A DNA stretch of 64,000 nucleotides, taken from Leptolyngbyaceae cyanobacterium JSC-12 (lineage in GTDB: Bacteria; Cyanobacteriota; Cyanobacteriia; Leptolyngbyales; Leptolyngbyaceae). Every line of letters starts with the position of its first letter. Within the stretch, counting starts at the first letter, position 1. The DNA lies in NCBI GenBank assembly GCA_000309945.1, contig CM001633.1, positions 5,383,174-5,447,173 of the forward strand. The letters run 5' to 3'. The notes beneath the pieces were generated by a model that searched no databases, had not been told where the DNA came from, and saw nothing but the letters and a program-made list of their open reading frames with translations. The position numbers and the translations under genes are program-made. Of the stretch, positions 1 to 64,000 are shown piece after piece.

Positions 1-298
1 TCTTCAGCATTTCCAGATATTTCTTGACTGTAAGAACGCAGAAATTGCTCATCTGCTTAGAGGGTGTAATTGAGCAACTACCAATAAATTGCTTCACCGT
101 AAAGAATTCATGAAGCATCTATAGATCCATGCATCTACTCAATGAAGTAACTCATAATATTTCAATAATCGGGTCACCTACCAGCCATCTTGCCGTTGCC
201 AAATCTTAAAAGATCGCAACGTTTATTTGCACTAACGGACTGCAAGTTACGCCTTTGATAACCCGTTGAGTACTACCTGAAAAAGCTGGTTTTTGGTG
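1..298. other. leader region of the polysaccharide locus, no gene seen
   Basis: I see no convincing coding region here; the stretch is AT-rich and has several stops in all frames. It presumably holds the promoter of the downstream glycosyltransferase/Wzc genes. A single GTTGAGTAC lies at 265-273, close to the start of the first gene. It resembles the motif repeated in the nif control regions, but one copy of nine bases is not evidence by itself. Confidence 0.4.
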
Positions 299-1378
299 AT
301 GAAAATAGCTCTTGTTCACGATTATCTAACCCAACGTGGGGGCGCGGAGCGTGTTTTTGAATTGCTCTGTAAGCGGTTTCCTGATGCGGATGTATTTACA
401 TCATTGTATGACCCAAAACACACGATTGATTTAGGCGATCGCCTGGTTCGCACCACAATATTGCAAAGTGTTCCCGGTGCAACCAAGTATTTCAGGTTAA
501 TGGCACCATTTTATTATCCTGCTTTTCGCGCTCTCGATTTGCAGGACTATGACCTAATTATCAGCAGCAGCACAAGTTTTGCAAAGGCGGTAAGAAAACG
601 TCCTGATGCCACCCATATCTGCTTCTGTCACAACGTCACTCGTTTTTTGTGGGATACCCAAACCTATCTGCGGGAATACAGTGATTATCAGAACTTTTAC
701 CCCTTCATTGAGAAGATCTTCCAGGCAATGCGACGGATGGATCTGAAGTACGCGCAGGAACCTGATCTCTATATCGCCAACTCCAGCATCGTCGCTGAGC
801 GCATTCGTAAGATTTATGGCAAGCAGGCGATCGTCATTAATTATCCAATTGATGTGAACCGTTTCACCTTCTCGGATAAAAAGGAAAACTTCTATCTGGC
901 ATCAGCACGCATGATCAGTTACAAACGGTTAGACGTGATTGTTGAAGCGTTTAACTGGCTAGGCTGGACGTTGTTGATTACGGGAGATGGTCCGGAACGG
1001 GAACGGTTGCAGGCGCAAGCGTTAGGGAACGTGAAATTTTTAGGGCATGTGAGTGATGCGGAACGGACTGAACTCATGTCCAAAGCGCAATCAGTGGTTG
1101 TGGCAGCACTTGAAGACTATGGATTAGTTCCGGTAGAGGCCAATGCCAGCGGAACACCTGTCATTTCCTATGGAGCTGGCGGTGTACTGGATACTCAAAT
1201 TCCAGGAGAAACAGGAATGTTCTTCAAGCGGCAAACACCAGAATCGCTGCAAGCGGCATTATTAGAAGCAACTAACGTTTCATGGAACTACAAACAAATT
1301 CGAGAACATGCCATCAATCATTTTTCGGAGAATGTCTTCTTCAGCAAAGTAGAACAGGTATTAAAACAAGTTTGCTAA
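299..1378 (+). CDS. GT4-family glycosyltransferase (WbaZ-like mannosyltransferase type)
   Basis: Predicted cytosolic GT-B glycosyltransferase of 359 residues adding a sugar, probably mannose or a related hexose, to a lipid-linked polysaccharide repeat. The N-terminus KIALVHDYLTQRGGAERV is the typical acceptor-side glycine-rich start of the GT4/WbaZ group. The C-terminal half has the GT4 nucleotide-sugar signature around residues 271-290 (EDYGLVPVEA followed by SGTPVISYGAGG). The frame stays open to a TTG at 293, but ATG 299 fits the family start. It is followed at 45 bp by the Wzc-like gene and is likely cotranscribed with it. Family is secure; donor sugar and acceptor are unknown. Confidence 0.88.
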   Translation: MKIALVHDYLTQRGGAERVFELLCKRFPDADVFTSLYDPKHTIDLGDRLVRTTILQSVPGATKYFRLMAPFYYPAFRALDLQDYDLIISSSTSFAKAVRKRPDATHICFCHNVTRFLWDTQTYLREYSDYQNFYPFIEKIFQAMRRMDLKYAQEPDLYIANSSIVAERIRKIYGKQAIVINYPIDVNRFTFSDKKENFYLASARMISYKRLDVIVEAFNWLGWTLLITGDGPERERLQAQALGNVKFLGHVSDAERTELMSKAQSVVVAALEDYGLVPVEANASGTPVISYGAGGVLDTQIPGETGMFFKRQTPESLQAALLEATNVSWNYKQIREHAINHFSENVFFSKVEQVLKQVC

Positions 1379-1423
1379 CAAATTTGACAATAAACACTAA
1401 CGCGATTTGATTGGGTGAATTTC

Positions 1424-3649
1424 ATGCAGGCAACTCAAAGCATCATCAATCCGACAGTTGAAACCGAAGCAGGCTATGGACAGATTCTCACTGTTCTGTT
1501 GCGGCGGAAGTTTTGGGTGTTGGGAATGTTTACTGCCGCGATCGCAGTAGCAGCGTTGCAATCGATGCGACAGGAGCCGACTTACATTAGTAATATGCAA
1601 TTGCTGATTGAACCCAACTATCAGGGTAAACCCAACAAAAGTGCTGGATTGGAGAATGAATTTGCAGATGCCAACGTAGAAGTGGATACCGCAACCCAAA
1701 TTAACTTACTGCAAAGCTCAGCCTTGCTGCGTCAGGCAATGGTTTTGCTACAACCGAAGTATCCAGAAATCGATCCAAATAATCCTGCTAGTGTAGCAGC
1801 ATTTAAGAGTTCGATTAATGTGAGTCAGGTCGTGCAAAAAACCGGAAGAGATAATATTGCTACAAAGATATTCCAAATTGTTTATACATCAAATAGCCCA
1901 GAAAAGACTCAGGAAGTCTTAAAAGCTTTGCAAAAAGTTTATTTAGACTACAACCGTGAACAACAGAGACTAAGACTTGCGAAAGGATTGGCTTTTGTCA
2001 ATGAACAACTCCCACAAATAAAAAACAAATTACAACAGTCTGAGGATGAGCTAAAACAGTTTCGCAAAAATCAAGAACTGATTGATCCAGATTTACAGGC
2101 AAAGGTGCAAACAGAAGCGCTGTATCGGATTCAGCAAGAACAGCAAACGAACCAGGTGCAATTACGAGATTTACGCAGTCGCTACACAGATTTACAACGG
2201 CAGGTTGCACTTTCTCCCCAAAACGCGATCGCCGTGTCTCGTTTGAGCCAATCAGCGCGGTATCAGAGCTTGCTGAATGAGATTCAAAAAACAGAATTAC
2301 AACTGGAGCAACAACGAGTTCGATTTAAAGATCAAACTCCATTTGTCCAGCAACTGATCAATCAACGCCAACGACAGGTTGCCTTGTTGCAGACTGAAAC
2401 ACGCCGAATCTTAGGGTCTGGAAGTTCCCTAACAAGCAGCAGTGGAGAACAACTACTATCGCAAGGGCAACTAGGAGCTTTAGATTTGAATTTGGTGAAT
2501 GCTCTGGTTGAAACGCAAGTGAATTTACAAGCAGTACAAGCCCGTGAACAAACGCTTAGAACCATTCAGCAACAGCTTCGGGAAGATTTGAAGCGATTTC
2601 CAGATATTTTAGCGGAATATGGACGCTTGCAGCCAGAAGTGGAATTGTCACGAGAAACGCTGAAGCAATTACTGAAAGCTCAGCAAGACATTGGTTTGGA
2701 AATTGCGCGAGGCGGGTTTGATTGGCAAGTGGTGGAGGAACCCCAGTTAGGTGGCAGAATAGGACCGGGGCTTATGCGCAACTTACTCTTAGGCGCGGTT
2801 GCTGGCTTAGTGTTGGGAGGGGCAGCGGCTTTTGCACGGGAAGCAATGGATGATTCGGTTCACAGTTCGGACGATCTCAAGAAACAAGTTCCAGTGCCCC
2901 TCCTGGGAATGGTTCCTGCTCTCAGTTTAGAATCTGAAGAAGAGCAGCCGTTACTGAATTTGCCATTTGGGCGATCGCGTGCCTTGGTCAATCCCAATGC
3001 CAATCTGTTGCAGTGGCGACCATTCCGAGAATCGATGGATTTGCTCTATCAAAATATTCAGCTATTGAGTGCGACCGAGTCATTGAAATCCTTGGTAGTA
3101 ACCTCAGCGCTGGCAGGCGAGGGTAAATCCACGTTGATTTTAGGACTTGCCATCAGTGCAGCTCGACTACACCAGCGAGTACTTCTGATCGATGCAGATT
3201 TACGTCGTCCCAGTTTACACAAGCTGCTCAACTTACCAAACGATCGCGGCTTATCAACGCTCCTGTCAAACAACGATCCACTCCCTAGTCAACTAGACGC
3301 CAGAGACTCCAATCTTCGCAGCAACATTTCAGTTATCACTGCCGGTCCAACACCCAGTGACTCGGCTAAACTGCTGAGTTCCCAACGAATGCGAGACGTG
3401 ATTGCCAGATTTGAGCAATCCTATGATTTGGTCTTGCTGGATGCACCACCTGTTTTAGGAATGGTGGATGCCATGCTGGCAGCATCCTGCTGTGATGGCG
3501 TGTTGATGGTAGGTCGCATTGATCAGGTGACCCGCAGTGATTTGAACCAGGCGATCTCAATGTTGAACAAATTGAATGTGATCGGGGTTGTTGCCAATAG
3601 TGCATCCTACCAACCTCGGAAGAATGGGCACTACCAACGGCACAACTGA
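1424..3649 (+). CDS. Wzc-like polysaccharide co-polymerase / BY-type tyrosine autokinase
   Basis: Inner-membrane protein of about 741 residues controlling polysaccharide polymerisation and export. It has a Wzz-type N-terminal region with a membrane segment near residue 35, a long coiled-coil-rich periplasmic part rich in Q/E/L, a second membrane segment near residues 449-470, and a cytosolic bacterial tyrosine kinase domain. The kinase has Walker A GEGKST near 564, Walker A' LLIDADLRRPS near 587 and Walker B LVLLDAPP near 669. The C-terminal tail has only two tyrosines (SYQPRKNGHY) rather than the long tyrosine cluster of E. coli Wzc, so autophosphorylation capacity may be reduced. GTG 1415 is an alternative start. 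Confidence 0.92.
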   Translation: MQATQSIINPTVETEAGYGQILTVLLRRKFWVLGMFTAAIAVAALQSMRQEPTYISNMQLLIEPNYQGKPNKSAGLENEFADANVEVDTATQINLLQSSALLRQAMVLLQPKYPEIDPNNPASVAAFKSSINVSQVVQKTGRDNIATKIFQIVYTSNSPEKTQEVLKALQKVYLDYNREQQRLRLAKGLAFVNEQLPQIKNKLQQSEDELKQFRKNQELIDPDLQAKVQTEALYRIQQEQQTNQVQLRDLRSRYTDLQRQVALSPQNAIAVSRLSQSARYQSLLNEIQKTELQLEQQRVRFKDQTPFVQQLINQRQRQVALLQTETRRILGSGSSLTSSSGEQLLSQGQLGALDLNLVNALVETQVNLQAVQAREQTLRTIQQQLREDLKRFPDILAEYGRLQPEVELSRETLKQLLKAQQDIGLEIARGGFDWQVVEEPQLGGRIGPGLMRNLLLGAVAGLVLGGAAAFAREAMDDSVHSSDDLKKQVPVPLLGMVPALSLESEEEQPLLNLPFGRSRALVNPNANLLQWRPFRESMDLLYQNIQLLSATESLKSLVVTSALAGEGKSTLILGLAISAARLHQRVLLIDADLRRPSLHKLLNLPNDRGLSTLLSNNDPLPSQLDARDSNLRSNISVITAGPTPSDSAKLLSSQRMRDVIARFEQSYDLVLLDAPPVLGMVDAMLAASCCDGVLMVGRIDQVTRSDLNQAISMLNKLNVIGVVANSASYQPRKNGHYQRHN

Positions 3650-3709
3650 TTGCTTGTGTCACTTCAACCTGTTGTTGCAAGTTCTACTGCCCCTCAATCG
3701 GAATTTCTT

Positions 3710-4627
3710 ATGAACACTTGTCCAATCTCTTTACAACAATACAAAGTTTCTTCACCTGCTATTCCAACTTTACACCCTAACTGTACGCTTACCTGGCGCC
3801 AACGTAAGTTAATTGTACGTCCATCGGAATCTGGAATGGCTCTTTTACCTTCTCTCAGGCGACAAGATTGGTTAATCGACTGCCTGCAGCGATCAACTGC
3901 TAAAGTGGTGAAGCTAGATCCTGCCCTGGGCGAAGCGCATCTAAAGTTTTGGGCAGATGCCTGCCAACAAGCTGAAAAACCTGTTTATCTTAGACTTCGT
4001 TCAGCTCCAAACTTGCCTCAAAAACAGTGCCCATGGGGTTGGCAATTAAAGCGATTGTTAGACTGGGTAGCGGCGGCTGTTCTGCTTCTGTTTCTAAGTC
4101 CTTTGATGTTAGTGCTAGCGAGCTTAATTGCAATCTTTTCCCCAGGACCCATTTTCTATTACCAGTGGCGGATTGGTGAGCGCGGAAAACTATTCCGAAT
4201 CATCAAATTTCGTTCGATGGTTGTGGGGGCTGAGCGATTGCATCATCAAGTGATGACTCATCAGCAAGGGTTACACAAACTAAAGGATGATCCACGAGTA
4301 ACACCGTTAGGGCGATTGATGCGGAAATATAGTTTGGATGAACTGCCTCAGTTGTTTAATGTGTTGCGGGGTGAAATGAGTTTGGTTGGTCCGCGTCCCT
4401 GGGCATTGTATGACGCGGTGCGAATTAGTCCAGACTTACAACATCGGCTGAATGCTATGCCTGGAATCACAGGTGCCTGGCAGGTTAAAGCGCGATCGCA
4501 CATGCTAGATCTCAATTTAGTCAATCGGCATGACCTCAACTATCTCAGCAGTTGGTCAATCTGGTGTGATTTTAAGTTTTTGCTACTCACGATTCCCAAA
4601 GTCCTGTCTGGATTTGGAGCATACTAG
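3710..4627 (+). CDS. initiating sugar-phosphate transferase (polyprenyl-phosphate type, HepC/WcaJ-like)
   Basis: Bacterial sugar transferase family (PF02397 type), expected to move a sugar-1-phosphate from UDP-sugar to undecaprenyl phosphate and so start repeat-unit synthesis. One hydrophobic hairpin lies near residues 116-146. It is followed by the family motifs WRIGERGKLFRIIKFRSM and SLDELPQLFNVLRGEMSLVGPRP, the second containing the catalytic region. The roughly 110-residue N-terminal extension is not part of the catalytic core. The open frame extends upstream to TTG 3650 directly after the Wzc gene; ATG 3710 is preferred. The order GT-Wzc-sugar transferase-exporter recalls the heterocyst envelope polysaccharide (hepC/hepA) locus, but I name no gene on that basis. 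Confidence 0.9.
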   Translation: MNTCPISLQQYKVSSPAIPTLHPNCTLTWRQRKLIVRPSESGMALLPSLRRQDWLIDCLQRSTAKVVKLDPALGEAHLKFWADACQQAEKPVYLRLRSAPNLPQKQCPWGWQLKRLLDWVAAAVLLLFLSPLMLVLASLIAIFSPGPIFYYQWRIGERGKLFRIIKFRSMVVGAERLHHQVMTHQQGLHKLKDDPRVTPLGRLMRKYSLDELPQLFNVLRGEMSLVGPRPWALYDAVRISPDLQHRLNAMPGITGAWQVKARSHMLDLNLVNRHDLNYLSSWSIWCDFKFLLLTIPKVLSGFGAY

Positions 4628-4769
4628 AACGCACCCAACGATTTGAGGACAGGTTGACTCTGAACTTAATCAAGAATTCATAAAACCTATCCGGATGCGA
4701 GAACTGCTTGCACGTAAATATTAAGCTTGCTTATTTTAGAGATGTGTCTACCCACCCATCCTAAAATCT

Positions 4770-5576
4770 ATGCTGCTATCTATTCCCCTCTCCCTGTGGT
4801 TTGACATTCGTGGGAAAGTGCAACTGTGGTTCTCCACGCCCCAACTGGTTTTATTCCCCCTCTGTGCTCTGTATCTTTCAACCTATTTGCCTGGTTTTAG
4901 AAGAGGCTGGAAATCGGTTGCCCGGTGGGGGACAGCTAGTTTGGTGATGGCTTACTTGCTGATTATCTCTCCTCTGGGAGCCACGTTAACAATGGGTGGA
5001 CTCACAGTATTTCTGCCTGCGGATGATGGTCAGCCCGCTGATGCGGTCGTGGTTTTGGGCAGAGGCAGCCTGCAACCGATTGAACGCACCCAGCAAGCAG
5101 CAAAGCTTTGGCAGGCGCGCCGTGCCCCAGTAATATTGGCATCCGGCGATGATGATGCTCCTAAGTTTGTACGCTGGCTAGCCGCAGATGGGATTCCAAC
5201 TTCCGCCTTGCTGCAAGAACCGTGTTCCCTAACGACGGAGGAAAATGCTGTCTTATCTGCTCTGGTTTTGCAGCAAATACAAGCAAAGCGCATTATTTTA
5301 GTAACCGATACTCCCCATATGCTGCGATCGCTGTTGACCTTTCGCAGTCTGGGGTTTGAGATACTGCCTCAACCGATTCCCTTTCCTACTCATCTTGCTT
5401 CAATCGATACCAGCATTATTGCGTTGAAAGAGTACGTTGGGATAGCCATCTATGCTTTCTTTGGTCGGTTTCGCGATCGCTCTACTATTGCCAATCATCA
5501 AACAACTCAACTCGTGCAACATCGGTTAGCCCATTGCACCCAGCGCAATTCCTTCAGTAGTACCCAACCGTTTTAG
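4770..5576 (+). CDS. YdcF/ElyC-family (DUF218) membrane protein
   Basis: 268 residues. Hydrophobic segments lie at about 26-42 and 58-78, then a DUF218 domain begins with DAVVVLGRG near residue 90 and continues through the conserved TEENAV and VTDTPHMLRS stretches. Members of this family (SanA, ElyC, YdcF) act in envelope or polysaccharide-lipid metabolism in other bacteria; the reaction is not generally known. It sits between the initiating transferase and the ABC exporter, so a role in envelope polysaccharide assembly is plausible but inferred. The ATG is unambiguous. Confidence 0.8.
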   Translation: MLLSIPLSLWFDIRGKVQLWFSTPQLVLFPLCALYLSTYLPGFRRGWKSVARWGTASLVMAYLLIISPLGATLTMGGLTVFLPADDGQPADAVVVLGRGSLQPIERTQQAAKLWQARRAPVILASGDDDAPKFVRWLAADGIPTSALLQEPCSLTTEENAVLSALVLQQIQAKRIILVTDTPHMLRSLLTFRSLGFEILPQPIPFPTHLASIDTSIIALKEYVGIAIYAFFGRFRDRSTIANHQTTQLVQHRLAHCTQRNSFSSTQPF

Positions 5577-5742
5577 TTAGCAGTCTTAAAGCCATTCTGA
5601 AGTTGAACTGGAAAGCTTGAAGACATAGCCCTATGCTGCGGAAACGGAAGGATGAGCTAGTGTCAAAGGTTGAAACGGAAGCCTAAAGCCAGGCTAAGTT
5701 GTTTGATAATGTGAGATTTTGGAAAAAAGGTATTTTGAGCGG

Positions 5743-5771
5743 CACCTCGGCATGGATGTTGAGGTGTTTTT
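5743..5771 (+). terminator. rho-independent terminator candidate
   Basis: Stem CACCTC (5743-5748) pairs with GAGGTG (5761-5766) around a 12-base loop and is followed at once by TTTTT. It lies about 170 bp after the YdcF-like gene and would end the upstream operon. The short 6-bp stem makes it moderate rather than strong. Confidence 0.5.
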
Positions 5772-5842
5772 CTATAGCGTTCTAATTGAGTTTTAATCAG
5801 GCATATCGACTAAAAGGAAAGTTTTGATTTATTAAATCTCAG

Positions 5843-5882
5843 TAAATTCACTGATAGTTTTCGATAAATTCGCTGATAGTTT
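5843..5882. repeat. paired 18-bp direct repeats upstream of the ABC exporter
   Basis: TAAATTCACTGATAGTTT at 5843-5860 recurs as TAAATTCGCTGATAGTTT at 5865-5882, with one mismatch and a 22-bp period. The position 86-125 bp before the exporter start suits a regulator binding two turns of DNA on one face. The binding protein is unknown. Confidence 0.6.
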
Positions 5883-5967
5883 CTTCACTTTATCCGGGCT
5901 GCAATTGATCTTAAAGAAGATAGCAATAGTGCAAAATTGATGTTAATTCCTACTTCTACCCATCCTC

Positions 5968-7824
5968 ATGTCAAATAAGCTTCCTCTCGTTGTAGAAAAT
6001 TTTGTTAAAGCAACGAGCTTCTGGCAAGATAATCGCCTGATTTTGAGAGAACTTCGCTTTTTTCCCTGGGTTGTAGCATTAGCATTATTGTTTCCGCTGC
6101 TTGCCGCTATTTTCGAGGGTTTTGGCATTGGCTTTCTGCTGGCTTTTTTGCAAAATCTGGTAACTCCCGATGCAGAGCCAGTGCGGTCTGGCAATGAGTG
6201 GATAGATGTTTGGGTGTTAGGAGCCAATGGGTCAAGTCTAGAACAGTTATTTAGAGTGTCTGGCTTAATTTTGCTCTCTACCTGGATTCGAGCGATTTTT
6301 AACTATCTGACCAGTGTTTATATGGGGTTGGCAAGAATTCGTCTGGTCGATCGCCTCTATCGGCAAATTTTCGAGCAATTGCAATCCCTGAGCCTGAGTT
6401 TTTTTGGGCAAACGCGAGCCGGAAACTTGGTGAATACGCTGACATCCGAGGTGGGGCAACTACAGAATTTTATTGGAGCATTTAGTTTTTTATTCACGAA
6501 GGGGTTGGTGCTGGTTGTCTATGCTGTAATCGCGATTAGTATTTCCTGGCAGTTGACTGTGGCATCAATCTTGCTGTTTGGACTGATGGCGGTGGGTTTA
6601 ACCACGCTAAATCGGCGGGTGAGAGAGTTGAGTTTTCCAGTCTCGCAAGCGCGAGGAGAATTTACAGCGATCGCCTCGGAATTTATCAACGGCATTCGCA
6701 CCGTGCAGGCTTTTGCTACCCAGGATTTTGAGCGGCAACGGTTTTATCGGGTGAGTGATGCGATCGCCGAAACCAGCACGCAAGCCATCATGCAAATATC
6801 AATTGTGCGCCCCTTAGCAGAAGCGATCGCCAGCACGATTTTGATTGGCATGATTGTGATAGGCATGAGTGTATTTGTGGTGAATGGAACGTTGCAAGTC
6901 GGTTCGCTGTTGACGTTTATTTTCTTGCTGTTTCGCCTGGTGCCTGCGATTCAAGAAATCAATGGTAACCTGGCTGCGATGGTCAGTATGCAAGGATCGC
7001 TGCACGCAATTGAGGACTTACTACGCCGTGATAACAAACCCTATCTGCCCAACGGCTATCGACAGTTTGCAGGTTTGCAACACGCTATTGAATTGACTTC
7101 GGTAGACTTTGGCTACGACCAGCATTCTCTGGTGCTGCAAAATATCACACTGACCATTCCTAAAGGGCAAACCGTCGCGTTGGTTGGCTCTTCTGGGGCA
7201 GGCAAATCAACTCTGGCAGATTTGATCCCGCGATTTTATGACCCGACTCAGGGCGAAATCTATGTAGACGGCATGAATTTGCGGGAGTTTGATGTTACAT
7301 CTTTGCGAAAACGGATTGCCGTTGTTAGCCAGGATACGTTTATCTTCAACACTTCTGTTCGTAATAATATTGCCTACGGGTTAGAAGGGATTAGCGATGC
7401 TGAGGTGATGGCAGCCGCAAAACTCGCCAATGCCGCAGAGTTTATTGAAGATTTGCCCGAAGGCTTGGATACGGTGTTGGGCGATCGCGGGGTGCGGCTT
7501 TCGGGTGGACAACGCCAACGAATTGCGATCGCGCGGGCACTACTCCGCAATCCTGAAATCCTGATTCTGGATGAAGCCACCAGTGCGCTGGATTCTGTCT
7601 CGGAACGGCTAATTCAAGCGTCCTTAGAAGAACTGTCTGTAGGACGAACGGTGATTGCGATCGCCCACCGCCTCTCAACGATTGCCAATGCCGATAAGGT
7701 CGTGGTGATGGAGCAGGGACGAATTGTGGAGCAGGGCACGTATCAGGAGTTGTTAACACTCCGAGGCAAACTCTGGAACTATCACCAGATGCAAAACAAC
7801 CAGGCATTAAATTCTTCTAGTTAA
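5968..7824 (+). CDS. HepA-like ABC exporter, fused permease and ATPase
   Basis: 618 residues in the MsbA/HepA half-transporter layout: an N-terminal six-helix ABC_membrane region (about 30-340) and a C-terminal nucleotide-binding domain. Walker A GSSGAGKST is near 405, the Q-loop VVSQDTFIF follows, signature LSGGQRQR is near 510, and Walker B ILILDEATSALD is near 530-541. It should work as a homodimer in the inner membrane. In heterocyst-forming relatives HepA is needed for envelope polysaccharide deposition. Here the neighbouring glycosyltransferases suggest export of a lipid-linked glycan, but the substrate is inferred. It has its own upstream spacer with repeats. Confidence 0.9.
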   Translation: MSNKLPLVVENFVKATSFWQDNRLILRELRFFPWVVALALLFPLLAAIFEGFGIGFLLAFLQNLVTPDAEPVRSGNEWIDVWVLGANGSSLEQLFRVSGLILLSTWIRAIFNYLTSVYMGLARIRLVDRLYRQIFEQLQSLSLSFFGQTRAGNLVNTLTSEVGQLQNFIGAFSFLFTKGLVLVVYAVIAISISWQLTVASILLFGLMAVGLTTLNRRVRELSFPVSQARGEFTAIASEFINGIRTVQAFATQDFERQRFYRVSDAIAETSTQAIMQISIVRPLAEAIASTILIGMIVIGMSVFVVNGTLQVGSLLTFIFLLFRLVPAIQEINGNLAAMVSMQGSLHAIEDLLRRDNKPYLPNGYRQFAGLQHAIELTSVDFGYDQHSLVLQNITLTIPKGQTVALVGSSGAGKSTLADLIPRFYDPTQGEIYVDGMNLREFDVTSLRKRIAVVSQDTFIFNTSVRNNIAYGLEGISDAEVMAAAKLANAAEFIEDLPEGLDTVLGDRGVRLSGGQRQRIAIARALLRNPEILILDEATSALDSVSERLIQASLEELSVGRTVIAIAHRLSTIANADKVVVMEQGRIVEQGTYQELLTLRGKLWNYHQMQNNQALNSSS

Positions 7825-7833
7825 TAGTGACGG

Positions 7834-7930
7834 TTATTCTGAAATACTAAGCAACGCATATTCTTCAACCTTACGAGCATCGTTATCTTGCCAATTTGTG
7901 CTGACAACTTCTATCACTTTCTCTTGCAGG
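7834..7930 (-). pseudogene. remnant of a Uma2-family nuclease gene (internal fragment)
   Basis: Read on the minus strand, the frame ending at a TAA at 7834-7836 spells EKVIEVVSTNWQDNDARKVEEY. This matches the conserved central region of cyanobacterial Uma2/DUF820 proteins (EIVSTNW..DY..K). Only about 32 codons remain and neither start nor catalytic context is left. Family assignment is from memory of the motif. Confidence 0.5.
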
Positions 7931-8049
7931 CAGAACAGGAACAGCAACGTGCTAAGCGAGAACGCCTGCAGGTAGAATAGGCACACCAATGTGCCAATCA
8001 CTTAGCGGCAAAATTAAGAAAACCCGGCATTGACCCAGACCAAGCATGA
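7924..8049 (+). pseudogene. remnant of a Uma2-family C-terminal tail, with in-frame stop
   Basis: On the plus strand the codons read LQAEQEQQRAKRERLQVE, then a TAG stop at 7978-7980, then HLAAKLRKPGIDPDQA and a TGA. A charged coiled-coil ending in LR..GIDPDQ is the usual C-terminus of cyanobacterial Uma2 proteins. The fragment lies in the opposite orientation to the internal Uma2 fragment next to it, so the original gene or two genes have been broken and rearranged. Confidence 0.55.
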
Positions 8050-8429
8050 AGGGGCGATCGCTGATTGCAATGCAGCATTGTGGATATTGCTCTTTGCGAT
8101 CAAGCATTGGCTAAAGCAGATTGGTGATGGGTTTGAACGGTTGAGGATGCTGTTTGGGAGATGGGGAATCGTTGCGGCGAGATCTTGAATTGGCGATCGC
8201 AAACGATAACCCGCCATAAAAGCATGACTTTCGATCAGCGTTCGCTTGCAAAACTGACACAAACACAACAGGGTGGCGCGATCGCAATGTTAGGTTATTA
8301 AGCAATCAGGACTACCGAGTTTTTACAACCTACATCGCCAGAACAGTTTTAACTTGATGAAGAGCTTGTAAAGCATTGACCTTTCATCTCAGACTTTCCT
8401 GATTTATAAAGAAGGATTCGTAAAGTAAT
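8050..8429. other. gene-free spacer with three HIP1 sites
   Basis: Apart from the Uma2 fragments before it, this stretch has no recognisable gene. GCGATCGC occurs near 8054, 8194 and 8278. Two overlapping minus-strand frames of 64 and 84 codons look non-coding (no ribosome-binding site, low-complexity composition). It marks the left edge of the AT-rich, HIP1-free segment. Confidence 0.4.
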
Positions 8430-8438
8430 GTGGAAATA

Positions 8439-9692
8439 ATGTGGAAATCGAAAATGATAGGACAGTTTGGAACTTTTGATATTGATAATTATGGTGACCT
8501 TTTGTATCCCATTATTTTTGAAAAGATGTATCGAGTTCGCGGCGGCAATGATGAAATTTACAAATTCAGCTTTCTAGAAAATATCTCTTTGCTAGATTCT
8601 GGCTACTCTACTAAAGCTATTCAAAATAAAATACTTAGTTATGAATCTCAATTAGATACTCATCAAAAAATCATGATGATAGTTGGGGGTGGGGACCTAC
8701 TACGCGTTGACTGGAACACGATTGCCTCCCACTACAGTAGAGTCTGCCTAAAAAATAAGAAAGATCAAATATCCTTTTTCTTGCAAAAATTTATAAGAAA
8801 GCTAAAAAGAAATAAGCTTGAATTTAAAGACTATTTTAGAAGTAAATATATGAACTATCCAGCATCTGGACCATTTATTCTTGACCCTGAGAAATCACCA
8901 TTAATACAATCTATTATCTATTGTTCATGTGGTGTTCCATTTTCTTTTTCTGATTCTGATAAAAGTCAAATCGCACATGCATTTAATAATGCGGATTTTA
9001 TATATTTGCGTGATGAAGAATCCAGGAATAAGTTGTTGGAGTCTGGAGTTAAAAAGGAAATTCATGTTTCTCCTGATATCATAGTAACTTTAAGCGATTT
9101 TTTTGATTTTTCCACTGAGAAGAAAAAAGGAGAGAAAATTTTAGAGAGATTTGGAGTAGATATAAAGCAGAAGAAGATTTGTTTTCAAGCTGGTTCTGAA
9201 TCCATAACAGAAACTGATGAAAGAGTACTGATCGAGCAGCTTAAGAGGTACCGAGAAAAAACAAATTCTGAGATATTTTTGTTGCCTATTAGGCGCTGTC
9301 ACTCGGATGATAAATATCTAGAAAATTTTTCTAGAAAGACATACGGTTTGTTCAAATATATCAATGTCAACTCGATTTTTGAGATTATCTCAGTTTTAGC
9401 TGCGTCCGACATTTTTTTGGGTACCAGTTTGCATGGAAATATCACAGCATTCTCATTTGGAATTCCTCACTTATTTGCTCCAATAAATGTTGATAAAAGG
9501 GAGGGATTTATAAATATGGTGAATCTATCCAATGAAGTAAAGTTAAGGTCTTGGTCTGAAATTAGTGATAGACTTGAATGGCTCGAATCTTTAGAAAAAG
9601 AATATTTTTTAAAACATGCATCTGCAGCGAAGAATAAAGTAAATAAGGTTTTTGACCTTTTATTTAGTAGATTGAATAGAAACAATACATAA
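8439..9692 (+). CDS. polysaccharide pyruvyl transferase family protein
   Basis: About 417 residues. The start (IGQFGTFDIDNYGDLLYP) and the later GTSLHGNITAFSFGIPHL segment near the C-terminus are the hallmark regions of the PF04230 polysaccharide pyruvyl transferase family, which adds ketal-linked pyruvate to sugars, usually from phosphoenolpyruvate. Some members instead act as other GT-B-like transferases. The gene is clearly AT-richer than the upstream exporter and has no HIP1 site, so it may be a recent arrival. GTG 8430 and ATG 8454 are alternative starts; none has a strong ribosome-binding site. Confidence 0.8.
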   Translation: MWKSKMIGQFGTFDIDNYGDLLYPIIFEKMYRVRGGNDEIYKFSFLENISLLDSGYSTKAIQNKILSYESQLDTHQKIMMIVGGGDLLRVDWNTIASHYSRVCLKNKKDQISFFLQKFIRKLKRNKLEFKDYFRSKYMNYPASGPFILDPEKSPLIQSIIYCSCGVPFSFSDSDKSQIAHAFNNADFIYLRDEESRNKLLESGVKKEIHVSPDIIVTLSDFFDFSTEKKKGEKILERFGVDIKQKKICFQAGSESITETDERVLIEQLKRYREKTNSEIFLLPIRRCHSDDKYLENFSRKTYGLFKYINVNSIFEIISVLAASDIFLGTSLHGNITAFSFGIPHLFAPINVDKREGFINMVNLSNEVKLRSWSEISDRLEWLESLEKEYFLKHASAAKNKVNKVFDLLFSRLNRNNT

Positions 9693-9748
9693 GATGAACG
9701 GTTAATAAATCTTCTTGCTGATTTCTGTAATGAGTTCAAAAAGTAGAT

Positions 9749-10813
9749 ATGGCAACTATGAAACCTTTAGTGAGTGTATGTATTCCTGCCTATAATGGTG
9801 AAAGATATCTTAAAGAGTGCATTGACAGCATTCTTGCGCAAACTTTCACAGATTTTGAGCTTTTAATCATAGATGATAGTTCTTCTGATAAAACTTTTGA
9901 AATTGCTCAAGAATACGCAAAGAATGATTCAAGAATTAAAGTCTTTAAAAATGAGAAGAACCTTGGTTTAGTTGGTAACTGGAATCGTTGCATTGAATTA
10001 GCACAAGGAGAGTGGATAAAATTTGTCTTTCAAGATGACCTGATTGTTTCCAACTGTTTAGAGAGAATGCTACAGGCTTGTGATACTGAGTGTAAAATTG
10101 CCTTTTGTCGTAGAAGCTTTCTTTTTGAAGAAGGGACATCTGAGAAAACAAAACAAATCTACAATAGTCTTGCTCTACCGGAGAAAAAGTATATCCCTTT
10201 TAACAAGCATATATCAGCTGACACATGCTGCAAATCAATGCTTAAGTACCTTGGTATTAATTTTATTGGTGAACCAACTGTACTCATGATTCGTAAAAGC
10301 GCGTTTGAGCAGTTTGGCAGTTTTAATCCATATCTTATTCAAATTTGTGACTTGGAAATGTGGATACGAATCGCTAGTAATGTTGGTATTACTTACATTC
10401 CAGAGACCTTAGCATATTTTCGTGTCCATTCTGGGGCGACTACGTCCAATAATCATTCTCAACGTGAATATCGAATGCGCATGGATAAAATTGTCCTATT
10501 GCACGAGTTCTTATTTAATCCTGCATATGAAAATCTACGAACTATTCAATCTCATCAATGGATTTTAGGTAATCTTTTGAGGACTCTGAAAAAAGAGGCT
10601 TATTTTGTTTGGATTATTGCAAGTCGTGCCAAGGAAAACCCAATAAATCAAAACCTCAGAATTATTCAAGAGTGGGAAGATTTGATAGCTTTTTACCCCT
10701 ACATGAAAAAAATTATGGATCTCAACTTTCTAGAGAAAATTTATTTTATGATTTTGAGGAAAATTACTCATTGGCATTGGCAACTTACCAAGGTTTTTGA
10801 AACTCAGTTTTGA
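9749..10813 (+). CDS. GT2-family glycosyltransferase
   Basis: 354 residues, GT-A fold. The N-terminus VSVCIPAYNGERYLKECIDS is the classic GT2 start, followed by DFELLIIDDSSSDKT and the metal-binding acidic segment FVFQDDLI near residue 95. A W.RI type acceptor-side motif appears near LEMWIRIASNVG (about 205-216). Single-domain cytosolic enzyme expected to add one sugar to the repeat unit. AT-rich like the genes on either side and probably in one transcription unit with them. Donor and linkage unknown. Confidence 0.88.
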   Translation: MATMKPLVSVCIPAYNGERYLKECIDSILAQTFTDFELLIIDDSSSDKTFEIAQEYAKNDSRIKVFKNEKNLGLVGNWNRCIELAQGEWIKFVFQDDLIVSNCLERMLQACDTECKIAFCRRSFLFEEGTSEKTKQIYNSLALPEKKYIPFNKHISADTCCKSMLKYLGINFIGEPTVLMIRKSAFEQFGSFNPYLIQICDLEMWIRIASNVGITYIPETLAYFRVHSGATTSNNHSQREYRMRMDKIVLLHEFLFNPAYENLRTIQSHQWILGNLLRTLKKEAYFVWIIASRAKENPINQNLRIIQEWEDLIAFYPYMKKIMDLNFLEKIYFMILRKITHWHWQLTKVFETQF

Positions 10814-10911
10814 ACTTAATTTCATGATGCCTTCAATAACTACTACTGTTTAACATAGCTGTATATACAGTTTTATGAGTGTTTGTAAAGGTGAGTTGAG
10901 CACTAAATAAT

Positions 10912-11820
10912 ATGCCTATCGTAAGTGTCGTGATCCCAACTTATAATAGATCGTGGGGATTAGTGAGGTCAGTTGAAAGTGTTTTAGAACAGTCATTCCA
11001 GGATTTTGAGATTATTATCGCTGATGACTGTTCCTCTGATGATACTTATGAAGTTATCAAATCTATTCAAGATCCTCGAATTCGTTATTTTCGTCAGGCT
11101 CAAAATGTTGGTGTTGCGGAGAACTGGGGCACAGGAGTTAATCTAGCTCAAGGAGAGTTTATTACCTTATTGATGGACGATGACTTTTACAAAACTGATT
11201 TTCTTGCTAACCGTGTATCTCATCTAATATCTAATCCTAACCTTATTGTTGTTTTTTCTAGTTATGAGCTGCGGGATCTGGAAAACCAACTGTTAGATAC
11301 GATTGAGGCTGAACTTCCCGATCAAGCTGAGCTTTCGCCGGAAGATTTATTGAAGTGTATTTTGCAAAGAAAATGGTTTATTGGTACTTCTATGTATCGA
11401 CGAGAAGCTGTTCAGTCAGTTTGGGAAAAGGCAAAATGTGATCATATGATTGTTGACTTTTCGCTGGGAATCTATTTGGCACTCCAAGCATTAGGAAAAG
11501 GCTTATATCTTCGTACTAAAGACTTTGTTATGTCTGCTCACTCCGGTCAGAATAGCCAAGCAAAATTGAAGGAGGTATTTCTACAAACTGATAATGCATT
11601 ATCAAGAATTTTGACTGAATTTTCGTCTCACCCTAATGTGAATCTAGTTCGACGGGAGCAATCAAATTGGAAGGTTTTACAAGCTCGATATCTTGACTTG
11701 AAATCTGATAATAATTTTGTGCTTGCCCAAAATCTTATTTTGGATGCTCTTAAGACCGATATTAGTAATATTTGGGCATGGAAGCAATTGTCAAAGCTTC
11801 TTGTACTCGGCAAGCTGTAG
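10912..11820 (+). CDS. GT2-family glycosyltransferase
   Basis: 302 residues, GT-A fold. Motifs in order: VSVVIPTYNRSWGLVRSVES at the start, DFEIIIADDCSSDDT, and the acidic metal-binding LLMDDDFY near residue 88. An AAGGTGAG ribosome-binding site precedes ATG 10912 but with a long spacing. Similar in design to the previous gene but not a close duplicate. It shares the AT-rich composition of 8.4-11.8 kb. Likely adds a sugar in the polysaccharide repeat; substrate unknown. Confidence 0.87.
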   Translation: MPIVSVVIPTYNRSWGLVRSVESVLEQSFQDFEIIIADDCSSDDTYEVIKSIQDPRIRYFRQAQNVGVAENWGTGVNLAQGEFITLLMDDDFYKTDFLANRVSHLISNPNLIVVFSSYELRDLENQLLDTIEAELPDQAELSPEDLLKCILQRKWFIGTSMYRREAVQSVWEKAKCDHMIVDFSLGIYLALQALGKGLYLRTKDFVMSAHSGQNSQAKLKEVFLQTDNALSRILTEFSSHPNVNLVRREQSNWKVLQARYLDLKSDNNFVLAQNLILDALKTDISNIWAWKQLSKLLVLGKL

Positions 11821-11841
11821 CCAAAGTAATTTTTAGACTAT

Positions 11842-11906
11842 GTAGATTGGGTTGAAGAATGAAACCCAACATCCGAATAGGTTTTGCTTTGCTCTACCTA
11901 TCCTAC
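11842..11906. repeat. cyanobacterial interspersed hairpin repeat (TTGGGTT...AACCCAA type)
   Basis: GATTGGGTTGAAGAATGAAA is followed by CCCAACATCC, giving a TTGGGTT/AACCCAA stem with a short loop. The downstream part ends CTACCTATCCTAC opposite the initial GTAG. Elements of this type (hairpin around a 'gaaaccc-aaca' core, ending in CCTAC) are scattered through many filamentous cyanobacterial genomes. It lies just past the AT-rich cassette, a possible recombination border. Confidence 0.6.
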
Positions 11907-11960
11907 AAATAATTCGGTCTACCTACTTAAGCTGAATCTAAATCGTAGGAACCTTAGAAA

Positions 11961-13010
11961 ATGAAACTTACTCTTGCCTGCACAGCTTCTTACGGTAGCG
12001 GAGGGTTGGGACAACACTTCACTCAAATTGTGGAATCAGCTCGACAGCAAGACAAGCTCGACTCTTACTATAGTCTTGGAATATTATCTGACGATCCAGC
12101 CGGGCACTTAATTCAACTCCCTCAACTGCGCCTACTGCCTTATACCCCTTTTCGCTACAGCCCTGGCTGGCTCAATCATCTGAATAATGAGTTTTTTGAT
12201 CGCACTGTAGCAGCTCAACTCCTACCTGCAGATACCTTTGAAGGGTTTGGTGGTCAATCGCTTTACTGTTTTCGTAAGGCTCGTCGTTTAGGCTACCAAA
12301 CGCTAATTCTTCAAGCGGCAAACAGTCACGTTCATAACGTGCTACATCAACACCAAAAAGCCATTCAACGGTTTGGGCTTGAGACTTCCTGGCTCAACAC
12401 CGCACAGATCCAAAAAACACTGCAAGAATATCAACTGGCTGATGTCATCTATATCGCTTCGGAATATAGTCGCCAGTCTTTCTTAGCAGCAGGGTTTAAC
12501 GCTAGTCAACTAAAGCGAATTTACTTGCAGGTTAGCCCTCGGTTTAAACCTTCGGTAAAGCGTCCGGATGATGGCATCTTTCGCATTGTATATGTGGGCA
12601 GCGTCACCGTTATGAAAGGAATTCCTGTGCTGTTGGAAGCCTTCTCGCGTTTACCTGGTAAGGATGTGCAACTCACCCTGGTAGGAGGGTGGGCAACACG
12701 GGGCATGCGGCGTTATATCCAAAGCTGGTTAGCCCGCGACTCACGCATTCAAATTGCCCCTGGTGATCCGCTGCCTCACTTGCAGCAGGCAAACGTCTGT
12801 GTTCATCCCACCTATGAAGATGGCTTTGCCTACGCCCCGATGGAAGCTCTCGCTTGTGGAGTACCTGTAATCGTTACAGAGGATACAGGCATGAAAGAGT
12901 ACGTGCAGGAAGGGGTCAACGGCTATATCGTGCCAACAGGAGACTGGGAAGCCATTTTAGAACGGTTGCAAGCGTGTCGTGCGAAACAGCTAGGTTTTGA
13001 CCGCTCATGA
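11961..13010 (+). CDS. GT4-family glycosyltransferase
   Basis: 349 residues, GT-B fold. The N-terminus SYGSGGLGQHFTQIVESARQ fits the GT4 acceptor domain. The C-terminal nucleotide-sugar domain has VYVGSVTVMKGIPVLLEAF and the E-X7-E region YEDGFAYAPMEALACGVPVI near residues 288-307. The stop overlaps the next gene's ATG by four bases (13007-13010), so the two are translationally coupled. Base composition returns to that of the genome, but there is still no HIP1 site. Donor unknown. Confidence 0.88.
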   Translation: MKLTLACTASYGSGGLGQHFTQIVESARQQDKLDSYYSLGILSDDPAGHLIQLPQLRLLPYTPFRYSPGWLNHLNNEFFDRTVAAQLLPADTFEGFGGQSLYCFRKARRLGYQTLILQAANSHVHNVLHQHQKAIQRFGLETSWLNTAQIQKTLQEYQLADVIYIASEYSRQSFLAAGFNASQLKRIYLQVSPRFKPSVKRPDDGIFRIVYVGSVTVMKGIPVLLEAFSRLPGKDVQLTLVGGWATRGMRRYIQSWLARDSRIQIAPGDPLPHLQQANVCVHPTYEDGFAYAPMEALACGVPVIVTEDTGMKEYVQEGVNGYIVPTGDWEAILERLQACRAKQLGFDRS

Positions 13011-14152
13011 TCATCGGACATTACGATCACGAAATATGGGCAAAAGGAGGGATGGCGACATATATTCGTCGTATCAGCAATGCCCAACGTGAGGCTGGAC
13101 ATCGGGTTCATTTTTTTACTCGGTTTCCTTGTAATGGATTGAATTTAGCAGAAGCTCCTATTGTTACTCCCACTGAACTAGAACTGTTTACCCAAGCTGA
13201 AAAGTTGAATGTAGATGTTCTACATCTGCATCGCTCGATTGCAGTTCCTCCACCTAAATATCTTCCAACACTCCGCACATTGCATGGTCACCAGCCTTAT
13301 TGTCCTAGCGGAAGTCGCTTCCTTGAACGTTGGCATAAGCCTTGCGATCGCGCTTATAGCCCAGTTGGTTGTCTTTGGGGACATTTCATCGATCGCTGTG
13401 GCAGCATTCGTCCGCACAACTTAGTCAAAAACTTTCAGCAGACTCAGCAAGAACAAACGGTTTTGTCTCAAATCCCTGTTATTACCGTGAGCCATTTTTT
13501 GAAAGAGCAGATGGTTCGGAATGGCTATCCAGACGATTTGATTCATGTGTTGCATCTGTTCGCGCCGGAAGGTTCAAATAACGATCCACCACCTCAAACA
13601 GAACCTCCTCATTTCATGTTTCTTGGTCGCATTGCTCCTCAAAAGGGAGTTGATTGGCTATTACGATCATTGCAACAAGTGAAGCAACCAGTTCATTTAG
13701 ACATTGCTGGAGAAGGCGAGCAAGAAGCTGAAATGAAGGCTCTTGCTGAAAAACTTGGAGTGGGCGATCGGGTTACTTTTCATGGTTGGGTTGATACGGA
13801 AAAAATAAATCAATTAATTTGTGGTGCAAGAGCGCTAATATTTCCCTCACTATGGCATGAGCCTGCTGGGCTTGTTGCTTTTGAAGCGATGGCAAACTCA
13901 AGAGCGGTAATTGCAAGCTGTGTTGGTGGGATTTCTAGCACAGTTATTCAAGGAGTCAATGGTCTTTTAGTTACACCCAATAGTGTTGATGAACTAGCTG
14001 CCAGTATTGAATGTCTTGCTACTGATTGGAAACTGGCGATGAAGCTGGGTGCCGAAGGACGAAGCATGGCATCTCAACAATATACTCTTACTACACATAT
14101 GGAAGGTTTATTTTGTTTGTATGAGATGGTAATTAGGAGGAGCGATCAATGA
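13007..14152 (+). CDS. GT4-family glycosyltransferase
   Basis: 381 residues, GT-B fold. Start HYDHEIWAKGGMATYIRRIS carries the glycine-rich donor/acceptor loop. C-terminal motifs MFLGRIAPQKGVDWLL and the E-X7-E segment HEPAGLVAFEAMANSRAVIA near residues 285-304 define GT4. The middle carries several cysteines (CPSGSRF, CDRAY, CLWGHF, CGSIR) reminiscent of the cysteine-containing insert seen in some GT4 enzymes. ATGA overlaps couple it to both neighbours, so the three genes form a tight operon. Confidence 0.9.
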   Translation: MIIGHYDHEIWAKGGMATYIRRISNAQREAGHRVHFFTRFPCNGLNLAEAPIVTPTELELFTQAEKLNVDVLHLHRSIAVPPPKYLPTLRTLHGHQPYCPSGSRFLERWHKPCDRAYSPVGCLWGHFIDRCGSIRPHNLVKNFQQTQQEQTVLSQIPVITVSHFLKEQMVRNGYPDDLIHVLHLFAPEGSNNDPPPQTEPPHFMFLGRIAPQKGVDWLLRSLQQVKQPVHLDIAGEGEQEAEMKALAEKLGVGDRVTFHGWVDTEKINQLICGARALIFPSLWHEPAGLVAFEAMANSRAVIASCVGGISSTVIQGVNGLLVTPNSVDELAASIECLATDWKLAMKLGAEGRSMASQQYTLTTHMEGLFCLYEMVIRRSDQ

Positions 14153-14682
14153 AGTCCTGGGTACTTAGTTTTCTTTTATTTATTCACAATCATCTTGTTA
14201 CCTATCTTCCTAGCCATACTCTTCGCAAATTCTTCTTACGATTCCTAATGAATCTTCGCATTGGGCAAGGCAGCTCAACTCATATGGGCTTGCGTTTATA
14301 TACCTATGGTCACATCTCTATTGGCAATCATTGTGTAATTGATCGTGATTGCGTGTTAGACGGTAGAGGCGAAATTTTGATTGGTAATAATGTCAACATC
14401 TCGCCAGAGGTTATGATTTTAACCGCTTACCACAATCCGGATTCTGAGGATTTTGCAGGAGTTGAAAAATCGGTCATTGTTGAAGATTACGCTTGGCTCG
14501 CCACTCGTGCCTTGATTTTGCCAGGAGTCAAGATTGGTCGAGGGGCAATTGTTGCTGCTGGGTCCGTTGTTACAAAAGATGTGCCGCCACAAGCAATTGT
14601 GGGAGGTAATCCTGCTCGGTTTATTCGTGAGCGAAAAGGTACGCAAAATTATCAGCTCAACTATGCTCGTTTATTTCACTAA
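14149..14682 (+). CDS. hexapeptide-repeat acyltransferase (WbbJ/LacA type)
   Basis: 177 residues with left-handed beta-helix hexapeptide repeats from about residue 55 to 160 (IGNHCVIDRDC, LIGNNVNISPEVMI, VKIGRGAIVAAGSVVTKDV). The catalytic-type histidine sits in TAYHNPDS. The C-terminal GNPARFIRERK is the usual family end. It probably O-acetylates a sugar of the polysaccharide using acetyl-CoA; it lies in an operon of glycosyltransferases and its start overlaps the preceding stop by four bases. The exact acyl group and position are not predictable. Confidence 0.88.
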   Translation: MKSWVLSFLLFIHNHLVTYLPSHTLRKFFLRFLMNLRIGQGSSTHMGLRLYTYGHISIGNHCVIDRDCVLDGRGEILIGNNVNISPEVMILTAYHNPDSEDFAGVEKSVIVEDYAWLATRALILPGVKIGRGAIVAAGSVVTKDVPPQAIVGGNPARFIRERKGTQNYQLNYARLFH

Positions 14683-14737
14683 TTGAGAGTTGATCAGTTT
14701 ACAAAATAAGTCTAATTATTAGCCTTAGTAATTTGCA

Positions 14738-15886
14738 ATGAAACTATGTCTGGTTACCCCGAAAATTGTTAAAGGTGATGGTCAGGGACGGGCTAACTAC
14801 GAAGTCGTGCAAGCTGCCCTTCAGCGAGGCTATCAGTTAACTCTCGTTACCAGTGAGTTGGCGGCTGATTTACAAAAGCATCCGGATGTTGACCCAGTTA
14901 TTTTCCCCCTACGGCGATTTCCTACTCAACTTCTTAAAGAAATCGACTTCGCGAATCGTAGTGCAGCCTACATTCATCAGCATCGTTCTCAATGGAATCA
15001 TGTTTTGACCAATGGAGCCGTGACCTGGGCACCAGGTAATGTGAATGCTGCCCATTTTGTTCACAATGCCTGGTTACAATCGCCTCTGCATCCAGCGCGA
15101 TCGCAACGCAATACCTACGGTGCTTATCACTGGCTTTATACTAAGCTCAACGCCTATTGGGAACGCCGTGCCTTCCAAGCCGCACAAACAATCATTGCTG
15201 TGTCTCACCGGGTCAAGCAAGAATTAATCACGCTTGGCGTTGCAGCAGAGACGATTCACGTTATTACCAATGGTGTTGATTTAGCAGAGTTTACTCCTGG
15301 CAAGAGCGATCGCAAGACCTTAAGCCTACCAGCAGATGTACCCCTGGCGCTGTTTGTTGGCGATATTCGGCTCAATCGTAAAAACTTAGAGACTGTATTA
15401 CATGCCTTAACTCAAGTACCCGACCTGCATCTAGCTGTTGTGGGTACAACCACCGGTAGTCCCTATCCAGCACTCGTAGCTCAGCTCAACCTCACCCAGC
15501 GCGTTCATTTTTTGGGCTTTCGGCGCGATGTTGCAACATTGATGCAAGCGGCTGATTTGTTTGTCTTTCCCTCTCGTTACGAACCATTTGGCATGGTGGT
15601 TTTAGAAGCAATGGCTTGTGGGTTACCCGTAATCACGGCTGCAACAACAGGTGTGGCTGAAATTGTTACACCAGAATGTGGATTTGTGATTGCGAACCCC
15701 GAAGATACTCAAACTCTCTCATCAACTCTACAGACACTTGTTACTCAACCCGCTTTGCGACAACAAATGGGATGTGCTGGACGATTAATTGCTGAACAGC
15801 ACCGTTGGGCAACCAAGGCACAACAATATCTCAACTTGCTGGAAACCCTAGATAGCAAGATACTACCTGAACCAAGTCTGCGATAA
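14738..15886 (+). CDS. GT4-family glycosyltransferase
   Basis: 382 residues. KLCLVTPKIVKGDGQGRANYEV at the start is the glycine-rich GT-B loop. Further motifs are HVITNGVDLAEF, LFVGDIRLNRKNLETVLHAL and the E-X7-E region YEPFGMVVLEAMACGLPVIT near residues 285-304. Cytosolic glycosyltransferase of the polysaccharide operon, 55 bp after the acyltransferase. Contains a HIP1 site, so composition is again typical of the host chromosome. Confidence 0.9.
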   Translation: MKLCLVTPKIVKGDGQGRANYEVVQAALQRGYQLTLVTSELAADLQKHPDVDPVIFPLRRFPTQLLKEIDFANRSAAYIHQHRSQWNHVLTNGAVTWAPGNVNAAHFVHNAWLQSPLHPARSQRNTYGAYHWLYTKLNAYWERRAFQAAQTIIAVSHRVKQELITLGVAAETIHVITNGVDLAEFTPGKSDRKTLSLPADVPLALFVGDIRLNRKNLETVLHALTQVPDLHLAVVGTTTGSPYPALVAQLNLTQRVHFLGFRRDVATLMQAADLFVFPSRYEPFGMVVLEAMACGLPVITAATTGVAEIVTPECGFVIANPEDTQTLSSTLQTLVTQPALRQQMGCAGRLIAEQHRWATKAQQYLNLLETLDSKILPEPSLR

Positions 15887-15967
15887 AAGCTTAATGAAGC
15901 ATCCGGATGTCAACTCTCTGGATTGAATTGCTAAGAGGATAGAAAATCCTGCTAGCTTGAAACTCCG

Positions 15968-17068
15968 ATGCAGATTACCGCAATTGTGCCCCAACTACCA
16001 CCCGCGATCGATGGCGTTGGTGATTATGCCCTGCGACTGGCAAGTCAGTTGCAACAAGATTTTGGTCTTTCTTCGCGATTTATTGTTGGCAATCCTGATT
16101 GGCAAAATACTCCGGCGATCGCACCGTTTCCAGCCCAAGCAGTCTCACTCCGCACATCAGCAGATTTAATTGCACAGCTAGAGCAATTCGTGATGCCTGA
16201 TTCAACACTTTTGCTGCATTATGTGCCTCATGGATATGCTACAAAAGCCTGTCCATTTTGGTTGGTGCAAGGGTTGGAAACCTGGCGGAAACGATTCCCG
16301 CAGATCCGCTTTTTGACTTTCTTTCACGAACTTTATGCCCTGGATTGGCATCGCCCCTGGAGTAGTGATTTTTGGCTTTCTCCTGTGCAACAACACTTGA
16401 CATCCCGTTTAGCACAGTTAAGTGATGCCTGTTTAACCAGCACTGAGCGCTATATCCATCCAATTCGTCGGTTAAGTCAGGGCAAGCAGACAGAGATCCC
16501 GACCTTACCAATTTTTTCCAATGTCGGTGAACTAGCTGATGTGCAACCCCTTACCCAGCGGCAACGGCACCTTATCATCTTCGGGCAACGTCATAGCAAG
16601 AGGCGTATCTATCAGGCATCCCTACCGTTACTCAAGCAGGTTTGTCAGGCTCTCGCGATCGAAACAATTCTGGATATTGGTCCTCCCAGTGGCATTACCC
16701 CTGTGCACGTCAATGGTGTGCCACTTCAAGAACTAGGAAAACGACCCCTCAATGAAATCAGCGCTATTTTGGCTCAAGCGTTTGCCGGCTTTTTGACCTA
16801 TGACCCGCGACGGTTGAGCAAGTCAGGCATTTTTGCGGCTTACAGTGCCCACGGCTTACTGCCGATCAATCATCGGGGATGCATTCAGTCTGTAGACGGC
16901 TTAACGACAGGAACTCACTACTGGGTGCCGCCAACCACTCCAACCTTAAACATGCAAAAGGCTCAAGCGATCGCAACAGCCGCCTATACCTGGTATCAAG
17001 CCCATAACTTGGCAGCCCAAACCGAAAAATTTCATCGTTATTTGAAAGAAACCAATGAAGCAGCCTGA
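15968..17068 (+). CDS. divergent GT-B glycosyltransferase-like protein
   Basis: 366 residues. The start QITAIVPQLPPAIDGVGDYA is a normal GT4-type N-terminus with the glycine-rich loop. The C-terminal half does not show the standard E-X7-E motif; instead it has FLTYDPRRLSKSGIFAAYSA. The donor site is therefore altered, and the protein may use an unusual donor, act as a subunit, or be inactive. Its end overlaps the next gene's start by 14 bp (17055-17068), so it belongs to the operon. Confidence 0.72.
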   Translation: MQITAIVPQLPPAIDGVGDYALRLASQLQQDFGLSSRFIVGNPDWQNTPAIAPFPAQAVSLRTSADLIAQLEQFVMPDSTLLLHYVPHGYATKACPFWLVQGLETWRKRFPQIRFLTFFHELYALDWHRPWSSDFWLSPVQQHLTSRLAQLSDACLTSTERYIHPIRRLSQGKQTEIPTLPIFSNVGELADVQPLTQRQRHLIIFGQRHSKRRIYQASLPLLKQVCQALAIETILDIGPPSGITPVHVNGVPLQELGKRPLNEISAILAQAFAGFLTYDPRRLSKSGIFAAYSAHGLLPINHRGCIQSVDGLTTGTHYWVPPTTPTLNMQKAQAIATAAYTWYQAHNLAAQTEKFHRYLKETNEAA

Positions 17069-18509
17069 GTTAATGGATGAGCGATCGCTCACAACACCCA
17101 AAAACCGCTCATTTATGGCAATGCTCGGTCTGCAACCCGAAACAGCCTGGATTGCAATTTTGGGGCTTGTTTTTTTGACTGCAATTTGTATTGTGATTAA
17201 AGCGGGTACAATTTTGCGAATTGCTTTTCCGGCAGGTGCTACAGCTATTGGCGTATGGCTTTATCTCAAATATCCATTAATGTATGTCAGCTACACCTGG
17301 TGGATCTGGTTTACTGCTCCGTTTGTGCGGCGTTTAGCTGATTGGCAAGCTGGTTGGCAAGATCCAAACCCAATTTTGCTTGCCCCTTTTCTGGTTACCT
17401 TCATTTCATTCTTAACGCTTTATCGGCATTTGCCCAAAGCAAACCGAGAGGGAAGCATTGCTTTCATCTTGCCATTGATTGGTATTATTTATGCCCTCTT
17501 GATTGGTTTGATTCAACGTTCGCCAACAGCAGTCGTTGTACCCTTTTTGAACTGGATCACGCCCGTGCTATTGGGACTTCATCTCTTTGCTCACTGGCGA
17601 GACTATCCTAGTTACAGTAAAACCCTGCGAACGACCTTTCTGTGGGGCGTATTGGTGACTGGTGTGTATGGTGTTTACCAGTATATTGTGGCTCCCGAAT
17701 GGGATACGTCTTGGCTCATTAATACAGAACTGATAACTGGTGGTAAGCCAGAACCCTATGGGATGCGAGTATTTAGCACCATGAACTCCGCTGGTCCCTT
17801 CTCAATCGTCATGATGGCAGGGTTATTACTGCTGTTTAGCACGTTTAGCCCTCTACAGTTTCCAGCTACGATGGGCGGTTACTTGTCGTTTTTGCTAACG
17901 TTAGTTCGCTCTGCTTGGCTAGGCTGGGGAATTGGGCTATTAACCCTGGCAACCTCACTCAAACCCAAACTGCAAATGCGACTGATGCTCACGATTGTGG
18001 TTATGGTGCTGTGTATTTTGCCGCTGACCACGATGGAGCAGTTTTCAGAATCAATTAACAGTCGATTTGAAACGCTCACCGATTTGCAAAACGACCAGAG
18101 CTTTAACGATCGCTCAGGTAATTATGAAGAGAACCTCAACAAAGCATTAACTGAATGGCTCGGCAAAGGCTTAGGCGGATCAGGAGAACATATTGATAGT
18201 GCGGTACTTGATACACTATTTTCCCTGGGTTGGCTTGGCACTGTGTTTTATGCTGGGGGATTGCTACTACTTCTCATTAAATTATTCCTTGATTCAGAAG
18301 GTGGATCGGACAGTTTTGCGAGTGCGACCCGTGGCATTTGCTTGAGTATTTTTGTCATGCTGATTTTTAGCAGCCTCATGCTTGGGCTTTCAGGGGCTGT
18401 CTTTTGGGGATTTCTGGGAATCGGCACAGCTGCCAATCGCTACAACCAATATCAAAAGCAAATTCATAAACTTCAAAAACACAATTTATCTGTTAGTCAA
18501 ATGTCATGA
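17055..18509 (+). CDS. O-antigen polymerase/ligase-like membrane protein (Wzy/WaaL family)
   Basis: 484 residues, very hydrophobic, with roughly ten to twelve membrane segments. A larger polar loop at about 325-390 (SINSRFETLTDLQNDQSFND) is placed as in O-antigen ligase family (PF04932) proteins, and RVFSTMNSAGPFS precedes it. It would polymerise lipid-linked repeat units in the periplasm or ligate the polymer. Context with Wzc favours polymerase. No Wzx flippase is visible in the window, which leaves the HepA-like exporter as the only candidate translocator. Overlaps both neighbouring genes. Confidence 0.82.
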   Translation: MKQPELMDERSLTTPKNRSFMAMLGLQPETAWIAILGLVFLTAICIVIKAGTILRIAFPAGATAIGVWLYLKYPLMYVSYTWWIWFTAPFVRRLADWQAGWQDPNPILLAPFLVTFISFLTLYRHLPKANREGSIAFILPLIGIIYALLIGLIQRSPTAVVVPFLNWITPVLLGLHLFAHWRDYPSYSKTLRTTFLWGVLVTGVYGVYQYIVAPEWDTSWLINTELITGGKPEPYGMRVFSTMNSAGPFSIVMMAGLLLLFSTFSPLQFPATMGGYLSFLLTLVRSAWLGWGIGLLTLATSLKPKLQMRLMLTIVVMVLCILPLTTMEQFSESINSRFETLTDLQNDQSFNDRSGNYEENLNKALTEWLGKGLGGSGEHIDSAVLDTLFSLGWLGTVFYAGGLLLLLIKLFLDSEGGSDSFASATRGICLSIFVMLIFSSLMLGLSGAVFWGFLGIGTAANRYNQYQKQIHKLQKHNLSVSQMS

Positions 18510-19468
18510 GTCAGAAAATTAGAGAGATTGACACCTTAAAAGCAATTTCAATCATTGGTGTTGTCATCATGCATATGGAGTTTCGTTCTCGTTTCTCTGA
18601 ACAGGCGATGATGATAATTAATCACCTACAGGTTCTATTAGGCTGGTGTGTCCTTGCTTTTTTCTTCTGCTCAGGATTTTTAATGAAAACTGAAGATATT
18701 AAGTTAAGTCATTCGAGTACTTATCTTTTCAAACGAGCAAATCGCTTACTAATTCCCTGTATTGTCTTCTCAATTTTCTATAAGACATTACTGATTGTGA
18801 TTTCTCGCTTTGGTTCCTTTAGCTGGAAAGCAGATGTTCCTGCTTCAGCCTATGAACTGTTTGAGTTTATTTTTGCTCCCGCCGGTCCACAGTTCTATTT
18901 TCTAGCCTTTTTATTTTGGATTACTGCCTTCATTTTCATGCTTCATCTATTCACGAAAAATATGGAGATTAACTATATTATCGTTTTATTTTTATATTTT
19001 ACATTTTATATTTATAGCGTTCCTCCCACCACGCCTCATGGACCGGGACTTGAGCTAATTCCTGCTTATATGTTGGCTTTTATCTGGGGCGGGATGATTC
19101 GCTCAGGTTCTAATGCCTTGATTCACTATCTTAATATCCTGACGTTAGGAATTATTGTATTTCTATGTTTCTGGAAACAGACATATGTCTATGTCTATGT
19201 CGCAATCCCCATTTGCTTATTTTTTCTATTTAGATATTTAGATCGATTGAATTTAATCATTGAAACAACACAGCTTGGGCAGAAATCCTCTGCAATTTAT
19301 GTATGGCATGCACCTTTGTTATTACCAATTTGGAGCATTATTGCTGATCGCTTAATCCGAATTGATTTACTTGAGCTTCCTTTCGTTATCATTTTCACAA
19401 TTCTAAGCTGCTATGTTATTTCAGATTTTGTTGAAAAGAATAAAACACTGAAATGGTTGCGTTTTTAG
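18506..19468 (+). CDS. acyltransferase 3 family membrane protein (OafA/fucose acetylase type)
   Basis: 320 residues with about ten membrane segments. The N-terminus REIDTLKAISIIGVVIMHME holds the conserved R-D...H pattern of acyltransferase 3 enzymes, where the histidine is needed for acyl transfer. It is expected to O-acetylate sugars on the membrane. ATGA overlap (18506-18509) couples it to the polymerase-like gene. AT-richer than its neighbours. Two separate acetyltransferase types in one operon imply at least two acylated positions. Confidence 0.87.
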   Translation: MSQKIREIDTLKAISIIGVVIMHMEFRSRFSEQAMMIINHLQVLLGWCVLAFFFCSGFLMKTEDIKLSHSSTYLFKRANRLLIPCIVFSIFYKTLLIVISRFGSFSWKADVPASAYELFEFIFAPAGPQFYFLAFLFWITAFIFMLHLFTKNMEINYIIVLFLYFTFYIYSVPPTTPHGPGLELIPAYMLAFIWGGMIRSGSNALIHYLNILTLGIIVFLCFWKQTYVYVYVAIPICLFFLFRYLDRLNLIIETTQLGQKSSAIYVWHAPLLLPIWSIIADRLIRIDLLELPFVIIFTILSCYVISDFVEKNKTLKWLRF

Positions 19469-19488
19469 CTTTTAAGTGAGGTTTTAGT

Positions 19489-20445
19489 GTGGCACCGAGT
19501 AAGTCAGAATCCTGTTTAGAGAAGCTGGGACGATCGCTCCATCAGCGATCGCGAATGCTGATTAAAATAGCTCTAAGAACCAACCATAATCGCATCATGG
19601 CTGGTGGAATTATCGTTTTATTATTTTTTCTACCAACCTGGTTAGGCTTGATCTGGCAAGAAACCTTAAAAGGGTCATCAACAACCCTTTTGAATTTTGG
19701 TTTTTTGTATCTAGGGTTAGATCGATTCTGGAAGCAACGACAGACATTAGCTGCTACTCCCCCTCCCGATGAAGAGCGGATCTTGGGATATTTTTTGATT
19801 GTAGCGAGTGCTGCTTGCTTTCCTTTTTTACTTGCATCAAGCTCTCTACAGGCATTGCTCTGCATGATAATTTTGCTGGGCATTGTTGTTTCTAATTGGG
19901 GAATTACTGCGGTGCAAAGCTATCCCCTCGCGATCGCGCTGATATTGGTCAGTTTCTATCCTGACCTCACTTTCTTGACTAACACGATTCGGAAAACGCT
20001 GACAGGTAACCAGCTTGAAAGTTTGATGGCTTGGCTTGCAAGCATTGCTCTGGCTATTATTGGTCAACCCGTTTCGGTCGCAGGACCTTTACTTTCGCTC
20101 TCTTTAGAGATGGATCCCAACAAAGCTGTAGAAGTTGCTTCTGGTTGTAGTGGTTTTGATATGGCACTTCCTATAGCAGGCTTTGCTTTTATGATGGGTT
20201 TGTACTTAAAGCAATCCTGGCAAAAAACAACGGCTCTCATCGCGATCGGGGTTGCTTTCGCGCTCAGTTTCAACGTGCCCCGTATTATGCTGTTAGCATT
20301 TGCGGTGGTTTACTGGGGCAAAGAGTCTTTTGAATTTTGGCATGGTCCTATAGGTGGACAAATCTTTGCAGGGATATTGTTTACAGTTTACTACTATGCA
20401 GCAATGGCAATTATCAACCGCAAACCCAAGAAGGTCGAATCCTGA
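19489..20445 (+). CDS. cyanoexosortase (exosortase/archaeosortase family)
   Basis: 318 residues, polytopic membrane protein. The exosortase triad is visible: Cys220 in SGCSGFD, Arg265 in NVPRIML and His285 in FWHGPIGG, each in its expected hydrophobic setting. Exosortases cut C-terminal PEP-CTERM-like signals of secreted proteins and are normally encoded with exopolysaccharide genes, as here. The GTG start at 19489 is preceded by GTGAGG at a good distance. A protein with a PTPA-type sorting tail lies about 3.2 kb downstream and is the obvious substrate candidate. Confidence 0.88.
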   Translation: MAPSKSESCLEKLGRSLHQRSRMLIKIALRTNHNRIMAGGIIVLLFFLPTWLGLIWQETLKGSSTTLLNFGFLYLGLDRFWKQRQTLAATPPPDEERILGYFLIVASAACFPFLLASSSLQALLCMIILLGIVVSNWGITAVQSYPLAIALILVSFYPDLTFLTNTIRKTLTGNQLESLMAWLASIALAIIGQPVSVAGPLLSLSLEMDPNKAVEVASGCSGFDMALPIAGFAFMMGLYLKQSWQKTTALIAIGVAFALSFNVPRIMLLAFAVVYWGKESFEFWHGPIGGQIFAGILFTVYYYAAMAIINRKPKKVES

Positions 20446-20449
20446 GTTC

Positions 20450-20730
20450 TCATGTCCGCAGCCCATGTTGCTTCAGTAAACTATCTACCCACTGAGCATC
20501 TTGATCAGAAAGCGGGGGGATGAGATCGATAGTCAATCTCCAAATCATACGCCGCTCGATCATAGACCTCATGTAACAACCGTTGTAAATCAACAAGCAG
20601 TTCTGGGTCATTCGACTTCAAAGGGATGGGAAAGGGTGGAGTTGGATCGGGCAAATTAAATGGATAGAGATCTGCGTGAGGTCGTTGTTCAGCTTGTCCT
20701 AAAAACAGCCGTATCTGATCGTCCAAATAT
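20450..20730 (-). pseudogene. C-terminal remnant of a DUF4058 family gene, frameshifted
   Basis: On the minus strand, ADLYPFNLPDPTPPFPIPL and LLHEVYDRAAYDLEIDYRS match the C-terminal region of cyanobacterial DUF4058 proteins. The frame then breaks in a run of C (plus-strand G at 20514-20519). One base shift restores PLSDQDAQWVDSLLKQHGLR and a stop at 20450-20452. Only about 90 of the usual 250 or so residues remain, so this is a decayed gene fragment. Confidence 0.65.
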
Positions 20731-20807
20731 TAAGCCTTCATCAAGACTCCGGGTGAGTCTGGCATAGCAATGAAACAAGTTGCAGTAGCATTGCAATTGC
20801 CATTCTC

Positions 20808-21983
20808 ATGATCGAAACGGCTGTTAAATCAGCGTCTATTCTTTGCGTTGGAAATCGGTGGTTTCCGACAGCACCTGGCGGCGCAGAACGCTATATTTAT
20901 GAATTAATTCGCTACCTTACGACAACAGGCGATCGCGTCGAATTATGTGCCACCGATGTGCCCAGGTTTGATGCTCACTCATCGCTGTTATTAACCAATC
21001 TGGCATCAGCCGAGCGTTCACTCCCGCAACGATTATGGACTAGTCAATTCCAATTTCAGCGACGGAGCCTGACCACACCGGATGCCATTAATCTGCACTT
21101 TGCCCTGTATAGTTTTCCAATTCTGAATCAACTACCGTCTAATGTCCCAATCACCTTTAACTTTCATGGACCCTGGGCGCTGGAAAGCCAGCAGGAAGGT
21201 GAGTCGAAGGTGGCTGTGTGGTTGAAATATTGGTTAGAACAGCAAGTATTTCGTCGCTGCGATCGCTTTATTGTATTGAGTCAAGCCTTTGGCAAAATCC
21301 TGCATCAGCACTACAACATTTCCTGGGATAACATTCATGTCATTCCCGGTGGCGTCGATATTCAACGCTTCCAACTAGACTTAACTCGACAACACGCACG
21401 GGAGATCCTCAGGTTTCCCCAAGATCGTCCGATTCTGTTTACGCCTCGTCGATTAACCCACCGCATGGGGATTGATAAGTTACTTCAGGCGGTCGCGATC
21501 GTCAAACAGCAGGTGCCTGATGTCTGGCTTGCGATCGCGGGGAAAGGAACCTTACGCCCCAGGCTCGAGCAACAAGTAGAAGACCTGGGCTTACGCAAGC
21601 ATGTCAAATTCCTCGGCTACGTTCCCGATGAGCAACTGCCAATCGCCTATCAAGCCGCTGACCTCACGGTTGTTCCCAGCCAATCTCTGGAAGGCTTTGG
21701 TCTAATTTTGCTAGAGTCCCTCGCCTGCGGCACACCCGTTTTATCAACGCCTGTGGGCGGAATGCCCGAAGTGTTAACCCCCTTCCATCCCGCTTTAGTG
21801 ATTGAAACTCCTGAAGCTGAGGCGATCGCGGCTCGCTTGCTTGATTGTCTCACGGGCAATCTCTCTCTACCCAGTCGTGAAGCCTGCCGTGAGTATGTAA
21901 TACACCATTATGATTGGAAAATTGTGGCTCCCAAAGTCCGGGATGTCTTGCTGATGCCAGCGTCTTATGCCTGTGCCGTTTGA
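20808..21983 (+). CDS. GT4-family glycosyltransferase
   Basis: 391 residues. Start WFPTAPGGAERYIYELIRYL is the typical GT4 acceptor loop. Later motifs are HVIPGGVDIQRF, LFTPRRLTHRMGIDKLLQAV and the E-X7-E region LEGFGLILLESLACGTPVLS near residues 293-312. It follows the DUF4058 remnant and starts a second glycosyltransferase pair with the next gene. Donor and linkage unknown. Confidence 0.9.
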   Translation: MIETAVKSASILCVGNRWFPTAPGGAERYIYELIRYLTTTGDRVELCATDVPRFDAHSSLLLTNLASAERSLPQRLWTSQFQFQRRSLTTPDAINLHFALYSFPILNQLPSNVPITFNFHGPWALESQQEGESKVAVWLKYWLEQQVFRRCDRFIVLSQAFGKILHQHYNISWDNIHVIPGGVDIQRFQLDLTRQHAREILRFPQDRPILFTPRRLTHRMGIDKLLQAVAIVKQQVPDVWLAIAGKGTLRPRLEQQVEDLGLRKHVKFLGYVPDEQLPIAYQAADLTVVPSQSLEGFGLILLESLACGTPVLSTPVGGMPEVLTPFHPALVIETPEAEAIAARLLDCLTGNLSLPSREACREYVIHHYDWKIVAPKVRDVLLMPASYACAV

Positions 21984-22043
21984 AAACATGCTACAACAAA
22001 GTTGCATTTGGGCAAATCAACTCGCGAAACCAGACACATCCCT

Positions 22044-23225
22044 ATGAGAATTCTGTTTCTCGACCAGAGTGGCAAACCCGGTGGCGCAGAACTGTGCTTG
22101 CTCGATGTTGCCAAACCTTATCGCGATCGCTGCCTGGTTGGGCTTCTAGCGGATGGTCCCTTTCGAGAACTGCTAGAACAACAGTCAATTCCAGTGAAGG
22201 TGCTCACCCAGCAATCCATTCAGGTGCAAAAGAATAGTCATATTCTACAGGGAGTTCTCAGCCTTCAGAGTTTGATTGCGCCAATAACGAAAGCTATTGA
22301 ACTCAGTCGAGAGTGTGATCTGATTTATGCCAACACTCAAAAAGCACTCGTCGTAGGTGCGATCGCGAGTATTCTCAGCCGTCGTCCGCTGGTTTATCAC
22401 TTACACGATATTGTTTCACCGGAGCACTTTAGTGCCAGTAATCGGCAGATTATTACAACTCTGGCGAATCGGGTTGCCACATGGGTGATTGCAAACTCTC
22501 ATGCCAGTCAAGCTGCATTTATCCAGGCAGGGGGCCGACCTGAGAAAACCACAGTCATTTATAACGGCTTTGATCCGGTTCCCTATCAAGCTGCCAGCAT
22601 ACAGCGAGAGCGCATCCGGCAGGAATTGGGAATTTGCGATCGCTTCGTTGTTGGACACTTTAGCCGCCTATCTCCCTGGAAGGGGCAGCATATCCTGATC
22701 GAAGCTCTGGCTCAATGTCCGGCAAATGTTATTGCTTTATTTGTCGGTGATGCTCTATTTGGTGAAGAAGCGTATGTGAAGCAACTTTATCATCAGGTCA
22801 ACCAATTAGGCTTACAAGAGCGAATTCAGTTTTTAGGATTTCGGTCGGATATTCCAGCGTTGATGTCAGCCTGTGATTTGGTGGCTCATACTTCCACGGC
22901 TCCAGAACCCTTTGGACGGGTGATTATCGAAGCGATGTTGTGCGGTCGTCCAGTCGTGGCAGCGGCAGCAGGCGGCGCGGTTGAACTCGTTCAGCCCGGT
23001 GAAACAGGTTGGTTAGTGCCACCCGGTGATTCCTTGAAACTGGCAGAGGTGATTCATCAGGTTCAGACAAATCCAGCGCGATCGCAGCAAATCGCCCAAC
23101 AGGCTCAGCGTCAAGCAAGTCAACAATTTAATCTTGCATCCACCAATCACCAGATTGCAGAGTTATTGCAAGCAATTGTGAAGCCTTCATTGATCAAATC
23201 TTGTTCAAACACCCCTCCAGGATAA
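22044..23225 (+). CDS. GT4-family glycosyltransferase
   Basis: 393 residues from ATG 22044, which begins with RILFLDQSGKPGGAELCLLD; the frame extends upstream to TTG 22002 without family similarity. C-terminal motifs: VGHFSRLSPWKGQHILIEAL and the E-X7-E region PEPFGRVIIEAMLCGRPVVA near residues 289-308. A GT4 of the exopolysaccharide type, 60 bp after the previous glycosyltransferase and probably cotranscribed. Confidence 0.9.
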   Translation: MRILFLDQSGKPGGAELCLLDVAKPYRDRCLVGLLADGPFRELLEQQSIPVKVLTQQSIQVQKNSHILQGVLSLQSLIAPITKAIELSRECDLIYANTQKALVVGAIASILSRRPLVYHLHDIVSPEHFSASNRQIITTLANRVATWVIANSHASQAAFIQAGGRPEKTTVIYNGFDPVPYQAASIQRERIRQELGICDRFVVGHFSRLSPWKGQHILIEALAQCPANVIALFVGDALFGEEAYVKQLYHQVNQLGLQERIQFLGFRSDIPALMSACDLVAHTSTAPEPFGRVIIEAMLCGRPVVAAAAGGAVELVQPGETGWLVPPGDSLKLAEVIHQVQTNPARSQQIAQQAQRQASQQFNLASTNHQIAELLQAIVKPSLIKSCSNTPPG

Positions 23226-23612
23226 AGAATTTGTGAAGTTGGGCACCAAGTCAAGCGATAAAAGTCTGGGTTTGTACGTAGGTAGGGTGTATGCTTTCGA
23301 GGCTGATCTGTCCAAAACTCCATCTCAAGAAAGCAATCCTGCATAAGGGTCTTGCAGTAGTATAAACTGACTATGAATCTTTCCAGAGATTATTGTCAGT
23401 TCCCTGTGAGAACACCTACGATAGCAGAAAATCATACATTCGGTAGTGCCCTAACCTTAAGCAACTACCTGAACCCGCTGATAAGTCCTGGTTCATCTAC
23501 CAACGGTGCACTGCCAGGGCTATCGAAACGCTAACTCTTTAGAATTGATAGCCTACCAATTTGGTTTAGAGAATTTTTGATTGAACCTGTATACCTTAGG
23601 TAGGTTTAAACT
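23226..23612. other. 387-bp spacer upstream of the PTPA-CTERM protein gene
   Basis: No gene seen; stops are frequent in all frames. It must hold the end of the glycosyltransferase transcript and the promoter of the sorted-protein gene. TACCTTAGGTA at 23592-23602 is a small palindrome just before the start codon and overlaps the AGG-rich ribosome-binding region. The meaning is unknown. Confidence 0.4.
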
Positions 23613-24260
23613 ATGCAGTTGAAAACACTTGGCATCGGTTTCGCAGCCGCTGCATCAATGGCAGTAGGTGGGCTGACTATGACTTCACCAAGTCATGCAG
23701 CTACCTTAGCTCCTGGTAAATTCACCATCACTGGAAACAATGTGTCTAGTGTCACTGGTTTTTCTAACACGACTCCGGGCAGTAAATTCACTTTGAATTT
23801 GGACAATTCCCCACTTTCAATAGTTGATGCTCAGGGAGTATTTGCTGGTGCTTCAGGTCTAACAGGTACTCCAAACGTAGCATCCTTGCTTTTGACCGTA
23901 GTGAACAGCACCACTTTTTCTTTTGAGAATCGAGTTCCTTTCATTACGGGTCTTAAGCAAAACGGTGAAGATATTTTCTTTGACCTTAATGCTGGCCAGT
24001 TGGGAGGGTTTATCACTAGCAGCACCAATTACAGCTTTGGTGGTCAAGTAACAGGACGATTGAGAGATAGTAGTGGCAATTTAATTGGTGCTGATGGTAG
24101 TTTGGCTAGCTTCATTATCGGTGCTGGATCAAATTCTAACCAGAGTAGTATTACGGTCGAAACTATTCCTACTCCAGCGCTGCTACCAGGATTAGTAGCA
24201 TTAGGTGCTGGTGTATTACGGAAGCGGAAGGCTGAAGCTGAGGCTGAGGCTGAGGCTTAA
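23613..24260 (+). CDS. secreted protein with PTPA-CTERM-type sorting signal
   Basis: 215 residues. A signal peptide spans about 1-28, ending SPSHAA. The mature part is Gly/Ser/Thr/Asn-rich with no catalytic motif. The C-terminus is tripartite, as in exosortase substrates: motif PTPALLPG near residue 188, hydrophobic stretch LVALGAGVL, then the basic RKRK. After this comes an unusual acidic-alanine tail of EA repeats coded by a GCTGAG hexanucleotide repeat. Likely exported, cleaved and attached by the cyanoexosortase upstream; a role in sheath or matrix is inferred. AGGTAGG precedes the ATG. Confidence 0.85.
   Translation: MQLKTLGIGFAAAASMAVGGLTMTSPSHAATLAPGKFTITGNNVSSVTGFSNTTPGSKFTLNLDNSPLSIVDAQGVFAGASGLTGTPNVASLLLTVVNSTTFSFENRVPFITGLKQNGEDIFFDLNAGQLGGFITSSTNYSFGGQVTGRLRDSSGNLIGADGSLASFIIGAGSNSNQSSITVETIPTPALLPGLVALGAGVLRKRKAEAEAEAEA
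24231..24257 (+). repeat. GCTGAG hexanucleotide repeat inside a coding end
   Basis: About four tandem GCTGAG/GCTGAA units code the last Glu-Ala repeats of the PTPA-CTERM protein. The unit length is a multiple of three, so copy changes alter tail length without a frameshift. Confidence 0.75.
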
Positions 24261-24305
24261 ACCCGTTAATACGCTGTTAAGCATTAGAGGTTGTCTGAAA
24301 CATGG

Positions 24306-24348
24306 GAGCGGTGGTGTGAAGTTTTTACGACTAGCACACCGCTCTTTT
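24306..24348 (+). terminator. rho-independent terminator after the sorted-protein gene
   Basis: GAGCGGTG (24306-24313) pairs with CACCGCTC (24337-24344) and is followed by TTTT. It lies about 45 bp after the stop codon, the expected position. The stem is GC-rich, though the U tract is short. Confidence 0.65.
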
Positions 24349-24625
24349 GGGGGACGCTCTGTGGGTATAGCAAAGTGCTGAGTGACTTCCGTTATAAACA
24401 TCTAAGACGGCTCCCACGCGATTGAGTTGACGCTCCTAAGCTTCATCAGAATTTTATTCAAACCCTCCGGGACTCTGCGGAGAAACTAGAAAAAATACGT
24501 AACAGGGGTGAGTCTGGTGATTTCCCCAAACTTGGCGGACTTGGGGCAGGTTGAGAGCAACTAGCATTTTTTAAGACATCCCCTTGAGCAACCCATTAAT
24601 GTTTAGCTGAGAATTGATTGGTGAT

Positions 24626-25228
24626 ATGACGACTCTTTCTTCCCCTAATGGTTACATTGGCTCTTACAATCCCAAGGGGCTTTGCCAGATTGTTGGATTT
24701 GCTTGTTTAGCTGGTTTTTTGGTGGACTTAGCTGTGATTACGTTTCCACCTAACCTGGGCAACTTGCAGTGGCGCATTGGATTTATGCAGCAGGTGAGCG
24801 ATCGCTCCATTATTCTGTTGTTTGGATTAGCACTGGTGATGTTTGGCATGCTGGATTTTCGCCGGATGCGCAGACGTTTGGCACTACTTTGTCTCATTTT
24901 AGGAGCAACGTTTTGCCTCTCTTCTATCCTGGTGATTCGGGATGGGATTGCCTTTCAACAAGAAGCTTTAAAGAACATCAGTAATCAAGCGACACAAGTT
25001 CAGTCCCAGATTCAAAAAGCCCAAAGTAGTCCTGGTTCAGTCCCGAATGTCACCCCCGAACAGTTGAATCAACTGTCAAGCCAATTGAACAATCAGGTTA
25101 ACGCTTTGAAGGAAAATGCTAGAACAACCACCCTTAGAACGGGCATTTCTAGTGTAGGTAACTTGATTGTTGTTGGATTAGCTTTGATCGGTTTGGGGCA
25201 GTATGGAGCACGCCCACCCAAGCATTGA
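24626..25228 (+). CDS. hpsJ: HpsJ-like hormogonium polysaccharide protein
   Basis: 200 residues from ATG 24626 (a TTG at 24614 also leaves the frame open). It has four predicted membrane segments: about 20-36 (FACLAGFLVDLAV), 60-75, 82-105 and a last one near 170-195. Between them is a Gln/Ser-rich periplasmic or cytosolic coiled-coil part (about 110-165). Layout and sequence fit the HpsJ family, which in Nostoc is required for hormogonium polysaccharide secretion and motility. It ends 22 bp from the convergent yjbQ-like gene. Its presence extends the polysaccharide theme to this point. Confidence 0.75.
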   Translation: MTTLSSPNGYIGSYNPKGLCQIVGFACLAGFLVDLAVITFPPNLGNLQWRIGFMQQVSDRSIILLFGLALVMFGMLDFRRMRRRLALLCLILGATFCLSSILVIRDGIAFQQEALKNISNQATQVQSQIQKAQSSPGSVPNVTPEQLNQLSSQLNNQVNALKENARTTTLRTGISSVGNLIVVGLALIGLGQYGARPPKH

Positions 25229-25250
25229 GCCGTAGGAATAATGTGAAAAT

Positions 25251-25715
25251 CTACTCACCCATTGCCTGCAACAACAGCGATCGCGTCCGGGGTCCATCTA
25301 ATTCAAACAGCAGCACAGATTGATAGGTTCCCAACGCCAATTTGCCGTCTACAACTGGGATGACTTCACTGGTGCTGAGGGTCATAGCCATCAGATGTGA
25401 ATGGGCATTCATCGGTTCATCGGGAGGAATGTTTGGGCGCAGGTGCAGGTCATTGTGGCGATAGCGATGGCGCACTGTGCCCAGGGTTAGTTCTCCTTCA
25501 GGAGCCAATTGCTGTAAATAGGCTTTGACATCTTCGAATAATCTGGGTTCGTTCTCATTAATGGCGAGAGCGGTGGTGGTATGTCGAGAGAAAATCAACA
25601 CCTGACCGTTTTGTATCGTGGTTGAGGTCACAAAGGTTTGAATCTGCGGCGTCACGTCGTAAATCTGGATGCCGGATTCGGTGGGAATTTGGATCAATTG
25701 GTGAATGATGGGCAT
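25251..25715 (-). CDS. YjbQ/UPF0047 family protein (secondary thiamine-phosphate synthase type)
   Basis: 154 residues from ATG 25715. Family features: QTFVTSTTIQNGQVLIFSRH, the NENEPR motif, the histidine-rich YRHNDLHLR, the NAHSHLMAM motif and the ending LFELDGPR. Known members have weak thiamine-phosphate synthase activity and a metal site, but the physiological role is unclear. A longer start at 25766 would cover a C/T-rich leader on the coding strand like those before several nif genes, so the shorter start is better. Confidence 0.88.
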   Translation of the reverse strand: MPIIHQLIQIPTESGIQIYDVTPQIQTFVTSTTIQNGQVLIFSRHTTTALAINENEPRLFEDVKAYLQQLAPEGELTLGTVRHRYRHNDLHLRPNIPPDEPMNAHSHLMAMTLSTSEVIPVVDGKLALGTYQSVLLFELDGPRTRSLLLQAMGE

Positions 25716-25798
25716 AGCTGAATGGGAAAGTGGGAATGGGAAAGCGGGAATAGCGATCGCAAACAACTAATGAATCACAACAATCCGTTATCATTGAC

Positions 25799-25831
25799 GC
25801 AAAAAAATGGGACACCTGAACAGTGCCCCAC
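25799..25831 (-). terminator. rho-independent terminator for the leftward 140-residue gene
   Basis: On the minus strand GGGGCAC pairs with GTGTCCC (one G-U) around a short loop and is followed by ATTTTTTT. It lies about 100 bp past the stop of the gene at 25929-26351. Confidence 0.6.
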
Positions 25832-25928
25832 CCATAACCACAACGAAAGGAAACTCAACTAAACCCTGTCTAACTCGCAAACTAGAGCTTCTTCTAAGGA
25901 CCGCCACAGGTTTGAACGTGAACACAGT

Positions 25929-26351
25929 TTATTTACGGATGTCTTTTGCCATATTGCGGAACATATCCAGGCTGGAATCTGCCTTACGGCGTTCAGACAC
26001 TTGAGCATTCGTCGAAACTGAATCGTTGGATTCAGCCACTGGAGTGGAGGTGGCTACAGAACCCATCGACGATTTGGGAACTTGGGTACCCAGCTTGCGA
26101 TCGCTCATATTTATTGAAGACACTTCCTTTTCCAGTTCCATCTCTTCGTTATTGACCGTTTTGGGAAATGTTCGCCGTACTTTCTTAGCGGTTCGCATGT
26201 ATTCTACGTCACCCATTGTTCGGGCATCATCTATATCCAGGTAGTAGGCTCGCCCACCTTCGCGAGCGGGCTTTGGTGGCTTCACTTCTGGTTGAGCAAG
26301 CGCTTCATCCTTTGGCTTTGATCCAAAAAACCCTCTTAAAAATCCAGTCAC
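25929..26351 (-). CDS. conserved cyanobacterial hypothetical protein
   Basis: 140 residues, no signal peptide or membrane segment. The N-terminus (TGFLRGFFGSKPKDEA) is followed by a conserved-looking segment YYLDIDDARTMGDVEYMRTA with KKVRRTFPKT, then a low-complexity Ser/Thr/Val linker, and a short basic C-terminal helix SSLDMFRNMAKDIRK. I recognise the pattern as a small protein conserved in filamentous cyanobacteria but know of no function. Monocistronic with its own terminator. Confidence 0.75.
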   Translation of the reverse strand: MTGFLRGFFGSKPKDEALAQPEVKPPKPAREGGRAYYLDIDDARTMGDVEYMRTAKKVRRTFPKTVNNEEMELEKEVSSINMSDRKLGTQVPKSSMGSVATSTPVAESNDSVSTNAQVSERRKADSSLDMFRNMAKDIRK

Positions 26352-26445
26352 GATCCGTCCCTGCCTCTGTTAATGTTGCAACACGTAAAAGATTATTAAT
26401 GATTATAACGATGTGGAGCGCAGAAGTCAGGAGGGAAAGGAGAAT

Positions 26446-27279
26446 TCACGGTTCAGCCTTCATCAAAAATGACAAAATCAGTTCTGCGAGTTGGGGCGCA
26501 TGGTTTTGTGGTAAAGAGTGGTCGGCGTTGGGAAAAATCACCAACTTAGCATTGGGGATTTCCTGGGCATAGGTTTCGCTATGCCACAGGGGAATAGTTT
26601 CATCGCGATCGCCCGTAATGACCAGCGTTGGTACCTGCAATTGATGAATATGCTTCTCCACCGTATCGATCGCATCTTCTGGACGTAGCCGATCCATTAA
26701 GAAAGAACGTGCGGCTGGTTGCGCCATCAATTCCCGCCGCATCCATGTAATTTGCTTCAGGGTTTCCTGATGCCCTGCCAATGTTACCAACGGAGCGATC
26801 CCATTCAAGACCCAATCTACAATCGGCGTATCCCATAAGATTGGGCGTAGATGGTCATACCGTCCACAAAAGCTATCATCCCGAATTCCGGCAGGAGCCG
26901 CTAGTATCAGCCCAGCAACCTGTTCTGGATACGCCAGGGCATAAGCGGTCGCCACCCAGCCGCCAAAGGAATGCCCCAACAGATAGCATCGTTCAAAACT
27001 ACGGGCTTCTACAAACCGATGAACAAACTCCACTTCCTTTGCAATGTCGTATTGCATCCGAGGTTTTGCCGAATCTCCAAACCCCATTAAATCGAGTGCG
27101 ACACAGTGAACCTGCGATTGGAGGTGTTCCATCAATGGCAACCAACACGCCGCGCTACCCATGAAGCCATGCAACATCAGCAACGTTGGTCCGTCTCCAA
27201 ACTCTACAAAAGCGGCTGGTGAAGCAGAGCCTGGATGAACAAAATTGAGATTGAGGGAGATGGTTTGTTTCTGAGTCAC
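26446..27279 (-). CDS. alpha/beta hydrolase
   Basis: 277 residues. Alpha/beta-hydrolase fold with oxyanion HGFMGSAACW near residue 35, nucleophile elbow GHSFGG near residue 103, acid in VITGDRDETIP near 222 and catalytic histidine in NADHSLPQ near 255. The start is GTG 27279. Substrate is not predictable; such enzymes include esterases, haloperoxidase-like and menaquinone-pathway hydrolases. No neighbour points to a pathway. Confidence 0.88.
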   Translation of the reverse strand: MTQKQTISLNLNFVHPGSASPAAFVEFGDGPTLLMLHGFMGSAACWLPLMEHLQSQVHCVALDLMGFGDSAKPRMQYDIAKEVEFVHRFVEARSFERCYLLGHSFGGWVATAYALAYPEQVAGLILAAPAGIRDDSFCGRYDHLRPILWDTPIVDWVLNGIAPLVTLAGHQETLKQITWMRRELMAQPAARSFLMDRLRPEDAIDTVEKHIHQLQVPTLVITGDRDETIPLWHSETYAQEIPNAKLVIFPNADHSLPQNHAPQLAELILSFLMKAEP

Positions 27280-27460
27280 AAGTTTGAATGGTTAGGGTCT
27301 TTCGCTATTGTGCCAAAGTAGCTACCTAGGCAACAGATTTCAAGCTATAATGATTTATGGTATTTTTTACCAAAATTGGTCATACTGAGGTTAGAAAGTT
27401 TGATCTCCGATTTCTCCTTACACCAGGTTGTTTGATTGCTCATTTCGCCAAGCAGTTGTT

Positions 27461-28498
27461 ATGACGTTGTCAACTTTGCTTCCTATTCCACACCATTTTG
27501 AGCGCGATCGCGTGAGTGCCGTTTGGAGAGTGCCCTACCAGCAACGAGCGGAAGAAGCTATAAGGTGGGCCAAGCAACACAACATCCCGCCTGCCTCCGG
27601 CGATCAAACTCGAGTTTGTTTGTTAGCGATCGATGTGCAAAATACCTTCTGTATTCCAGAGTTTGAATTGTTTGTGGGTGGAAGGTCTGGCATGGGTGCG
27701 GTGGAGGATAATATACGGCTGTGTGAGTTTATTTATCGCAATCTGGGCATGATTACTGAAATCGTCCCCACGATGGATACCCACACAGCCATACAGATTT
27801 TTCATCCCATCTTTTGGGTGGATGCCAAAGGAAATCATCCAACCCCTGCAGCGACTATGATTTCTTTGGAGGATGTAGAACAGGAAATTTGGCGAGTGAA
27901 TCCAGCGATCGCTCCCAGTTTGGGCAAAAATTATGAAACATTGCAACAATATGCCTGGCACTATACGCATCAGCTAATACAGGATGGTAAGTATCCGTTA
28001 ACAATCTGGCCCTACCATTCCATGCTGGGTGGCATTGGACATGCACTGGTATCTGCGGTTGAAGAAGCAATCTTTTTCCATTGCATTGCCCGTTCTAGCC
28101 AGACTCGGTTTGAACTCAAAGGCAACAACCCCTTAACTGAAAATTACTCAGTTTTACGACCAGAGGTGTTGGAAGATGCGGATGGCACAGCGATCGCCCA
28201 GAAAAATTCTCCACTTCTGCAAAAGCTCCTCGCCTTTGATGCGGTAATTATTGCAGGTCAGGCAAAAAGTCATTGCGTTGCCTGGACAATTGCAGACTTG
28301 CTGACTGAAATTCAATCCGCTGATCCTGAACTAGCAAAGAAAATCTATCTGCTGGAAGACTGTACATCACCTGTGGTCGTGCCAGGCGTGGTTGATTTCA
28401 CGGAGCAAGCCGATACCACCTTTCAACAGTTTGCTGCTGCTGGGATGCACTTAGTAAAATCAACTCAATCAATCTCACAATGGGAAGGAATACAATAA
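27461..28498 (+). CDS. isochorismatase-family cysteine hydrolase
   Basis: 345 residues, longer than simple family members. The catalytic aspartate appears in [11 protein letters not shown] near residue 55, and the nucleophilic cysteine in [12 protein letters not shown] near residue 268. A central insertion (roughly 100-220) separates the two halves, as in a subset of cyanobacterial proteins. The family hydrolyses isochorismate, nicotinamide or other amides; the substrate here is unknown. ATG 27461 is chosen over TTG 27428. The upstream spacer has a TATAAT at 27346-27351. Confidence 0.85.
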
Positions 28499-28542
28499 CC
28501 TAACAATCTCAGTCTGGAGTACAAAAGTATCCAAATTCGAGG

Positions 28543-29088
28543 CTATTTATTCACTACATCAGTCTGTTCTTTTTGGGCACTGGGTGCCTGATAGACTCGC
28601 TCAAGTCGCATCAACTGCTTTGCTTGCATAGAAAATGAACTGGTATCAAGCCAGTTAGTCACTAAAGCATCAGTTGAGAACAGTCCTGCACCATTGATTA
28701 CGAAGAAGAGAAAGCACGCAGCGTAGATTGAAGAAAGCTCCAGGTAGGGAATATTAAAACCAGACACCAGAATATGGTGATACATGGCAACGCACATTGT
28801 GCTGAACAGACCCAGTGCTGCCGGACGGGTGAGCAACCCGATGGCAACCAGGGGTGCACCAATCAGTTCTGTAAAAGCAGCCAGGTAGCTGAAGAAAATT
28901 GGGAATGGTAAACCAATGACTTCGACATAGGCTTGAGCAAAACTTTCGATGTTTGCCAGTTTGTCCAAGCCGTTGTGAATCATCATGATGCCTACAACTG
29001 CCCGCAAAATTGCCCAGGCAACTTGTGACGGGAGATTGGGGCTAACATTCGGTTTCAAGACTTTGACAAGTAGGGATGAGATAGCCAT
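28543..29088 (-). CDS. DoxX-family membrane protein
   Basis: 181 residues. DoxX fold with about four membrane segments: AILRAVVGIMMIHNGLDKL near 25-45, the FSYLAAFTELIGAPLVAIGLL region near 63-85, then two more before residue 140. The HNGLDK and the E-GAP motifs are typical. Function in cyanobacteria is not established; related proteins act in thiosulfate:quinone oxidoreductase or redox stress. Stands alone; a spacer of about 120 bp separates it from yifB. Confidence 0.85.
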   Translation of the reverse strand: MAISSLLVKVLKPNVSPNLPSQVAWAILRAVVGIMMIHNGLDKLANIESFAQAYVEVIGLPFPIFFSYLAAFTELIGAPLVAIGLLTRPAALGLFSTMCVAMYHHILVSGFNIPYLELSSIYAACFLFFVINGAGLFSTDALVTNWLDTSSFSMQAKQLMRLERVYQAPSAQKEQTDVVNK

Positions 29089-29209
29089 AGAGAATGACCA
29101 TTGAATAAGGGATACATTAAGAATTTTAACGCTTTCATTAAGAAAGGTAAATATTTATCATCAGTTAATATTTAGTCTTTTACAGTCTTTACCAAGACCA
29201 ATCTCAGCG

Positions 29210-30736
29210 TCATTGCATTCGATCAATCGTGCGGTACTGGATCGCTTCAGCCACATGATGCGATTGGAGCATTTCATTGCCTGCCAAATCTGCAATGGTG
29301 CGAGCTACTTTAAGAATGCGATCGCTGGCACGGACAGACAGTCCTAATTTACGAATGGCGGTTTCTAATAAATTTCGTCCTGCATCATCCAGCTTGCACC
29401 ATTGCCGCAAGTGGTTCGCCTGCATCTCAGCATTACATTTAAGTGAGGTGTCTTTAAAGCGTATATGGGCGCGATGGCGGGCAGCTTGAACTCGTTGCTG
29501 CACGGCTTCTGAATCCTCGCCTGTCGGTTGTTGAGTAATTTCCTCCGGCTTCAACCGATTCACCGCCACTTGAAGATCAATTCGGTCAAGTAGGGGACCG
29601 GATAGGCGTGCCCAGTATTGTTCCCGTGCTCTGGGGGTGCAAGTACAGGGCTGAACTGTGTCGCCATAAAACCCGCAGGGGCAAGGATTGGTACTGGCAA
29701 CGAGCGTAAATTGGGCAGGAAATGAGACTGACTGGCGGGTGCGAGAAATGCTGACGTATCCATCTTCTAAGGGTTGTCTTAAAAACTCCAGCACATCCCG
29801 CTTGAACTCGGTCAGTTCATCCAGAAATAAGATGCCTCGGTGTGCCAGTGAAATTTCCCCAGGACGGGGAAAACTGCCGCCTCCCACCAGGGATGGACCT
29901 GAAGCGGAATGATGGGGGCTACGAAATGGGCGTGTGGTAACGAGGGAGCCTTTATTCTTCAGCAAACCTGCAACGGAGTGAATTTGGGTGACCTCTAAAG
30001 CTTCGTCAAAGCTTAATGGAGGCAGAATGGAGGGTAACCGACGAGCCAGCATGGTTTTGCCGGAACCTGGCGGTCCCACAAATATAAGGTTGTGCCCACC
30101 TGCTGCTGCAATTTCCAGGGCACGACGAGCATGTGCCTGCCCTTTCACATCCCGCAAATTGGGACCGGCAAAGCGCGATCGCTCTAGTTCTTCTAATCCA
30201 TTCACTTGGGCAGGAACATGGTGATCTGGCTCTGCAAGAAATTCTCCCACTTCAGAGAGATGCTTGAAGCCAAAGACTTTCAACCCTTTGACAACAGCCG
30301 CCTCACGCACATTATCAGCGGGAACCACAATTCCCTGAATCCCCAACCGTTTAGCCGCTGCTGCGATCGCCAACACTCCTGCAATCGGACGCAAGCTGCC
30401 ATCTAATGACACTTCTCCCAAAAACAAAAACTCATCCAACAAATCGGTGTTGATCTGTTCGGATGCTGCCAGAATACCGATGCTGATGGGCAGATCAAAA
30501 CTAGGACCTTCTTTTCTGAGGTCTGCGGGTGTCAGGTTTACAACGACTTTCCGCATTGGGAAAGCGTATCCTGCATTTTTGATCGCAGCTCTCACACGCT
30601 CCTTTGACTCCTGCACCTCTTGCGATGGCAAACCAACAACAACAATGCCAGGGAGTCCTCCGGCAATGTCTACTTCAACTCCAACTTTTACCGCATCAAT
30701 TCCAACCAGTGATGCACTCCAAACTCTAGCCAGCAT
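29210..30736 (-). CDS. comM: YifB/ComM-family Mg-chelatase-like AAA ATPase
   Basis: 508 residues from ATG 30736, the usual family length. N-terminal ChlI-like domain (VWSASLVGIDAVKVGVEVDI), AAA core with Walker A GPPGSGKTML and Walker B ILFLDELTEF, and C-terminal Mg_chelatase_C domain with a zinc-type CPCGFYGD...CTC cluster in the centre. ComM is a DNA helicase promoting branch migration during natural transformation; that role is plausible here but untested. It is 84 bp downstream of nifT in the same direction, so transcription from the nifP promoter could read into it. Confidence 0.92.
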   Translation of the reverse strand: MLARVWSASLVGIDAVKVGVEVDIAGGLPGIVVVGLPSQEVQESKERVRAAIKNAGYAFPMRKVVVNLTPADLRKEGPSFDLPISIGILAASEQINTDLLDEFLFLGEVSLDGSLRPIAGVLAIAAAAKRLGIQGIVVPADNVREAAVVKGLKVFGFKHLSEVGEFLAEPDHHVPAQVNGLEELERSRFAGPNLRDVKGQAHARRALEIAAAGGHNLIFVGPPGSGKTMLARRLPSILPPLSFDEALEVTQIHSVAGLLKNKGSLVTTRPFRSPHHSASGPSLVGGGSFPRPGEISLAHRGILFLDELTEFKRDVLEFLRQPLEDGYVSISRTRQSVSFPAQFTLVASTNPCPCGFYGDTVQPCTCTPRAREQYWARLSGPLLDRIDLQVAVNRLKPEEITQQPTGEDSEAVQQRVQAARHRAHIRFKDTSLKCNAEMQANHLRQWCKLDDAGRNLLETAIRKLGLSVRASDRILKVARTIADLAGNEMLQSHHVAEAIQYRTIDRMQ

Positions 30737-30820
30737 GATGATTCCTGCGATCGCAATCTCTGGTAGAGTACCCAAAATTCTCAATCCTAGAACATGAGTG
30801 CGATCGCAGGTTCACTATGC

Positions 30821-31024
30821 CTATGCAATACGTCTGGCTTCTACCGTTTTGGGTAGTTTCAACGGTTCTTCTAGATCCGTAATCAATAGTTCCCACCCAT
30901 TGGCGAGGGTGTAGATTGTTTCGGTATCAGTTACGGCTTGTTTCACGACCTCTTCTTCTAAATCTTTCTTAGCAACGTAGACGACCAGATGCCCAGCCGC
31001 ATTGTGGCGTAGCATGACTTTCAT
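30821..31024 (-). CDS. nifT: nitrogen fixation protein NifT/FixU
   Basis: 67 residues, the normal small size. [20 protein letters not shown] followed by EE.V and ANGWEL..TDLEEP is the NifT/FixU pattern. The role of NifT is still unclear; it may help in cofactor maturation but is not essential in studied organisms. Its ATG overlaps the nifZ stop by four bases. Last nif gene of the leftward operon. Confidence 0.92.
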   Translation of the reverse strand: MKVMLRHNAAGHLVVYVAKKDLEEEVVKQAVTDTETIYTLANGWELLITDLEEPLKLPKTVEARRIA

Positions 31025-31293
31025 TGAATTTCCTCCGCAAGTTCAAGTTCTTTTTTCCGACAGCCAACAATGTATCCAGTCGTCATGAAATGGACAGCAT
31101 AGATGTAAGAACTTTGCAAAAAAGTTCCAATACTGACCACGTAACCAACGTCTCCTTTCTTCGCGAGGGTGGCACCAATATCTTTCCCTGGGAAGGTGCC
31201 GTCATTGCGAATTAATTTGCGCGATCGCACCTTTTGACCAATATCAAACACAGGCGGAGAATCAATTTCAATTTCAATTTCATTCGATTGCAT
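31021..31293 (-). CDS. nifZ: nitrogen fixation protein NifZ
   Basis: 90 residues. The SH3-like NifZ core is seen in [21 protein letters not shown] followed by [13 protein letters not shown] and the ending [13 protein letters not shown]. NifZ takes part in maturing the second P-cluster of the MoFe protein in Azotobacter. It overlaps the nifV end by 14 bases and nifT by four, a tight operon nifV-nifZ-nifT with the same order as in Anabaena. Confidence 0.93.
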
Positions 31294-32434
31294 GGGCGTA
31301 AGACCTCGCTTGTGGAACTAGCCGTAATAACTCTTCAATAGTCAGATTTCGTTTTACCTGAACTGACTCATGCCGGACTGCTTCTAGCACTATTTGCGCT
31401 TCTTCAGGAGTTAGCATAATGCCCTGCTGCTGCAATACACTAAGCACTAAATGCCGACCTGAGTGTTTACCCACCACAAATCGACGTTCCCACCCCACCT
31501 CTTCTGGGGCAAACGGTTCATAAGTGACAGGATTTTGAAGAATCCCGTGGGCATGAATTCCAGATTCATGAGCAAATGTATTTTCACCCACGATTGCTTT
31601 CCAGGGTGGCACTGGACAATTTGATGCTTTTGCAACTAAGCGAGACAATTCTAGCAACCGCCTAGTGTCAATTCCTGTTTGCACGTTATAAATTCGTTTC
31701 AATGCCATTACCACTTCTTCAAGTGCAGCGTTGCCTGCACGTTCCCCTAATCCATTCACCGTGGTATTGACGGATAATGCACCAGCCTGGATACCAGCCA
31801 AAGCGTTTGCCGTGGCTAACCCTAAATCATTATGAGTATGCATTTCAACTGGAATGGATAGACGAGAAACAAGCTGGCGCACCTTGTTGAATGTGGTTAA
31901 GGGATCAAGAATACCAACTGTGTCACAAAAGCGAAACCGAAAAGCGCCCCAGGATTGAGCAAGGAGTGCAACATCCAGCAAAAATGACTCATCCGCTCTG
32001 GACGAATCTTCACCCCCGACTGATACAGCCAAACCGCGATCGCAAGCAAACTGGAGGACATCCTGCAACCGTTCCAACATAACGCGCCACTGTCCATGAA
32101 ATTTAGCAGCAATTTGGATATCCGAAACAGGCACAGAAATATGTACCCGTTGCAAACCACAGTTGATTGAAGCTTGAATATCTGCCCGGTTTGCCCGATT
32201 CCAACCCAGTAGTTTGGCGTTGAGTCCCAAGTCAGCAATTGCCCGAATCGAGTCAGCTTCATCTTGCCCCATTGCTGGAATGCCAACTTCTAATTCCTGA
32301 ACTCCAATTGAGTCTAAAAAGGTCGCAATTGCAACTTTTTCGTGAAGATTGAAAGCTACGCCTGCAGCTTGTTCTCCATCTCTTAGCGTTGTGTCATTGA
32401 ATTGAATTGGAATTGTAAAGGTTGATGAACTCAT
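31280..32434 (-). CDS. nifV: homocitrate synthase NifV
   Basis: 384 residues. Condenses acetyl-CoA and 2-oxoglutarate to homocitrate, the organic ligand of FeMo-cofactor. Family signatures: [16 protein letters not shown] at residues 13-28 with the catalytic Arg-Asp, the metal-binding [16 protein letters not shown] near 200-215, and [19 protein letters not shown] near 229-247. The TIM-barrel part is complete and the short C-terminus matches NifV rather than leucine-pathway LeuA. The start lies three bases after the stop of a 38-codon ORF. Confidence 0.96.
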
Positions 32435-32437
32435 AAG

Positions 32438-32554
32438 TCAGTCCCGTTTAGTATGAGAGTGCTCCAGTTCATGCCACATCCACGCCAGCATGAGTTTATA
32501 AAGTATAGTCATCGTGAAGGAGAATATGGCTGCAGTTGCAAGAGTTTCTAACAT
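32438..32554 (-). CDS. 38-residue membrane microprotein in the nifV operon
   Basis: Short ORF not seen in usual annotations: ATG at 32552-32554 with a strong AGGAGGG ribosome-binding site just upstream, and a stop three bases before nifV. The product begins LETLATAAIFSFTMTILYKL, a single membrane helix at about residues 5-27, followed by Trp/His-rich WMWHELEHSH and a basic end TKRD. The tight fit between DUF2949 and nifV and the good ribosome site argue that it is translated. It could be a membrane tether, or serve only for translational coupling of nifV. No family recognised. Confidence 0.7.
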   Translation of the reverse strand: MLETLATAAIFSFTMTILYKLMLAWMWHELEHSHTKRD

Positions 32555-32577
32555 GGTGCCCTCCTAAGTTCCGTTCC

Positions 32578-32775
32578 TTAAGTTATGTGAGAGTTTGTTT
32601 CAAGCCAGTCATACACTTGAGCTAATTGGTGCAAAGAAACCAATCCATATTGCCAGAGCAGCATAGGAATTGGTGCATAAGCCTGTTCAGGATGGCGCAG
32701 CAACATCTCGATTGCGGCAGGAGAAACAGCCAGATCATTTTGAAGAAACTGAATCAATGGGATGTTGCTACTCAT
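32578..32775 (-). CDS. DUF2949 family protein (Asr1406-like)
   Basis: 65 residues, soluble. Sequence features IPLIQFLQNDLAVSPAAIEM and LLWQYGLVSLHQLAQVYDWL fit DUF2949, a cyanobacterial family of small helical proteins of unknown role; these look like two helix-turn-helix-like hairpins. In Anabaena I recall a homologue in the same place before nifV. Start ATG 32775 has GGAGGAG immediately upstream. Confidence 0.82.
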   Translation of the reverse strand: MSSNIPLIQFLQNDLAVSPAAIEMLLRHPEQAYAPIPMLLWQYGLVSLHQLAQVYDWLETNSHIT

Positions 32776-32819
32776 AGCTCCTCCTGAAAATAGTTGAGTT
32801 TAGGGCAACAGTGTAGTCG

Positions 32820-33368
32820 CTAAGTGTGATTCCCAAACCCTAGCGTGAGGCTATCTTCTGCCAGGAAATGGGCGAGATGAAATGCTCGATCTTCCGTTTG
32901 TAACAAGATTTGTTCGTACAGGTAACGTGTGGCGCGATCGCCAACACTTTCGGCTTGGGCTGCCTGTCGTCGGAGTAAATCAATCACCGCTTGTTCTGCT
33001 TCCAGGTCGTGCTCTACCATCTGACGTGCATTAAACGCACCATCAGGCTCAGGAACAAAGGAACACAGTTCTGCTAATTTGATAAAGCTTGCAACTGGAA
33101 CAGCCCCTAATCCATTTAAGCGTTCACCAACTTGATGCACATAGTTTTGTATCTGTCCATAACTTTCAGCAAAGAACTCGTGTAACGAGTAAAATTCTGC
33201 TCCTTCAACAACAAAGTGATGCTTCTGATATTGCAAATACAAAGCTTGAAAACTGGCAAGTGCAATATTTAGTCCTTCGGTGACTGGAATTGTCACTTCT
33301 TGTCCCAGACCTACTGGATTGTCTTGAACTTGACCAAATTCTTGTGTGAGTGCTTGGGTTTGGGTCAT
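32820..33368 (-). CDS. Dps-family ferritin-like protein in the nif operon
   Basis: 182 residues, Dps/ferritin four-helix type. The dinuclear ferroxidase ligands can be seen in [13 protein letters not shown] near residue 46-58 and [12 protein letters not shown] near 60-72 (His...Asp/Glu pattern, with His and Glu kept). The normal DNA-binding Lys-rich N-terminus is absent; it starts [14 protein letters not shown]. It would store iron and remove peroxide, useful both for iron supply and for protecting nitrogenase. It sits inside the nifP-nifT operon; the leader on the coding strand is C/T-rich. Confidence 0.85.
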
Positions 33369-33433
33369 TTGATGAGGTCCTTGAGAGTTAGGGAATGGAG
33401 AATCGGGAACGGAAAAGACAGATAGTCATTGCT

Positions 33434-33721
33434 TCAATCGATGTTCCAGCAGCGATCAAGCCAGTTCACCATGTCTTGACGAGAGGCGCTAAATTGCTGC
33501 ACGACGCTGCGTAGCAACAGTGCGGCGATGCTATGCTGGATATCTACCCGCAAAGAGCCATCGGGCAAGCACCAGCACGGAATCATCAATTCTTGCAAAC
33601 GGGAATAAATGCGCCAGCGATCGCTGCGAGATACGGCAACCACGTAAGTCAGAGATGGATTCACTTCAGCCTGGACAGAGGCTTTTGGGGCACTGGAGCT
33701 TGTACGGGAAAGGGGAGTCAT
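33434..33721 (-). CDS. Asr1405/Asl0597 family protein
   Basis: 95 residues from ATG 33721, preceded by GAGG. The family core is SRSDRWRIYSRLQELMIPCW with CLPDGSLRVDI and the C-terminal SVVQQFSASRQDMVNWLDRC. This family is named after small Anabaena proteins, one of which lies next to nifP and nifV there. Function unknown. A start at 33790 would overlap nifP and add residues that do not look conserved. It lies between nifP and dps in a clear leftward operon. Confidence 0.82.
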   Translation of the reverse strand: MTPLSRTSSSAPKASVQAEVNPSLTYVVAVSRSDRWRIYSRLQELMIPCWCLPDGSLRVDIQHSIAALLLRSVVQQFSASRQDMVNWLDRCWNID

Positions 33722-33770
33722 CAGAGTAACCTCGAAAGTAGAGTTAAGGAATGTTGTCGGGCAATTAGAA

Positions 33771-34556
33771 CTAGTGAGTCGATTGCTCACTTAAGATCGA
33801 CTGAAGTTGTTGTTCTAACGCTTCGATACGATCAAGGAGTGTTCGTATTACCGTTGCTTCAGCATCGGGAACTTGCCCATGTTCTAGAGGACAGGTTTCA
33901 GTATTCGTGCGACAAATATTGCGTCCCGGAACGCCAACTGCTGTGCAATGGGATGGCACTGCCCGTAGCACAATCGAACCAGCCCCAACCCGGGCATAAT
34001 CACCAATCTCAATGTTGCCGAGAATCTTGGCTCCTGCACCAACAACCACATGCTGCCCTAAAGTAGGATGGCGTTTACCTGTTTCTTTCCCTGTGCCACC
34101 TAAGGTTACGCCTTGATAGATTAGACAGTAATCACCAACGATCGCGGTTTCACCAATTACGACACCCATACCGTGATCGATAAAGACGCCTTTGCCAATT
34201 GTGGCACCCGGATGGATTTCAATCCCAGTCAGAAATCGCGCGAAATGGGAAATCAATCGCGGAAGAAAGGTGATCTGACGTTGATATAACCAATGAGCAA
34301 TTCGATGAAATAACAACGCATGAAAACCAGGGTAGCAACATAAGACTTCTAGCCAATGCCGGGCAGCCGGATCGCGATCAAAAATCACTTGAAAGTCTTC
34401 TCGTATGGTTTGCCAGGCTCGCTGGAAATGGTCAACCCTTGAAGACGGGGTACTAGAGTGATCATCGAGCGGTTGTACTGAAAACTCTGGCTGCTGAACC
34501 AGATTTTTCATCAGTGTATTTGGGGGGGTGAGAAGCAGAGTAAAAGGGTGCTGCAT
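33771..34556 (-). CDS. nifP: serine O-acetyltransferase NifP (CysE type)
   Basis: 261 residues. Forms O-acetylserine for cysteine, supplying sulfur for NifS and cluster assembly during diazotrophy. An N-terminal SAT domain ([20 protein letters not shown] near 75-94) is followed by the hexapeptide beta-helix ([39 protein letters not shown]). A second in-frame ATG at 34511 follows a run of seven C at about 34518-34524 in the coding sense, where slippage could occur; either start is possible. First gene of the leftward operon, divergent from nifB. Confidence 0.92.
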
Positions 34557-35075
34557 GGCTCAGAGTAGGAAACCGTGTGCTTGTCTCCTGCTTATATCAG
34601 GCACTTAAACACAACACGGAACCGACAGCCAGCGTCAGAGTTATTGAATTAATAGGACTGTACTCAAACCTCAAACCTAGAACTGGCGGGAATTTAATTT
34701 TTTTATTGGGTTGAGGGGCGAGTATTTCTCATCAAAGGGGTGGGTATTTATAGCAATAGGGACGAGCATTCTGATACTCATCCTCAAGCTCAGATTTCAT
34801 CGGCTTTATCAGGTATTTCAATAGAGCGATGATACTCAAATTCGTTAGTACTCAGATCAGCAATTCTGTATCAAACGACTCTGTTTATAGAGTAATTCTG
34901 TTCATAGTGAACAAACATTAAAAAATTGCGAATACCATTTTCACCTCCGAAAAAGTGCTAATTTAGATACAGAATTGAATTTCGGACAGCACTGGGGAAA
35001 ACTTCTGCATAACTTTCCCCAGTCTTTAATTCCAAAGCTTACTTAACTACCATTTTTGGCTTATTTCAGACTGGA

Positions 35076-35088
35076 GTTGAGTACAGCT
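35076..35088 (+). promoter_or_regulatory. putative CnfR-type operator, copy 1
   Basis: GTTGAGTACAGCT, first of two identical 12-base cores 71 bp apart in the nifB leader. The same core occurs inverted upstream of cnfR (11 of 12 bases). Function as operator is inferred from repetition and position. Confidence 0.55.
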
Positions 35089-35146
35089 TTGGTACCTTGA
35101 AAAATATCTAAAAAGTGCTCTAAATCCCTACTCTATAAGAGTTTGA

Positions 35147-35159
35147 GTTGAGTACAGCA
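35147..35159 (+). promoter_or_regulatory. putative CnfR-type operator, copy 2
   Basis: GTTGAGTACAGCA, identical over 12 bases to copy 1. An ATGAGTATTT (minus strand) follows at 35181-35190 and recurs upstream of cnfR, so the pair of motifs may act together. Confidence 0.55.
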
Positions 35160-35618
35160 AATGCTACTTCCCCACACCATAAATACTCATACCCTATCTC
35201 AAAAATACTGACTCCCTGACCCAGTATTTTTTTTAAAGCCTAGTGTAATCAAGGTTTGAAGGGATGAGTACATCCTAATGATTTCAATAACTCTGATTCT
35301 GGGGCGATCGCGGCAAGGGTTTTGAGTTGGCTGATATAACGTCCATAACGCCAATCACTCAATCTGCCAAAGCAGAAAACAGATTTGATTTTCTTCACAG
35401 GACAGAGAGTGAAAGGAACGACGCAACTGCACCAAACTCTGATGAACGAAGTCACCATGCTACAGCTACAGCATGTACAACAAGTCTTCTATTGGACTCA
35501 TTAAGGTCTCTAGCCTGCATCGGCAGGTTGTCTGTACCAGGTGACTTCAATCATTTTTTGTAAAATGGCGCGATCGTCTTTCCCCGTGGCGATGTCCACC
35601 CAGCCCTGCCGAAATTCA

Positions 35619-37091
35619 ATGACACCACCAACTTCAGGATTGCTTTCCTCCCCGGCAACTCAGCCAGTTTCGGATATTGTGATTACTAAGAATACGGTGA
35701 CTCAAAAAAAGAGCACCGACAGTTGTGGTTGTAGCAGTAACACAAGTGCGGCACCTAGTTTAGATCAGCGCATGCTTGATCGCATTGCCAAACACCCCTG
35801 CTACAGTGAGGAGGCTCATCATCATTACGCTCGAATGCACGTGGCTGTAGCGCCTGCCTGCAATATTCAATGCAATTACTGCAACCGTAAATATGATTGT
35901 GCCAATGAGAGCCGTCCCGGTGTGGTTAGTGAATTGTTAACGCCAGAAGAAGCCGCGCATAAAGTCTTGGTCATTGCCGGTAAGATTCCTCAAATGACTG
36001 TATTGGGGATTGCGGGACCGGGTGATCCTCTGGCAAACCCAGAAAAAACTTTCCGGACTTTCGAACTGATTGCAGACAAAGCACCCGATATTAAACTGTG
36101 TTTGTCTACCAATGGATTAATGTTGCCGGATTATGTTGATCGCATTAAGGCGTTAAATGTTGATCACGTTACCATTACCATTAATATGGTTGACCCTGAA
36201 ATTGGCACCAAGATTTACCCCTGGGTGCATTACCGCCGCCGTCGCTACAAAGGTTTAGAAGCTGCTCGTATTTTGCATGAACGGCAAATGGAGGGTTTAC
36301 AGGCACTCCGGGAAGCAGACATTCTGTGCAAAGTGAATTCCGTGATGATTCCTGGCATCAATGACGAGCATCTTATAGAAGTTGATCGGGTCATCCGAGA
36401 GAATGGAGCCTTTTTGCATAACATCATGCCGCTAATCTCGGCTCCAGAGCATGGCACCCACTTTGGTTTAACAGGACAGCGTGGTCCTACTCCCAAGGAA
36501 CTGAAAGCTTTGCAAGATGCTTGCGCTGACAGCAACATGAAAATGATGCGCCACTGCCGTCAATGTCGTGCTGATGCAGTTGGATTATTGGGCGAGGATC
36601 GCAGCCAGGAATTTACGAAAGAGAAGTTCATGGAAATGCCAGAACAATACGATCTGGAACTGCGGCGGGAAGTCCACGCGGGCATTGAGAAATTCAAAGA
36701 AGAAATTAAACTGGCTAAGGCAAAAGTCAAGCCAAGTGAACGGATTAAGAACAGTCCTAAGATTCTGGTTGCTGTTGCAACAAAGGGTGGCGGGATTGTG
36801 AACCAGCACTTTGGTCATGCGAAGGAATTCCAGATCTTTGAAGTCGATGCTAACGAAGCCAAGTTTGTGGGACATCGCAAAGTTGATCAATATTGCCAGG
36901 GCGGTTATGGCGAAGATGCCACGCTGGAATATGTGATTAAGGCGATCGCTGACTGTAAGGCAGTGCTGGTTTCCAAGGTTGGTGAATGTCCCAAAGCTGA
37001 ACTGAGAGAAGCTGGACTTCATGTGGTTGAAGCTTACGACGTAATCGAAAAAGTGGCAAGGGAGTTTTACAACGAACACATTTGGAAGTAA
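35619..37091 (+). CDS. nifB: nitrogenase cofactor biosynthesis radical SAM protein NifB
   Basis: About 490 residues from ATG 35619; starts at 35592, 35565 and GTG 35541 are open and none has a clear ribosome-binding site. NifB makes NifB-co, the Fe-S core of FeMo-co. The radical SAM cluster motif is CNIQCNYC near residue 84-91, after the conserved [18 protein letters not shown]-terminal NifX/NafY-like domain follows (about 380-480, with [16 protein letters not shown]). It begins the main rightward operon; fdxN follows 14 bp after. Confidence 0.96.
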
Positions 37092-37105
37092 AAGTTGAGG
37101 TTGCT

Positions 37106-37492
37106 ATGACCTACATGATCACAAACCAGTGCATTGAATGTCATCGCTGTGAGTCCATTTGTCCAACTGGAGCTATCACTCGATATGAACATCAAACTCA
37201 AATCAGTTCTGAACGCTGTAACGATTGTGTGGGTCATTACGCTGTACCTCAGTGCTGGGCGGCTTGCCCCACCCAGGGTGGATGTGTTCCCGACCTGGCA
37301 ATTCTCCCTCGATCAATTTCTATACAACGTTCCGATGATTACTGGGAAAAGTGGTTTACAACCTACAACGCGCTTGTCTCGCGGTTAAAAGCAAACTCTC
37401 AGTCTGATTATTGGCAACGTTGGTTTGAGCGCTACTCACAAGCATTATCCAGACAATTACACACTTCTACACTGGTGGGAGTCCATTCATGA
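37106..37492 (+). CDS. fdxN: nif-specific ferredoxin FdxN
   Basis: 128 residues. The bacterial-type two-[4Fe-4S] ferredoxin domain has CIECHRCESICPTGAI at 9-24 and the second cluster CNDCVGHYAVPQCWAACP. FdxN donates electrons for NifB-co synthesis in other diazotrophs. The C-terminal half carries a duplication: SDDYWEKWFTTYNALVSRL is followed about 24 residues on by QSDYWQRWFERYSQALSRQL. ATG 37106 has GAGG before it. Stop overlaps the nifS start by four bases; the gene is not split by an excision element. Confidence 0.94.
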   Translation: MTYMITNQCIECHRCESICPTGAITRYEHQTQISSERCNDCVGHYAVPQCWAACPTQGGCVPDLAILPRSISIQRSDDYWEKWFTTYNALVSRLKANSQSDYWQRWFERYSQALSRQLHTSTLVGVHS

Positions 37493-38694
37493 GTTCAGTC
37501 ATTTATCTTGATAACAATGCTACAACCAAGGTTGATCCAGACGTTTTAGCAGCAATGCTTCCTTACTTAACAGAGTATTATGGCAACCCCTCCTCGATGC
37601 ACAGTTTTGGGGGGCAAGTGGGGAAAGCTCTGAAACAGGCTCGTGCTCAGGTGGCAAGTTTACTGGGGGCAGAAGACTCTGAGATTGTCTTCACGAGTTG
37701 CGGAACAGAAGGAAACAATACAGCAATTCGTGCTGCCTTGGCTGCTCAACCGGATCGCAAGCACTTGATTACAACTCAAGTTGAACATGCGTGTGTACTC
37801 AATTTGTTCAAGCAGTTAGAGAAACAAGGTTATAGTGTCACGTATCTATCAGTCAACCGCAAAGGACAAGTAGATCTGATGGAATTAGAAGCTGCCATGA
37901 CTGGTAATACTGCCTTAGTTTCAATGATGTATGCCAATAATGAAACAGGTACAGTGTTTCCGGTGGAGCAAGCAGGTGCGATCGCCAAAGAATATGGTGC
38001 AGCATTCCATGTGGATGCAGTTCAGGTGGCTGGTAAATTGCCTCTGAATATGAAAATCAGCACCATTGATTTAATGACGATTTCCGGGCACAAACTTCAT
38101 GCTCCTAAAGGCATTGGAGCGCTGTATGTGCGCCGAGGGTTCCGCTTTCGTCCCTTACTCATTGGTGGACACCAGGAGCGGGGAAGACGTGCCGGAACAG
38201 AGAACGTTGCGGGTATTATTGGATTGGGGAAAGCTGCTGAATTGGCACAGGTTCATCTTGCTGATGTTGCAGCCGAGAAAAAACTGCGCGATCGCCTAGA
38301 AAAGGGCATCCTTACTCGCATTCCCAACTGCGAAGTCAATGGCGATCCTAAAAATCGTTTGCCCAATACCACGAATATTGGCTTCAAATACATTGAAGGG
38401 GAAGCAATCCTTCTATCCTTAGATAAATTCGGTGTGTGTGCTTCTTCCGGCTCTGCTTGTACATCTGGATCGCTCGAGCCTTCTCATGTTTTGCGCGCAA
38501 TGGGGCTACCTTACACCACCTTGCATGGTTCTATCCGATTTAGCCTTTCACGATACACGACCGAAGCCGAAATTGATCGCGTCCTGGAACTTCTCCCTCA
38601 AATCATCGAACGTTTACGCGCGATGTCACCTTTCAATAGTGATGACGCTGAGTGGTTACAAGGTAGAGAAGAAGTTATCGCAGCAACAGCGTGA
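37489..38694 (+). CDS. nifS: cysteine desulfurase NifS
   Basis: 401 residues. PLP enzyme giving sulfur to NifU. The PLP-lysine is in MTISGHKLHAPKGIGALY near residue 203, and the catalytic cysteine in CASSGSACTSGSLEPSHV near residue 324. N-terminal IYLDNNATTKVDP is the usual start. ATGA overlap with fdxN. Full length with no missing key residue. Confidence 0.96.
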   Translation: MSSVIYLDNNATTKVDPDVLAAMLPYLTEYYGNPSSMHSFGGQVGKALKQARAQVASLLGAEDSEIVFTSCGTEGNNTAIRAALAAQPDRKHLITTQVEHACVLNLFKQLEKQGYSVTYLSVNRKGQVDLMELEAAMTGNTALVSMMYANNETGTVFPVEQAGAIAKEYGAAFHVDAVQVAGKLPLNMKISTIDLMTISGHKLHAPKGIGALYVRRGFRFRPLLIGGHQERGRRAGTENVAGIIGLGKAAELAQVHLADVAAEKKLRDRLEKGILTRIPNCEVNGDPKNRLPNTTNIGFKYIEGEAILLSLDKFGVCASSGSACTSGSLEPSHVLRAMGLPYTTLHGSIRFSLSRYTTEAEIDRVLELLPQIIERLRAMSPFNSDDAEWLQGREEVIAATA

Positions 38695-38740
38695 TGGAGT
38701 CATCAGATGATTGAGTATGTGAGCTTTGAATTTTGAACTT

Positions 38741-38794
38741 CTGACTCCTCTCCTTCTCCCTTAACTGCCTCTCCCCTCCCCTATCCTTCCTTCA
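38741..38794 (+). other. C/T-rich leader upstream of nifU
   Basis: In the nifS-nifU spacer the coding strand is nearly pure pyrimidine for about 50 bases, broken only by a few A or G, until the CAAGAGA just before the nifU start. Comparable tracts lie before nifD, nifK, the gene at 44270, nifE and hesB. Confidence 0.5.
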
Positions 38795-38806
38795 AGAGAC
38801 ACTGCC

Positions 38807-39688
38807 ATGTGGGACTATACCGAAAAAGTAATGGAACACTTCTATAATCCCCGCAATCAGGGATCAATAGAGGTAACGGATGAACCAGGAATTGCAATTG
38901 TATTTGGCGAAGTAGGTAGTATCGCCTGTGGAGATGCCCTAAGGCTGCATTTAAAGATTGAAATAGAGTCTGACAAAATTCTTGATGCACGCTTTCAGAC
39001 TTTTGGGTGTACTAGCGCGATCGCATCCTCTTCTGCACTTACTGAAATCATCAAAGGGCTAACTTTAGATGAAGCCTTGAATGTTAGCAATCAAGATATT
39101 GCTGAGTTTTTAGGAGGGTTACCAGAAGCAAAAATGCACTGTTCTGTAATGGGACAGGAAGCATTAGAAGCTGCAATCTTTAAATATCGTGGTATCGAAG
39201 TTGAACATCACGAAGAAGATGAAGGTGCACTAGTTTGTTCCTGTTATGGTGTGAGTGATAGCCGCATCCGTCGCATTATTATCGAAAACAATCTAACTAC
39301 GGCTGAACAAGTAACTAGTTATGTAAAAGCAGGTGGTGGATGCGGTTCTTGTCTGGTGGATATTGAAGATATTCTCTTTGCGATTGAGCAAGAAAAAGAA
39401 GCAACGGCTGCTCGTATCACTGCCGAAGTTGGGTTAAATCCTAACCGCCCCCTCACGACCGTTCAAAAAATTGCACTGATCCAGGCTGTTCTGCATGAAG
39501 TTCGCCCTGTACTACTCGCTGATGGCGGTGATGTTGAACTTTATGACATAGAAGGTGATGTCGTGAAGGTAGTGCTCAAAGGTGCCTGTGGTTCCTGTGA
39601 AAGCAGCACTGCCACACTCAAAAATGCGATTGAAGTCCGTATCAAAGAACGAGTTTCACCTAGCCTTGTTGTCGAAGCAGTTGATTGA
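38807..39688 (+). CDS. nifU: Fe-S cluster scaffold NifU
   Basis: 293 residues in the three-domain NifU form. The IscU-like N-terminal part (1-125) has its cysteines in SIACGDALRLHL, FQTFGCTSAI and KMHCSVMG. The central permanent [2Fe-2S] Bfd-like domain has CSCYGVSDSRIRR and GGGCGSC (about 144-184). The C-terminal Nfu domain has KGACGSCESSTAT near 264. It builds clusters for nitrogenase with sulfur from NifS. No element interrupts it. Confidence 0.96.
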   Translation: MWDYTEKVMEHFYNPRNQGSIEVTDEPGIAIVFGEVGSIACGDALRLHLKIEIESDKILDARFQTFGCTSAIASSSALTEIIKGLTLDEALNVSNQDIAEFLGGLPEAKMHCSVMGQEALEAAIFKYRGIEVEHHEEDEGALVCSCYGVSDSRIRRIIIENNLTTAEQVTSYVKAGGGCGSCLVDIEDILFAIEQEKEATAARITAEVGLNPNRPLTTVQKIALIQAVLHEVRPVLLADGGDVELYDIEGDVVKVVLKGACGSCESSTATLKNAIEVRIKERVSPSLVVEAVD

Positions 39689-40958
<1,270 letters not shown>

Positions 40959-41061
40959 TAAGTGAAAGGGGGATGGAGTAATACGGTTTTCTCCATTCCC
41001 TTACTCCTTCACCCCTTCACCCACTGACTCCCTACTCATCTATCTCTCAGAGAGGCAGACT

Positions 41062-42537
41062 ATGACACCTCCCGAATTAGCGGCTCTTGAAGAAAACCCA
41101 GTCGCTACGAAGAAAGAACTGATTAAAGAAGTCCTGGAAGCATATCCCGATAAAGCTAAGAAAAAGCGGGAAAAGCATCTAAATGTTTACGAAGAAGGCA
41201 AATCTGATTGCGGCGTTAAGTCGAACATCAAATCTGTCCCCGGTTCAATGACTACTCGCGGTTGTGCTTATGCTGGTTCTAAAGGCGTAGTCTGGGGTCC
41301 TATCAAAGATATGATTCATATTAGTCATGGTCCAGTCGGCTGTGGCTACTATTCCTGGTCTGGTCGCCGTAACTATTACATCGGTACCACTGGGATTGAT
41401 TCCTTTGGCACCATGCAATTTACCTCTGACTTCCAAGAACGTGACATTGTGTTTGGAGGAGACAAAAAACTCGCCAAACTCATTACTGAACTGGAAGAAC
41501 TTTTCCCGCTCAACCGCGGAATTTCAATTCAATCAGAATGTCCGATTGGATTGATTGGAGATGATATTGAAGCCGTTGCTAAAAAAGCCACAAAAGAGAT
41601 CGGTAAAACGGTTGTTCCTGTTCGTTGTGAAGGCTTCCGGGGCGTCTCCCAATCGCTCGGACACCACATTGCTAATGACTCTGTTCGCGACTGGGTTTTC
41701 CCTCAATATGACAAAGCTAAGAAAGAGGGAAAAGTTCCTGAAGGTACTCCTTACGATGTTGCCATTATTGGTGACTACAACATTGGTGGAGATGCTTGGT
41801 CAAGTCGCATCTTACTAGAGGAAATTGGCTTGCGAGTTGTGGCTCAATGGTCAGGAGATGGCACTCTGCACGAAATGGTGAACACACCCTCGGTGAAACT
41901 GAACCTGGTTCACTGCTATCGCTCAATGAACTACATTTCCCGCCATATGGAAGAAGCCTATGGGATTCCGTGGTTGGAGTACAACTTCTTCGGACCTACT
42001 CAAATCGCAAAATCATTGAGAGCGATCGCAGCGAAATTTGATGAAACCATCCAGGCAAAAGCGGAAGCCGTGATTGCCAAATACGAAGCTCAAACTCAGG
42101 CAGTGATTGCCAAATATCGTCCTCGCCTAGAAGGTAAAACAGTTGCCCTAATGGTGGGTGGTCTGCGTCCTCGCCACGTTGTCCCAGCCTTTCATGATTT
42201 GGGAATGCGTTTGGTTGGCACAGGATATGAATTTGGGCACAACGATGACTACAAACGTACCACTCACTACATTGAAAACGGCACCTTAATCTATGATGAC
42301 GTTTCTGCGTATGAGTTTGAGGAGTTTATCAAGGAATTGAAGCCTGACTTGGTCGCTTCCGGCATCAAAGAGAAGTACGTTTTCCAAAAAATGGCACTTC
42401 CTTTCCGTCAAATGCACTCCTGGGATTACTCCGGTCCTTACCATGGTTACGATGGATTTGCCATCTTTGCCCGTGACATGGATCTTGCCCTCAACAGCCC
42501 AACCTGGAGCTTGATCGGCGCACCCTGGAATGAATAG
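41062..42537 (+). CDS. nifD: nitrogenase MoFe protein alpha chain NifD
   Basis: 491 residues. P-cluster cysteines are in [24 protein letters not shown] and [11 protein letters not shown]. The FeMo-co cysteine is in [16 protein letters not shown], and the FeMo-co histidine in [17 protein letters not shown]. The gene is uninterrupted, so no nifD excision element is present. The stop codon is followed at once by a perfect 34-bp palindrome. It starts after a C/T-rich leader. Confidence 0.98.
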
Positions 42538-42571
42538 TTGTGAATGAGACGCGATCGCGTCTCATTCACAA
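42538..42571. repeat. perfect 34-bp palindrome between nifD and nifK, centred on HIP1
   Basis: The left arm TTGTGAATGAGACGCGA is followed without gap by its exact reverse complement. The centre is GCGATCGC. It starts on the base after the nifD stop. As RNA it forms a 15-16 bp hairpin with a minimal loop. No U tract follows, so a terminator is less likely than a stability or processing element setting the nifD:nifK ratio. Confidence 0.9.
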
Positions 42572-42620
42572 TCCAACTTCCTACTCTCTTAAACTCCCCC
42601 CTTCACTGAGGAGAAAACTC

Positions 42621-44159
42621 ATGGCTCAGAATAACGTAGACAGAATTAAGGATCACGCAGAACTATTCCACCAGGATGAATATCAAGAACTCTTTGCAGC
42701 CAAGAAAGAGTTTGAAGGTGGGCACAGCCCCGAAGTCGTCGCTAAAGCGGCTGAATGGACAAAAACCTGGGAATATCGAGAAAAGAACTTTGCCCGTGAA
42801 GCCTTGACCGTGAATCCGGCAAAAGCTTGCCAACCATTAGGTGCAATTCTAGCAGCAGTCGGATTTGAAGGCACATTGCCTTTTGTTCATGGTTCTCAAG
42901 GGTGCGTTGCCTACTTCCGCAGTCACTTTACCCGACACTTCAAAGAGCCGTTCTCTGCCGTATCCTCCTCAATGACAGAAGATGCAGCCGTATTCGGTGG
43001 TTTGAAGAACATGGTTGAAGGTTTGGCAAACAGCTACGCTCTGTACAAACCTAAAATGATCGCCGTTTGCACTACCTGCATGGCAGAGGTGATTGGAGAT
43101 GATCTGCAAGCCTTCATTCGCACCTCCAAAGATGAAGGCTCAGTTCCTCAAGACTTTCCTGTTCCCTACGCCCACACTCCTAGCTTTGTCGGGTCTCACA
43201 TTACAGGCTACGACAACATGATGAAGGGGATTCTCAATACCCTGACCGAAGGAAAGAAGCAGGAAACGACTAACGGCAAGATCAACTTTATCCCTGGATT
43301 TGAAACCTACATTGGCAATTTGCGGGAAATCAAGCGCATTGCTAATCTGATGGGTGTTGATTACACCTTATTGGCTGATAACTCCGAATACCTGGATTCT
43401 CCCAACAACGGTGAATACAACATGTACCCTGGTGGTACACCATTAGAAGAAGCAGCTGATTCTATTAACGCAGAAGCCACGATCGCATTCCAGGCATATT
43501 CCACAATCAAAACTCGTGAATACATCGAGAAAGAGTGGGGACAAAAAACCTATGTAAATCGCCCCGTTGGTATTCGCGGCACCGATGAGTTCTTAATGAA
43601 ATTGTCTGCATTAACAGGCAAGCCCATTCCCAAAGAGCTAGAAGAAGAACGGGGTCGCGCAGTCGATGCATTGACAGACTCTCAAGCTTGGTTGCATGGG
43701 AAAAAGGTTGCTTACTATGGCGATCCTGATTTAGTGATTGGTTTAACCCAATTCTTGTTAGAAGTGGGTGCTGAACCTGTTCATATCGTTGTGACCAACA
43801 GCAACGAAGAGTTTGAAGCAGAACTGCGAGCATTGCTTGATTCCAGCCCCTTCGGTGCCAATGCCACAATTTGGGGTGGCAAAGACCTGTGGCACATGCG
43901 TTCCTTACTGTTCACAGAACCCGTTGACTTCTTCATCGGCAACTCCTACGGTAAATACCTGTGGCGTGACACCCACACCCCCATCGTGCGGATTGGCTAT
44001 CCTATCTTTGATCGCCATCACCTGCACCGCTACGCTACCTACGGTTATCAGGGGACGATCAACATCTTGAATTGGGTCGTGAACACGATTCTAGATGAAC
44101 TCGATCGCAACACAATTATTCCTGCCAAAACTGACATCTCCTACGACCTGATTCGCTAA
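42621..44159 (+). CDS. nifK: nitrogenase MoFe protein beta chain NifK
   Basis: 512 residues from ATG 42621, which has GAGGAG upstream; the frame is open back to GTG 42540 through the palindrome, but those codons are not NifK-like. P-cluster cysteines: [12 protein letters not shown] near 66-78, [18 protein letters not shown] near 94-111 and [12 protein letters not shown] near 153-164. Forms the alpha2-beta2 MoFe protein with NifD. The 83-base spacer carries the palindrome and a C/T-rich tract. Confidence 0.98.
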
Positions 44160-44180
44160 TCTCCCTTCCCTCATCCATCT

Positions 44181-44243
44181 GGGCAAAGCATTTAGCAATT
44201 CAACAGCTTGATTTCACTCAAAATTTACCTAAATGCTTTGCCC
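44181..44243. repeat. inverted repeat downstream of nifK
   Basis: GGGCAAAGCATTTA (44181-44194) is the exact reverse complement of TAAATGCTTTGCCC (44230-44243), a 14-bp stem around a 35-base loop. The motif belongs to a hairpin type scattered in many cyanobacterial genomes. C/T-rich sequence flanks it on both sides. It may protect the 3' end of nifHDK mRNA. Confidence 0.8.
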
Positions 44244-44269
44244 CTACCTTACTCCCCATCTTCCAAGCT

Positions 44270-44575
44270 ATGACGACCTTTACCCCCAACACCGAATCCC
44301 CACGAGGGCAACCCCATATCGATCTCCTCGCACCACTCCGATATTGGCTAAACCACATTGAAATTCGTGACGCTAAACTGGCTCATTGGTTATGCCGTCT
44401 AATTCCCTGCACCTGTCCGTTTGAACGAGATATCACCTTATTCAATCGCACCTTCCACATCCCACCCCTGTGCAAACTCAACCCGCTGTATAACGAAGTT
44501 GTGTCACTCCGCCTCCGCGCCCTCAGCTATCTCTCTGATGATTGTGGCATTGATGTCACAGACTACATCTGCTAA
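44270..44575 (+). CDS. Mo-dependent nitrogenase C-terminal family protein
   Basis: 101 residues. The Mo-nitro_C (PF06967) pattern is seen: LLAPLRYWLNHIEIRDAKLA, HWLCRLIPCTCPFERDI and the C-terminal KLNPLYNEVVSLRLRALSYL. The cysteines in CRLIPCTC may bind metal. Found near nifK in many cyanobacteria; the function is unknown. It lies between nifK and nifE in the same direction. Confidence 0.85.
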   Translation: MTTFTPNTESPRGQPHIDLLAPLRYWLNHIEIRDAKLAHWLCRLIPCTCPFERDITLFNRTFHIPPLCKLNPLYNEVVSLRLRALSYLSDDCGIDVTDYIC

Positions 44576-44608
44576 CTTTTTCCTCCCGCCCTCCTACTGC
44601 TTCCTCCT

Positions 44609-45988
44609 ATGAAACTCACCCAGGGTAAAATCAACGAACTCTTGAGCGAGTCTGCTTGTGAACACAATCACAAAAAAGAAGGTAAAGGTAAAAATAAATC
44701 CTGCACTCAGGTTGCTCAGCCCGGAGCAGCTCAGGGTGGATGTGCCTTTGATGGAGCCATGATCGCCCTGGTGCCGATTACGGATGCAGCTCACTTGGTC
44801 CATGGTCCGATCGCCTGTGCTGGAAATTCTTGGGGGAGTCGAGGTAGTCTATCCTCCGGTTCCATGCTCTACAAAATGGGATTCACCACAGACCTGACTG
44901 AAAATGAAGTCATCTTTGGCGGTGAGAAAAAGCTCTACAAAGCAATTTTAGAAGTCAAAGAACGATATAATCCCTCAGCGGTGTTTGTCTACTCCACCTG
45001 CGTTACCGCACTCATTGGTGATGATTTAGATGCCGTATGCCAAAAAGCGGCTGAGAAAACAGGAGTGCCTGTTATCCCTGTAAATTCTCCAGGATTCATT
45101 GGTAGTAAGAATCTGGGCAACCGCGTTGGAGGCGAGAGCCTGCTTGAATACGTTGTAGGTACACGCGAACCCGCTTACACCACTCCTTACGACATTAATC
45201 TGATTGGGGAATACAACATTGCAGGTGAACTGTGGGGCGTATTGCCACTCTTCGAGAAACTAGGTATTCGAGTGTTGGCTCAAATCACTGGCGACGGACG
45301 CTACGAAGACATTGCCTGTTCTCATCGTGCCAAACTCAACGTCATGATTTGCTCAAAAGCATTAATCAACATGGCACGTAAAATGGAGGAAAAATATGGC
45401 ATTCCCTATATTGAGGAATCTTTCTATGGCATCGCAGATATGAATCGTTGTTTGCGCAATATTGCTGCCAAGATTGGAGATGCTGATTTACAACAGCGAG
45501 TTGAGCAATTAATCACCGAAGAAACACTCAAACTTGATAATGCTCTTGCACCTTATCGAGAACGATTGAAAGGAAAGCGAGTTGTTTTATACACAGGCGG
45601 TGTAAAAAGTTGGTCTATCATCTCGGCTGCTAAAGATTTAGGGATGGAAGTGTGCGCAACCAGCACTAAAAAAAGTACTGAAGAAGATAAGGCTCGAATT
45701 AAAGAACTGCTCGGCAAAGATGGCATTATGCTCGAAAAAGGTAATGCTCAAGAATTACTTAAAGTCATTGCTCAGACTAAAGCCGATATGCTAATTGCAG
45801 GTGGACGTAACCAATACACCGCTCTCAAAGCCAAGATTCCATTTCTCGACATTAACCAGGAACGTCATCATCCCTATGCTGGCTATGTTGGCATGGTGGA
45901 AATGGCACGCGAACTGGAAGAAGCCCTTTACAGCCCAGTTTGGGCACAGGTTCGGAAGCCTGCCCCATGGGATACGGAGGTAATTTAA
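44609..45988 (+). CDS. nifE: nitrogenase cofactor scaffold NifE
   Basis: 459 residues. NifD-like scaffold subunit on which NifB-co is matured to FeMo-co. Conserved cysteines occur in [22 protein letters not shown] and [17 protein letters not shown]. The ATG follows a C/T stretch ending TTCCTCCT, with no purine-rich ribosome-binding site, unusual for this operon. Stop and nifN start overlap by one base (TAATG). Confidence 0.96.
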
Positions 45989-47298
45989 TGGCAACTATCA
46001 CAACTCCCAAAAAATCAGTTGCAGTGAATCCATTGAAGCAAAGCCAGCCTTTAGGAGCAGCCCTGGCATTTCTTGGCTTGAAAGGGATGATGCCATTGTT
46101 TCATGGTTCGCAAGGTTGCACAGCCTTTGCCAAGGTAATGTTAGTGCGTCACTTTCGAGAAGCAATTCCGCTTTCTACAACTGCGATGACAGAAGTTAGC
46201 ACCATTTTGGGTGGGGAAGAAAATGTTGAGCAAGCGATTCTAACGTTAGTGGAAAAGTCTAAGCCTGAAATTATTGGGCTTTGTACAACTGGACTCACTG
46301 AAACTCGTGGCGATGACATGACAGGCATTCTCCAAAATATTCGCAAACGCCATCCTGAACTGTATGATTTACCCATTGTCTTCGTCTCTACCCCTGATTT
46401 CAAAGGTGCGTTACAGGATGGTTTTGCTGCGACGGTTGAAAGCATTCTCAAGGAGTTGCCCCAGCCTGGGGAAACACGCCCCGACCAAATCACGCTTTTG
46501 ATCAGTTCGGCATTTTCACCAGGAGATGTGCAAGAAATTAAAGAAATAGTAGCTGCGTTCGGGCTAACCACGATCGCTGTTCCTGATTTATCCCTTTCCC
46601 TGGACGGACATTTAGACGATTCCTACAGCACTGTCACCAGCGGAGGTACGACTCTCGCTGAACTGCGGCAAATTGGCAGTTCAGTTTATACGCTAGCTCT
46701 GGGTGAAAGCATGCGGAATGCCGCGATCGCCCTGGAATCGAAGTTTGGTATCCCTTACGAAGTGTTTCCCAGTCTCAGTAACCTGGATGCAGTCGATGAT
46801 TTTCTAGAAGGATTATCTGATCTAAGTGGGTTACCCGTTCCCGACAAATATCGTCGCCAACGTGCCCAGTTGCAAGATGCCATGCTAGATACTCACTTCT
46901 TTTTTGGTCGCAAGCAAGTCTCCCTAGCATTAGAACCCGATTTGCTCTGGTCAATCGTACACTTTTTACAAAGCATGGGGGCTGAAGTGCAAGCTTCCGT
47001 TACCACAACCAAATCTCCCTTGCTAGAAAAGTTACCAGTAACCAGTGTCACGATTGGCGATTTGGAGGATTTAGAACAACTGGCAATGGGTTCCGATTTA
47101 CTTATTGGCAATTCCAACGTTGCTGCGATCGCTCGCCGTCTTTGCATTCCCTTATATCGTTTAGGCTTCCCCGTTTTTGATCGTCTCGGTAATGGCTATC
47201 GCTGTACCGTTGGCTATCGTGGCTTGATGCAACTACTGTTTGACCTTGGCAACCTCTTTTTAGAACAAGAAGAGAGACATGGGAAGCATTTTAGGTGA
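45988..47298 (+). CDS. nifN: nitrogenase cofactor scaffold NifN
   Basis: 436 residues from ATG 45988, with GGAGG upstream and TAATG overlap with nifE. NifK-like partner of NifE. PLKQSQPLGAALAFLGLKG, HGSQGCTAFAKVMLVRHF and LCTTGLTETRGDD are family signatures. The first P-cluster-type cysteine of NifK is replaced here (QSQPLG), as normal for NifN. Confidence 0.96.
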   Translation: MATITTPKKSVAVNPLKQSQPLGAALAFLGLKGMMPLFHGSQGCTAFAKVMLVRHFREAIPLSTTAMTEVSTILGGEENVEQAILTLVEKSKPEIIGLCTTGLTETRGDDMTGILQNIRKRHPELYDLPIVFVSTPDFKGALQDGFAATVESILKELPQPGETRPDQITLLISSAFSPGDVQEIKEIVAAFGLTTIAVPDLSLSLDGHLDDSYSTVTSGGTTLAELRQIGSSVYTLALGESMRNAAIALESKFGIPYEVFPSLSNLDAVDDFLEGLSDLSGLPVPDKYRRQRAQLQDAMLDTHFFFGRKQVSLALEPDLLWSIVHFLQSMGAEVQASVTTTKSPLLEKLPVTSVTIGDLEDLEQLAMGSDLLIGNSNVAAIARRLCIPLYRLGFPVFDRLGNGYRCTVGYRGLMQLLFDLGNLFLEQEERHGKHFR

Positions 47299-47355
47299 TC
47301 GAAGCTACCAATCACCAATTACTAATAATCAGTAGCAAACTGAGGAGTAAATCTC

Positions 47356-47775
47356 ATGAAGATTGCTTTCACAACCAGTGACAATATTCACATCAACTCA
47401 CACTTTGGCTCTGCTAGAAAAATTGATGTTTATGAAGTGAATCAAACGGAGTATACCTTTGTAGAAACACTCAGATTTGATGGAAACCTGAATGAAGATG
47501 GAAACGAAGATAAACTTTTGCCTAAGATAGAAGCCCTGCATGATTGCACGATCGTCTACGTATCCACAATTGGCGGTAGTGCCGCTGCTCGCTTGATTAA
47601 GCAGAAGATTACCCCCATCAAAGCCCAGTCCGAAGAGCAAGAAATTACAGATGTGCTCACTAATTTAGTGAAAACGCTCAATGGTAGTCCCCCACCTTGG
47701 TTAAGGAAAGCTCTGCTGCAACGAAATTCGACTCTTGATGAACTTGATAATATTGAGGAAGAAGCAACCGTATGA
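47356..47775 (+). CDS. nifX: FeMo-co carrier NifX
   Basis: 139 residues. Single NifX/NafY-type domain: KIAFTTSDNIHINSHFGSAR at the start and the conserved IVYVSTIGGSAAARLI. NifX binds NifB-co or a FeMo-co precursor and passes it between NifB and NifEN. GAGGAGT precedes the ATG; four-base overlap with the next gene. Confidence 0.95.
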   Translation: MKIAFTTSDNIHINSHFGSARKIDVYEVNQTEYTFVETLRFDGNLNEDGNEDKLLPKIEALHDCTIVYVSTIGGSAAARLIKQKITPIKAQSEEQEITDVLTNLVKTLNGSPPPWLRKALLQRNSTLDELDNIEEEATV

Positions 47776-48245
47776 CAACGACGAATCTACCAAATCCAAC
47801 AGCAACTGAAACACCCATTACCCCTTTTCTGAAGGCGATCGCACAACAAATTCGGGCAAATGACTCCTATGGCACCTATCGCAACTGGTCGGATGAACTC
47901 CTGCTAAAACCCTATGTTGTAAGCAAAGCTCAGAAACGTGAAATCTCTGTAGATGGAGAAGTAGACCCAATTACCAAAGGGCGAATTCTAGCATTCTACC
48001 GGGCAATTGCTCATCGCATTGAAGAAGAAACAGGACTCCTCTGCCAAGTTGTGATTGATCTAAGTCATGAAGGATTTGGTTGGGCACTAGTATTTTCCAG
48101 CCGCTTACTGTTGGTATCCCGCACTTTACGAGATGCGCAACGATTTGGATTTGATTCCCTGGAAAAGCTAGAAAACGAGGGTGAAAAGCTCGTCCAAACA
48201 GCGATTGGTTTAGCCAACCGCTTTCCCGAAGTTGGGAGGCTTTAG
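47772..48245 (+). CDS. NifX-associated nitrogen fixation protein (DUF269)
   Basis: 157 residues. The NifX-associated family (PF03270) features are present: PFLKAIAQQIRANDSYGTYR with W.DELLLKPYVV, then the VVIDLSHEGFGWALVFSSRL segment and LEKLENEGEKLVQTAI. It always accompanies nifX and is thought to support cofactor assembly; the activity is not defined. ATGA overlap with nifX indicates coupling. Confidence 0.92.
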   Translation: MTTTNLPNPTATETPITPFLKAIAQQIRANDSYGTYRNWSDELLLKPYVVSKAQKREISVDGEVDPITKGRILAFYRAIAHRIEEETGLLCQVVIDLSHEGFGWALVFSSRLLLVSRTLRDAQRFGFDSLEKLENEGEKLVQTAIGLANRFPEVGRL

Positions 48246-48249
48246 ATAC

Positions 48250-48304
48250 TTCGGATTTTGGATTTTCGATTTCTAATTTAATCCAAAATCGCAAATCGAA
48301 AATT
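48250..48304. repeat. AT-rich hairpin repeat in the nif operon
   Basis: GGATTTTGGATTTTCGATTT is followed after a few bases by AATCCAAAATCGCAAATCG. Thus GATTTTGGATT pairs with AATCCAAAATC, with further partial pairing. Similar 'attttagatttgg' repeats are frequent in cyanobacterial spacers. It occupies most of the 71-bp gap before the CCE_0567-type gene. Confidence 0.7.
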
Positions 48305-48316
48305 CTTTGGAGGGAT

Positions 48317-48538
48317 ATGTTGCAAACTGAAATCACTACTCTTGAAGACCTCAGAGTGCAAATCAAGCGTTTGAACAGCAAAGCTGGCCAAATGAAGATG
48401 GATCTGCATGATCTGGCAGAAGGCTTACCTACTGACTATGACAAACTCATGGATGTTGCAGGTGAAACCTACGCCATCTTTAAGCAGATTGATGACTTGA
48501 AGAAACAACTGAAACAATTGGAGAAGCACGAATCATGA
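48317..48538 (+). CDS. CCE_0567-type (DUF683) small metalloprotein
   Basis: 73 residues, a helical hairpin: LEDLRVQIKRLNSKAGQMKM with DLHDLAEGLPTDY and the second helix MDVAGETYAIFKQIDDLKKQ. Matches the CCE_0567/DUF683 family found in nif operons, for which a four-helix metal-binding assembly was described from Cyanothece. GGAGGG lies just before the ATG. Stop overlaps nifW by four bases. Confidence 0.9.
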   Translation: MLQTEITTLEDLRVQIKRLNSKAGQMKMDLHDLAEGLPTDYDKLMDVAGETYAIFKQIDDLKKQLKQLEKHES

Positions 48539-48852
48539 GCGGCACCTTAGTAGAGTTTGAGCAGTTGGTGGATGCTGAACAATATTTTGAATTCTTTCAG
48601 CTTCCTTATGATCCTCATTTTGTAAACGTGAATCGGCTCCACATTTTGCGTAAGTTTTCGAGTTTTATGAACGCGATCAATGAAGCTGCCCCCGATTTGG
48701 CAGAATCCGAAAAACTTGATCGCTACAAAGGAGCATTACAGGAAGCCTACGACACCTTCAAAGTTTCTTCTCCTGGGCAGGAAAAGTTATTCAAAGTCTT
48801 CAATGACCCTGTTCCAGGGGTCGTGAAACTCTCTCAAATTGGCATTAGCTGA
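48535..48852 (+). CDS. nifW: nitrogenase-stabilising protein NifW
   Basis: 105 residues. NifW family: LVDAEQYFEFFQLPYDPHFV, then HILRKFSSFMNAINEA and YKGALQEAYDTFKVSS. NifW assists MoFe protein maturation or protects it against oxygen. ATGA overlap with the preceding gene; a hairpin follows in the 105-bp gap to hesA. Confidence 0.94.
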   Translation: MSGTLVEFEQLVDAEQYFEFFQLPYDPHFVNVNRLHILRKFSSFMNAINEAAPDLAESEKLDRYKGALQEAYDTFKVSSPGQEKLFKVFNDPVPGVVKLSQIGIS

Positions 48853-48869
48853 GATATTGCCCTGATGAG

Positions 48870-48923
48870 TGGGCATCTTGCCAATGTGCAGTCAATGTAA
48901 TAGATGAATAAGCAAGATGCCCA
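48870..48923. repeat. inverted repeat between nifW and hesA
   Basis: TGGGCATCTTGC (48870-48881) is the exact reverse complement of GCAAGATGCCCA (48912-48923), a 12-bp stem with a 30-base loop. The 'gggcatcttgccc' hairpin is a known type of dispersed cyanobacterial repeat. It may separate the transcript into two stability units. Confidence 0.78.
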
Positions 48924-48957
48924 TCCTGTAATGAGTTCATCAATCAAGAGGTGATTT

Positions 48958-49764
48958 GTGCAAGAGCTTACCCCCAAAGAACTGGAGCGTTACAGCCGTC
49001 AAATCATGCTTCCCGGATTTGGGGAAGACTCTCAACTACAGTTAAAGAATTCCACCGTTTTAGTCACTGGAGTTGGTGGACTAGGGGGTACTGCAGCCCT
49101 TTATCTGGCGGTGGCAGGTGTCGGTCGTTTGATTTTGTTACGGGGTGGCAATCTGCGATTGGATGATATGAATCGTCAAATTCTCATGACAGATGATTGG
49201 ATTGATAAACCAAGAGTATTCAAAGCCAAAGAAACTCTTGCAGCCATCAATCCAGACATTGAAATTGAGGCAATTTGCGAATATGTCAGCCCTGATAACG
49301 TGGATGCTTTAGTTCAACGAGCAGACATTGTTTTAGACTGTGCCCACAACTTTGTTGAGCGAAATTTGCTAAATGAAGCTTGTGTACGCTGGGGCAAACC
49401 AATGGTAGAAGCTGCCATGAACGATATGGAGGCTTACTTAACCACAATTATTCCTGGGTTAACCCCTTGTTTGTCCTGTATCTTCCCCGAAAAACCCGAT
49501 TGGGATAAGCATGGGTTTGGCGTTCTTGGTGCAGTTTCTGGTACACTTGCGTGTTTAACTGCCCTGGAAGCCATCAAGTTGATCACAGGATTGGGTACGC
49601 CATTACTCTCTCAACTCCTAACGATGGATTTAAGCCGAACAGAGTTTGCTAAACGTCGCCCCTATCATGATCCAAATTGTCCAGTGTGCGGTGAAAAAAG
49701 TCGCAGAATCACTGGCGATCGTTCCATACAACCAATTGGAGAAGACGTATGCTCTTCCTCTTAA
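48958..49764 (+). CDS. hesA: HesA (ThiF/MoeB-type E1-like protein)
   Basis: 268 residues from GTG 48958 preceded by AGAGGTG. Rossmann ATP-binding motif LVTGVGGLGGTAALYLAVAG near residues 33-52; zinc cysteines in CLSCIFP and the C-terminal NCPVCGEK. E1-like adenylating enzyme expected to activate a sulfur carrier or supply molybdenum cofactor; HesA is nif-associated in all diazotrophic cyanobacteria. Overlaps the next small ORF by 16 bases. Confidence 0.92.
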   Translation: MQELTPKELERYSRQIMLPGFGEDSQLQLKNSTVLVTGVGGLGGTAALYLAVAGVGRLILLRGGNLRLDDMNRQILMTDDWIDKPRVFKAKETLAAINPDIEIEAICEYVSPDNVDALVQRADIVLDCAHNFVERNLLNEACVRWGKPMVEAAMNDMEAYLTTIIPGLTPCLSCIFPEKPDWDKHGFGVLGAVSGTLACLTALEAIKLITGLGTPLLSQLLTMDLSRTEFAKRRPYHDPNCPVCGEKSRRITGDRSIQPIGEDVCSSS

Positions 49765-49952
49765 CGATGATTGGCACGATCGCCTCATTCCATCTGTATT
49801 ATTCACTCTCAGATGAAATCTCTCGCCTGATAACGGGGTTATTGAGCCAGATGTGTTTACTCCTGAGTCTAATTTATGCTCCCTGGTTCATCAAAATCGT
49901 TGTCGTAATCGCAATCATACGACTGCTGCCAAATTATCGGCGTACTTTCTAG
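49749..49952 (+). CDS. small membrane protein between hesA and hesB
   Basis: 67 residues, ATG inside the last codons of hesA. Two hydrophobic segments (LFLLTMIGTIASFHLYYSL at 2-20 and LLSLIYAPWFIKIVVVIAII at 37-57) with a basic C-terminus LLPNYRRTF. No family recognised. Placement in a tight nif operon and overlap with hesA suggest translation by coupling, but the composition could also be a chance open frame. Confidence 0.6.
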   Translation: MLFLLTMIGTIASFHLYYSLSDEISRLITGLLSQMCLLLSLIYAPWFIKIVVVIAIIRLLPNYRRTF

Positions 49953-50022
49953 TCATCCATTTCCCTATCCCCTATCTCTCATTCTCTATTCCCTCTCTCT
50001 ATTCCCATTCAAGGAGACTCCC

Positions 50023-50388
50023 ATGACCGTAACCCTCACGGAAAAAGCTGAATTTCGCCTGCGTGCCTTTTTGCAAGGCAGCGCTGATGCCTCATCTGAA
50101 AAGGGCATTCGGGTAGGCGTGGCAGATGGTGGCTGTAATGGCTATGAATACAAAATCGATATTGCCAATGCGCCCCGTCCAGATGACATTATCGAACAGC
50201 AAGGTAAAGTAAGGCTTTATATCGACCCCCGAAGCGCATCACTCTTAGACGGTGTCGTAGTTGATTTCGTTGATGGCTTGATGGAAAGCGGCTTTAAATT
50301 CACAAATCCCAATGCTACCGATACCTGTGGTTGTGGTAAGTCGTTCCAGGCTGGCGATTGCACTCCTGCTGTAACTCCATGTAGTTGA
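50023..50388 (+). CDS. hesB: HesB-type A-type Fe-S assembly protein
   Basis: 121 residues. IscA/HesB family with the three cysteines: GGCNGYEYKI near residue 37-46 and CGCGKSF near 106-112. A cluster carrier for nitrogenase, nif-regulated form. The stretch before the ATG is strongly C/T-rich with AAGGAGA just before the start. hesA-hesB-fdxH order is as in Anabaena. Confidence 0.93.
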   Translation: MTVTLTEKAEFRLRAFLQGSADASSEKGIRVGVADGGCNGYEYKIDIANAPRPDDIIEQQGKVRLYIDPRSASLLDGVVVDFVDGLMESGFKFTNPNATDTCGCGKSFQAGDCTPAVTPCS

Positions 50389-50488
50389 AACATCATGGGT
50401 CATGCATCAATGTCATGGGTAGACAGCTAGATTGCTAGAGATAAATGACCAATGACTGAATCTCTTGAAATTTCGAGGAGAACCTATC

Positions 50489-50788
50489 ATGGCTACTTTT
50501 CAAGTTCGTCTGTACAACAAGAAAAAAGGATTAGATATTACAATCCCAGTTGAAGATAGTGTGACGGTATTGGAAGCGGCAGAAGAAGCAGGGATTGATT
50601 TACCATTTTCCTGCCATTCTGGTTCCTGTTCTAGTTGTGTTGGGAAGCTTGAGTCTGGTGAAATCGACCAATCAGATCAGGTCTTTTTGGATGACGATCA
50701 GGTTGCAAAAGGATTTACTTTGCTATGTGTAACCTATCCTCGTTCTGATTGCACAATCCGTACTCATCAAGAAGCCTATCTTGTTTAA
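50489..50788 (+). CDS. fdxH: heterocyst/nif-type [2Fe-2S] ferredoxin FdxH
   Basis: 99 residues from ATG 50489, with GAGGAGA before it. Plant-type [2Fe-2S] ferredoxin: [13 protein letters not shown] with the fourth cysteine in [11 protein letters not shown]. FdxH is the electron donor to NifH in cyanobacteria. Lysines near the N-terminus (YNKKKG) match the FdxH feature that favours docking with NifH. In-frame TTG at 50465 is less likely as start. Confidence 0.94.
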
Positions 50789-50848
50789 ATCGGGCAATAG
50801 GGTAGGCAAGTGCTCCCCTACCCTCAAAGATTTCTGGAGGAATGTTCA

Positions 50849-51121
50849 ATGCTAACAACAGGATTTTCAGTTCGAGGAACATCCCTGAAGCTGTTGCGAT
50901 CGCACGAATGCGGAGTAATTACCCGGATTAATTTAATGTGCGATGCAACAGTCCAAAAGCTCAGGCAACTGGGGCTAATACCAGGACAAACCATTGCCAT
51001 AGAACAACGATTCCCACAGTTCATTATCCGAACTGGCAGCGATCGCCATGTATTAGATGACATCATGGTGAATGCCATTTATGTCCGAATTGTTGAGCAG
51101 TCATCTCTCAAAAGAAATTGA
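50849..51121 (+). CDS. feoA: FeoA-domain protein
   Basis: 90 residues from ATG 50849 with GGAGG eight bases upstream. SH3-like FeoA domain: CGVITRINLMCDATVQKLRQ, LGLIPGQTIAIEQRFPQF and the end VNAIYVRIVEQ. It would support ferrous iron uptake by a FeoB transporter, but no feoB is seen in this window. Membership in the nif operon links iron uptake to nitrogenase demand. Confidence 0.88.
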   Translation: MLTTGFSVRGTSLKLLRSHECGVITRINLMCDATVQKLRQLGLIPGQTIAIEQRFPQFIIRTGSDRHVLDDIMVNAIYVRIVEQSSLKRN

Positions 51122-51137
51122 TTGGGGAGAAATCACC

Positions 51138-51869
51138 ATGCCTGAACAGCCCATTTCTAATGAAGTTGCTTTAAGAATTGCTCTCGCCTCAAGATTATTC
51201 CCTGAATACTCCATTGCTGATTTTATTGAAGCACTACAGACTTACTTGGGAAGTACATTGGATGAAATCAGCCTGAGTAAAATTACTGTGACTAATTTGA
51301 AAACTGCTCTTGGACATACTTATGAGGTGGATGGTGAAGAGCATGGTGAAGATGCAGATGCATCAGATATTGCTATTTTGAAAAAAGCAGTTAGAATTTT
51401 ATGGGGAGAGATAGATGCCATCGAACAGTTAGCCGCAATTGAAACTTATCAAGAGGGTGATATGCCTCATTCAATTCGGGTAGCAGTTGCCTCTAACAAT
51501 GGCGAAAAGCTAGATGGGCATTTTGGTTCTTGCTTGCGCTATCTCATCTATCAGCTGTCTACAGAAGAGATGCGACTGATTGATATTCGCTCTGCGATCG
51601 AAGCTGATTTATCAGACGATAAGAATGCCTTTCGTGTAGGGCTGATTCGGGATTGTTCGGTCGTTTATATCGTAGCCGTCGGTGGTCCAGCAGCAGCAAA
51701 AATTGTGCAAGCGGGTATCTATCCCATCAAGAAAGAACAGGGAGGTCCCGCAAGAGACCTATTGCAGGAACTACAACACGCAATGGCAACCTCTCCCCCG
51801 CCCTGGTTAGCCAAGATTTTGGGAGTGGCGGCAGGCGATCGCGTCAAAAACTATAAAGCTCTCGTCTAA
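51138..51869 (+). CDS. NafY/NifX-type cofactor-binding protein
   Basis: 243 residues from ATG 51138 (GGGGAG upstream). Two parts: an N-terminal helical domain of about 90 residues (LRIALASRLFPEYSIADFIE) like the NafY N-terminal domain, and a C-terminal NifX/NafY fold (about 110-215: RVAVASNNGEKLDGHFGSCL and YIVAVGGPAAAKIVQ). It resembles NafY, which holds apo-MoFe protein or FeMo-co. Last bases carry a 15-bp tandem duplication including the stop. Confidence 0.85.
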   Translation: MPEQPISNEVALRIALASRLFPEYSIADFIEALQTYLGSTLDEISLSKITVTNLKTALGHTYEVDGEEHGEDADASDIAILKKAVRILWGEIDAIEQLAAIETYQEGDMPHSIRVAVASNNGEKLDGHFGSCLRYLIYQLSTEEMRLIDIRSAIEADLSDDKNAFRVGLIRDCSVVYIVAVGGPAAAKIVQAGIYPIKKEQGGPARDLLQELQHAMATSPPPWLAKILGVAAGDRVKNYKALV

Positions 51870-51884
51870 AAAGCTCTCGCCTAA
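51855..51884 (+). repeat. 15-bp tandem duplication at a stop codon
   Basis: AAAGCTCTCGTCTAA is followed at once by AAAGCTCTCGCCTAA. The first copy codes KALV and stop, the second would code KALA and stop in the same frame. One base differs, so the duplication is recent but not new. Confidence 0.8.
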
Positions 51885-51988
51885 CTAACCCTAAAGTTCA
51901 AAGTTTTCCTAACCCTGACGGTTGTCCTTAGTTTAAATCCAACTGCCTCGATTGGCAGCATCTTGAGAGTTTCACGAAGGAGGAAATT

Positions 51989-52591
51989 ATGAAAGCTCAA
52001 GATATTATGACTCAAGAAGTGGCTACGATTCGCGGTTCTGCAACGGTTGCAGAAGCTGTTAAGCTGATGAAACTCAAAAACTTGCGATCGCTCGTAGTAG
52101 ATCGTCGGTATGACGAAGACGCTTACGGTTTAGTCACAGAAGAAGACATTACCAACAAAGTGGTTGCCTTTGGCAAAGACCCAAACCAGTTGAAAGTTTA
52201 CGAAGTCATGACCAAACCCTGTGTGGTGGTAAATCCAGACTTAGCCGTTGAATATGTAGCACGCTTATTTGCCTTAACTGGCGTTGATCGGGCACCCGTG
52301 ATTCGCGGTGATTTGCTCGGCATCATTTCCGTGACAGACATCTTGCTTAAGAGTGACTTCTTGAGCAATCCCCGACTGGCAGTGCTGGAACGTGCTCTAG
52401 CTGAAGCAAAAGCGGCTGCTCAGGCAATCGCCCAGGAACAAGGTGAAGCTTCTGAAGCGTTTGCCCGTGCTCAAGAAAAAGTTGAGGAGTTAGAAGCAGA
52501 AGCGGCCCATCTAAGTTCTGGCGTCACGCCTAACCCCATCGTTGCCCAACCCAACCTGACATTGACTGCACCTGAAACAGTAGGTGTATAA
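51989..52591 (+). CDS. CBS-domain protein of the nif cluster
   Basis: 200 residues. Two CBS domains: AQDIMTQEVATIRGSATVAE through the VTEEDIT segment, then YEVMTKPCVVVNPDLAVEYV through LGIISVTDIL. A charged alanine/glutamate coiled coil (about 130-170) and a short Pro/Thr tail follow. CBS pairs bind adenine nucleotides, so it may sense energy state for nitrogenase. AAGGAGG precedes the ATG. No partner domain is present. Confidence 0.85.
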   Translation: MKAQDIMTQEVATIRGSATVAEAVKLMKLKNLRSLVVDRRYDEDAYGLVTEEDITNKVVAFGKDPNQLKVYEVMTKPCVVVNPDLAVEYVARLFALTGVDRAPVIRGDLLGIISVTDILLKSDFLSNPRLAVLERALAEAKAAAQAIAQEQGEASEAFARAQEKVEELEAEAAHLSSGVTPNPIVAQPNLTLTAPETVGV

Positions 52592-52676
52592 CCTGTTGGC
52601 TCTCCTGGAAGTCTTTGTCTAAATACGTTTTCTGGGAGAGCCGCCCACATCCTTCATTGAGTTATAGGACACAACC

Positions 52677-52973
52677 ATGACTACCCTTACAGGACTCACC
52701 TTCGGCGGCAAAGTTTGGACTCCTAGATTTTTGCAAGCAATTGATATCACCCGTTGCATTGGCTGTGGACGCTGCTTAAAAAGCTGTGGACGGGGCGTGA
52801 TGGAGTTACGTGCCTTAAACGAAAATGGCGAATTTGTCGAAGACGAAGAAGACGATGAAATCGAACGCAAGGTAATGACGATCGCCAATGCCGATAATTG
52901 TGTAGGTTGTGAAGCCTGTGCTAGAGTTTGTCCTAAAAACTGTCAAACCCATGTTGAGTTGGCGCTTGCTTGA
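52677..52973 (+). CDS. fdxB: nif-specific ferredoxin III FdxB
   Basis: 98 residues. Two [4Fe-4S] motifs: [15 protein letters not shown] near 22-36 and [15 protein letters not shown] near 78-92. The conserved start [20 protein letters not shown] is typical of FdxB. It is thought to donate electrons to nif biosynthetic steps. The stop overlaps the start of the following methyltransferase. Confidence 0.92.
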
Positions 52974-53605
52974 TGATGAATCATCCTACTACGGCTCATA
53001 GTTCTGAAAATCACTGGGACACTTACTACCGGGCTGTAGAAGGTCGCCCACCCCGCGAAACCCTACTCAAAGCCCTAGCAAACTTTGAAGCAGAATCAGT
53101 GCCTATGAGTCCACGCTTGGCAGTTGATTTGGGGTGTGGTGATGGGCGCGACACGGTTGAGTTGTTGCGAAAGGGGTGGCAGGTGTTAGCGATCGACGGA
53201 GAACAAAAAGCCTTTGATCGCCTTCTTCGTCGCATAGAGGATGAGCAGCGCGATCGCCTGCAAACGCAACTCATGCGATTTGAAGCATTAACCCTGCCAT
53301 CTGCTGTTGACTTAATTAATGCCAGCTTTTGTCTCTCTTTTTGTCCACCCGAAAATTTTCCCCAGATGTGGCAAACCATCGTGACCTCGCTCAAAGTCGG
53401 AGGTCGGTTCTGTGGGCAGTTGTTTGGCGATCGCGACTCCTGGACAAAGTTTCCCAATCGCACACATCACACTCGGCAACAGGTAGAAGCCTTGCTGCAA
53501 CCCTTTAAGGTGGAATGGTTAGAGGAAGAAGAACATCCAGGCGTCACCGCGATTGGTGAAGAGAAATACTGGCATATCTTTCACATCGTTGCCCTCAAAC
53601 AGTGA
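52973..53605 (+). CDS. class I SAM-dependent methyltransferase
   Basis: About 210 residues. Motif I of the Rossmann methyltransferase fold is LAVDLGCGDGRDTVELL near residues 44-60; motif II is LAIDGEQKAF and motif IV LINASFCLSFCPP. The ATG (or the next one, three bases on) overlaps the fdxB stop as TGATG. Related proteins act as TehB-like or small-molecule methylases. The nif link is positional only. It is the last gene of the rightward operon. Confidence 0.82.
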   Translation: MMNHPTTAHSSENHWDTYYRAVEGRPPRETLLKALANFEAESVPMSPRLAVDLGCGDGRDTVELLRKGWQVLAIDGEQKAFDRLLRRIEDEQRDRLQTQLMRFEALTLPSAVDLINASFCLSFCPPENFPQMWQTIVTSLKVGGRFCGQLFGDRDSWTKFPNRTHHTRQQVEALLQPFKVEWLEEEEHPGVTAIGEEKYWHIFHIVALKQ

Positions 53606-53716
53606 GCTAATAGATCAGCCAGATTAACACAGAAGGATAGTGCTTAGCGATCTTTGTTGTCTGCAGTGATAATTGGGAAGCTAGCCCTTAGCCCCGACAG
53701 CAAATCGCCATCCCAT

Positions 53717-54034
53717 TCATGCTGCGCGGCGTTCGGTGGCTAAAATTTGGGCGATCGCGGCTGGTAAATCCTCTAATCCCGTGTCTGATTCTGTAGGTTT
53801 AATCGGTGAGCGAAACGTGTAGCTGGGGTCACAGTCTCCCGTATCGTATACTTGCAACACCCACTGATCCGGCAACCCTTCCACACCAATTTCCACCACA
53901 TACCAGGTTTCTCCTACCTGGCGCACATTCAACACCGAAAACCAGTCCTGTTCCTCCGGCGGAACCTCCAGATCAGTCATCAAAAACTCAATAGCAACCT
54001 GTCCTGCATCACTAGCGCTTAATTCTGAAATCAT
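53717..54034 (-). CDS. small uncharacterised protein of the cnfR-linked operon
   Basis: 105 residues from ATG 54034, preceded by GGAGGGAGGG; a longer start at 54088 would overlap the upstream gene. Soluble; centre VEIGVEGLPDQWVLQVYDTG, acidic overall, ends with an alanine-rich helix LPAAIAQILATERRAA. No domain recognised. Last of four leftward genes; converges with the methyltransferase. Confidence 0.72.
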   Translation of the reverse strand: MISELSASDAGQVAIEFLMTDLEVPPEEQDWFSVLNVRQVGETWYVVEIGVEGLPDQWVLQVYDTGDCDPSYTFRSPIKPTESDTGLEDLPAAIAQILATERRAA

Positions 54035-54053
54035 CCCTCCCTCCGCGTGAAAT

Positions 54054-54305
54054 TTATGATCCTGATGTTGGTTGAGGATATAAGCCAAGTTCTTGACTTA
54101 GTTGCCGCGCCATGTAAATCAAAAACCTGGCAGTGTCTTGATGATCTTGGTGCGCCATCATGGTTGCTACTTGCATTAAAGTCTTTACCAACGTCGCATC
54201 GAGTAATTCTGGTTGGCTATCCAGTACTTCAGGTTCAGTTCCACTTGGGCACTGAAGCAATTGATCAATCAGACTAAAGTATCGGTCTTGAGGATATACT
54301 GTCAT
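54054..54305 (-). CDS. small helical protein of the cnfR-linked operon
   Basis: 83 residues, helical: YFSLIDQLLQCPSGTEPEVL followed by DATLVKTLMQVATMMAHQDH and a third helix FLIYMARQLSQELGL. From memory this resembles a short domain found before CHAT or TPR parts in large cyanobacterial proteins, here standing alone. It may be a protein-interaction module. Overlaps nothing; 72 bp separate it from the cupin gene. Confidence 0.7.
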   Translation of the reverse strand: MTVYPQDRYFSLIDQLLQCPSGTEPEVLDSQPELLDATLVKTLMQVATMMAHQDHQDTARFLIYMARQLSQELGLYPQPTSGS

Positions 54306-54376
54306 GATGTGTTCTCAGTTGAAAGAGAGGTAATACAAAATAGGGAAGGTTGAAAGTTAATAGCAAATCTGAAAGG

Positions 54377-55003
54377 CTAGAAATTTTTAGCCGTATGAGT
54401 GATTGGATCAAATTCAAATCGTTTAGAATGATGGGTTTCCCCATATAAGCTGAACGTTACTGTTGGTTCATCCCCAACCGCTTCTACTGAATGAATCGCA
54501 TCTGGCGTGAAGCTGATAATGTCTCCTGGTAATATAATGACTTCGGCTGTTGGCTCAACCCGATTAGGGAACTGCGGATCATCCAATCGCTTCCAAATCG
54601 TGTTTTTCTCTTCTCCTTTCAACACAGCAACAATCCCCCAATTGCCGTGATTATGCACAATGGATCGTGTTCCTGGTAGATACGTCGTGATTTGCACTGT
54701 GAGGGGATAACCAATCTCGTCATACAGCATCATTACCCCACTGCCAGTATCGGGATTCGGTTCTGCGTATTGTGTTTGAATCCAGTAGGAATTGGTGATC
54801 AAACGGCGCACAAGTAACCGTAGCTGAGGGATGCAATCGACTTCAGTGATCGCCGCCTCCAGCACATCTTCCACTTCTGTGAGAAAGCGGTGAAAGCGGT
54901 AAGGAGTACGGAGCAGATCCCATTCTCGTGCTGGTTTGCAAACCTGCCACTGCCCAGCTGCTGTCACCAGCAAATCGCGATACTTCATTGCAGCGTTGAC
55001 CAC
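54377..55003 (-). CDS. cupin / cysteine dioxygenase-like protein
   Basis: 208 residues from GTG 55003, with GAGGAGGA at the end of the upstream gene. The cupin iron-binding motif is IVHNHGNWGIVAVLKGEE (near 116-133) and the later histidine in FTPDAIHSVEAVG. This is the layout of cysteine-dioxygenase-type or related cupins. It could oxidise a thiol or act as a sulfur or oxygen sensor next to nif genes. The substrate is not predictable. ATG 54988 is an alternative start. Confidence 0.78.
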   Translation of the reverse strand: MVNAAMKYRDLLVTAAGQWQVCKPAREWDLLRTPYRFHRFLTEVEDVLEAAITEVDCIPQLRLLVRRLITNSYWIQTQYAEPNPDTGSGVMMLYDEIGYPLTVQITTYLPGTRSIVHNHGNWGIVAVLKGEEKNTIWKRLDDPQFPNRVEPTAEVIILPGDIISFTPDAIHSVEAVGDEPTVTFSLYGETHHSKRFEFDPITHTAKNF

Positions 55004-55008
55004 AGTGG

Positions 55009-55515
55009 TTATTCCTCCTCGTCATCAGGATGAGTCAAAACATGCAAAACAGTGGTTGCCCCAAATTCTCGTTTATCATCCAGTTCGCTCACACGACTTG
55101 TAATAATAGTTGCTGCATCCAGTTCACCCAGGCGTGCCCGAATCAGCCCAGACGCGGCATAGGCATTTAAATATAGGCGAATGACAGGCTCATCTTTCCG
55201 CTGGCTCAAAATTGGTGCTAGCTCATCCCAATCATCAGGGAATGCTTCTAATGCGCTGATTCGCTCCAATACTTGAGTGGCAATTTGTAAGGCAGCCACA
55301 TCATTGTGCTTATAGAAGAAATAGCGATAGGCAGCAACCAGCACATCTAAGGAATGATGCGCGATCGCTAATGCCTGATTGATGTAGAACTGAGATTGTG
55401 CAGTATCCTCCCACGTATTTGCTGCTGCGACCAACAGATGTTTGACCTCTGCTGGCAACTCATACCAGGATAACGTTGGCTCAGGAGTAGGTTTGGGATG
55501 AAAGCAAACTTGCAT
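55009..55515 (-). CDS. TPR-like helical protein of the cnfR-linked operon
   Basis: 168 residues. Helical repeats in the middle (HLLVAAANTWEDTAQSQFYI, ALAIAHHSLDVLVAAYRYFF, DVAALQIATQVLERI) suggest two to three TPR-like hairpins. The end is acidic (HPDDEEE). No catalytic motif. First gene of the leftward operon; its start is about 640 bp from cnfR in the shared control region. I recall similar proteins in other nif clusters but cannot name them. Confidence 0.72.
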   Translation of the reverse strand: MQVCFHPKPTPEPTLSWYELPAEVKHLLVAAANTWEDTAQSQFYINQALAIAHHSLDVLVAAYRYFFYKHNDVAALQIATQVLERISALEAFPDDWDELAPILSQRKDEPVIRLYLNAYAASGLIRARLGELDAATIITSRVSELDDKREFGATTVLHVLTHPDDEEE

Positions 55516-56152
55516 GGGCTAGAAAATATATGTTAAGGGATGGACAACGAGTAGAGCGGTTTCTACTAATCTATTCTCTGCTTATATCAGATGATTTCTC
55601 GGCAATAGCATCAAATTTTTCCCTCAGTTTCACCGACTAATTAAGCTGTACTCAGCTCCTGTAGCTCTTGTATTACCAACGATTTCAGGAATATAAGAGG
55701 GTTCGGCATGAGTATTTTTCTGGTTCAGAAATGAGTTTTTCCGGGAGAGGGGGCTAGTATTTTGCACCACTAAAATGAGTGGCTAGATCTCAAGCAGCAG
55801 CAATGAGTAACGCTAGCTGACATCATTCTAAACTCAAAAATCAGTATAATAAGTTATGAATTGATAACATCTAACTTGTAACAAATAGCACAAAATAGCA
55901 GCAAAAATGCTTACATAGAACACTTCAAATATCAATATTAAAAAAATATTTAATCGCTCAGGTTGAACAAAATAGGTAGGGACTATTACTTATTATTGAA
56001 CACTAAATACATCCAACTCGAAAACTCGGAGTTTCTTTAAGAAAAACCGCTGGTTTAGGCACGAGTAAGGATCGATTTACCTTGGTTAAGGCGTATTGAT
56101 ATTCATGTTGAATGGCGACCAGTTAAGTTTGTAATCAACCATTGAAAATTAT
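55516..56152. promoter_or_regulatory. divergent control region of cnfR and the cupin operon
   Basis: 637 bp without a gene. Contains GCTGTACTCAGC at 55645-55656 (inverse of GCTGAGTACAGC), ATGAGTATTT at 55708-55717, GCTAGTATTTT near 55753 and ATGAGTAAC near 55804. The first two match motifs of the nifP-nifB region. Very AT-rich at 55850-56050. It must contain promoters in both directions. Confidence 0.65.
55645..55656 (-). promoter_or_regulatory. putative CnfR-type operator upstream of cnfR
   Basis: On the minus strand GCTGAGTACAGC, matching GTTGAGTACAGC of the nifB leader at 11 of 12 bases. Located about 130 bp from the cupin operon start and 500 bp from cnfR, so it more likely serves the cupin operon. 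Confidence 0.5.
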
Positions 56153-57760
56153 ATGGCGTATACCATTACAAACCGCTGCACACAGTGTGGAGATTGCGTT
56201 CCCCAATGCCCAAAGGATGCAATTAAGCAGGAAGGAGGGGAATATTGGATCGATCCCATGTTATGCGATGACTGTAAAGATTACGCCCCTAAGCCGCAAT
56301 GCGTTACAGTTTGCCCAATCGATTTGCCACCCATGCCCTTGCAAGCAAAGAAAGGGCGTTGCAAAACGGCTAACCGATCTCATGCCAGCCCTAATCTATT
56401 TGCGAATGGCAAAACAAACCCATTTGCATCAGCGATTGTTGTCTGGGAAGCATGTAATGTCTTAGCCCAGCGACAATCATTGCCGTGGAAGATAGATGAG
56501 ACAGGACGGCTTTGCTATGAGCGACAGGTAAAAGGCGGACGGGGTACGATCGCTTTTCATCTTGCCGATTTACCTACTTCGGAACCTCTCACCATTCTGG
56601 ATAACAAAGCAGCTCAGGCTGAACTTGCCAGTTGGGATGTGCGGGCAGCCTGTCTCCATTTAATTTATGCCGCTCATGCTATTGCACTGGAGCAACCCTG
56701 GGAACAGGAATTTGTAATCACAGATCAGCAAATTGAACGCTATTTAGGATTAGACAAACGCAAAGACCTGAATAAACTGGCTAAACTAACTTTAATTAAA
56801 GATCTTGCTCAACAGCCTTGCAAATTACAACTGGATATTGATTGGTTTCAACAGGGGCGAGTACAGGCATTTTCACTTAAACAAAGTCGTCTCTGGAATC
56901 TTTTGGAGGTACAACATCATTTTCAAGAAGATGAGTTAGGCTGTAAACACTTAACTGGACTCACGTTTAGAATTCAACCTGGTGATTGGTCAAAATATTT
57001 TCTCAATCAACGCGGAGCTAAGCAAGGAACTGCTTTTTATCAATACAGCACACTACCTAAATCTCTTCTTTTAACTATCACGAGTATTTGGCAGCAACAT
57101 GAGGGAGCATCCCGTATGCTGCTATGGTTATTGTTCAAAACAAAAATGGGGAATGAGCAACGTCTAACGGTTCCAACCCTGATGCGCATAGCCTATGGCG
57201 AGGCAAAACTGTTGCAGGCTGCATCTCGCCGAGAGGAACGTAAACGTTTGCTGCGAACGTTTGAGAGCGATCTAGAAGCATTAAATCACTATGGGCTAAA
57301 ACCGGTTTTTGATCCAGTTACTTATCCACCAGTGATTCAACCACTCTGGGCAAAGTTAGCAGACTTACCAGACGATGCTGAAGCTGCCCTGGAGTTTTGG
57401 ATGAAGGATGGTAGTAGCCGCGATCGCCTAACTGATGCTGCGCCACGTGATAAGTGGAATCAATTGATGCAAGCTCGATTATTATGTTTTGAGTTGCCAG
57501 AAGGTTGGGAAACTCAATCTCCTAAAGCAGCCCAAAAGAAGTTCCGGAAGGCTCAACGGAGAGATGCCTCTCATGCGCGATCGCCGCTTTCAAGAGAGCA
57601 AATCATTGCAGCCAGAAAAAGCTTGCAGTTAAGCCAGAGAGATTTAGCAAACCATGTAGGTAAAAGCCAGAGTTGGGTTCGCGATATCGAAAGCGGTCGT
57701 CTTCAGGTAAGTTTTAAGGATCAACAAATTCTCTTAAAAGTGTTGGGTGTAAATTTGTGA
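56153..57760 (+). CDS. cnfR: CnfR, Fe-S transcription activator of nif genes
   Basis: 535 residues. Activates nif genes under low oxygen in L. boryana; PatB is the heterocyst counterpart and ChlR a paralogue. N-terminal ferredoxin-like part has two cluster motifs: CTQCGDCVPQCPKDAI at 8-23 and CDDCKDYAPKPQCVTVCP near 40-57. The large middle region has no known catalytic motif. The C-terminal helix-turn-helix is visible as LQLSQRDLANHVGKSQSWVR with DIESGRLQVS (about 486-520). The oxygen-labile clusters would sense oxygen. Good ATG; isolated gene. Confidence 0.93.
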   Translation: MAYTITNRCTQCGDCVPQCPKDAIKQEGGEYWIDPMLCDDCKDYAPKPQCVTVCPIDLPPMPLQAKKGRCKTANRSHASPNLFANGKTNPFASAIVVWEACNVLAQRQSLPWKIDETGRLCYERQVKGGRGTIAFHLADLPTSEPLTILDNKAAQAELASWDVRAACLHLIYAAHAIALEQPWEQEFVITDQQIERYLGLDKRKDLNKLAKLTLIKDLAQQPCKLQLDIDWFQQGRVQAFSLKQSRLWNLLEVQHHFQEDELGCKHLTGLTFRIQPGDWSKYFLNQRGAKQGTAFYQYSTLPKSLLLTITSIWQQHEGASRMLLWLLFKTKMGNEQRLTVPTLMRIAYGEAKLLQAASRREERKRLLRTFESDLEALNHYGLKPVFDPVTYPPVIQPLWAKLADLPDDAEAALEFWMKDGSSRDRLTDAAPRDKWNQLMQARLLCFELPEGWETQSPKAAQKKFRKAQRRDASHARSPLSREQIIAARKSLQLSQRDLANHVGKSQSWVRDIESGRLQVSFKDQQILLKVLGVNL

Positions 57761-58113
57761 TACAAGCAGCTAGGATGAACGATTCATGGCACTCAAAATG
57801 CAGACGATATGATAGTGATTGCTTTATCTCCTGAATTTTACATGAGTGCTGTATTCAGTTGAATGTGAAAATGTTTTAGCTCATCAGGGAGATGATTATC
57901 AGGCGTTAATGAATTGAGGAAAAACTTTTTTGATTCTTTGTGAAGGAAAATCTTCTGATCCCACCCGTTTTCAAGTGTAAAGATTATCCGATCTTGAAAA
58001 TCGCTCAGAAACAATCCCAGTCAAAGTTATGTGAATAGCCATTGTTTGACCTCAAGTTCCAGTAAAATAACTACTCCAAATACCTAAATTTTCCATATTA
58101 CAAATGAGGAGTT
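57761..58113. other. 353-bp spacer after cnfR, no gene seen
   Basis: AT-rich with stops in all frames. TTTTCAAG (57968-57975) pairs with CTTGAAAA (57993-58000) around a 17-base loop, but there is no U tract, so a terminator is doubtful. Confidence 0.4.
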
Positions 58114-58398
58114 TTATCGGCTACCGGCACCTGCTGCAATGTGATCTTGAGATTTTGGCGAAACCCCATCGGAACCAATCGCTTCTCCTTCCATAAAAGA
58201 ACGCAACATCCATGCCATTTCTTCATGTTGCTCCATTAATCCAGTCAAAAAATCAGCCGTTCCCTCATCGTGGAATTCTTCACTGCTTTGATCCACATGT
58301 TCTCGCAATGCCCGAATAATTAACTCGTGGTTTTCTTGTATGAATTTTGGGAGTCGTGGCTGATAGTCAGTTTCGTGAAAAATCTCCAGGCTTACCAG
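58114..58398 (-). pseudogene. 5'-truncated dps gene
   Basis: The minus-strand frame reads EIFHETDYQPRLPKFIQENH followed by ELIIRALREHVDQSSEEF and TADFLTGLMEQHEEMAWMLR, which is the C-terminal half of a Dps ferritin-like protein. The N-terminal half, with the first ferroxidase ligands, is missing; a stop closes the frame just upstream, and the sequence runs into the end of a response-regulator gene. It differs from the intact dps of the nif operon. Confidence 0.8.
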
Positions 58399-58399
58399 A

Positions 58400-58416
58400 C
58401 CTTATTCGGAATAAGG
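58400..58416. repeat. 17-bp palindrome at the response regulator/dps junction
   Basis: CCTTATTC, one central G, then GAATAAGG. It covers the response-regulator stop codon and lies where the dps remnant begins. Confidence 0.75.
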
Positions 58417-58868
58417 ACGAGTTGTTTCATGCGGTTGCAGAGGCAATTCACAGAGCGCCCAGTATTTATTCAGAGTTGCCACTACCTCTGCGAAGTTAAC
58501 AAACGTCACAGGTTTGAGAATGTACCCGGCGACGTTCAGGTTGTAGGCTTCGATGCGATCGCGATCCTGGTTAGAGGTTGTTAGCACAATTACTGGCGTT
58601 GCTTTGAGAATTGGGTCAGCTCGTAGCTCTTGCAAAAACTCCAGTCCACCCATCCGAGGCATATTTAGATCGAGCAATATAATTCGGCGGCTGGCGGGAA
58701 TGGCTAGCATCTCGCTGTTTTGCCCGCGCAGTGCTTCTAGCGCTTCCAGACCATTGCTTACTACGTAGAGGGGATTAGTGATGTTGTTTTTTTGAATGCC
58801 CGGCGGACATTCATAATGTCAACCTCATCATCTTCCACCAAGAGAATATTTATGATCTTGTCGCCCAT
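58402..58868 (-). pseudogene. CheY-like response regulator (Rcp1-type), frameshifted
   Basis: Start ATG 58868 reads KIINILLVEDDEVDIMNVRR, the receiver-domain acidic pocket. The frame then breaks at a run of seven T on the plus strand (58787-58793). One extra base would continue as NPLYVVSNGLEALEALRGQN and join IILLDLNMPRMGGLEFLQEL (phospho-acceptor Asp) and the LKPV lysine motif. Apart from the shift all key residues are present, so it is a recent inactivation, a sequencing error in a homopolymer, or programmed slippage. Confidence 0.8.
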
Positions 58869-58979
58869 GGTATTTGAATTGTCCGAATTTGTTTATTTTT
58901 TGTAATATCACCACATAGTGTATTGGAGGCTACTGCCAATATGCCTCAACCAAAAGAATGAGCAGGGCTGAAAGAGTTC

Positions 58980-60191
58980 TTACCGGCAAAACGTCTCCAC
59001 GCAGCGGACAAAAATTTCCACTCCCATTCCAAGTGCAGTTTCATCAAAGTCAAATCGCGGATGATGGTGGGGATAAGCAAGCCCTCTTGCAGCATTGGCA
59101 GAACCTAGAAAGAAATAGCAACCCGGTACCTCTTGCAGAAAGAACGACATATCCTCGCCGCCCATTGTTTGACATTCTGGCACTACTCCCAATGGCGATT
59201 CCACAACATTTTCGGCAACAGAGCGTACCAGATTCGCGATCGCCCCATCGTTGATTACGGGTGGATACAGTGCCCAATATTTCAAGTCATAGGTTGCACC
59301 ATGCGCATCGCAAATCCCTTTGATAATCTGTTCCATGCGGGAACCAAAGTACCCTTGGTAAATTGGATTAAAATAGCGAACTGTGCCAGCCAGATGAGCT
59401 GTATCAGCAATCACGTTATGGGCAGTCCCAGCATGAAATTCACCCACAGTAACCACAGCTGAATCGATCGGGTTTACATTCCGCGCCACAATCGTTTGCA
59501 GAGCGTTTACTATCTGCGCCCCCACAACCACCGAGTCAACCGTTTGCTGCGGAATAGCTCCGTGCCCTCCTTTGCCCTGAATCGTCAAATCAAAACATTC
59601 GACCGCTGCCATTAGCGCCCCCGTCCGAACGCCAACCGTTCCCAATGGCAGCACATTCCACAAATGTAATCCAATAATTGCTTCTACATCAGGATTCTTT
59701 AAAACGCCTGCTTTAATCATGGGTTCTGCTCCACCGAGTCCTTCTTCCGCAGGCTGAAAGATAATTTTGACCGTTCCAGCAAAATCGTCTTGATGTCGCG
59801 AGAGGTAATATGCAGTTGCCAAGGCGATCGCTGTATGTCCATCATGCCCACAAGCATGCATCACGCCGTCATGTTGAGATTTATAAGGAACATCATTTTC
59901 CTCTTGAATTGGCAGTGCATCCATATCCGCCCGAATCGCAAATACCCGTCCAGGACGAGACCCCGCAATGCTGGCTAAAATGCCAGTTTCGGCAATACCG
60001 GTTTTATGAGAAATCCCCCATTCCTGCAATTTATGCGCTACAAATTCAGAAGTAAGGAACTCACGAAATCCTAGTTCTGGCTTTTGATGGAGCGATCGCC
60101 GCCAGGCAACAATCTCAGGCTGCAATGTCCGAATCTCCGCTCGAATTCGCGATTTATCTACAAAAAGAGGATTTAGAGGAGTTGAAACCAT
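58980..60191 (-). CDS. M20-family amidohydrolase (hippurate/IAA-amino acid hydrolase type)
   Basis: 403 residues. Metal-binding motifs: ACGHDGHTAIALATAYYLSR near 111-130, the catalytic EEGLGGAEPMIKAG near 145-158, and the C-terminal PHHHPRFDFDETALGMG near 375-391. A dimerisation domain sits in the middle (GKGGHGAIPQQTVDSVV). Hydrolyses N-acyl amino acids; the physiological substrate is unknown. Full length, clear ATG. Confidence 0.92.
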   Translation of the reverse strand: MVSTPLNPLFVDKSRIRAEIRTLQPEIVAWRRSLHQKPELGFREFLTSEFVAHKLQEWGISHKTGIAETGILASIAGSRPGRVFAIRADMDALPIQEENDVPYKSQHDGVMHACGHDGHTAIALATAYYLSRHQDDFAGTVKIIFQPAEEGLGGAEPMIKAGVLKNPDVEAIIGLHLWNVLPLGTVGVRTGALMAAVECFDLTIQGKGGHGAIPQQTVDSVVVGAQIVNALQTIVARNVNPIDSAVVTVGEFHAGTAHNVIADTAHLAGTVRYFNPIYQGYFGSRMEQIIKGICDAHGATYDLKYWALYPPVINDGAIANLVRSVAENVVESPLGVVPECQTMGGEDMSFFLQEVPGCYFFLGSANAARGLAYPHHHPRFDFDETALGMGVEIFVRCVETFCR

Positions 60192-60311
60192 AGTAATAAG
60201 GAGTCTTTTCTTGGAATAGTGGGCATCCTTTATCTAGACTAGCGACTTAAAAGCTCTTACTTGACAAAAAATTTTGTAATCTCTTAAAAAAGACAGATTC
60301 ATTAAGATCTC

Positions 60312-60917
60312 ATGACTGCGTCGTTTTCTCTCCCTTCTGGATGCATCATTCGCCCAGCCCAAGCAACTGATAGAACTACAATTCGCAACTTGCTGACCCA
60401 GTTTAGACAAGAGATCCTGCCTCCTGTTTCCCAAGCTGAATGGACAATGCGAATTGTAGCAGTAGGCTTACTCGGCGGTGTTGGAATTCATTTGGGGTTG
60501 ACATTAGGATTGCAAAGTCTGTGGAATTTACTGTGGGGGCCAGGGGTTGTGGTTGGATTAGGCATCTTAACTGCGGCATTTGTCAACTGGCAAGGGGAGT
60601 GGGAAAACTTTTGGGTAATTGAATATCATAATCAACTAGTTGCTTGTGCCAAATTGAGACAACACCAGCGCTATTCCCTCCTGCATGATGTGTACGTCCT
60701 TCCAGAGTGGCGCAGCCAAGGCTTGGGGTCTTTTCTAGTTGCGCACTTGGGTGAACAGGCAAATAAGCCGCTTTATCTCACTTGTTTACCTAAGTTAACT
60801 CAGTTTTATATGCGGTTAGGGTTCAGGCCTGTTTCTACTAAAACATTGTCGCCTCTAATTCAGTATGATCTGGGTATTCCAGGAAGGATGGAAGTAATTC
60901 CTTTAGTTCTCAGATAA
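60312..60917 (+). CDS. GNAT-family N-acetyltransferase with membrane insertion
   Basis: 201 residues. The N-terminal beta strand and helix (CIIRPAQATDRTTIRNLL) are followed by two hydrophobic segments (VAVGLLGGVGIHLGLTLGL at about 47-65 and LLWGPGVVVGLGILTAAFV at about 73-91). The catalytic part resumes with VIEYHNQLVACAKLRQHQ and the acetyl-CoA motif VLPEWRSQGLGSFLVAHL (near 132-149). The insertion would anchor the enzyme to a membrane. Target unknown. Confidence 0.85.
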   Translation: MTASFSLPSGCIIRPAQATDRTTIRNLLTQFRQEILPPVSQAEWTMRIVAVGLLGGVGIHLGLTLGLQSLWNLLWGPGVVVGLGILTAAFVNWQGEWENFWVIEYHNQLVACAKLRQHQRYSLLHDVYVLPEWRSQGLGSFLVAHLGEQANKPLYLTCLPKLTQFYMRLGFRPVSTKTLSPLIQYDLGIPGRMEVIPLVLR

Positions 60918-60983
60918 AGGCGATCGCTCCATTTAAGCACCAACTCAGTTAGCCAATTAATAAATAATCAATAACCAAACAAC

Positions 60984-61013
60984 TAAAAAACAGGCACCAT
61001 TGATTGCCTGTTT
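60984..61013. terminator. terminator between convergent genes
   Basis: AACAGGCA (60989-60996) pairs with TGCCTGTT (61005-61012) around an 8-base loop. On the minus strand six T follow the stem, so it best serves the leftward HHE-like remnant; on the plus strand only three T follow. Confidence 0.7.
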
Positions 61014-61052
61014 AAGTTAAGAGATTTTGCACCAGTATATGGTCAGAACTAT

Positions 61053-61255
61053 CTATACTACGGCTTTAGTCTGAAGTTGAGTGATGACTGTTTCAAGACA
61101 CCTAAGTTTTTTTGACCATCTTCTAATATGCTCTGTAAGCGATCGCGAATTTCTTCGTTCTAACATTCTTGAATAAACTGCTGTTCATTCCCGATTAGTA
61201 AGTTTTGCACCACTTGCATATCGGCTAGTTTTTCAGCGTTGTTGGTGATAGCCAT
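61053..61255 (-). pseudogene. broken HHE/ferritin-like gene fragment
   Basis: The minus-strand reading from ATG 61255 gives NAEKLADMQVVQNLLIGNEQ with QFIQEC, then a TAG stop, then EEIRDRLQSILEDGQKNLGV. One base shift gives ETVITQLQTKAVV and a stop at 61053-61055. It resembles the N-terminal region of a cyanobacterial HHE-domain or bacterioferritin-like protein, by memory only. One stop and one shift make it a pseudogene. Confidence 0.6.
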
Positions 61256-61285
61256 AGAGATACACTGGTTGTATCTCTATGGCTA
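61249..61285. repeat. 15-bp inverted repeat at the end of the hybrid kinase gene
   Basis: TAGCCATAGAGATAC (61249-61263) and GTATCTCTATGGCTA (61271-61285) are exact reverse complements around ACTGGTT. It covers the kinase stop codon and the start codon of the HHE-like remnant. No T tract follows, so it is not a standard terminator. Confidence 0.85.
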
Positions 61286-62422
61286 ACTGGAGGGTTTCAT
61301 CGGCAAATATATAGTGAACACGCTGCCTTTTCCAACTTCAGACTCAACCCTGATCGTCCCCTGGTGTGCTTCCACAATCCGGCGCGAAAGGTATAACCCT
61401 AAACCACTGTCCGCTTTACGATTTCGCCCTTGACGAAACCGTTCGAAAATAACAGCTTGATCTTCAGGTGTAATGCCTGAACCAGTGTCACGCACCGAAA
61501 TAGCAACCCACTCATTTGATTTTGATGAGGTAATCCAATCCTTGGGCGGTGCCTTGAGAATAGATACATTAATTGAGCCTTTATCTGTAAATTTAATTGC
61601 ATTACCAATCAAGTTAGAAAGTACCCGGCGGAGTTCTAAACGATCAGCAAATATCTGAATTTCGTTCTCTGATTCAGGATTTGAAGGAGCCATTAATACG
61701 ATGACCAGTTCTTTCTCATGTGCAAGAGGATTTAACTCTTGCACAATTTCCTGACAGATTTTCCGCACATTACAGGATACTAAGGTTAGTTTCTTTTGCC
61801 CTGCTTCGTGACGATACTCTTCTAAAAGAGTATTCACCATTTGCAAAAGATTTTGATTATTCCGAATCACAACGGCGATCGCATCTTTCATTTCATCAGA
61901 AAGTGGGCAATAAGCTTCTTGCAAAAAGAGATGTAACATGCGATCGGCAGCTACTAATGGAATTCGTAGATCATGAGTTAATCGAGAGACAAAATCTTCC
62001 CGCTGTCGAATCATTTCCTCTCGCTCATCAATACTATGTTTCAAACGCAACAGCGAACGTACCCGTGCAAGTAGTTCATCTGTATCAAACGGTTTTCGAA
62101 TAAAATCATCAGCACCTGCATCCAACCCTTCAACTGCGCTGGATTGATCATGAGCGGTCACCAATAAAATCGGGATATAGGATAGCGTTTCGTTTTGGCG
62201 AATCCGGCGAGTCACTTCATGACCATGCAATTCAGGCATCATTACATCTAACAGCACTAAGTTAGGGGGGTCTCGCTCAATTGCTGCGAGTGCTTTCAAT
62301 CCATCGGTTGCCAGATCAATTCGATACCCCTCATCTTCTAAGATGCTTTCAATCAAAACCAAATTGTCATAAATATCATCAACTACCAGAATATGGTCTA
62401 CATGGTTTTTATGAACTGCCAT
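61283..62422 (-). CDS. receiver-histidine kinase hybrid
   Basis: 379 residues from ATG 62422; the frame is open to 62518 and ATG 62464 is another choice. An N-terminal receiver domain (HILVVDDIYDNLVLIESILE, phospho-Asp in LVLLDVMMPE, lysine in RKPF) is followed by HisKA with DFVSRLTHDLRIPLVAADRM (phospho-His) and an ATPase domain with DTGSGITPED and DSGLGLYLSRR. Soluble; no sensor domain, so it must receive signals through the receiver. Located 104 bp after the next hybrid kinase. Confidence 0.9.
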   Translation of the reverse strand: MAVHKNHVDHILVVDDIYDNLVLIESILEDEGYRIDLATDGLKALAAIERDPPNLVLLDVMMPELHGHEVTRRIRQNETLSYIPILLVTAHDQSSAVEGLDAGADDFIRKPFDTDELLARVRSLLRLKHSIDEREEMIRQREDFVSRLTHDLRIPLVAADRMLHLFLQEAYCPLSDEMKDAIAVVIRNNQNLLQMVNTLLEEYRHEAGQKKLTLVSCNVRKICQEIVQELNPLAHEKELVIVLMAPSNPESENEIQIFADRLELRRVLSNLIGNAIKFTDKGSINVSILKAPPKDWITSSKSNEWVAISVRDTGSGITPEDQAVIFERFRQGRNRKADSGLGLYLSRRIVEAHQGTIRVESEVGKGSVFTIYLPMKPSS

Positions 62423-62526
62423 AACAAAAGAGTACTGCCTGACAACGCAATCTACTCTATTCATCCTATTTCTAGAGTAGTAAAGTTTGCTCTGTCGCAA
62501 GGGTGAATTTTGATACAAATCCTTGT

Positions 62527-63759
62527 TTAAGGAGAGTAAAGAGACATCGTTTCGGATAGATCTTGCAATGCGATGGAACGAGGAAACCTGACTCGAAAAA
62601 CAGACCCTTGACCAAGCTGGCTTTCAACCGTGATCTCACCATGCATCATCTGCACTAAAGACTTAGTAATAGCTAATCCTAAGCCAGTACCAGGATGCTT
62701 GCGTGAAATTGTTTGATCAAGTTGCCGAAATGGTTCAAAAATGCAATCGATATCTGGCAGAGCAATGCCAATTCCTGTATCACCAACAGCAATCTCTATG
62801 ATGTTTGGGGTTGCCTCTGTAACATCCACCCAAACTTTCCCTTGAGATGTAAATTTGACAGCATTTGAGAGTAGGTTTGTCAAAATTTGTCGTAATCGTT
62901 CAGGATCGTTCAGAATCTCAGAATTACTTAAAGAGTATCTAATTTCCAAACTTAATTGTTTTTCATCAGCCAGGGGGCTGACTTCAGCCACCGTTGTTTT
63001 AATAATTTTTTCTAAATGGAAGTTTTTTGGGTTAATTTCCAATCCCCCAGCTTCAAGTTTAGAGAAATCCAAGATTTCATTAAGTAACGTCAGCAAATGC
63101 TTTCCATTATTTAGAATTCGCTCAATGATGTCTCTTTGGTGCGGATCAACAATCCCTTTTGTGGGACGTAGCAATAACTGAGAAAATCCAATAATGACAT
63201 TTAATGGCGTTCGTAACTCATGAGACATTGTTGCTAGAAATTGAGACTTTAAACGCGAGTTTTCTAACAGTTTTAGGTTTTGCAGGTGGATCTGTTGCCG
63301 TTGAATTTCTAATTCTTGATTTTTACGAAGTAATAACTCATTTGTTTCTCTTAATCGCTGGTTGGTTCGCTCCACTTCTCGTTCTGCTTGATACACTCGA
63401 ACGGCACTGTGAACTATTTGGAGTAAGCGTTCTGGCGAAATGCGAGATTTTGCCAAATAATCTGTTGCTCCAGCTTTCATCAAATCAACAGCAATTTGCT
63501 CATCTCCTTGCCCTGTCAGTACGATTAAGGGAATACTAATCCCAAGTTGGCGAACCTGCTGAATGAGAGAAAGCCCATCTCCATCAGGTAAGCAGTAGTC
63601 TAAGAAAATACAGTCGAAAGGGAATTCCTGAACAATGGCGATCGCTTCAGCGCAGTTGTTTGCTTCAGCCAGCTCAAACTCCGTTCCTGCCTTTGTTAAA
63701 GCTCGTTTGACCGATAACCGATCAACAACGTCATCATCAACAACCAAAATCCTAAACAT
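62527..63759 (-). CDS. receiver-histidine kinase hybrid
   Basis: 410 residues from ATG 63759. Receiver domain FRILVVDDDVVDRLSVKRAL with phospho-Asp in IFLDYCLPDG and lysine in YLAKS; then a coiled-coil linker (ERTNQRLRETNELLLRKNQE), HisKA with LATMSHELRTPLNVIIGFSQ, and an ATPase domain with DTGIGIALPD and GTGLGLAITKSL. Soluble hybrid without a sensor domain. Lies upstream of the second hybrid; the two may form a relay. Confidence 0.92.
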   Translation of the reverse strand: MFRILVVDDDVVDRLSVKRALTKAGTEFELAEANNCAEAIAIVQEFPFDCIFLDYCLPDGDGLSLIQQVRQLGISIPLIVLTGQGDEQIAVDLMKAGATDYLAKSRISPERLLQIVHSAVRVYQAEREVERTNQRLRETNELLLRKNQELEIQRQQIHLQNLKLLENSRLKSQFLATMSHELRTPLNVIIGFSQLLLRPTKGIVDPHQRDIIERILNNGKHLLTLLNEILDFSKLEAGGLEINPKNFHLEKIIKTTVAEVSPLADEKQLSLEIRYSLSNSEILNDPERLRQILTNLLSNAVKFTSQGKVWVDVTEATPNIIEIAVGDTGIGIALPDIDCIFEPFRQLDQTISRKHPGTGLGLAITKSLVQMMHGEITVESQLGQGSVFRVRFPRSIALQDLSETMSLYSP

Positions 63760-64000
63760 TGCTGCGATCAATTTCGTTTTAGAAAATCCTCTAAATGGAA
63801 ACAATTATAAAGATATGTCAACAAAATGAATGATTAGGCTGCTTATCGTCTAAGAACACATGCTCGAAGGTTCGATTTAATTCATTCCAATCATGATAAA
63901 GCAAGCCTCTATTAGATAGAACCGGGCATAAACACTCGTGACAACTCAATCAACTTGTGATTTTTGCTACTTTGACGAATTACTCTTCCAGATCATACAA
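63760..64000. other. right end, no gene seen
   Basis: 241 bp upstream of the leftward hybrid kinase. No coding frame is convincing; presumably the kinase promoter region. Confidence 0.35.

What the first reader, a model, noticed from the sequence alone, without database searches (positions are those of the whole stretch)
34557..35618. Dense array of TGAGTA(C/T) motifs in the nifP-nifB divergent control region
Seen: at least nine TGAGTAY-like words on both strands (about 34660, 34720, 34774, 34832, 34848, 35078, 35149, 35184, 35265), including two identical GTTGAGTACAGC cores 71 bp apart. Known: CnfR activates nifB and nifP from this spacer in Leptolyngbya boryana. Inference: these repeats are CnfR operators, arranged in more copies than a simple promoter needs.
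Basis: partly seen in the sequence, partly recalled or inferred. Interest (0 to 1): 0.7.

Follow-up and report, generated by a model that had tools for sequence, protein, structure and literature searches.

The report
Mirrored CnfR control elements, nifP–nifB spacer
The repeated TGAGTA words between nifP and nifB are real and belong to two mirror-image copies of a control element that cyanobacteria are already known to use to switch on nitrogen-fixation genes, so the find is a clear new example of a known switch, with a strict spacing rule as its most interesting detail.

Summary
The spacer carries 8 exact TGAGTAY words (0.26 expected in shuffles, 0 of 5000 shuffles reach 8). The ninth claimed word, at 34720, is CGAGTAT. 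They are not a loose array. Each promoter has its own oriented set: TGAGTA, about 72 bp, TGAGTA, about 116 bp, TGAGTA, 67 bp, extended -10 TGATATAA. The nifB set reads forward and the nifP set is its mirror image. Between sites 2 and 3 lie up to three AAATACT-N4-CCC repeats with a 22-bp period. In this 5.53-Mb genome the exact trio occurs only twice, both here. A core model finds it upstream of nifB in 53 of 55 testable cyanobacterial loci and in 0 of 24 proteobacterial ones. Within the family its presence tracks nifB. The literature already reports a triple conserved TGAGTATA motif, partial loss of expression on deleting such sites, and nine CnfR motifs in L. boryana. This is therefore a new member of a known kind. 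The 'surplus copies' are mostly explained by two promoters plus the AAATACT repeats. Possibly new: the site 2-3 spacing falls into two classes one helical turn apart, with none between, and a third, simpler CnfR-type promoter drives an orf168-cupin operon beside cnfR. CnfR binding itself was not tested.

The parts
33771..34556 (-). nifP (serine O-acetyltransferase, CysE type), left-hand target gene
   Evidence: TIGR01172 cysE 253.8 bits, over cut-off; divergent from nifB
34592..34599 (-). extended -10 of the nifP promoter, TGATATAA, 67 bp from site 3
   Evidence: TGnTATAA invariant in 46 of 46 aligned elements; position
34659..34666 (-). nifP-side site 3 (proximal), TGAGTACA, followed by CCTATTAATTCAATAA
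   Evidence: core model R1 59.6 bits at 34587-34678
   Evidence: +53 from site 2
34743..34749 (-). nifP-side AAATACC repeat (AAATACCCACCCC)
   Evidence: +31 from site 2
34773..34780 (-). nifP-side site 2, TGAGTATC
   Evidence: 114 bp to site 3
34832..34838 (-). extra TGAGTAT between nifP-side sites 1 and 2; no equivalent at this spacing seen in the relatives' site lists
34847..34854 (-). nifP-side site 1 (distal), TGAGTACT
   Evidence: 74 bp to site 2
35078..35085 (+). nifB-side site 1 (distal), TGAGTACA
35149..35156 (+). nifB-side site 2, TGAGTACA, 71 bp from site 1
35159..35165 (+). nifB-side AAATACT-type repeat 1 (AAATGCT)
   Evidence: +10 from site 2
35181..35187 (+). nifB-side AAATACT repeat 2 (AAATACTCATACC); overlaps the TGAGTAT at 35183(-)
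   Evidence: +32 from site 2
35203..35209 (+). nifB-side AAATACT repeat 3 (AAATACTGACTCCCTGACCC)
   Evidence: +54 from site 2
35265..35272 (+). nifB-side site 3 (proximal), TGAGTACA, followed by TCCTAATGATTTCAATAA
   Evidence: core model R1 56.1 bits at 35246-35341
35332..35339 (+). extended -10 of the nifB promoter, TGATATAA, 67 bp from site 3
35541..37091 (+). nifB (an in-frame ATG at 35565 is a likelier start)
   Evidence: TIGR01290 674 bits, over cut-off; start read
56153..57760 (+). cnfR: ferredoxin module 1-57 and XRE helix-turn-helix 483-535, the presumed activator
   Evidence: orthologues 59-78% identical in nif-bearing relatives
55579..55672 (-). third CnfR-type core promoter (site 55648-55654, extended -10 55582-55589), driving orf168-cupin; no exact TGAGTA trio
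   Evidence: R1 14.7 bits, E 0.0011 in window; third-ranked in the whole genome at E 0.089; conserved beside orf168 in relatives

Best explanation
The spacer holds two mirror-image copies of the cyanobacterial CnfR-responsive promoter element, one for nifB and one for nifP. Each copy has three TGAGTA sites pointing at their own promoter (about 72 then about 116 bp apart), up to three AAATACT-N4-CCC repeats with a 22-bp period after site 2, a TAATnAATTCAATAA block after site 3, and an extended -10 (TGnTATAA) 67 bp further on with no recognisable -35. Likely mechanism: under low oxygen, CnfR (ferredoxin module plus XRE DNA-binding domain) becomes active, several CnfR molecules bind the TGAGTA sites (and perhaps the related AAATACT repeats) on one face of the DNA, and the complex recruits RNA polymerase to a promoter that cannot fire alone. 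Shown here: the sequence anatomy, its statistics, its conservation and its co-occurrence. [quoted passage not shown] Inferred: direct CnfR binding to each site, multimer formation, one-face geometry, and function in this strain.
For: Enrichment: 8 against 0.26, 0 of 5000 shuffles. The exact trio occurs twice in 5.53 Mb, and both copies are here. The trio is found in 86 of 390 genomes of the class, while the reversed control pattern is near zero apart from a few genomes, mainly those with simple repeats. 57 trios upstream of nifB or nifP all have TGnTATAA 66-69 bp after site 3, and it is invariant in 46 of 46 aligned elements. The core model finds a forward hit upstream of nifB in 53 of 55 cyanobacterial loci with upstream sequence and in 0 of 24 proteobacterial loci. 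Some of these loci (for example L040, L064, L070, L076, L081, L084) were not used to build the model. In the family, all 14 genomes with genuine nifB have the element and only 1 of 28 others does. A full CnfR lies in the same cluster. Literature: a conserved TGAGTATA motif in three copies upstream of nifB1 and nifB2 (PMC4284476); deletion of one or two such sites cuts nifB1 expression by 50% or 75% and the promoter has an extended -10 without a -35 (PMC8510180); [quoted passage not shown] Here site 1 to the ATG at 35565 is 487 bp.
Against: No binding or expression data exist for this strain. Co-occurrence cannot by itself separate CnfR from another nif-linked regulator. The sequences of published motifs I-IX were not available, so the match to them is by number and position only. 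Some diazotroph loci lack exact copies of one site (for example L003 and L005 lack an exact site 2), so not every TGAGTA word is essential.
Confidence: 0.9

Rival explanations
1. The TGAGTA sites are operators of a different nif-linked regulator, or a sigma-factor-specific upstream signal, with CnfR acting indirectly.
For: All evidence gathered here is co-occurrence and conservation; the papers read describe the sites as 'thought to be' CnfR binding sites (PMC8510180). Only a near-NtcA match (TGTTCATAGTGAACAA at 34899) was found and no canonical GTAN8TAC.
Against: [quoted passage not shown] CnfR carries an XRE DNA-binding domain.
Confidence: 0.07
2. The word excess is a by-product of local base composition or repeat expansion and has no function.
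For: The spacer contains several related repeats.
Against: Dinucleotide shuffles never reach the count. Spacing and orientation are conserved across distant cyanobacteria while the sequence between the sites diverges. The genome-wide trio count is two.
Confidence: 0.01
3. Only site 3 with its TAATnAATTCAATAA block and extended -10 is the real CnfR operator; sites 1, 2 and the AAATACT repeats serve another factor (DNA bending or a second regulator).
For: The third promoter beside cnfR has a site-3 core without an exact trio. Site 3 to -10 is the most rigid distance (66-69 bp).
Against: Deletion of single conserved sites upstream of nifB1 lowers expression by half (PMC8510180). The TGAGTACA core is the same at all three sites.
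Confidence: 0.15

Closest known systems
CnfR-recognised cis-acting element of Leptolyngbya boryana nifB/nifP (Tsujimoto et al. 2016, motifs I-IX; cited in PMC5943405)
   Same: Same divergent nifP-nifB spacer, same activator gene in the cluster, composite multi-motif element; a 484-bp nifB promoter fragment covers it there, 487 bp from site 1 to the ATG here
   Different: Motif sequences of the 2016 paper could not be read here, so motif-by-motif identity is untested; this genome has an extra TGAGTAT at 34832
Three conserved TGAGTATA motifs upstream of Anabaena variabilis nifB1 and nifB2 (PMC4284476, PMC8510180)
   Same: Same core word, three copies, extended -10 without -35, CnfR-dependent promoter
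   Different: Heterocyst-forming species use a site 2 to site 3 distance of about 126-128 bp at nifB; here it is 116 (nifB) and 114 (nifP), one helical turn shorter

Membership tests
CnfR-responsive nif promoter element of cyanobacteria | Lies upstream of nifB (and nifP where divergent) | tested here: met
CnfR-responsive nif promoter element of cyanobacteria | Three conserved TGAGTA(T/C)A-type motifs per nifB promoter | tested here: met
   35078, 35149, 35265 (+) and mirror set 34848, 34774, 34660 (-); published motif in PMC4284476
CnfR-responsive nif promoter element of cyanobacteria | Extended -10 element with no -35 (PMC8510180) | tested here: met
   TGATATAA at 35332 and 34599(-); no TTGACA-like hexamer at the -35 position by reading
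CnfR-responsive nif promoter element of cyanobacteria | cnfR with ferredoxin module and C-terminal XRE domain in the same genome | tested here: met
   window 56153-57760
CnfR-responsive nif promoter element of cyanobacteria | Nine motifs I-IX as defined in L. boryana | tested here: inconclusive
   About nine to ten conserved blocks seen per promoter but the published motif sequences are not held
CnfR-responsive nif promoter element of cyanobacteria | Direct binding by CnfR and low-oxygen activation | not testable with these tools
   needs footprinting and reporter assays

The most novel reading that the evidence does not exclude
CnfR promoters obey a rotational-phase rule. Site 2 to site 3 is either 114-118 or 124-129 bp, with none at 119-123. 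A single genome with one CnfR can use both classes, and the AAATACT repeats have a 22-bp period. So CnfR and RNA polymerase would form a one-face, higher-order complex over about 260 bp, each divergent promoter carrying its own copy. The same core, reduced to one site, would also drive an orf168-cupin operon beside cnfR, an apparently unreported third CnfR target.
Probability: 0.4. Interest if true: 0.5.

Novelty: new member of a known kind. Interest (0 to 1): 0.33.

Why it matters
CnfR is the master switch that lets cyanobacteria make oxygen-sensitive nitrogenase, and its promoters are used in attempts to move nitrogen fixation into other photosynthetic hosts. A precise, conserved layout (three sites, phased repeats, rigid site 3 to -10 distance) gives a searchable signature for CnfR targets in any genome and a testable geometry: moving site 3 by 5 bp should kill activation, moving it by 10-11 bp should not.

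Tried and rejected
The source papers for the L. boryana element (Tsujimoto 2016) and for CnfR (PNAS 2014) are not held; what I recall of the 2016 abstract (nine motifs, 76 bp upstream of both start sites, six essential, conserved in diazotrophic cyanobacteria) is memory, not a test. A literature search for the word TGAGTAC with nif gave only chance hits. NtcA as the factor: no GTAN8TAC in the spacer. TGAGTAY words inside genes (for example 31833, 37795, 40754) and the lone 38712 before nifU: treated as background, since about 11 are expected per window and none gives a core-model hit with a promoter (the only hit there, 37792-37811, scores 4.0 bits at E 2.5).

Full report
What is there. The 984-bp gap between nifP (33771-34556, minus) and the nifB ORF (35541-37091, plus; an in-frame ATG at 35565 is a likelier start) holds eight exact TGAGTAY words. 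In 5000 dinucleotide shuffles of the 1,062 bp named in the finding the mean is 0.26 and none reaches eight. TACTCA is the most enriched 6-mer of the spacer, and no other stretch of this size in the window exceeds two. The two GTTGAGTACAGC copies are 71 bp apart and are unique in the 5.53-Mb genome.

Anatomy. The words are ordered. On the nifB side, forward sites lie at 35078, 35149 and 35265 (distances 71 and 116). On the nifP side, reverse sites lie at 34854, 34780 and 34666, counted from their 5' ends (distances 74 and 114). Each proximal site is followed after 67 bp by an extended -10 TGATATAA (35332; 34599 reverse). The mirror symmetry also shows as a 43-nt inverted repeat (34629-34671 / 35260-35302) and a 21-nt one over the two -10 regions. 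Between sites 2 and 3 lie AAATACT-N4-CCC repeats. On the nifB side here they are at +10, +32 and +54 from site 2; on the nifP side at +31 and +53, with a degenerate first copy. Their 22-bp period recurs across species. The words at 35183 and 34720 belong to this second repeat class. Only 34832 is an unplaced extra. Conserved GGnTTTnAG boxes precede sites 2 and 3, and TAATnAATTCAATAA follows site 3.

Conservation. From 13 other nifB loci of the same family and 56 named cyanobacterial loci, plus the window's own, 57 exact trios were collected upstream of nifB or on the nifP side. All have TGnTATAA 66-69 bp after site 3, and the word is invariant in 46 aligned representatives. A sequence-only core model (R1) finds a forward hit upstream of nifB in 53 of 55 cyanobacterial loci with upstream DNA (missing in L073 and L087; L075 has almost no upstream DNA; in L074 the hit lies 2.6 kb away; L088 is weak), and in none of 24 proteobacterial loci from the same search. 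Many hits are in loci not used for training. Within the family, the 14 genomes with genuine nifB all have R1 hits. Only one other does (G025, which has a split cnfR and no nifB match). In the whole of this genome the exact trio occurs twice, both in this spacer. In the class it occurs in 86 of 390 genomes, with a near-empty reversed control outside a few genomes, mainly those with simple repeats.

Spacing rule. Total trio lengths in an overlapping class-wide list of 112 show the same gap: 81 at 191-198, none at 199-201, 31 at 202-209. The classes differ by about one turn of the helix. Loci L036, L056 and L057 use the long class at nifB and the short class on the other side, and their genomes show one full CnfR match each. 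So one activator accepts both, which argues for a rotational rather than an absolute distance constraint. Relatedness among the genomes means these are not independent counts.

Mechanism. CnfR (56153-57760) has a ferredoxin module at residues 1-57 and an XRE helix-turn-helix at 483-535. In the literature, three conserved TGAGTATA motifs lie upstream of A. variabilis nifB1 and nifB2 (PMC4284476). Loss of one or two such sites reduces nifB1 expression by 50% or 75%, and the promoter is an extended -10 type without a -35 (PMC8510180). In L. boryana the nifB promoter contains motifs I to IX for CnfR, and CnfR activates both divergent promoters in Synechocystis (PMC5943405). The anatomy here fits this: 487 bp from site 1 to the ATG at 35565, against a 484-bp fragment that covers all nine motifs in L. 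boryana. I infer that several CnfR molecules bind one face of the DNA and recruit polymerase to a promoter that lacks a -35. Direct binding, multimer formation and activity in this strain are not shown here.

The enrichment, the identical cores and the CnfR assignment stand. 'More copies than a simple promoter needs' does not: there are two promoters with the standard three sites each, plus a second repeat class, plus one extra.

A third promoter. In reverse orientation between cnfR and orf168, TGAGTACAGCTTAATTAG (5' end 55654) is followed after 65 bp by TGATATAAGCAG, with AAATACT-CC repeats upstream. R1 ranks it third in the whole genome (E 0.089, weak alone). Core hits recur at the same place beside orf168 (68-76% identical) in G002, G003 and G009, and a cupin homologue in L169 also has a site-3 hit just upstream. 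It points away from cnfR, at orf168-cupin. I think it is a CnfR target with a reduced element (about 75% likely).

Verdict. A new member of a known kind, very clean. The phase rule and the third target may be unreported, but the key 2016 paper could not be read, so I do not claim that they are new.

Noticed in passing
window 55540-55850 and 54377-55515 (-): Third CnfR-type promoter (single site-3 core, extended -10, AAATACT-CC repeats) driving an orf168-cupin operon divergent from cnfR; conserved in G002, G003 and G009.
   Followed up: partly
window about 35340-35365; L003-L016, L033-L071 at the same place: The first transcribed bases of the nifB leader (ACGCCAATCACTCAAC) are strongly conserved across distant cyanobacteria, about 200 nt before the start codon; no explanation tested.
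   Followed up: no
L160-L164 (G033, G018, G019, G031, G017): Relatives without nifB encode proteins about 39% identical to the CnfR body and XRE domain but without the ferredoxin module, with a basic tail or another N-terminal part instead.
   Followed up: partly
L159 (G014), L208 (G025): G014 keeps only the C-terminal half of a CnfR-like gene and no nifB; G025 has the promoter element and a split cnfR but no nifB match. These may be traces of lost nitrogen fixation or assembly gaps.
   Followed up: no
L122-L131 (Nostocales-like genomes, for example G364, G358, G337): Several genomes carry three exact trio elements, two of them 1-10 kb apart in divergent orientation and one elsewhere; targets other than nifB were not identified.
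   Followed up: no
L202 (G003:C23), 5627-6562 (-): The second cnfR paralogue of G003 also has a CnfR-type core promoter pointing away from it, towards a different 311-aa gene.
   Followed up: no
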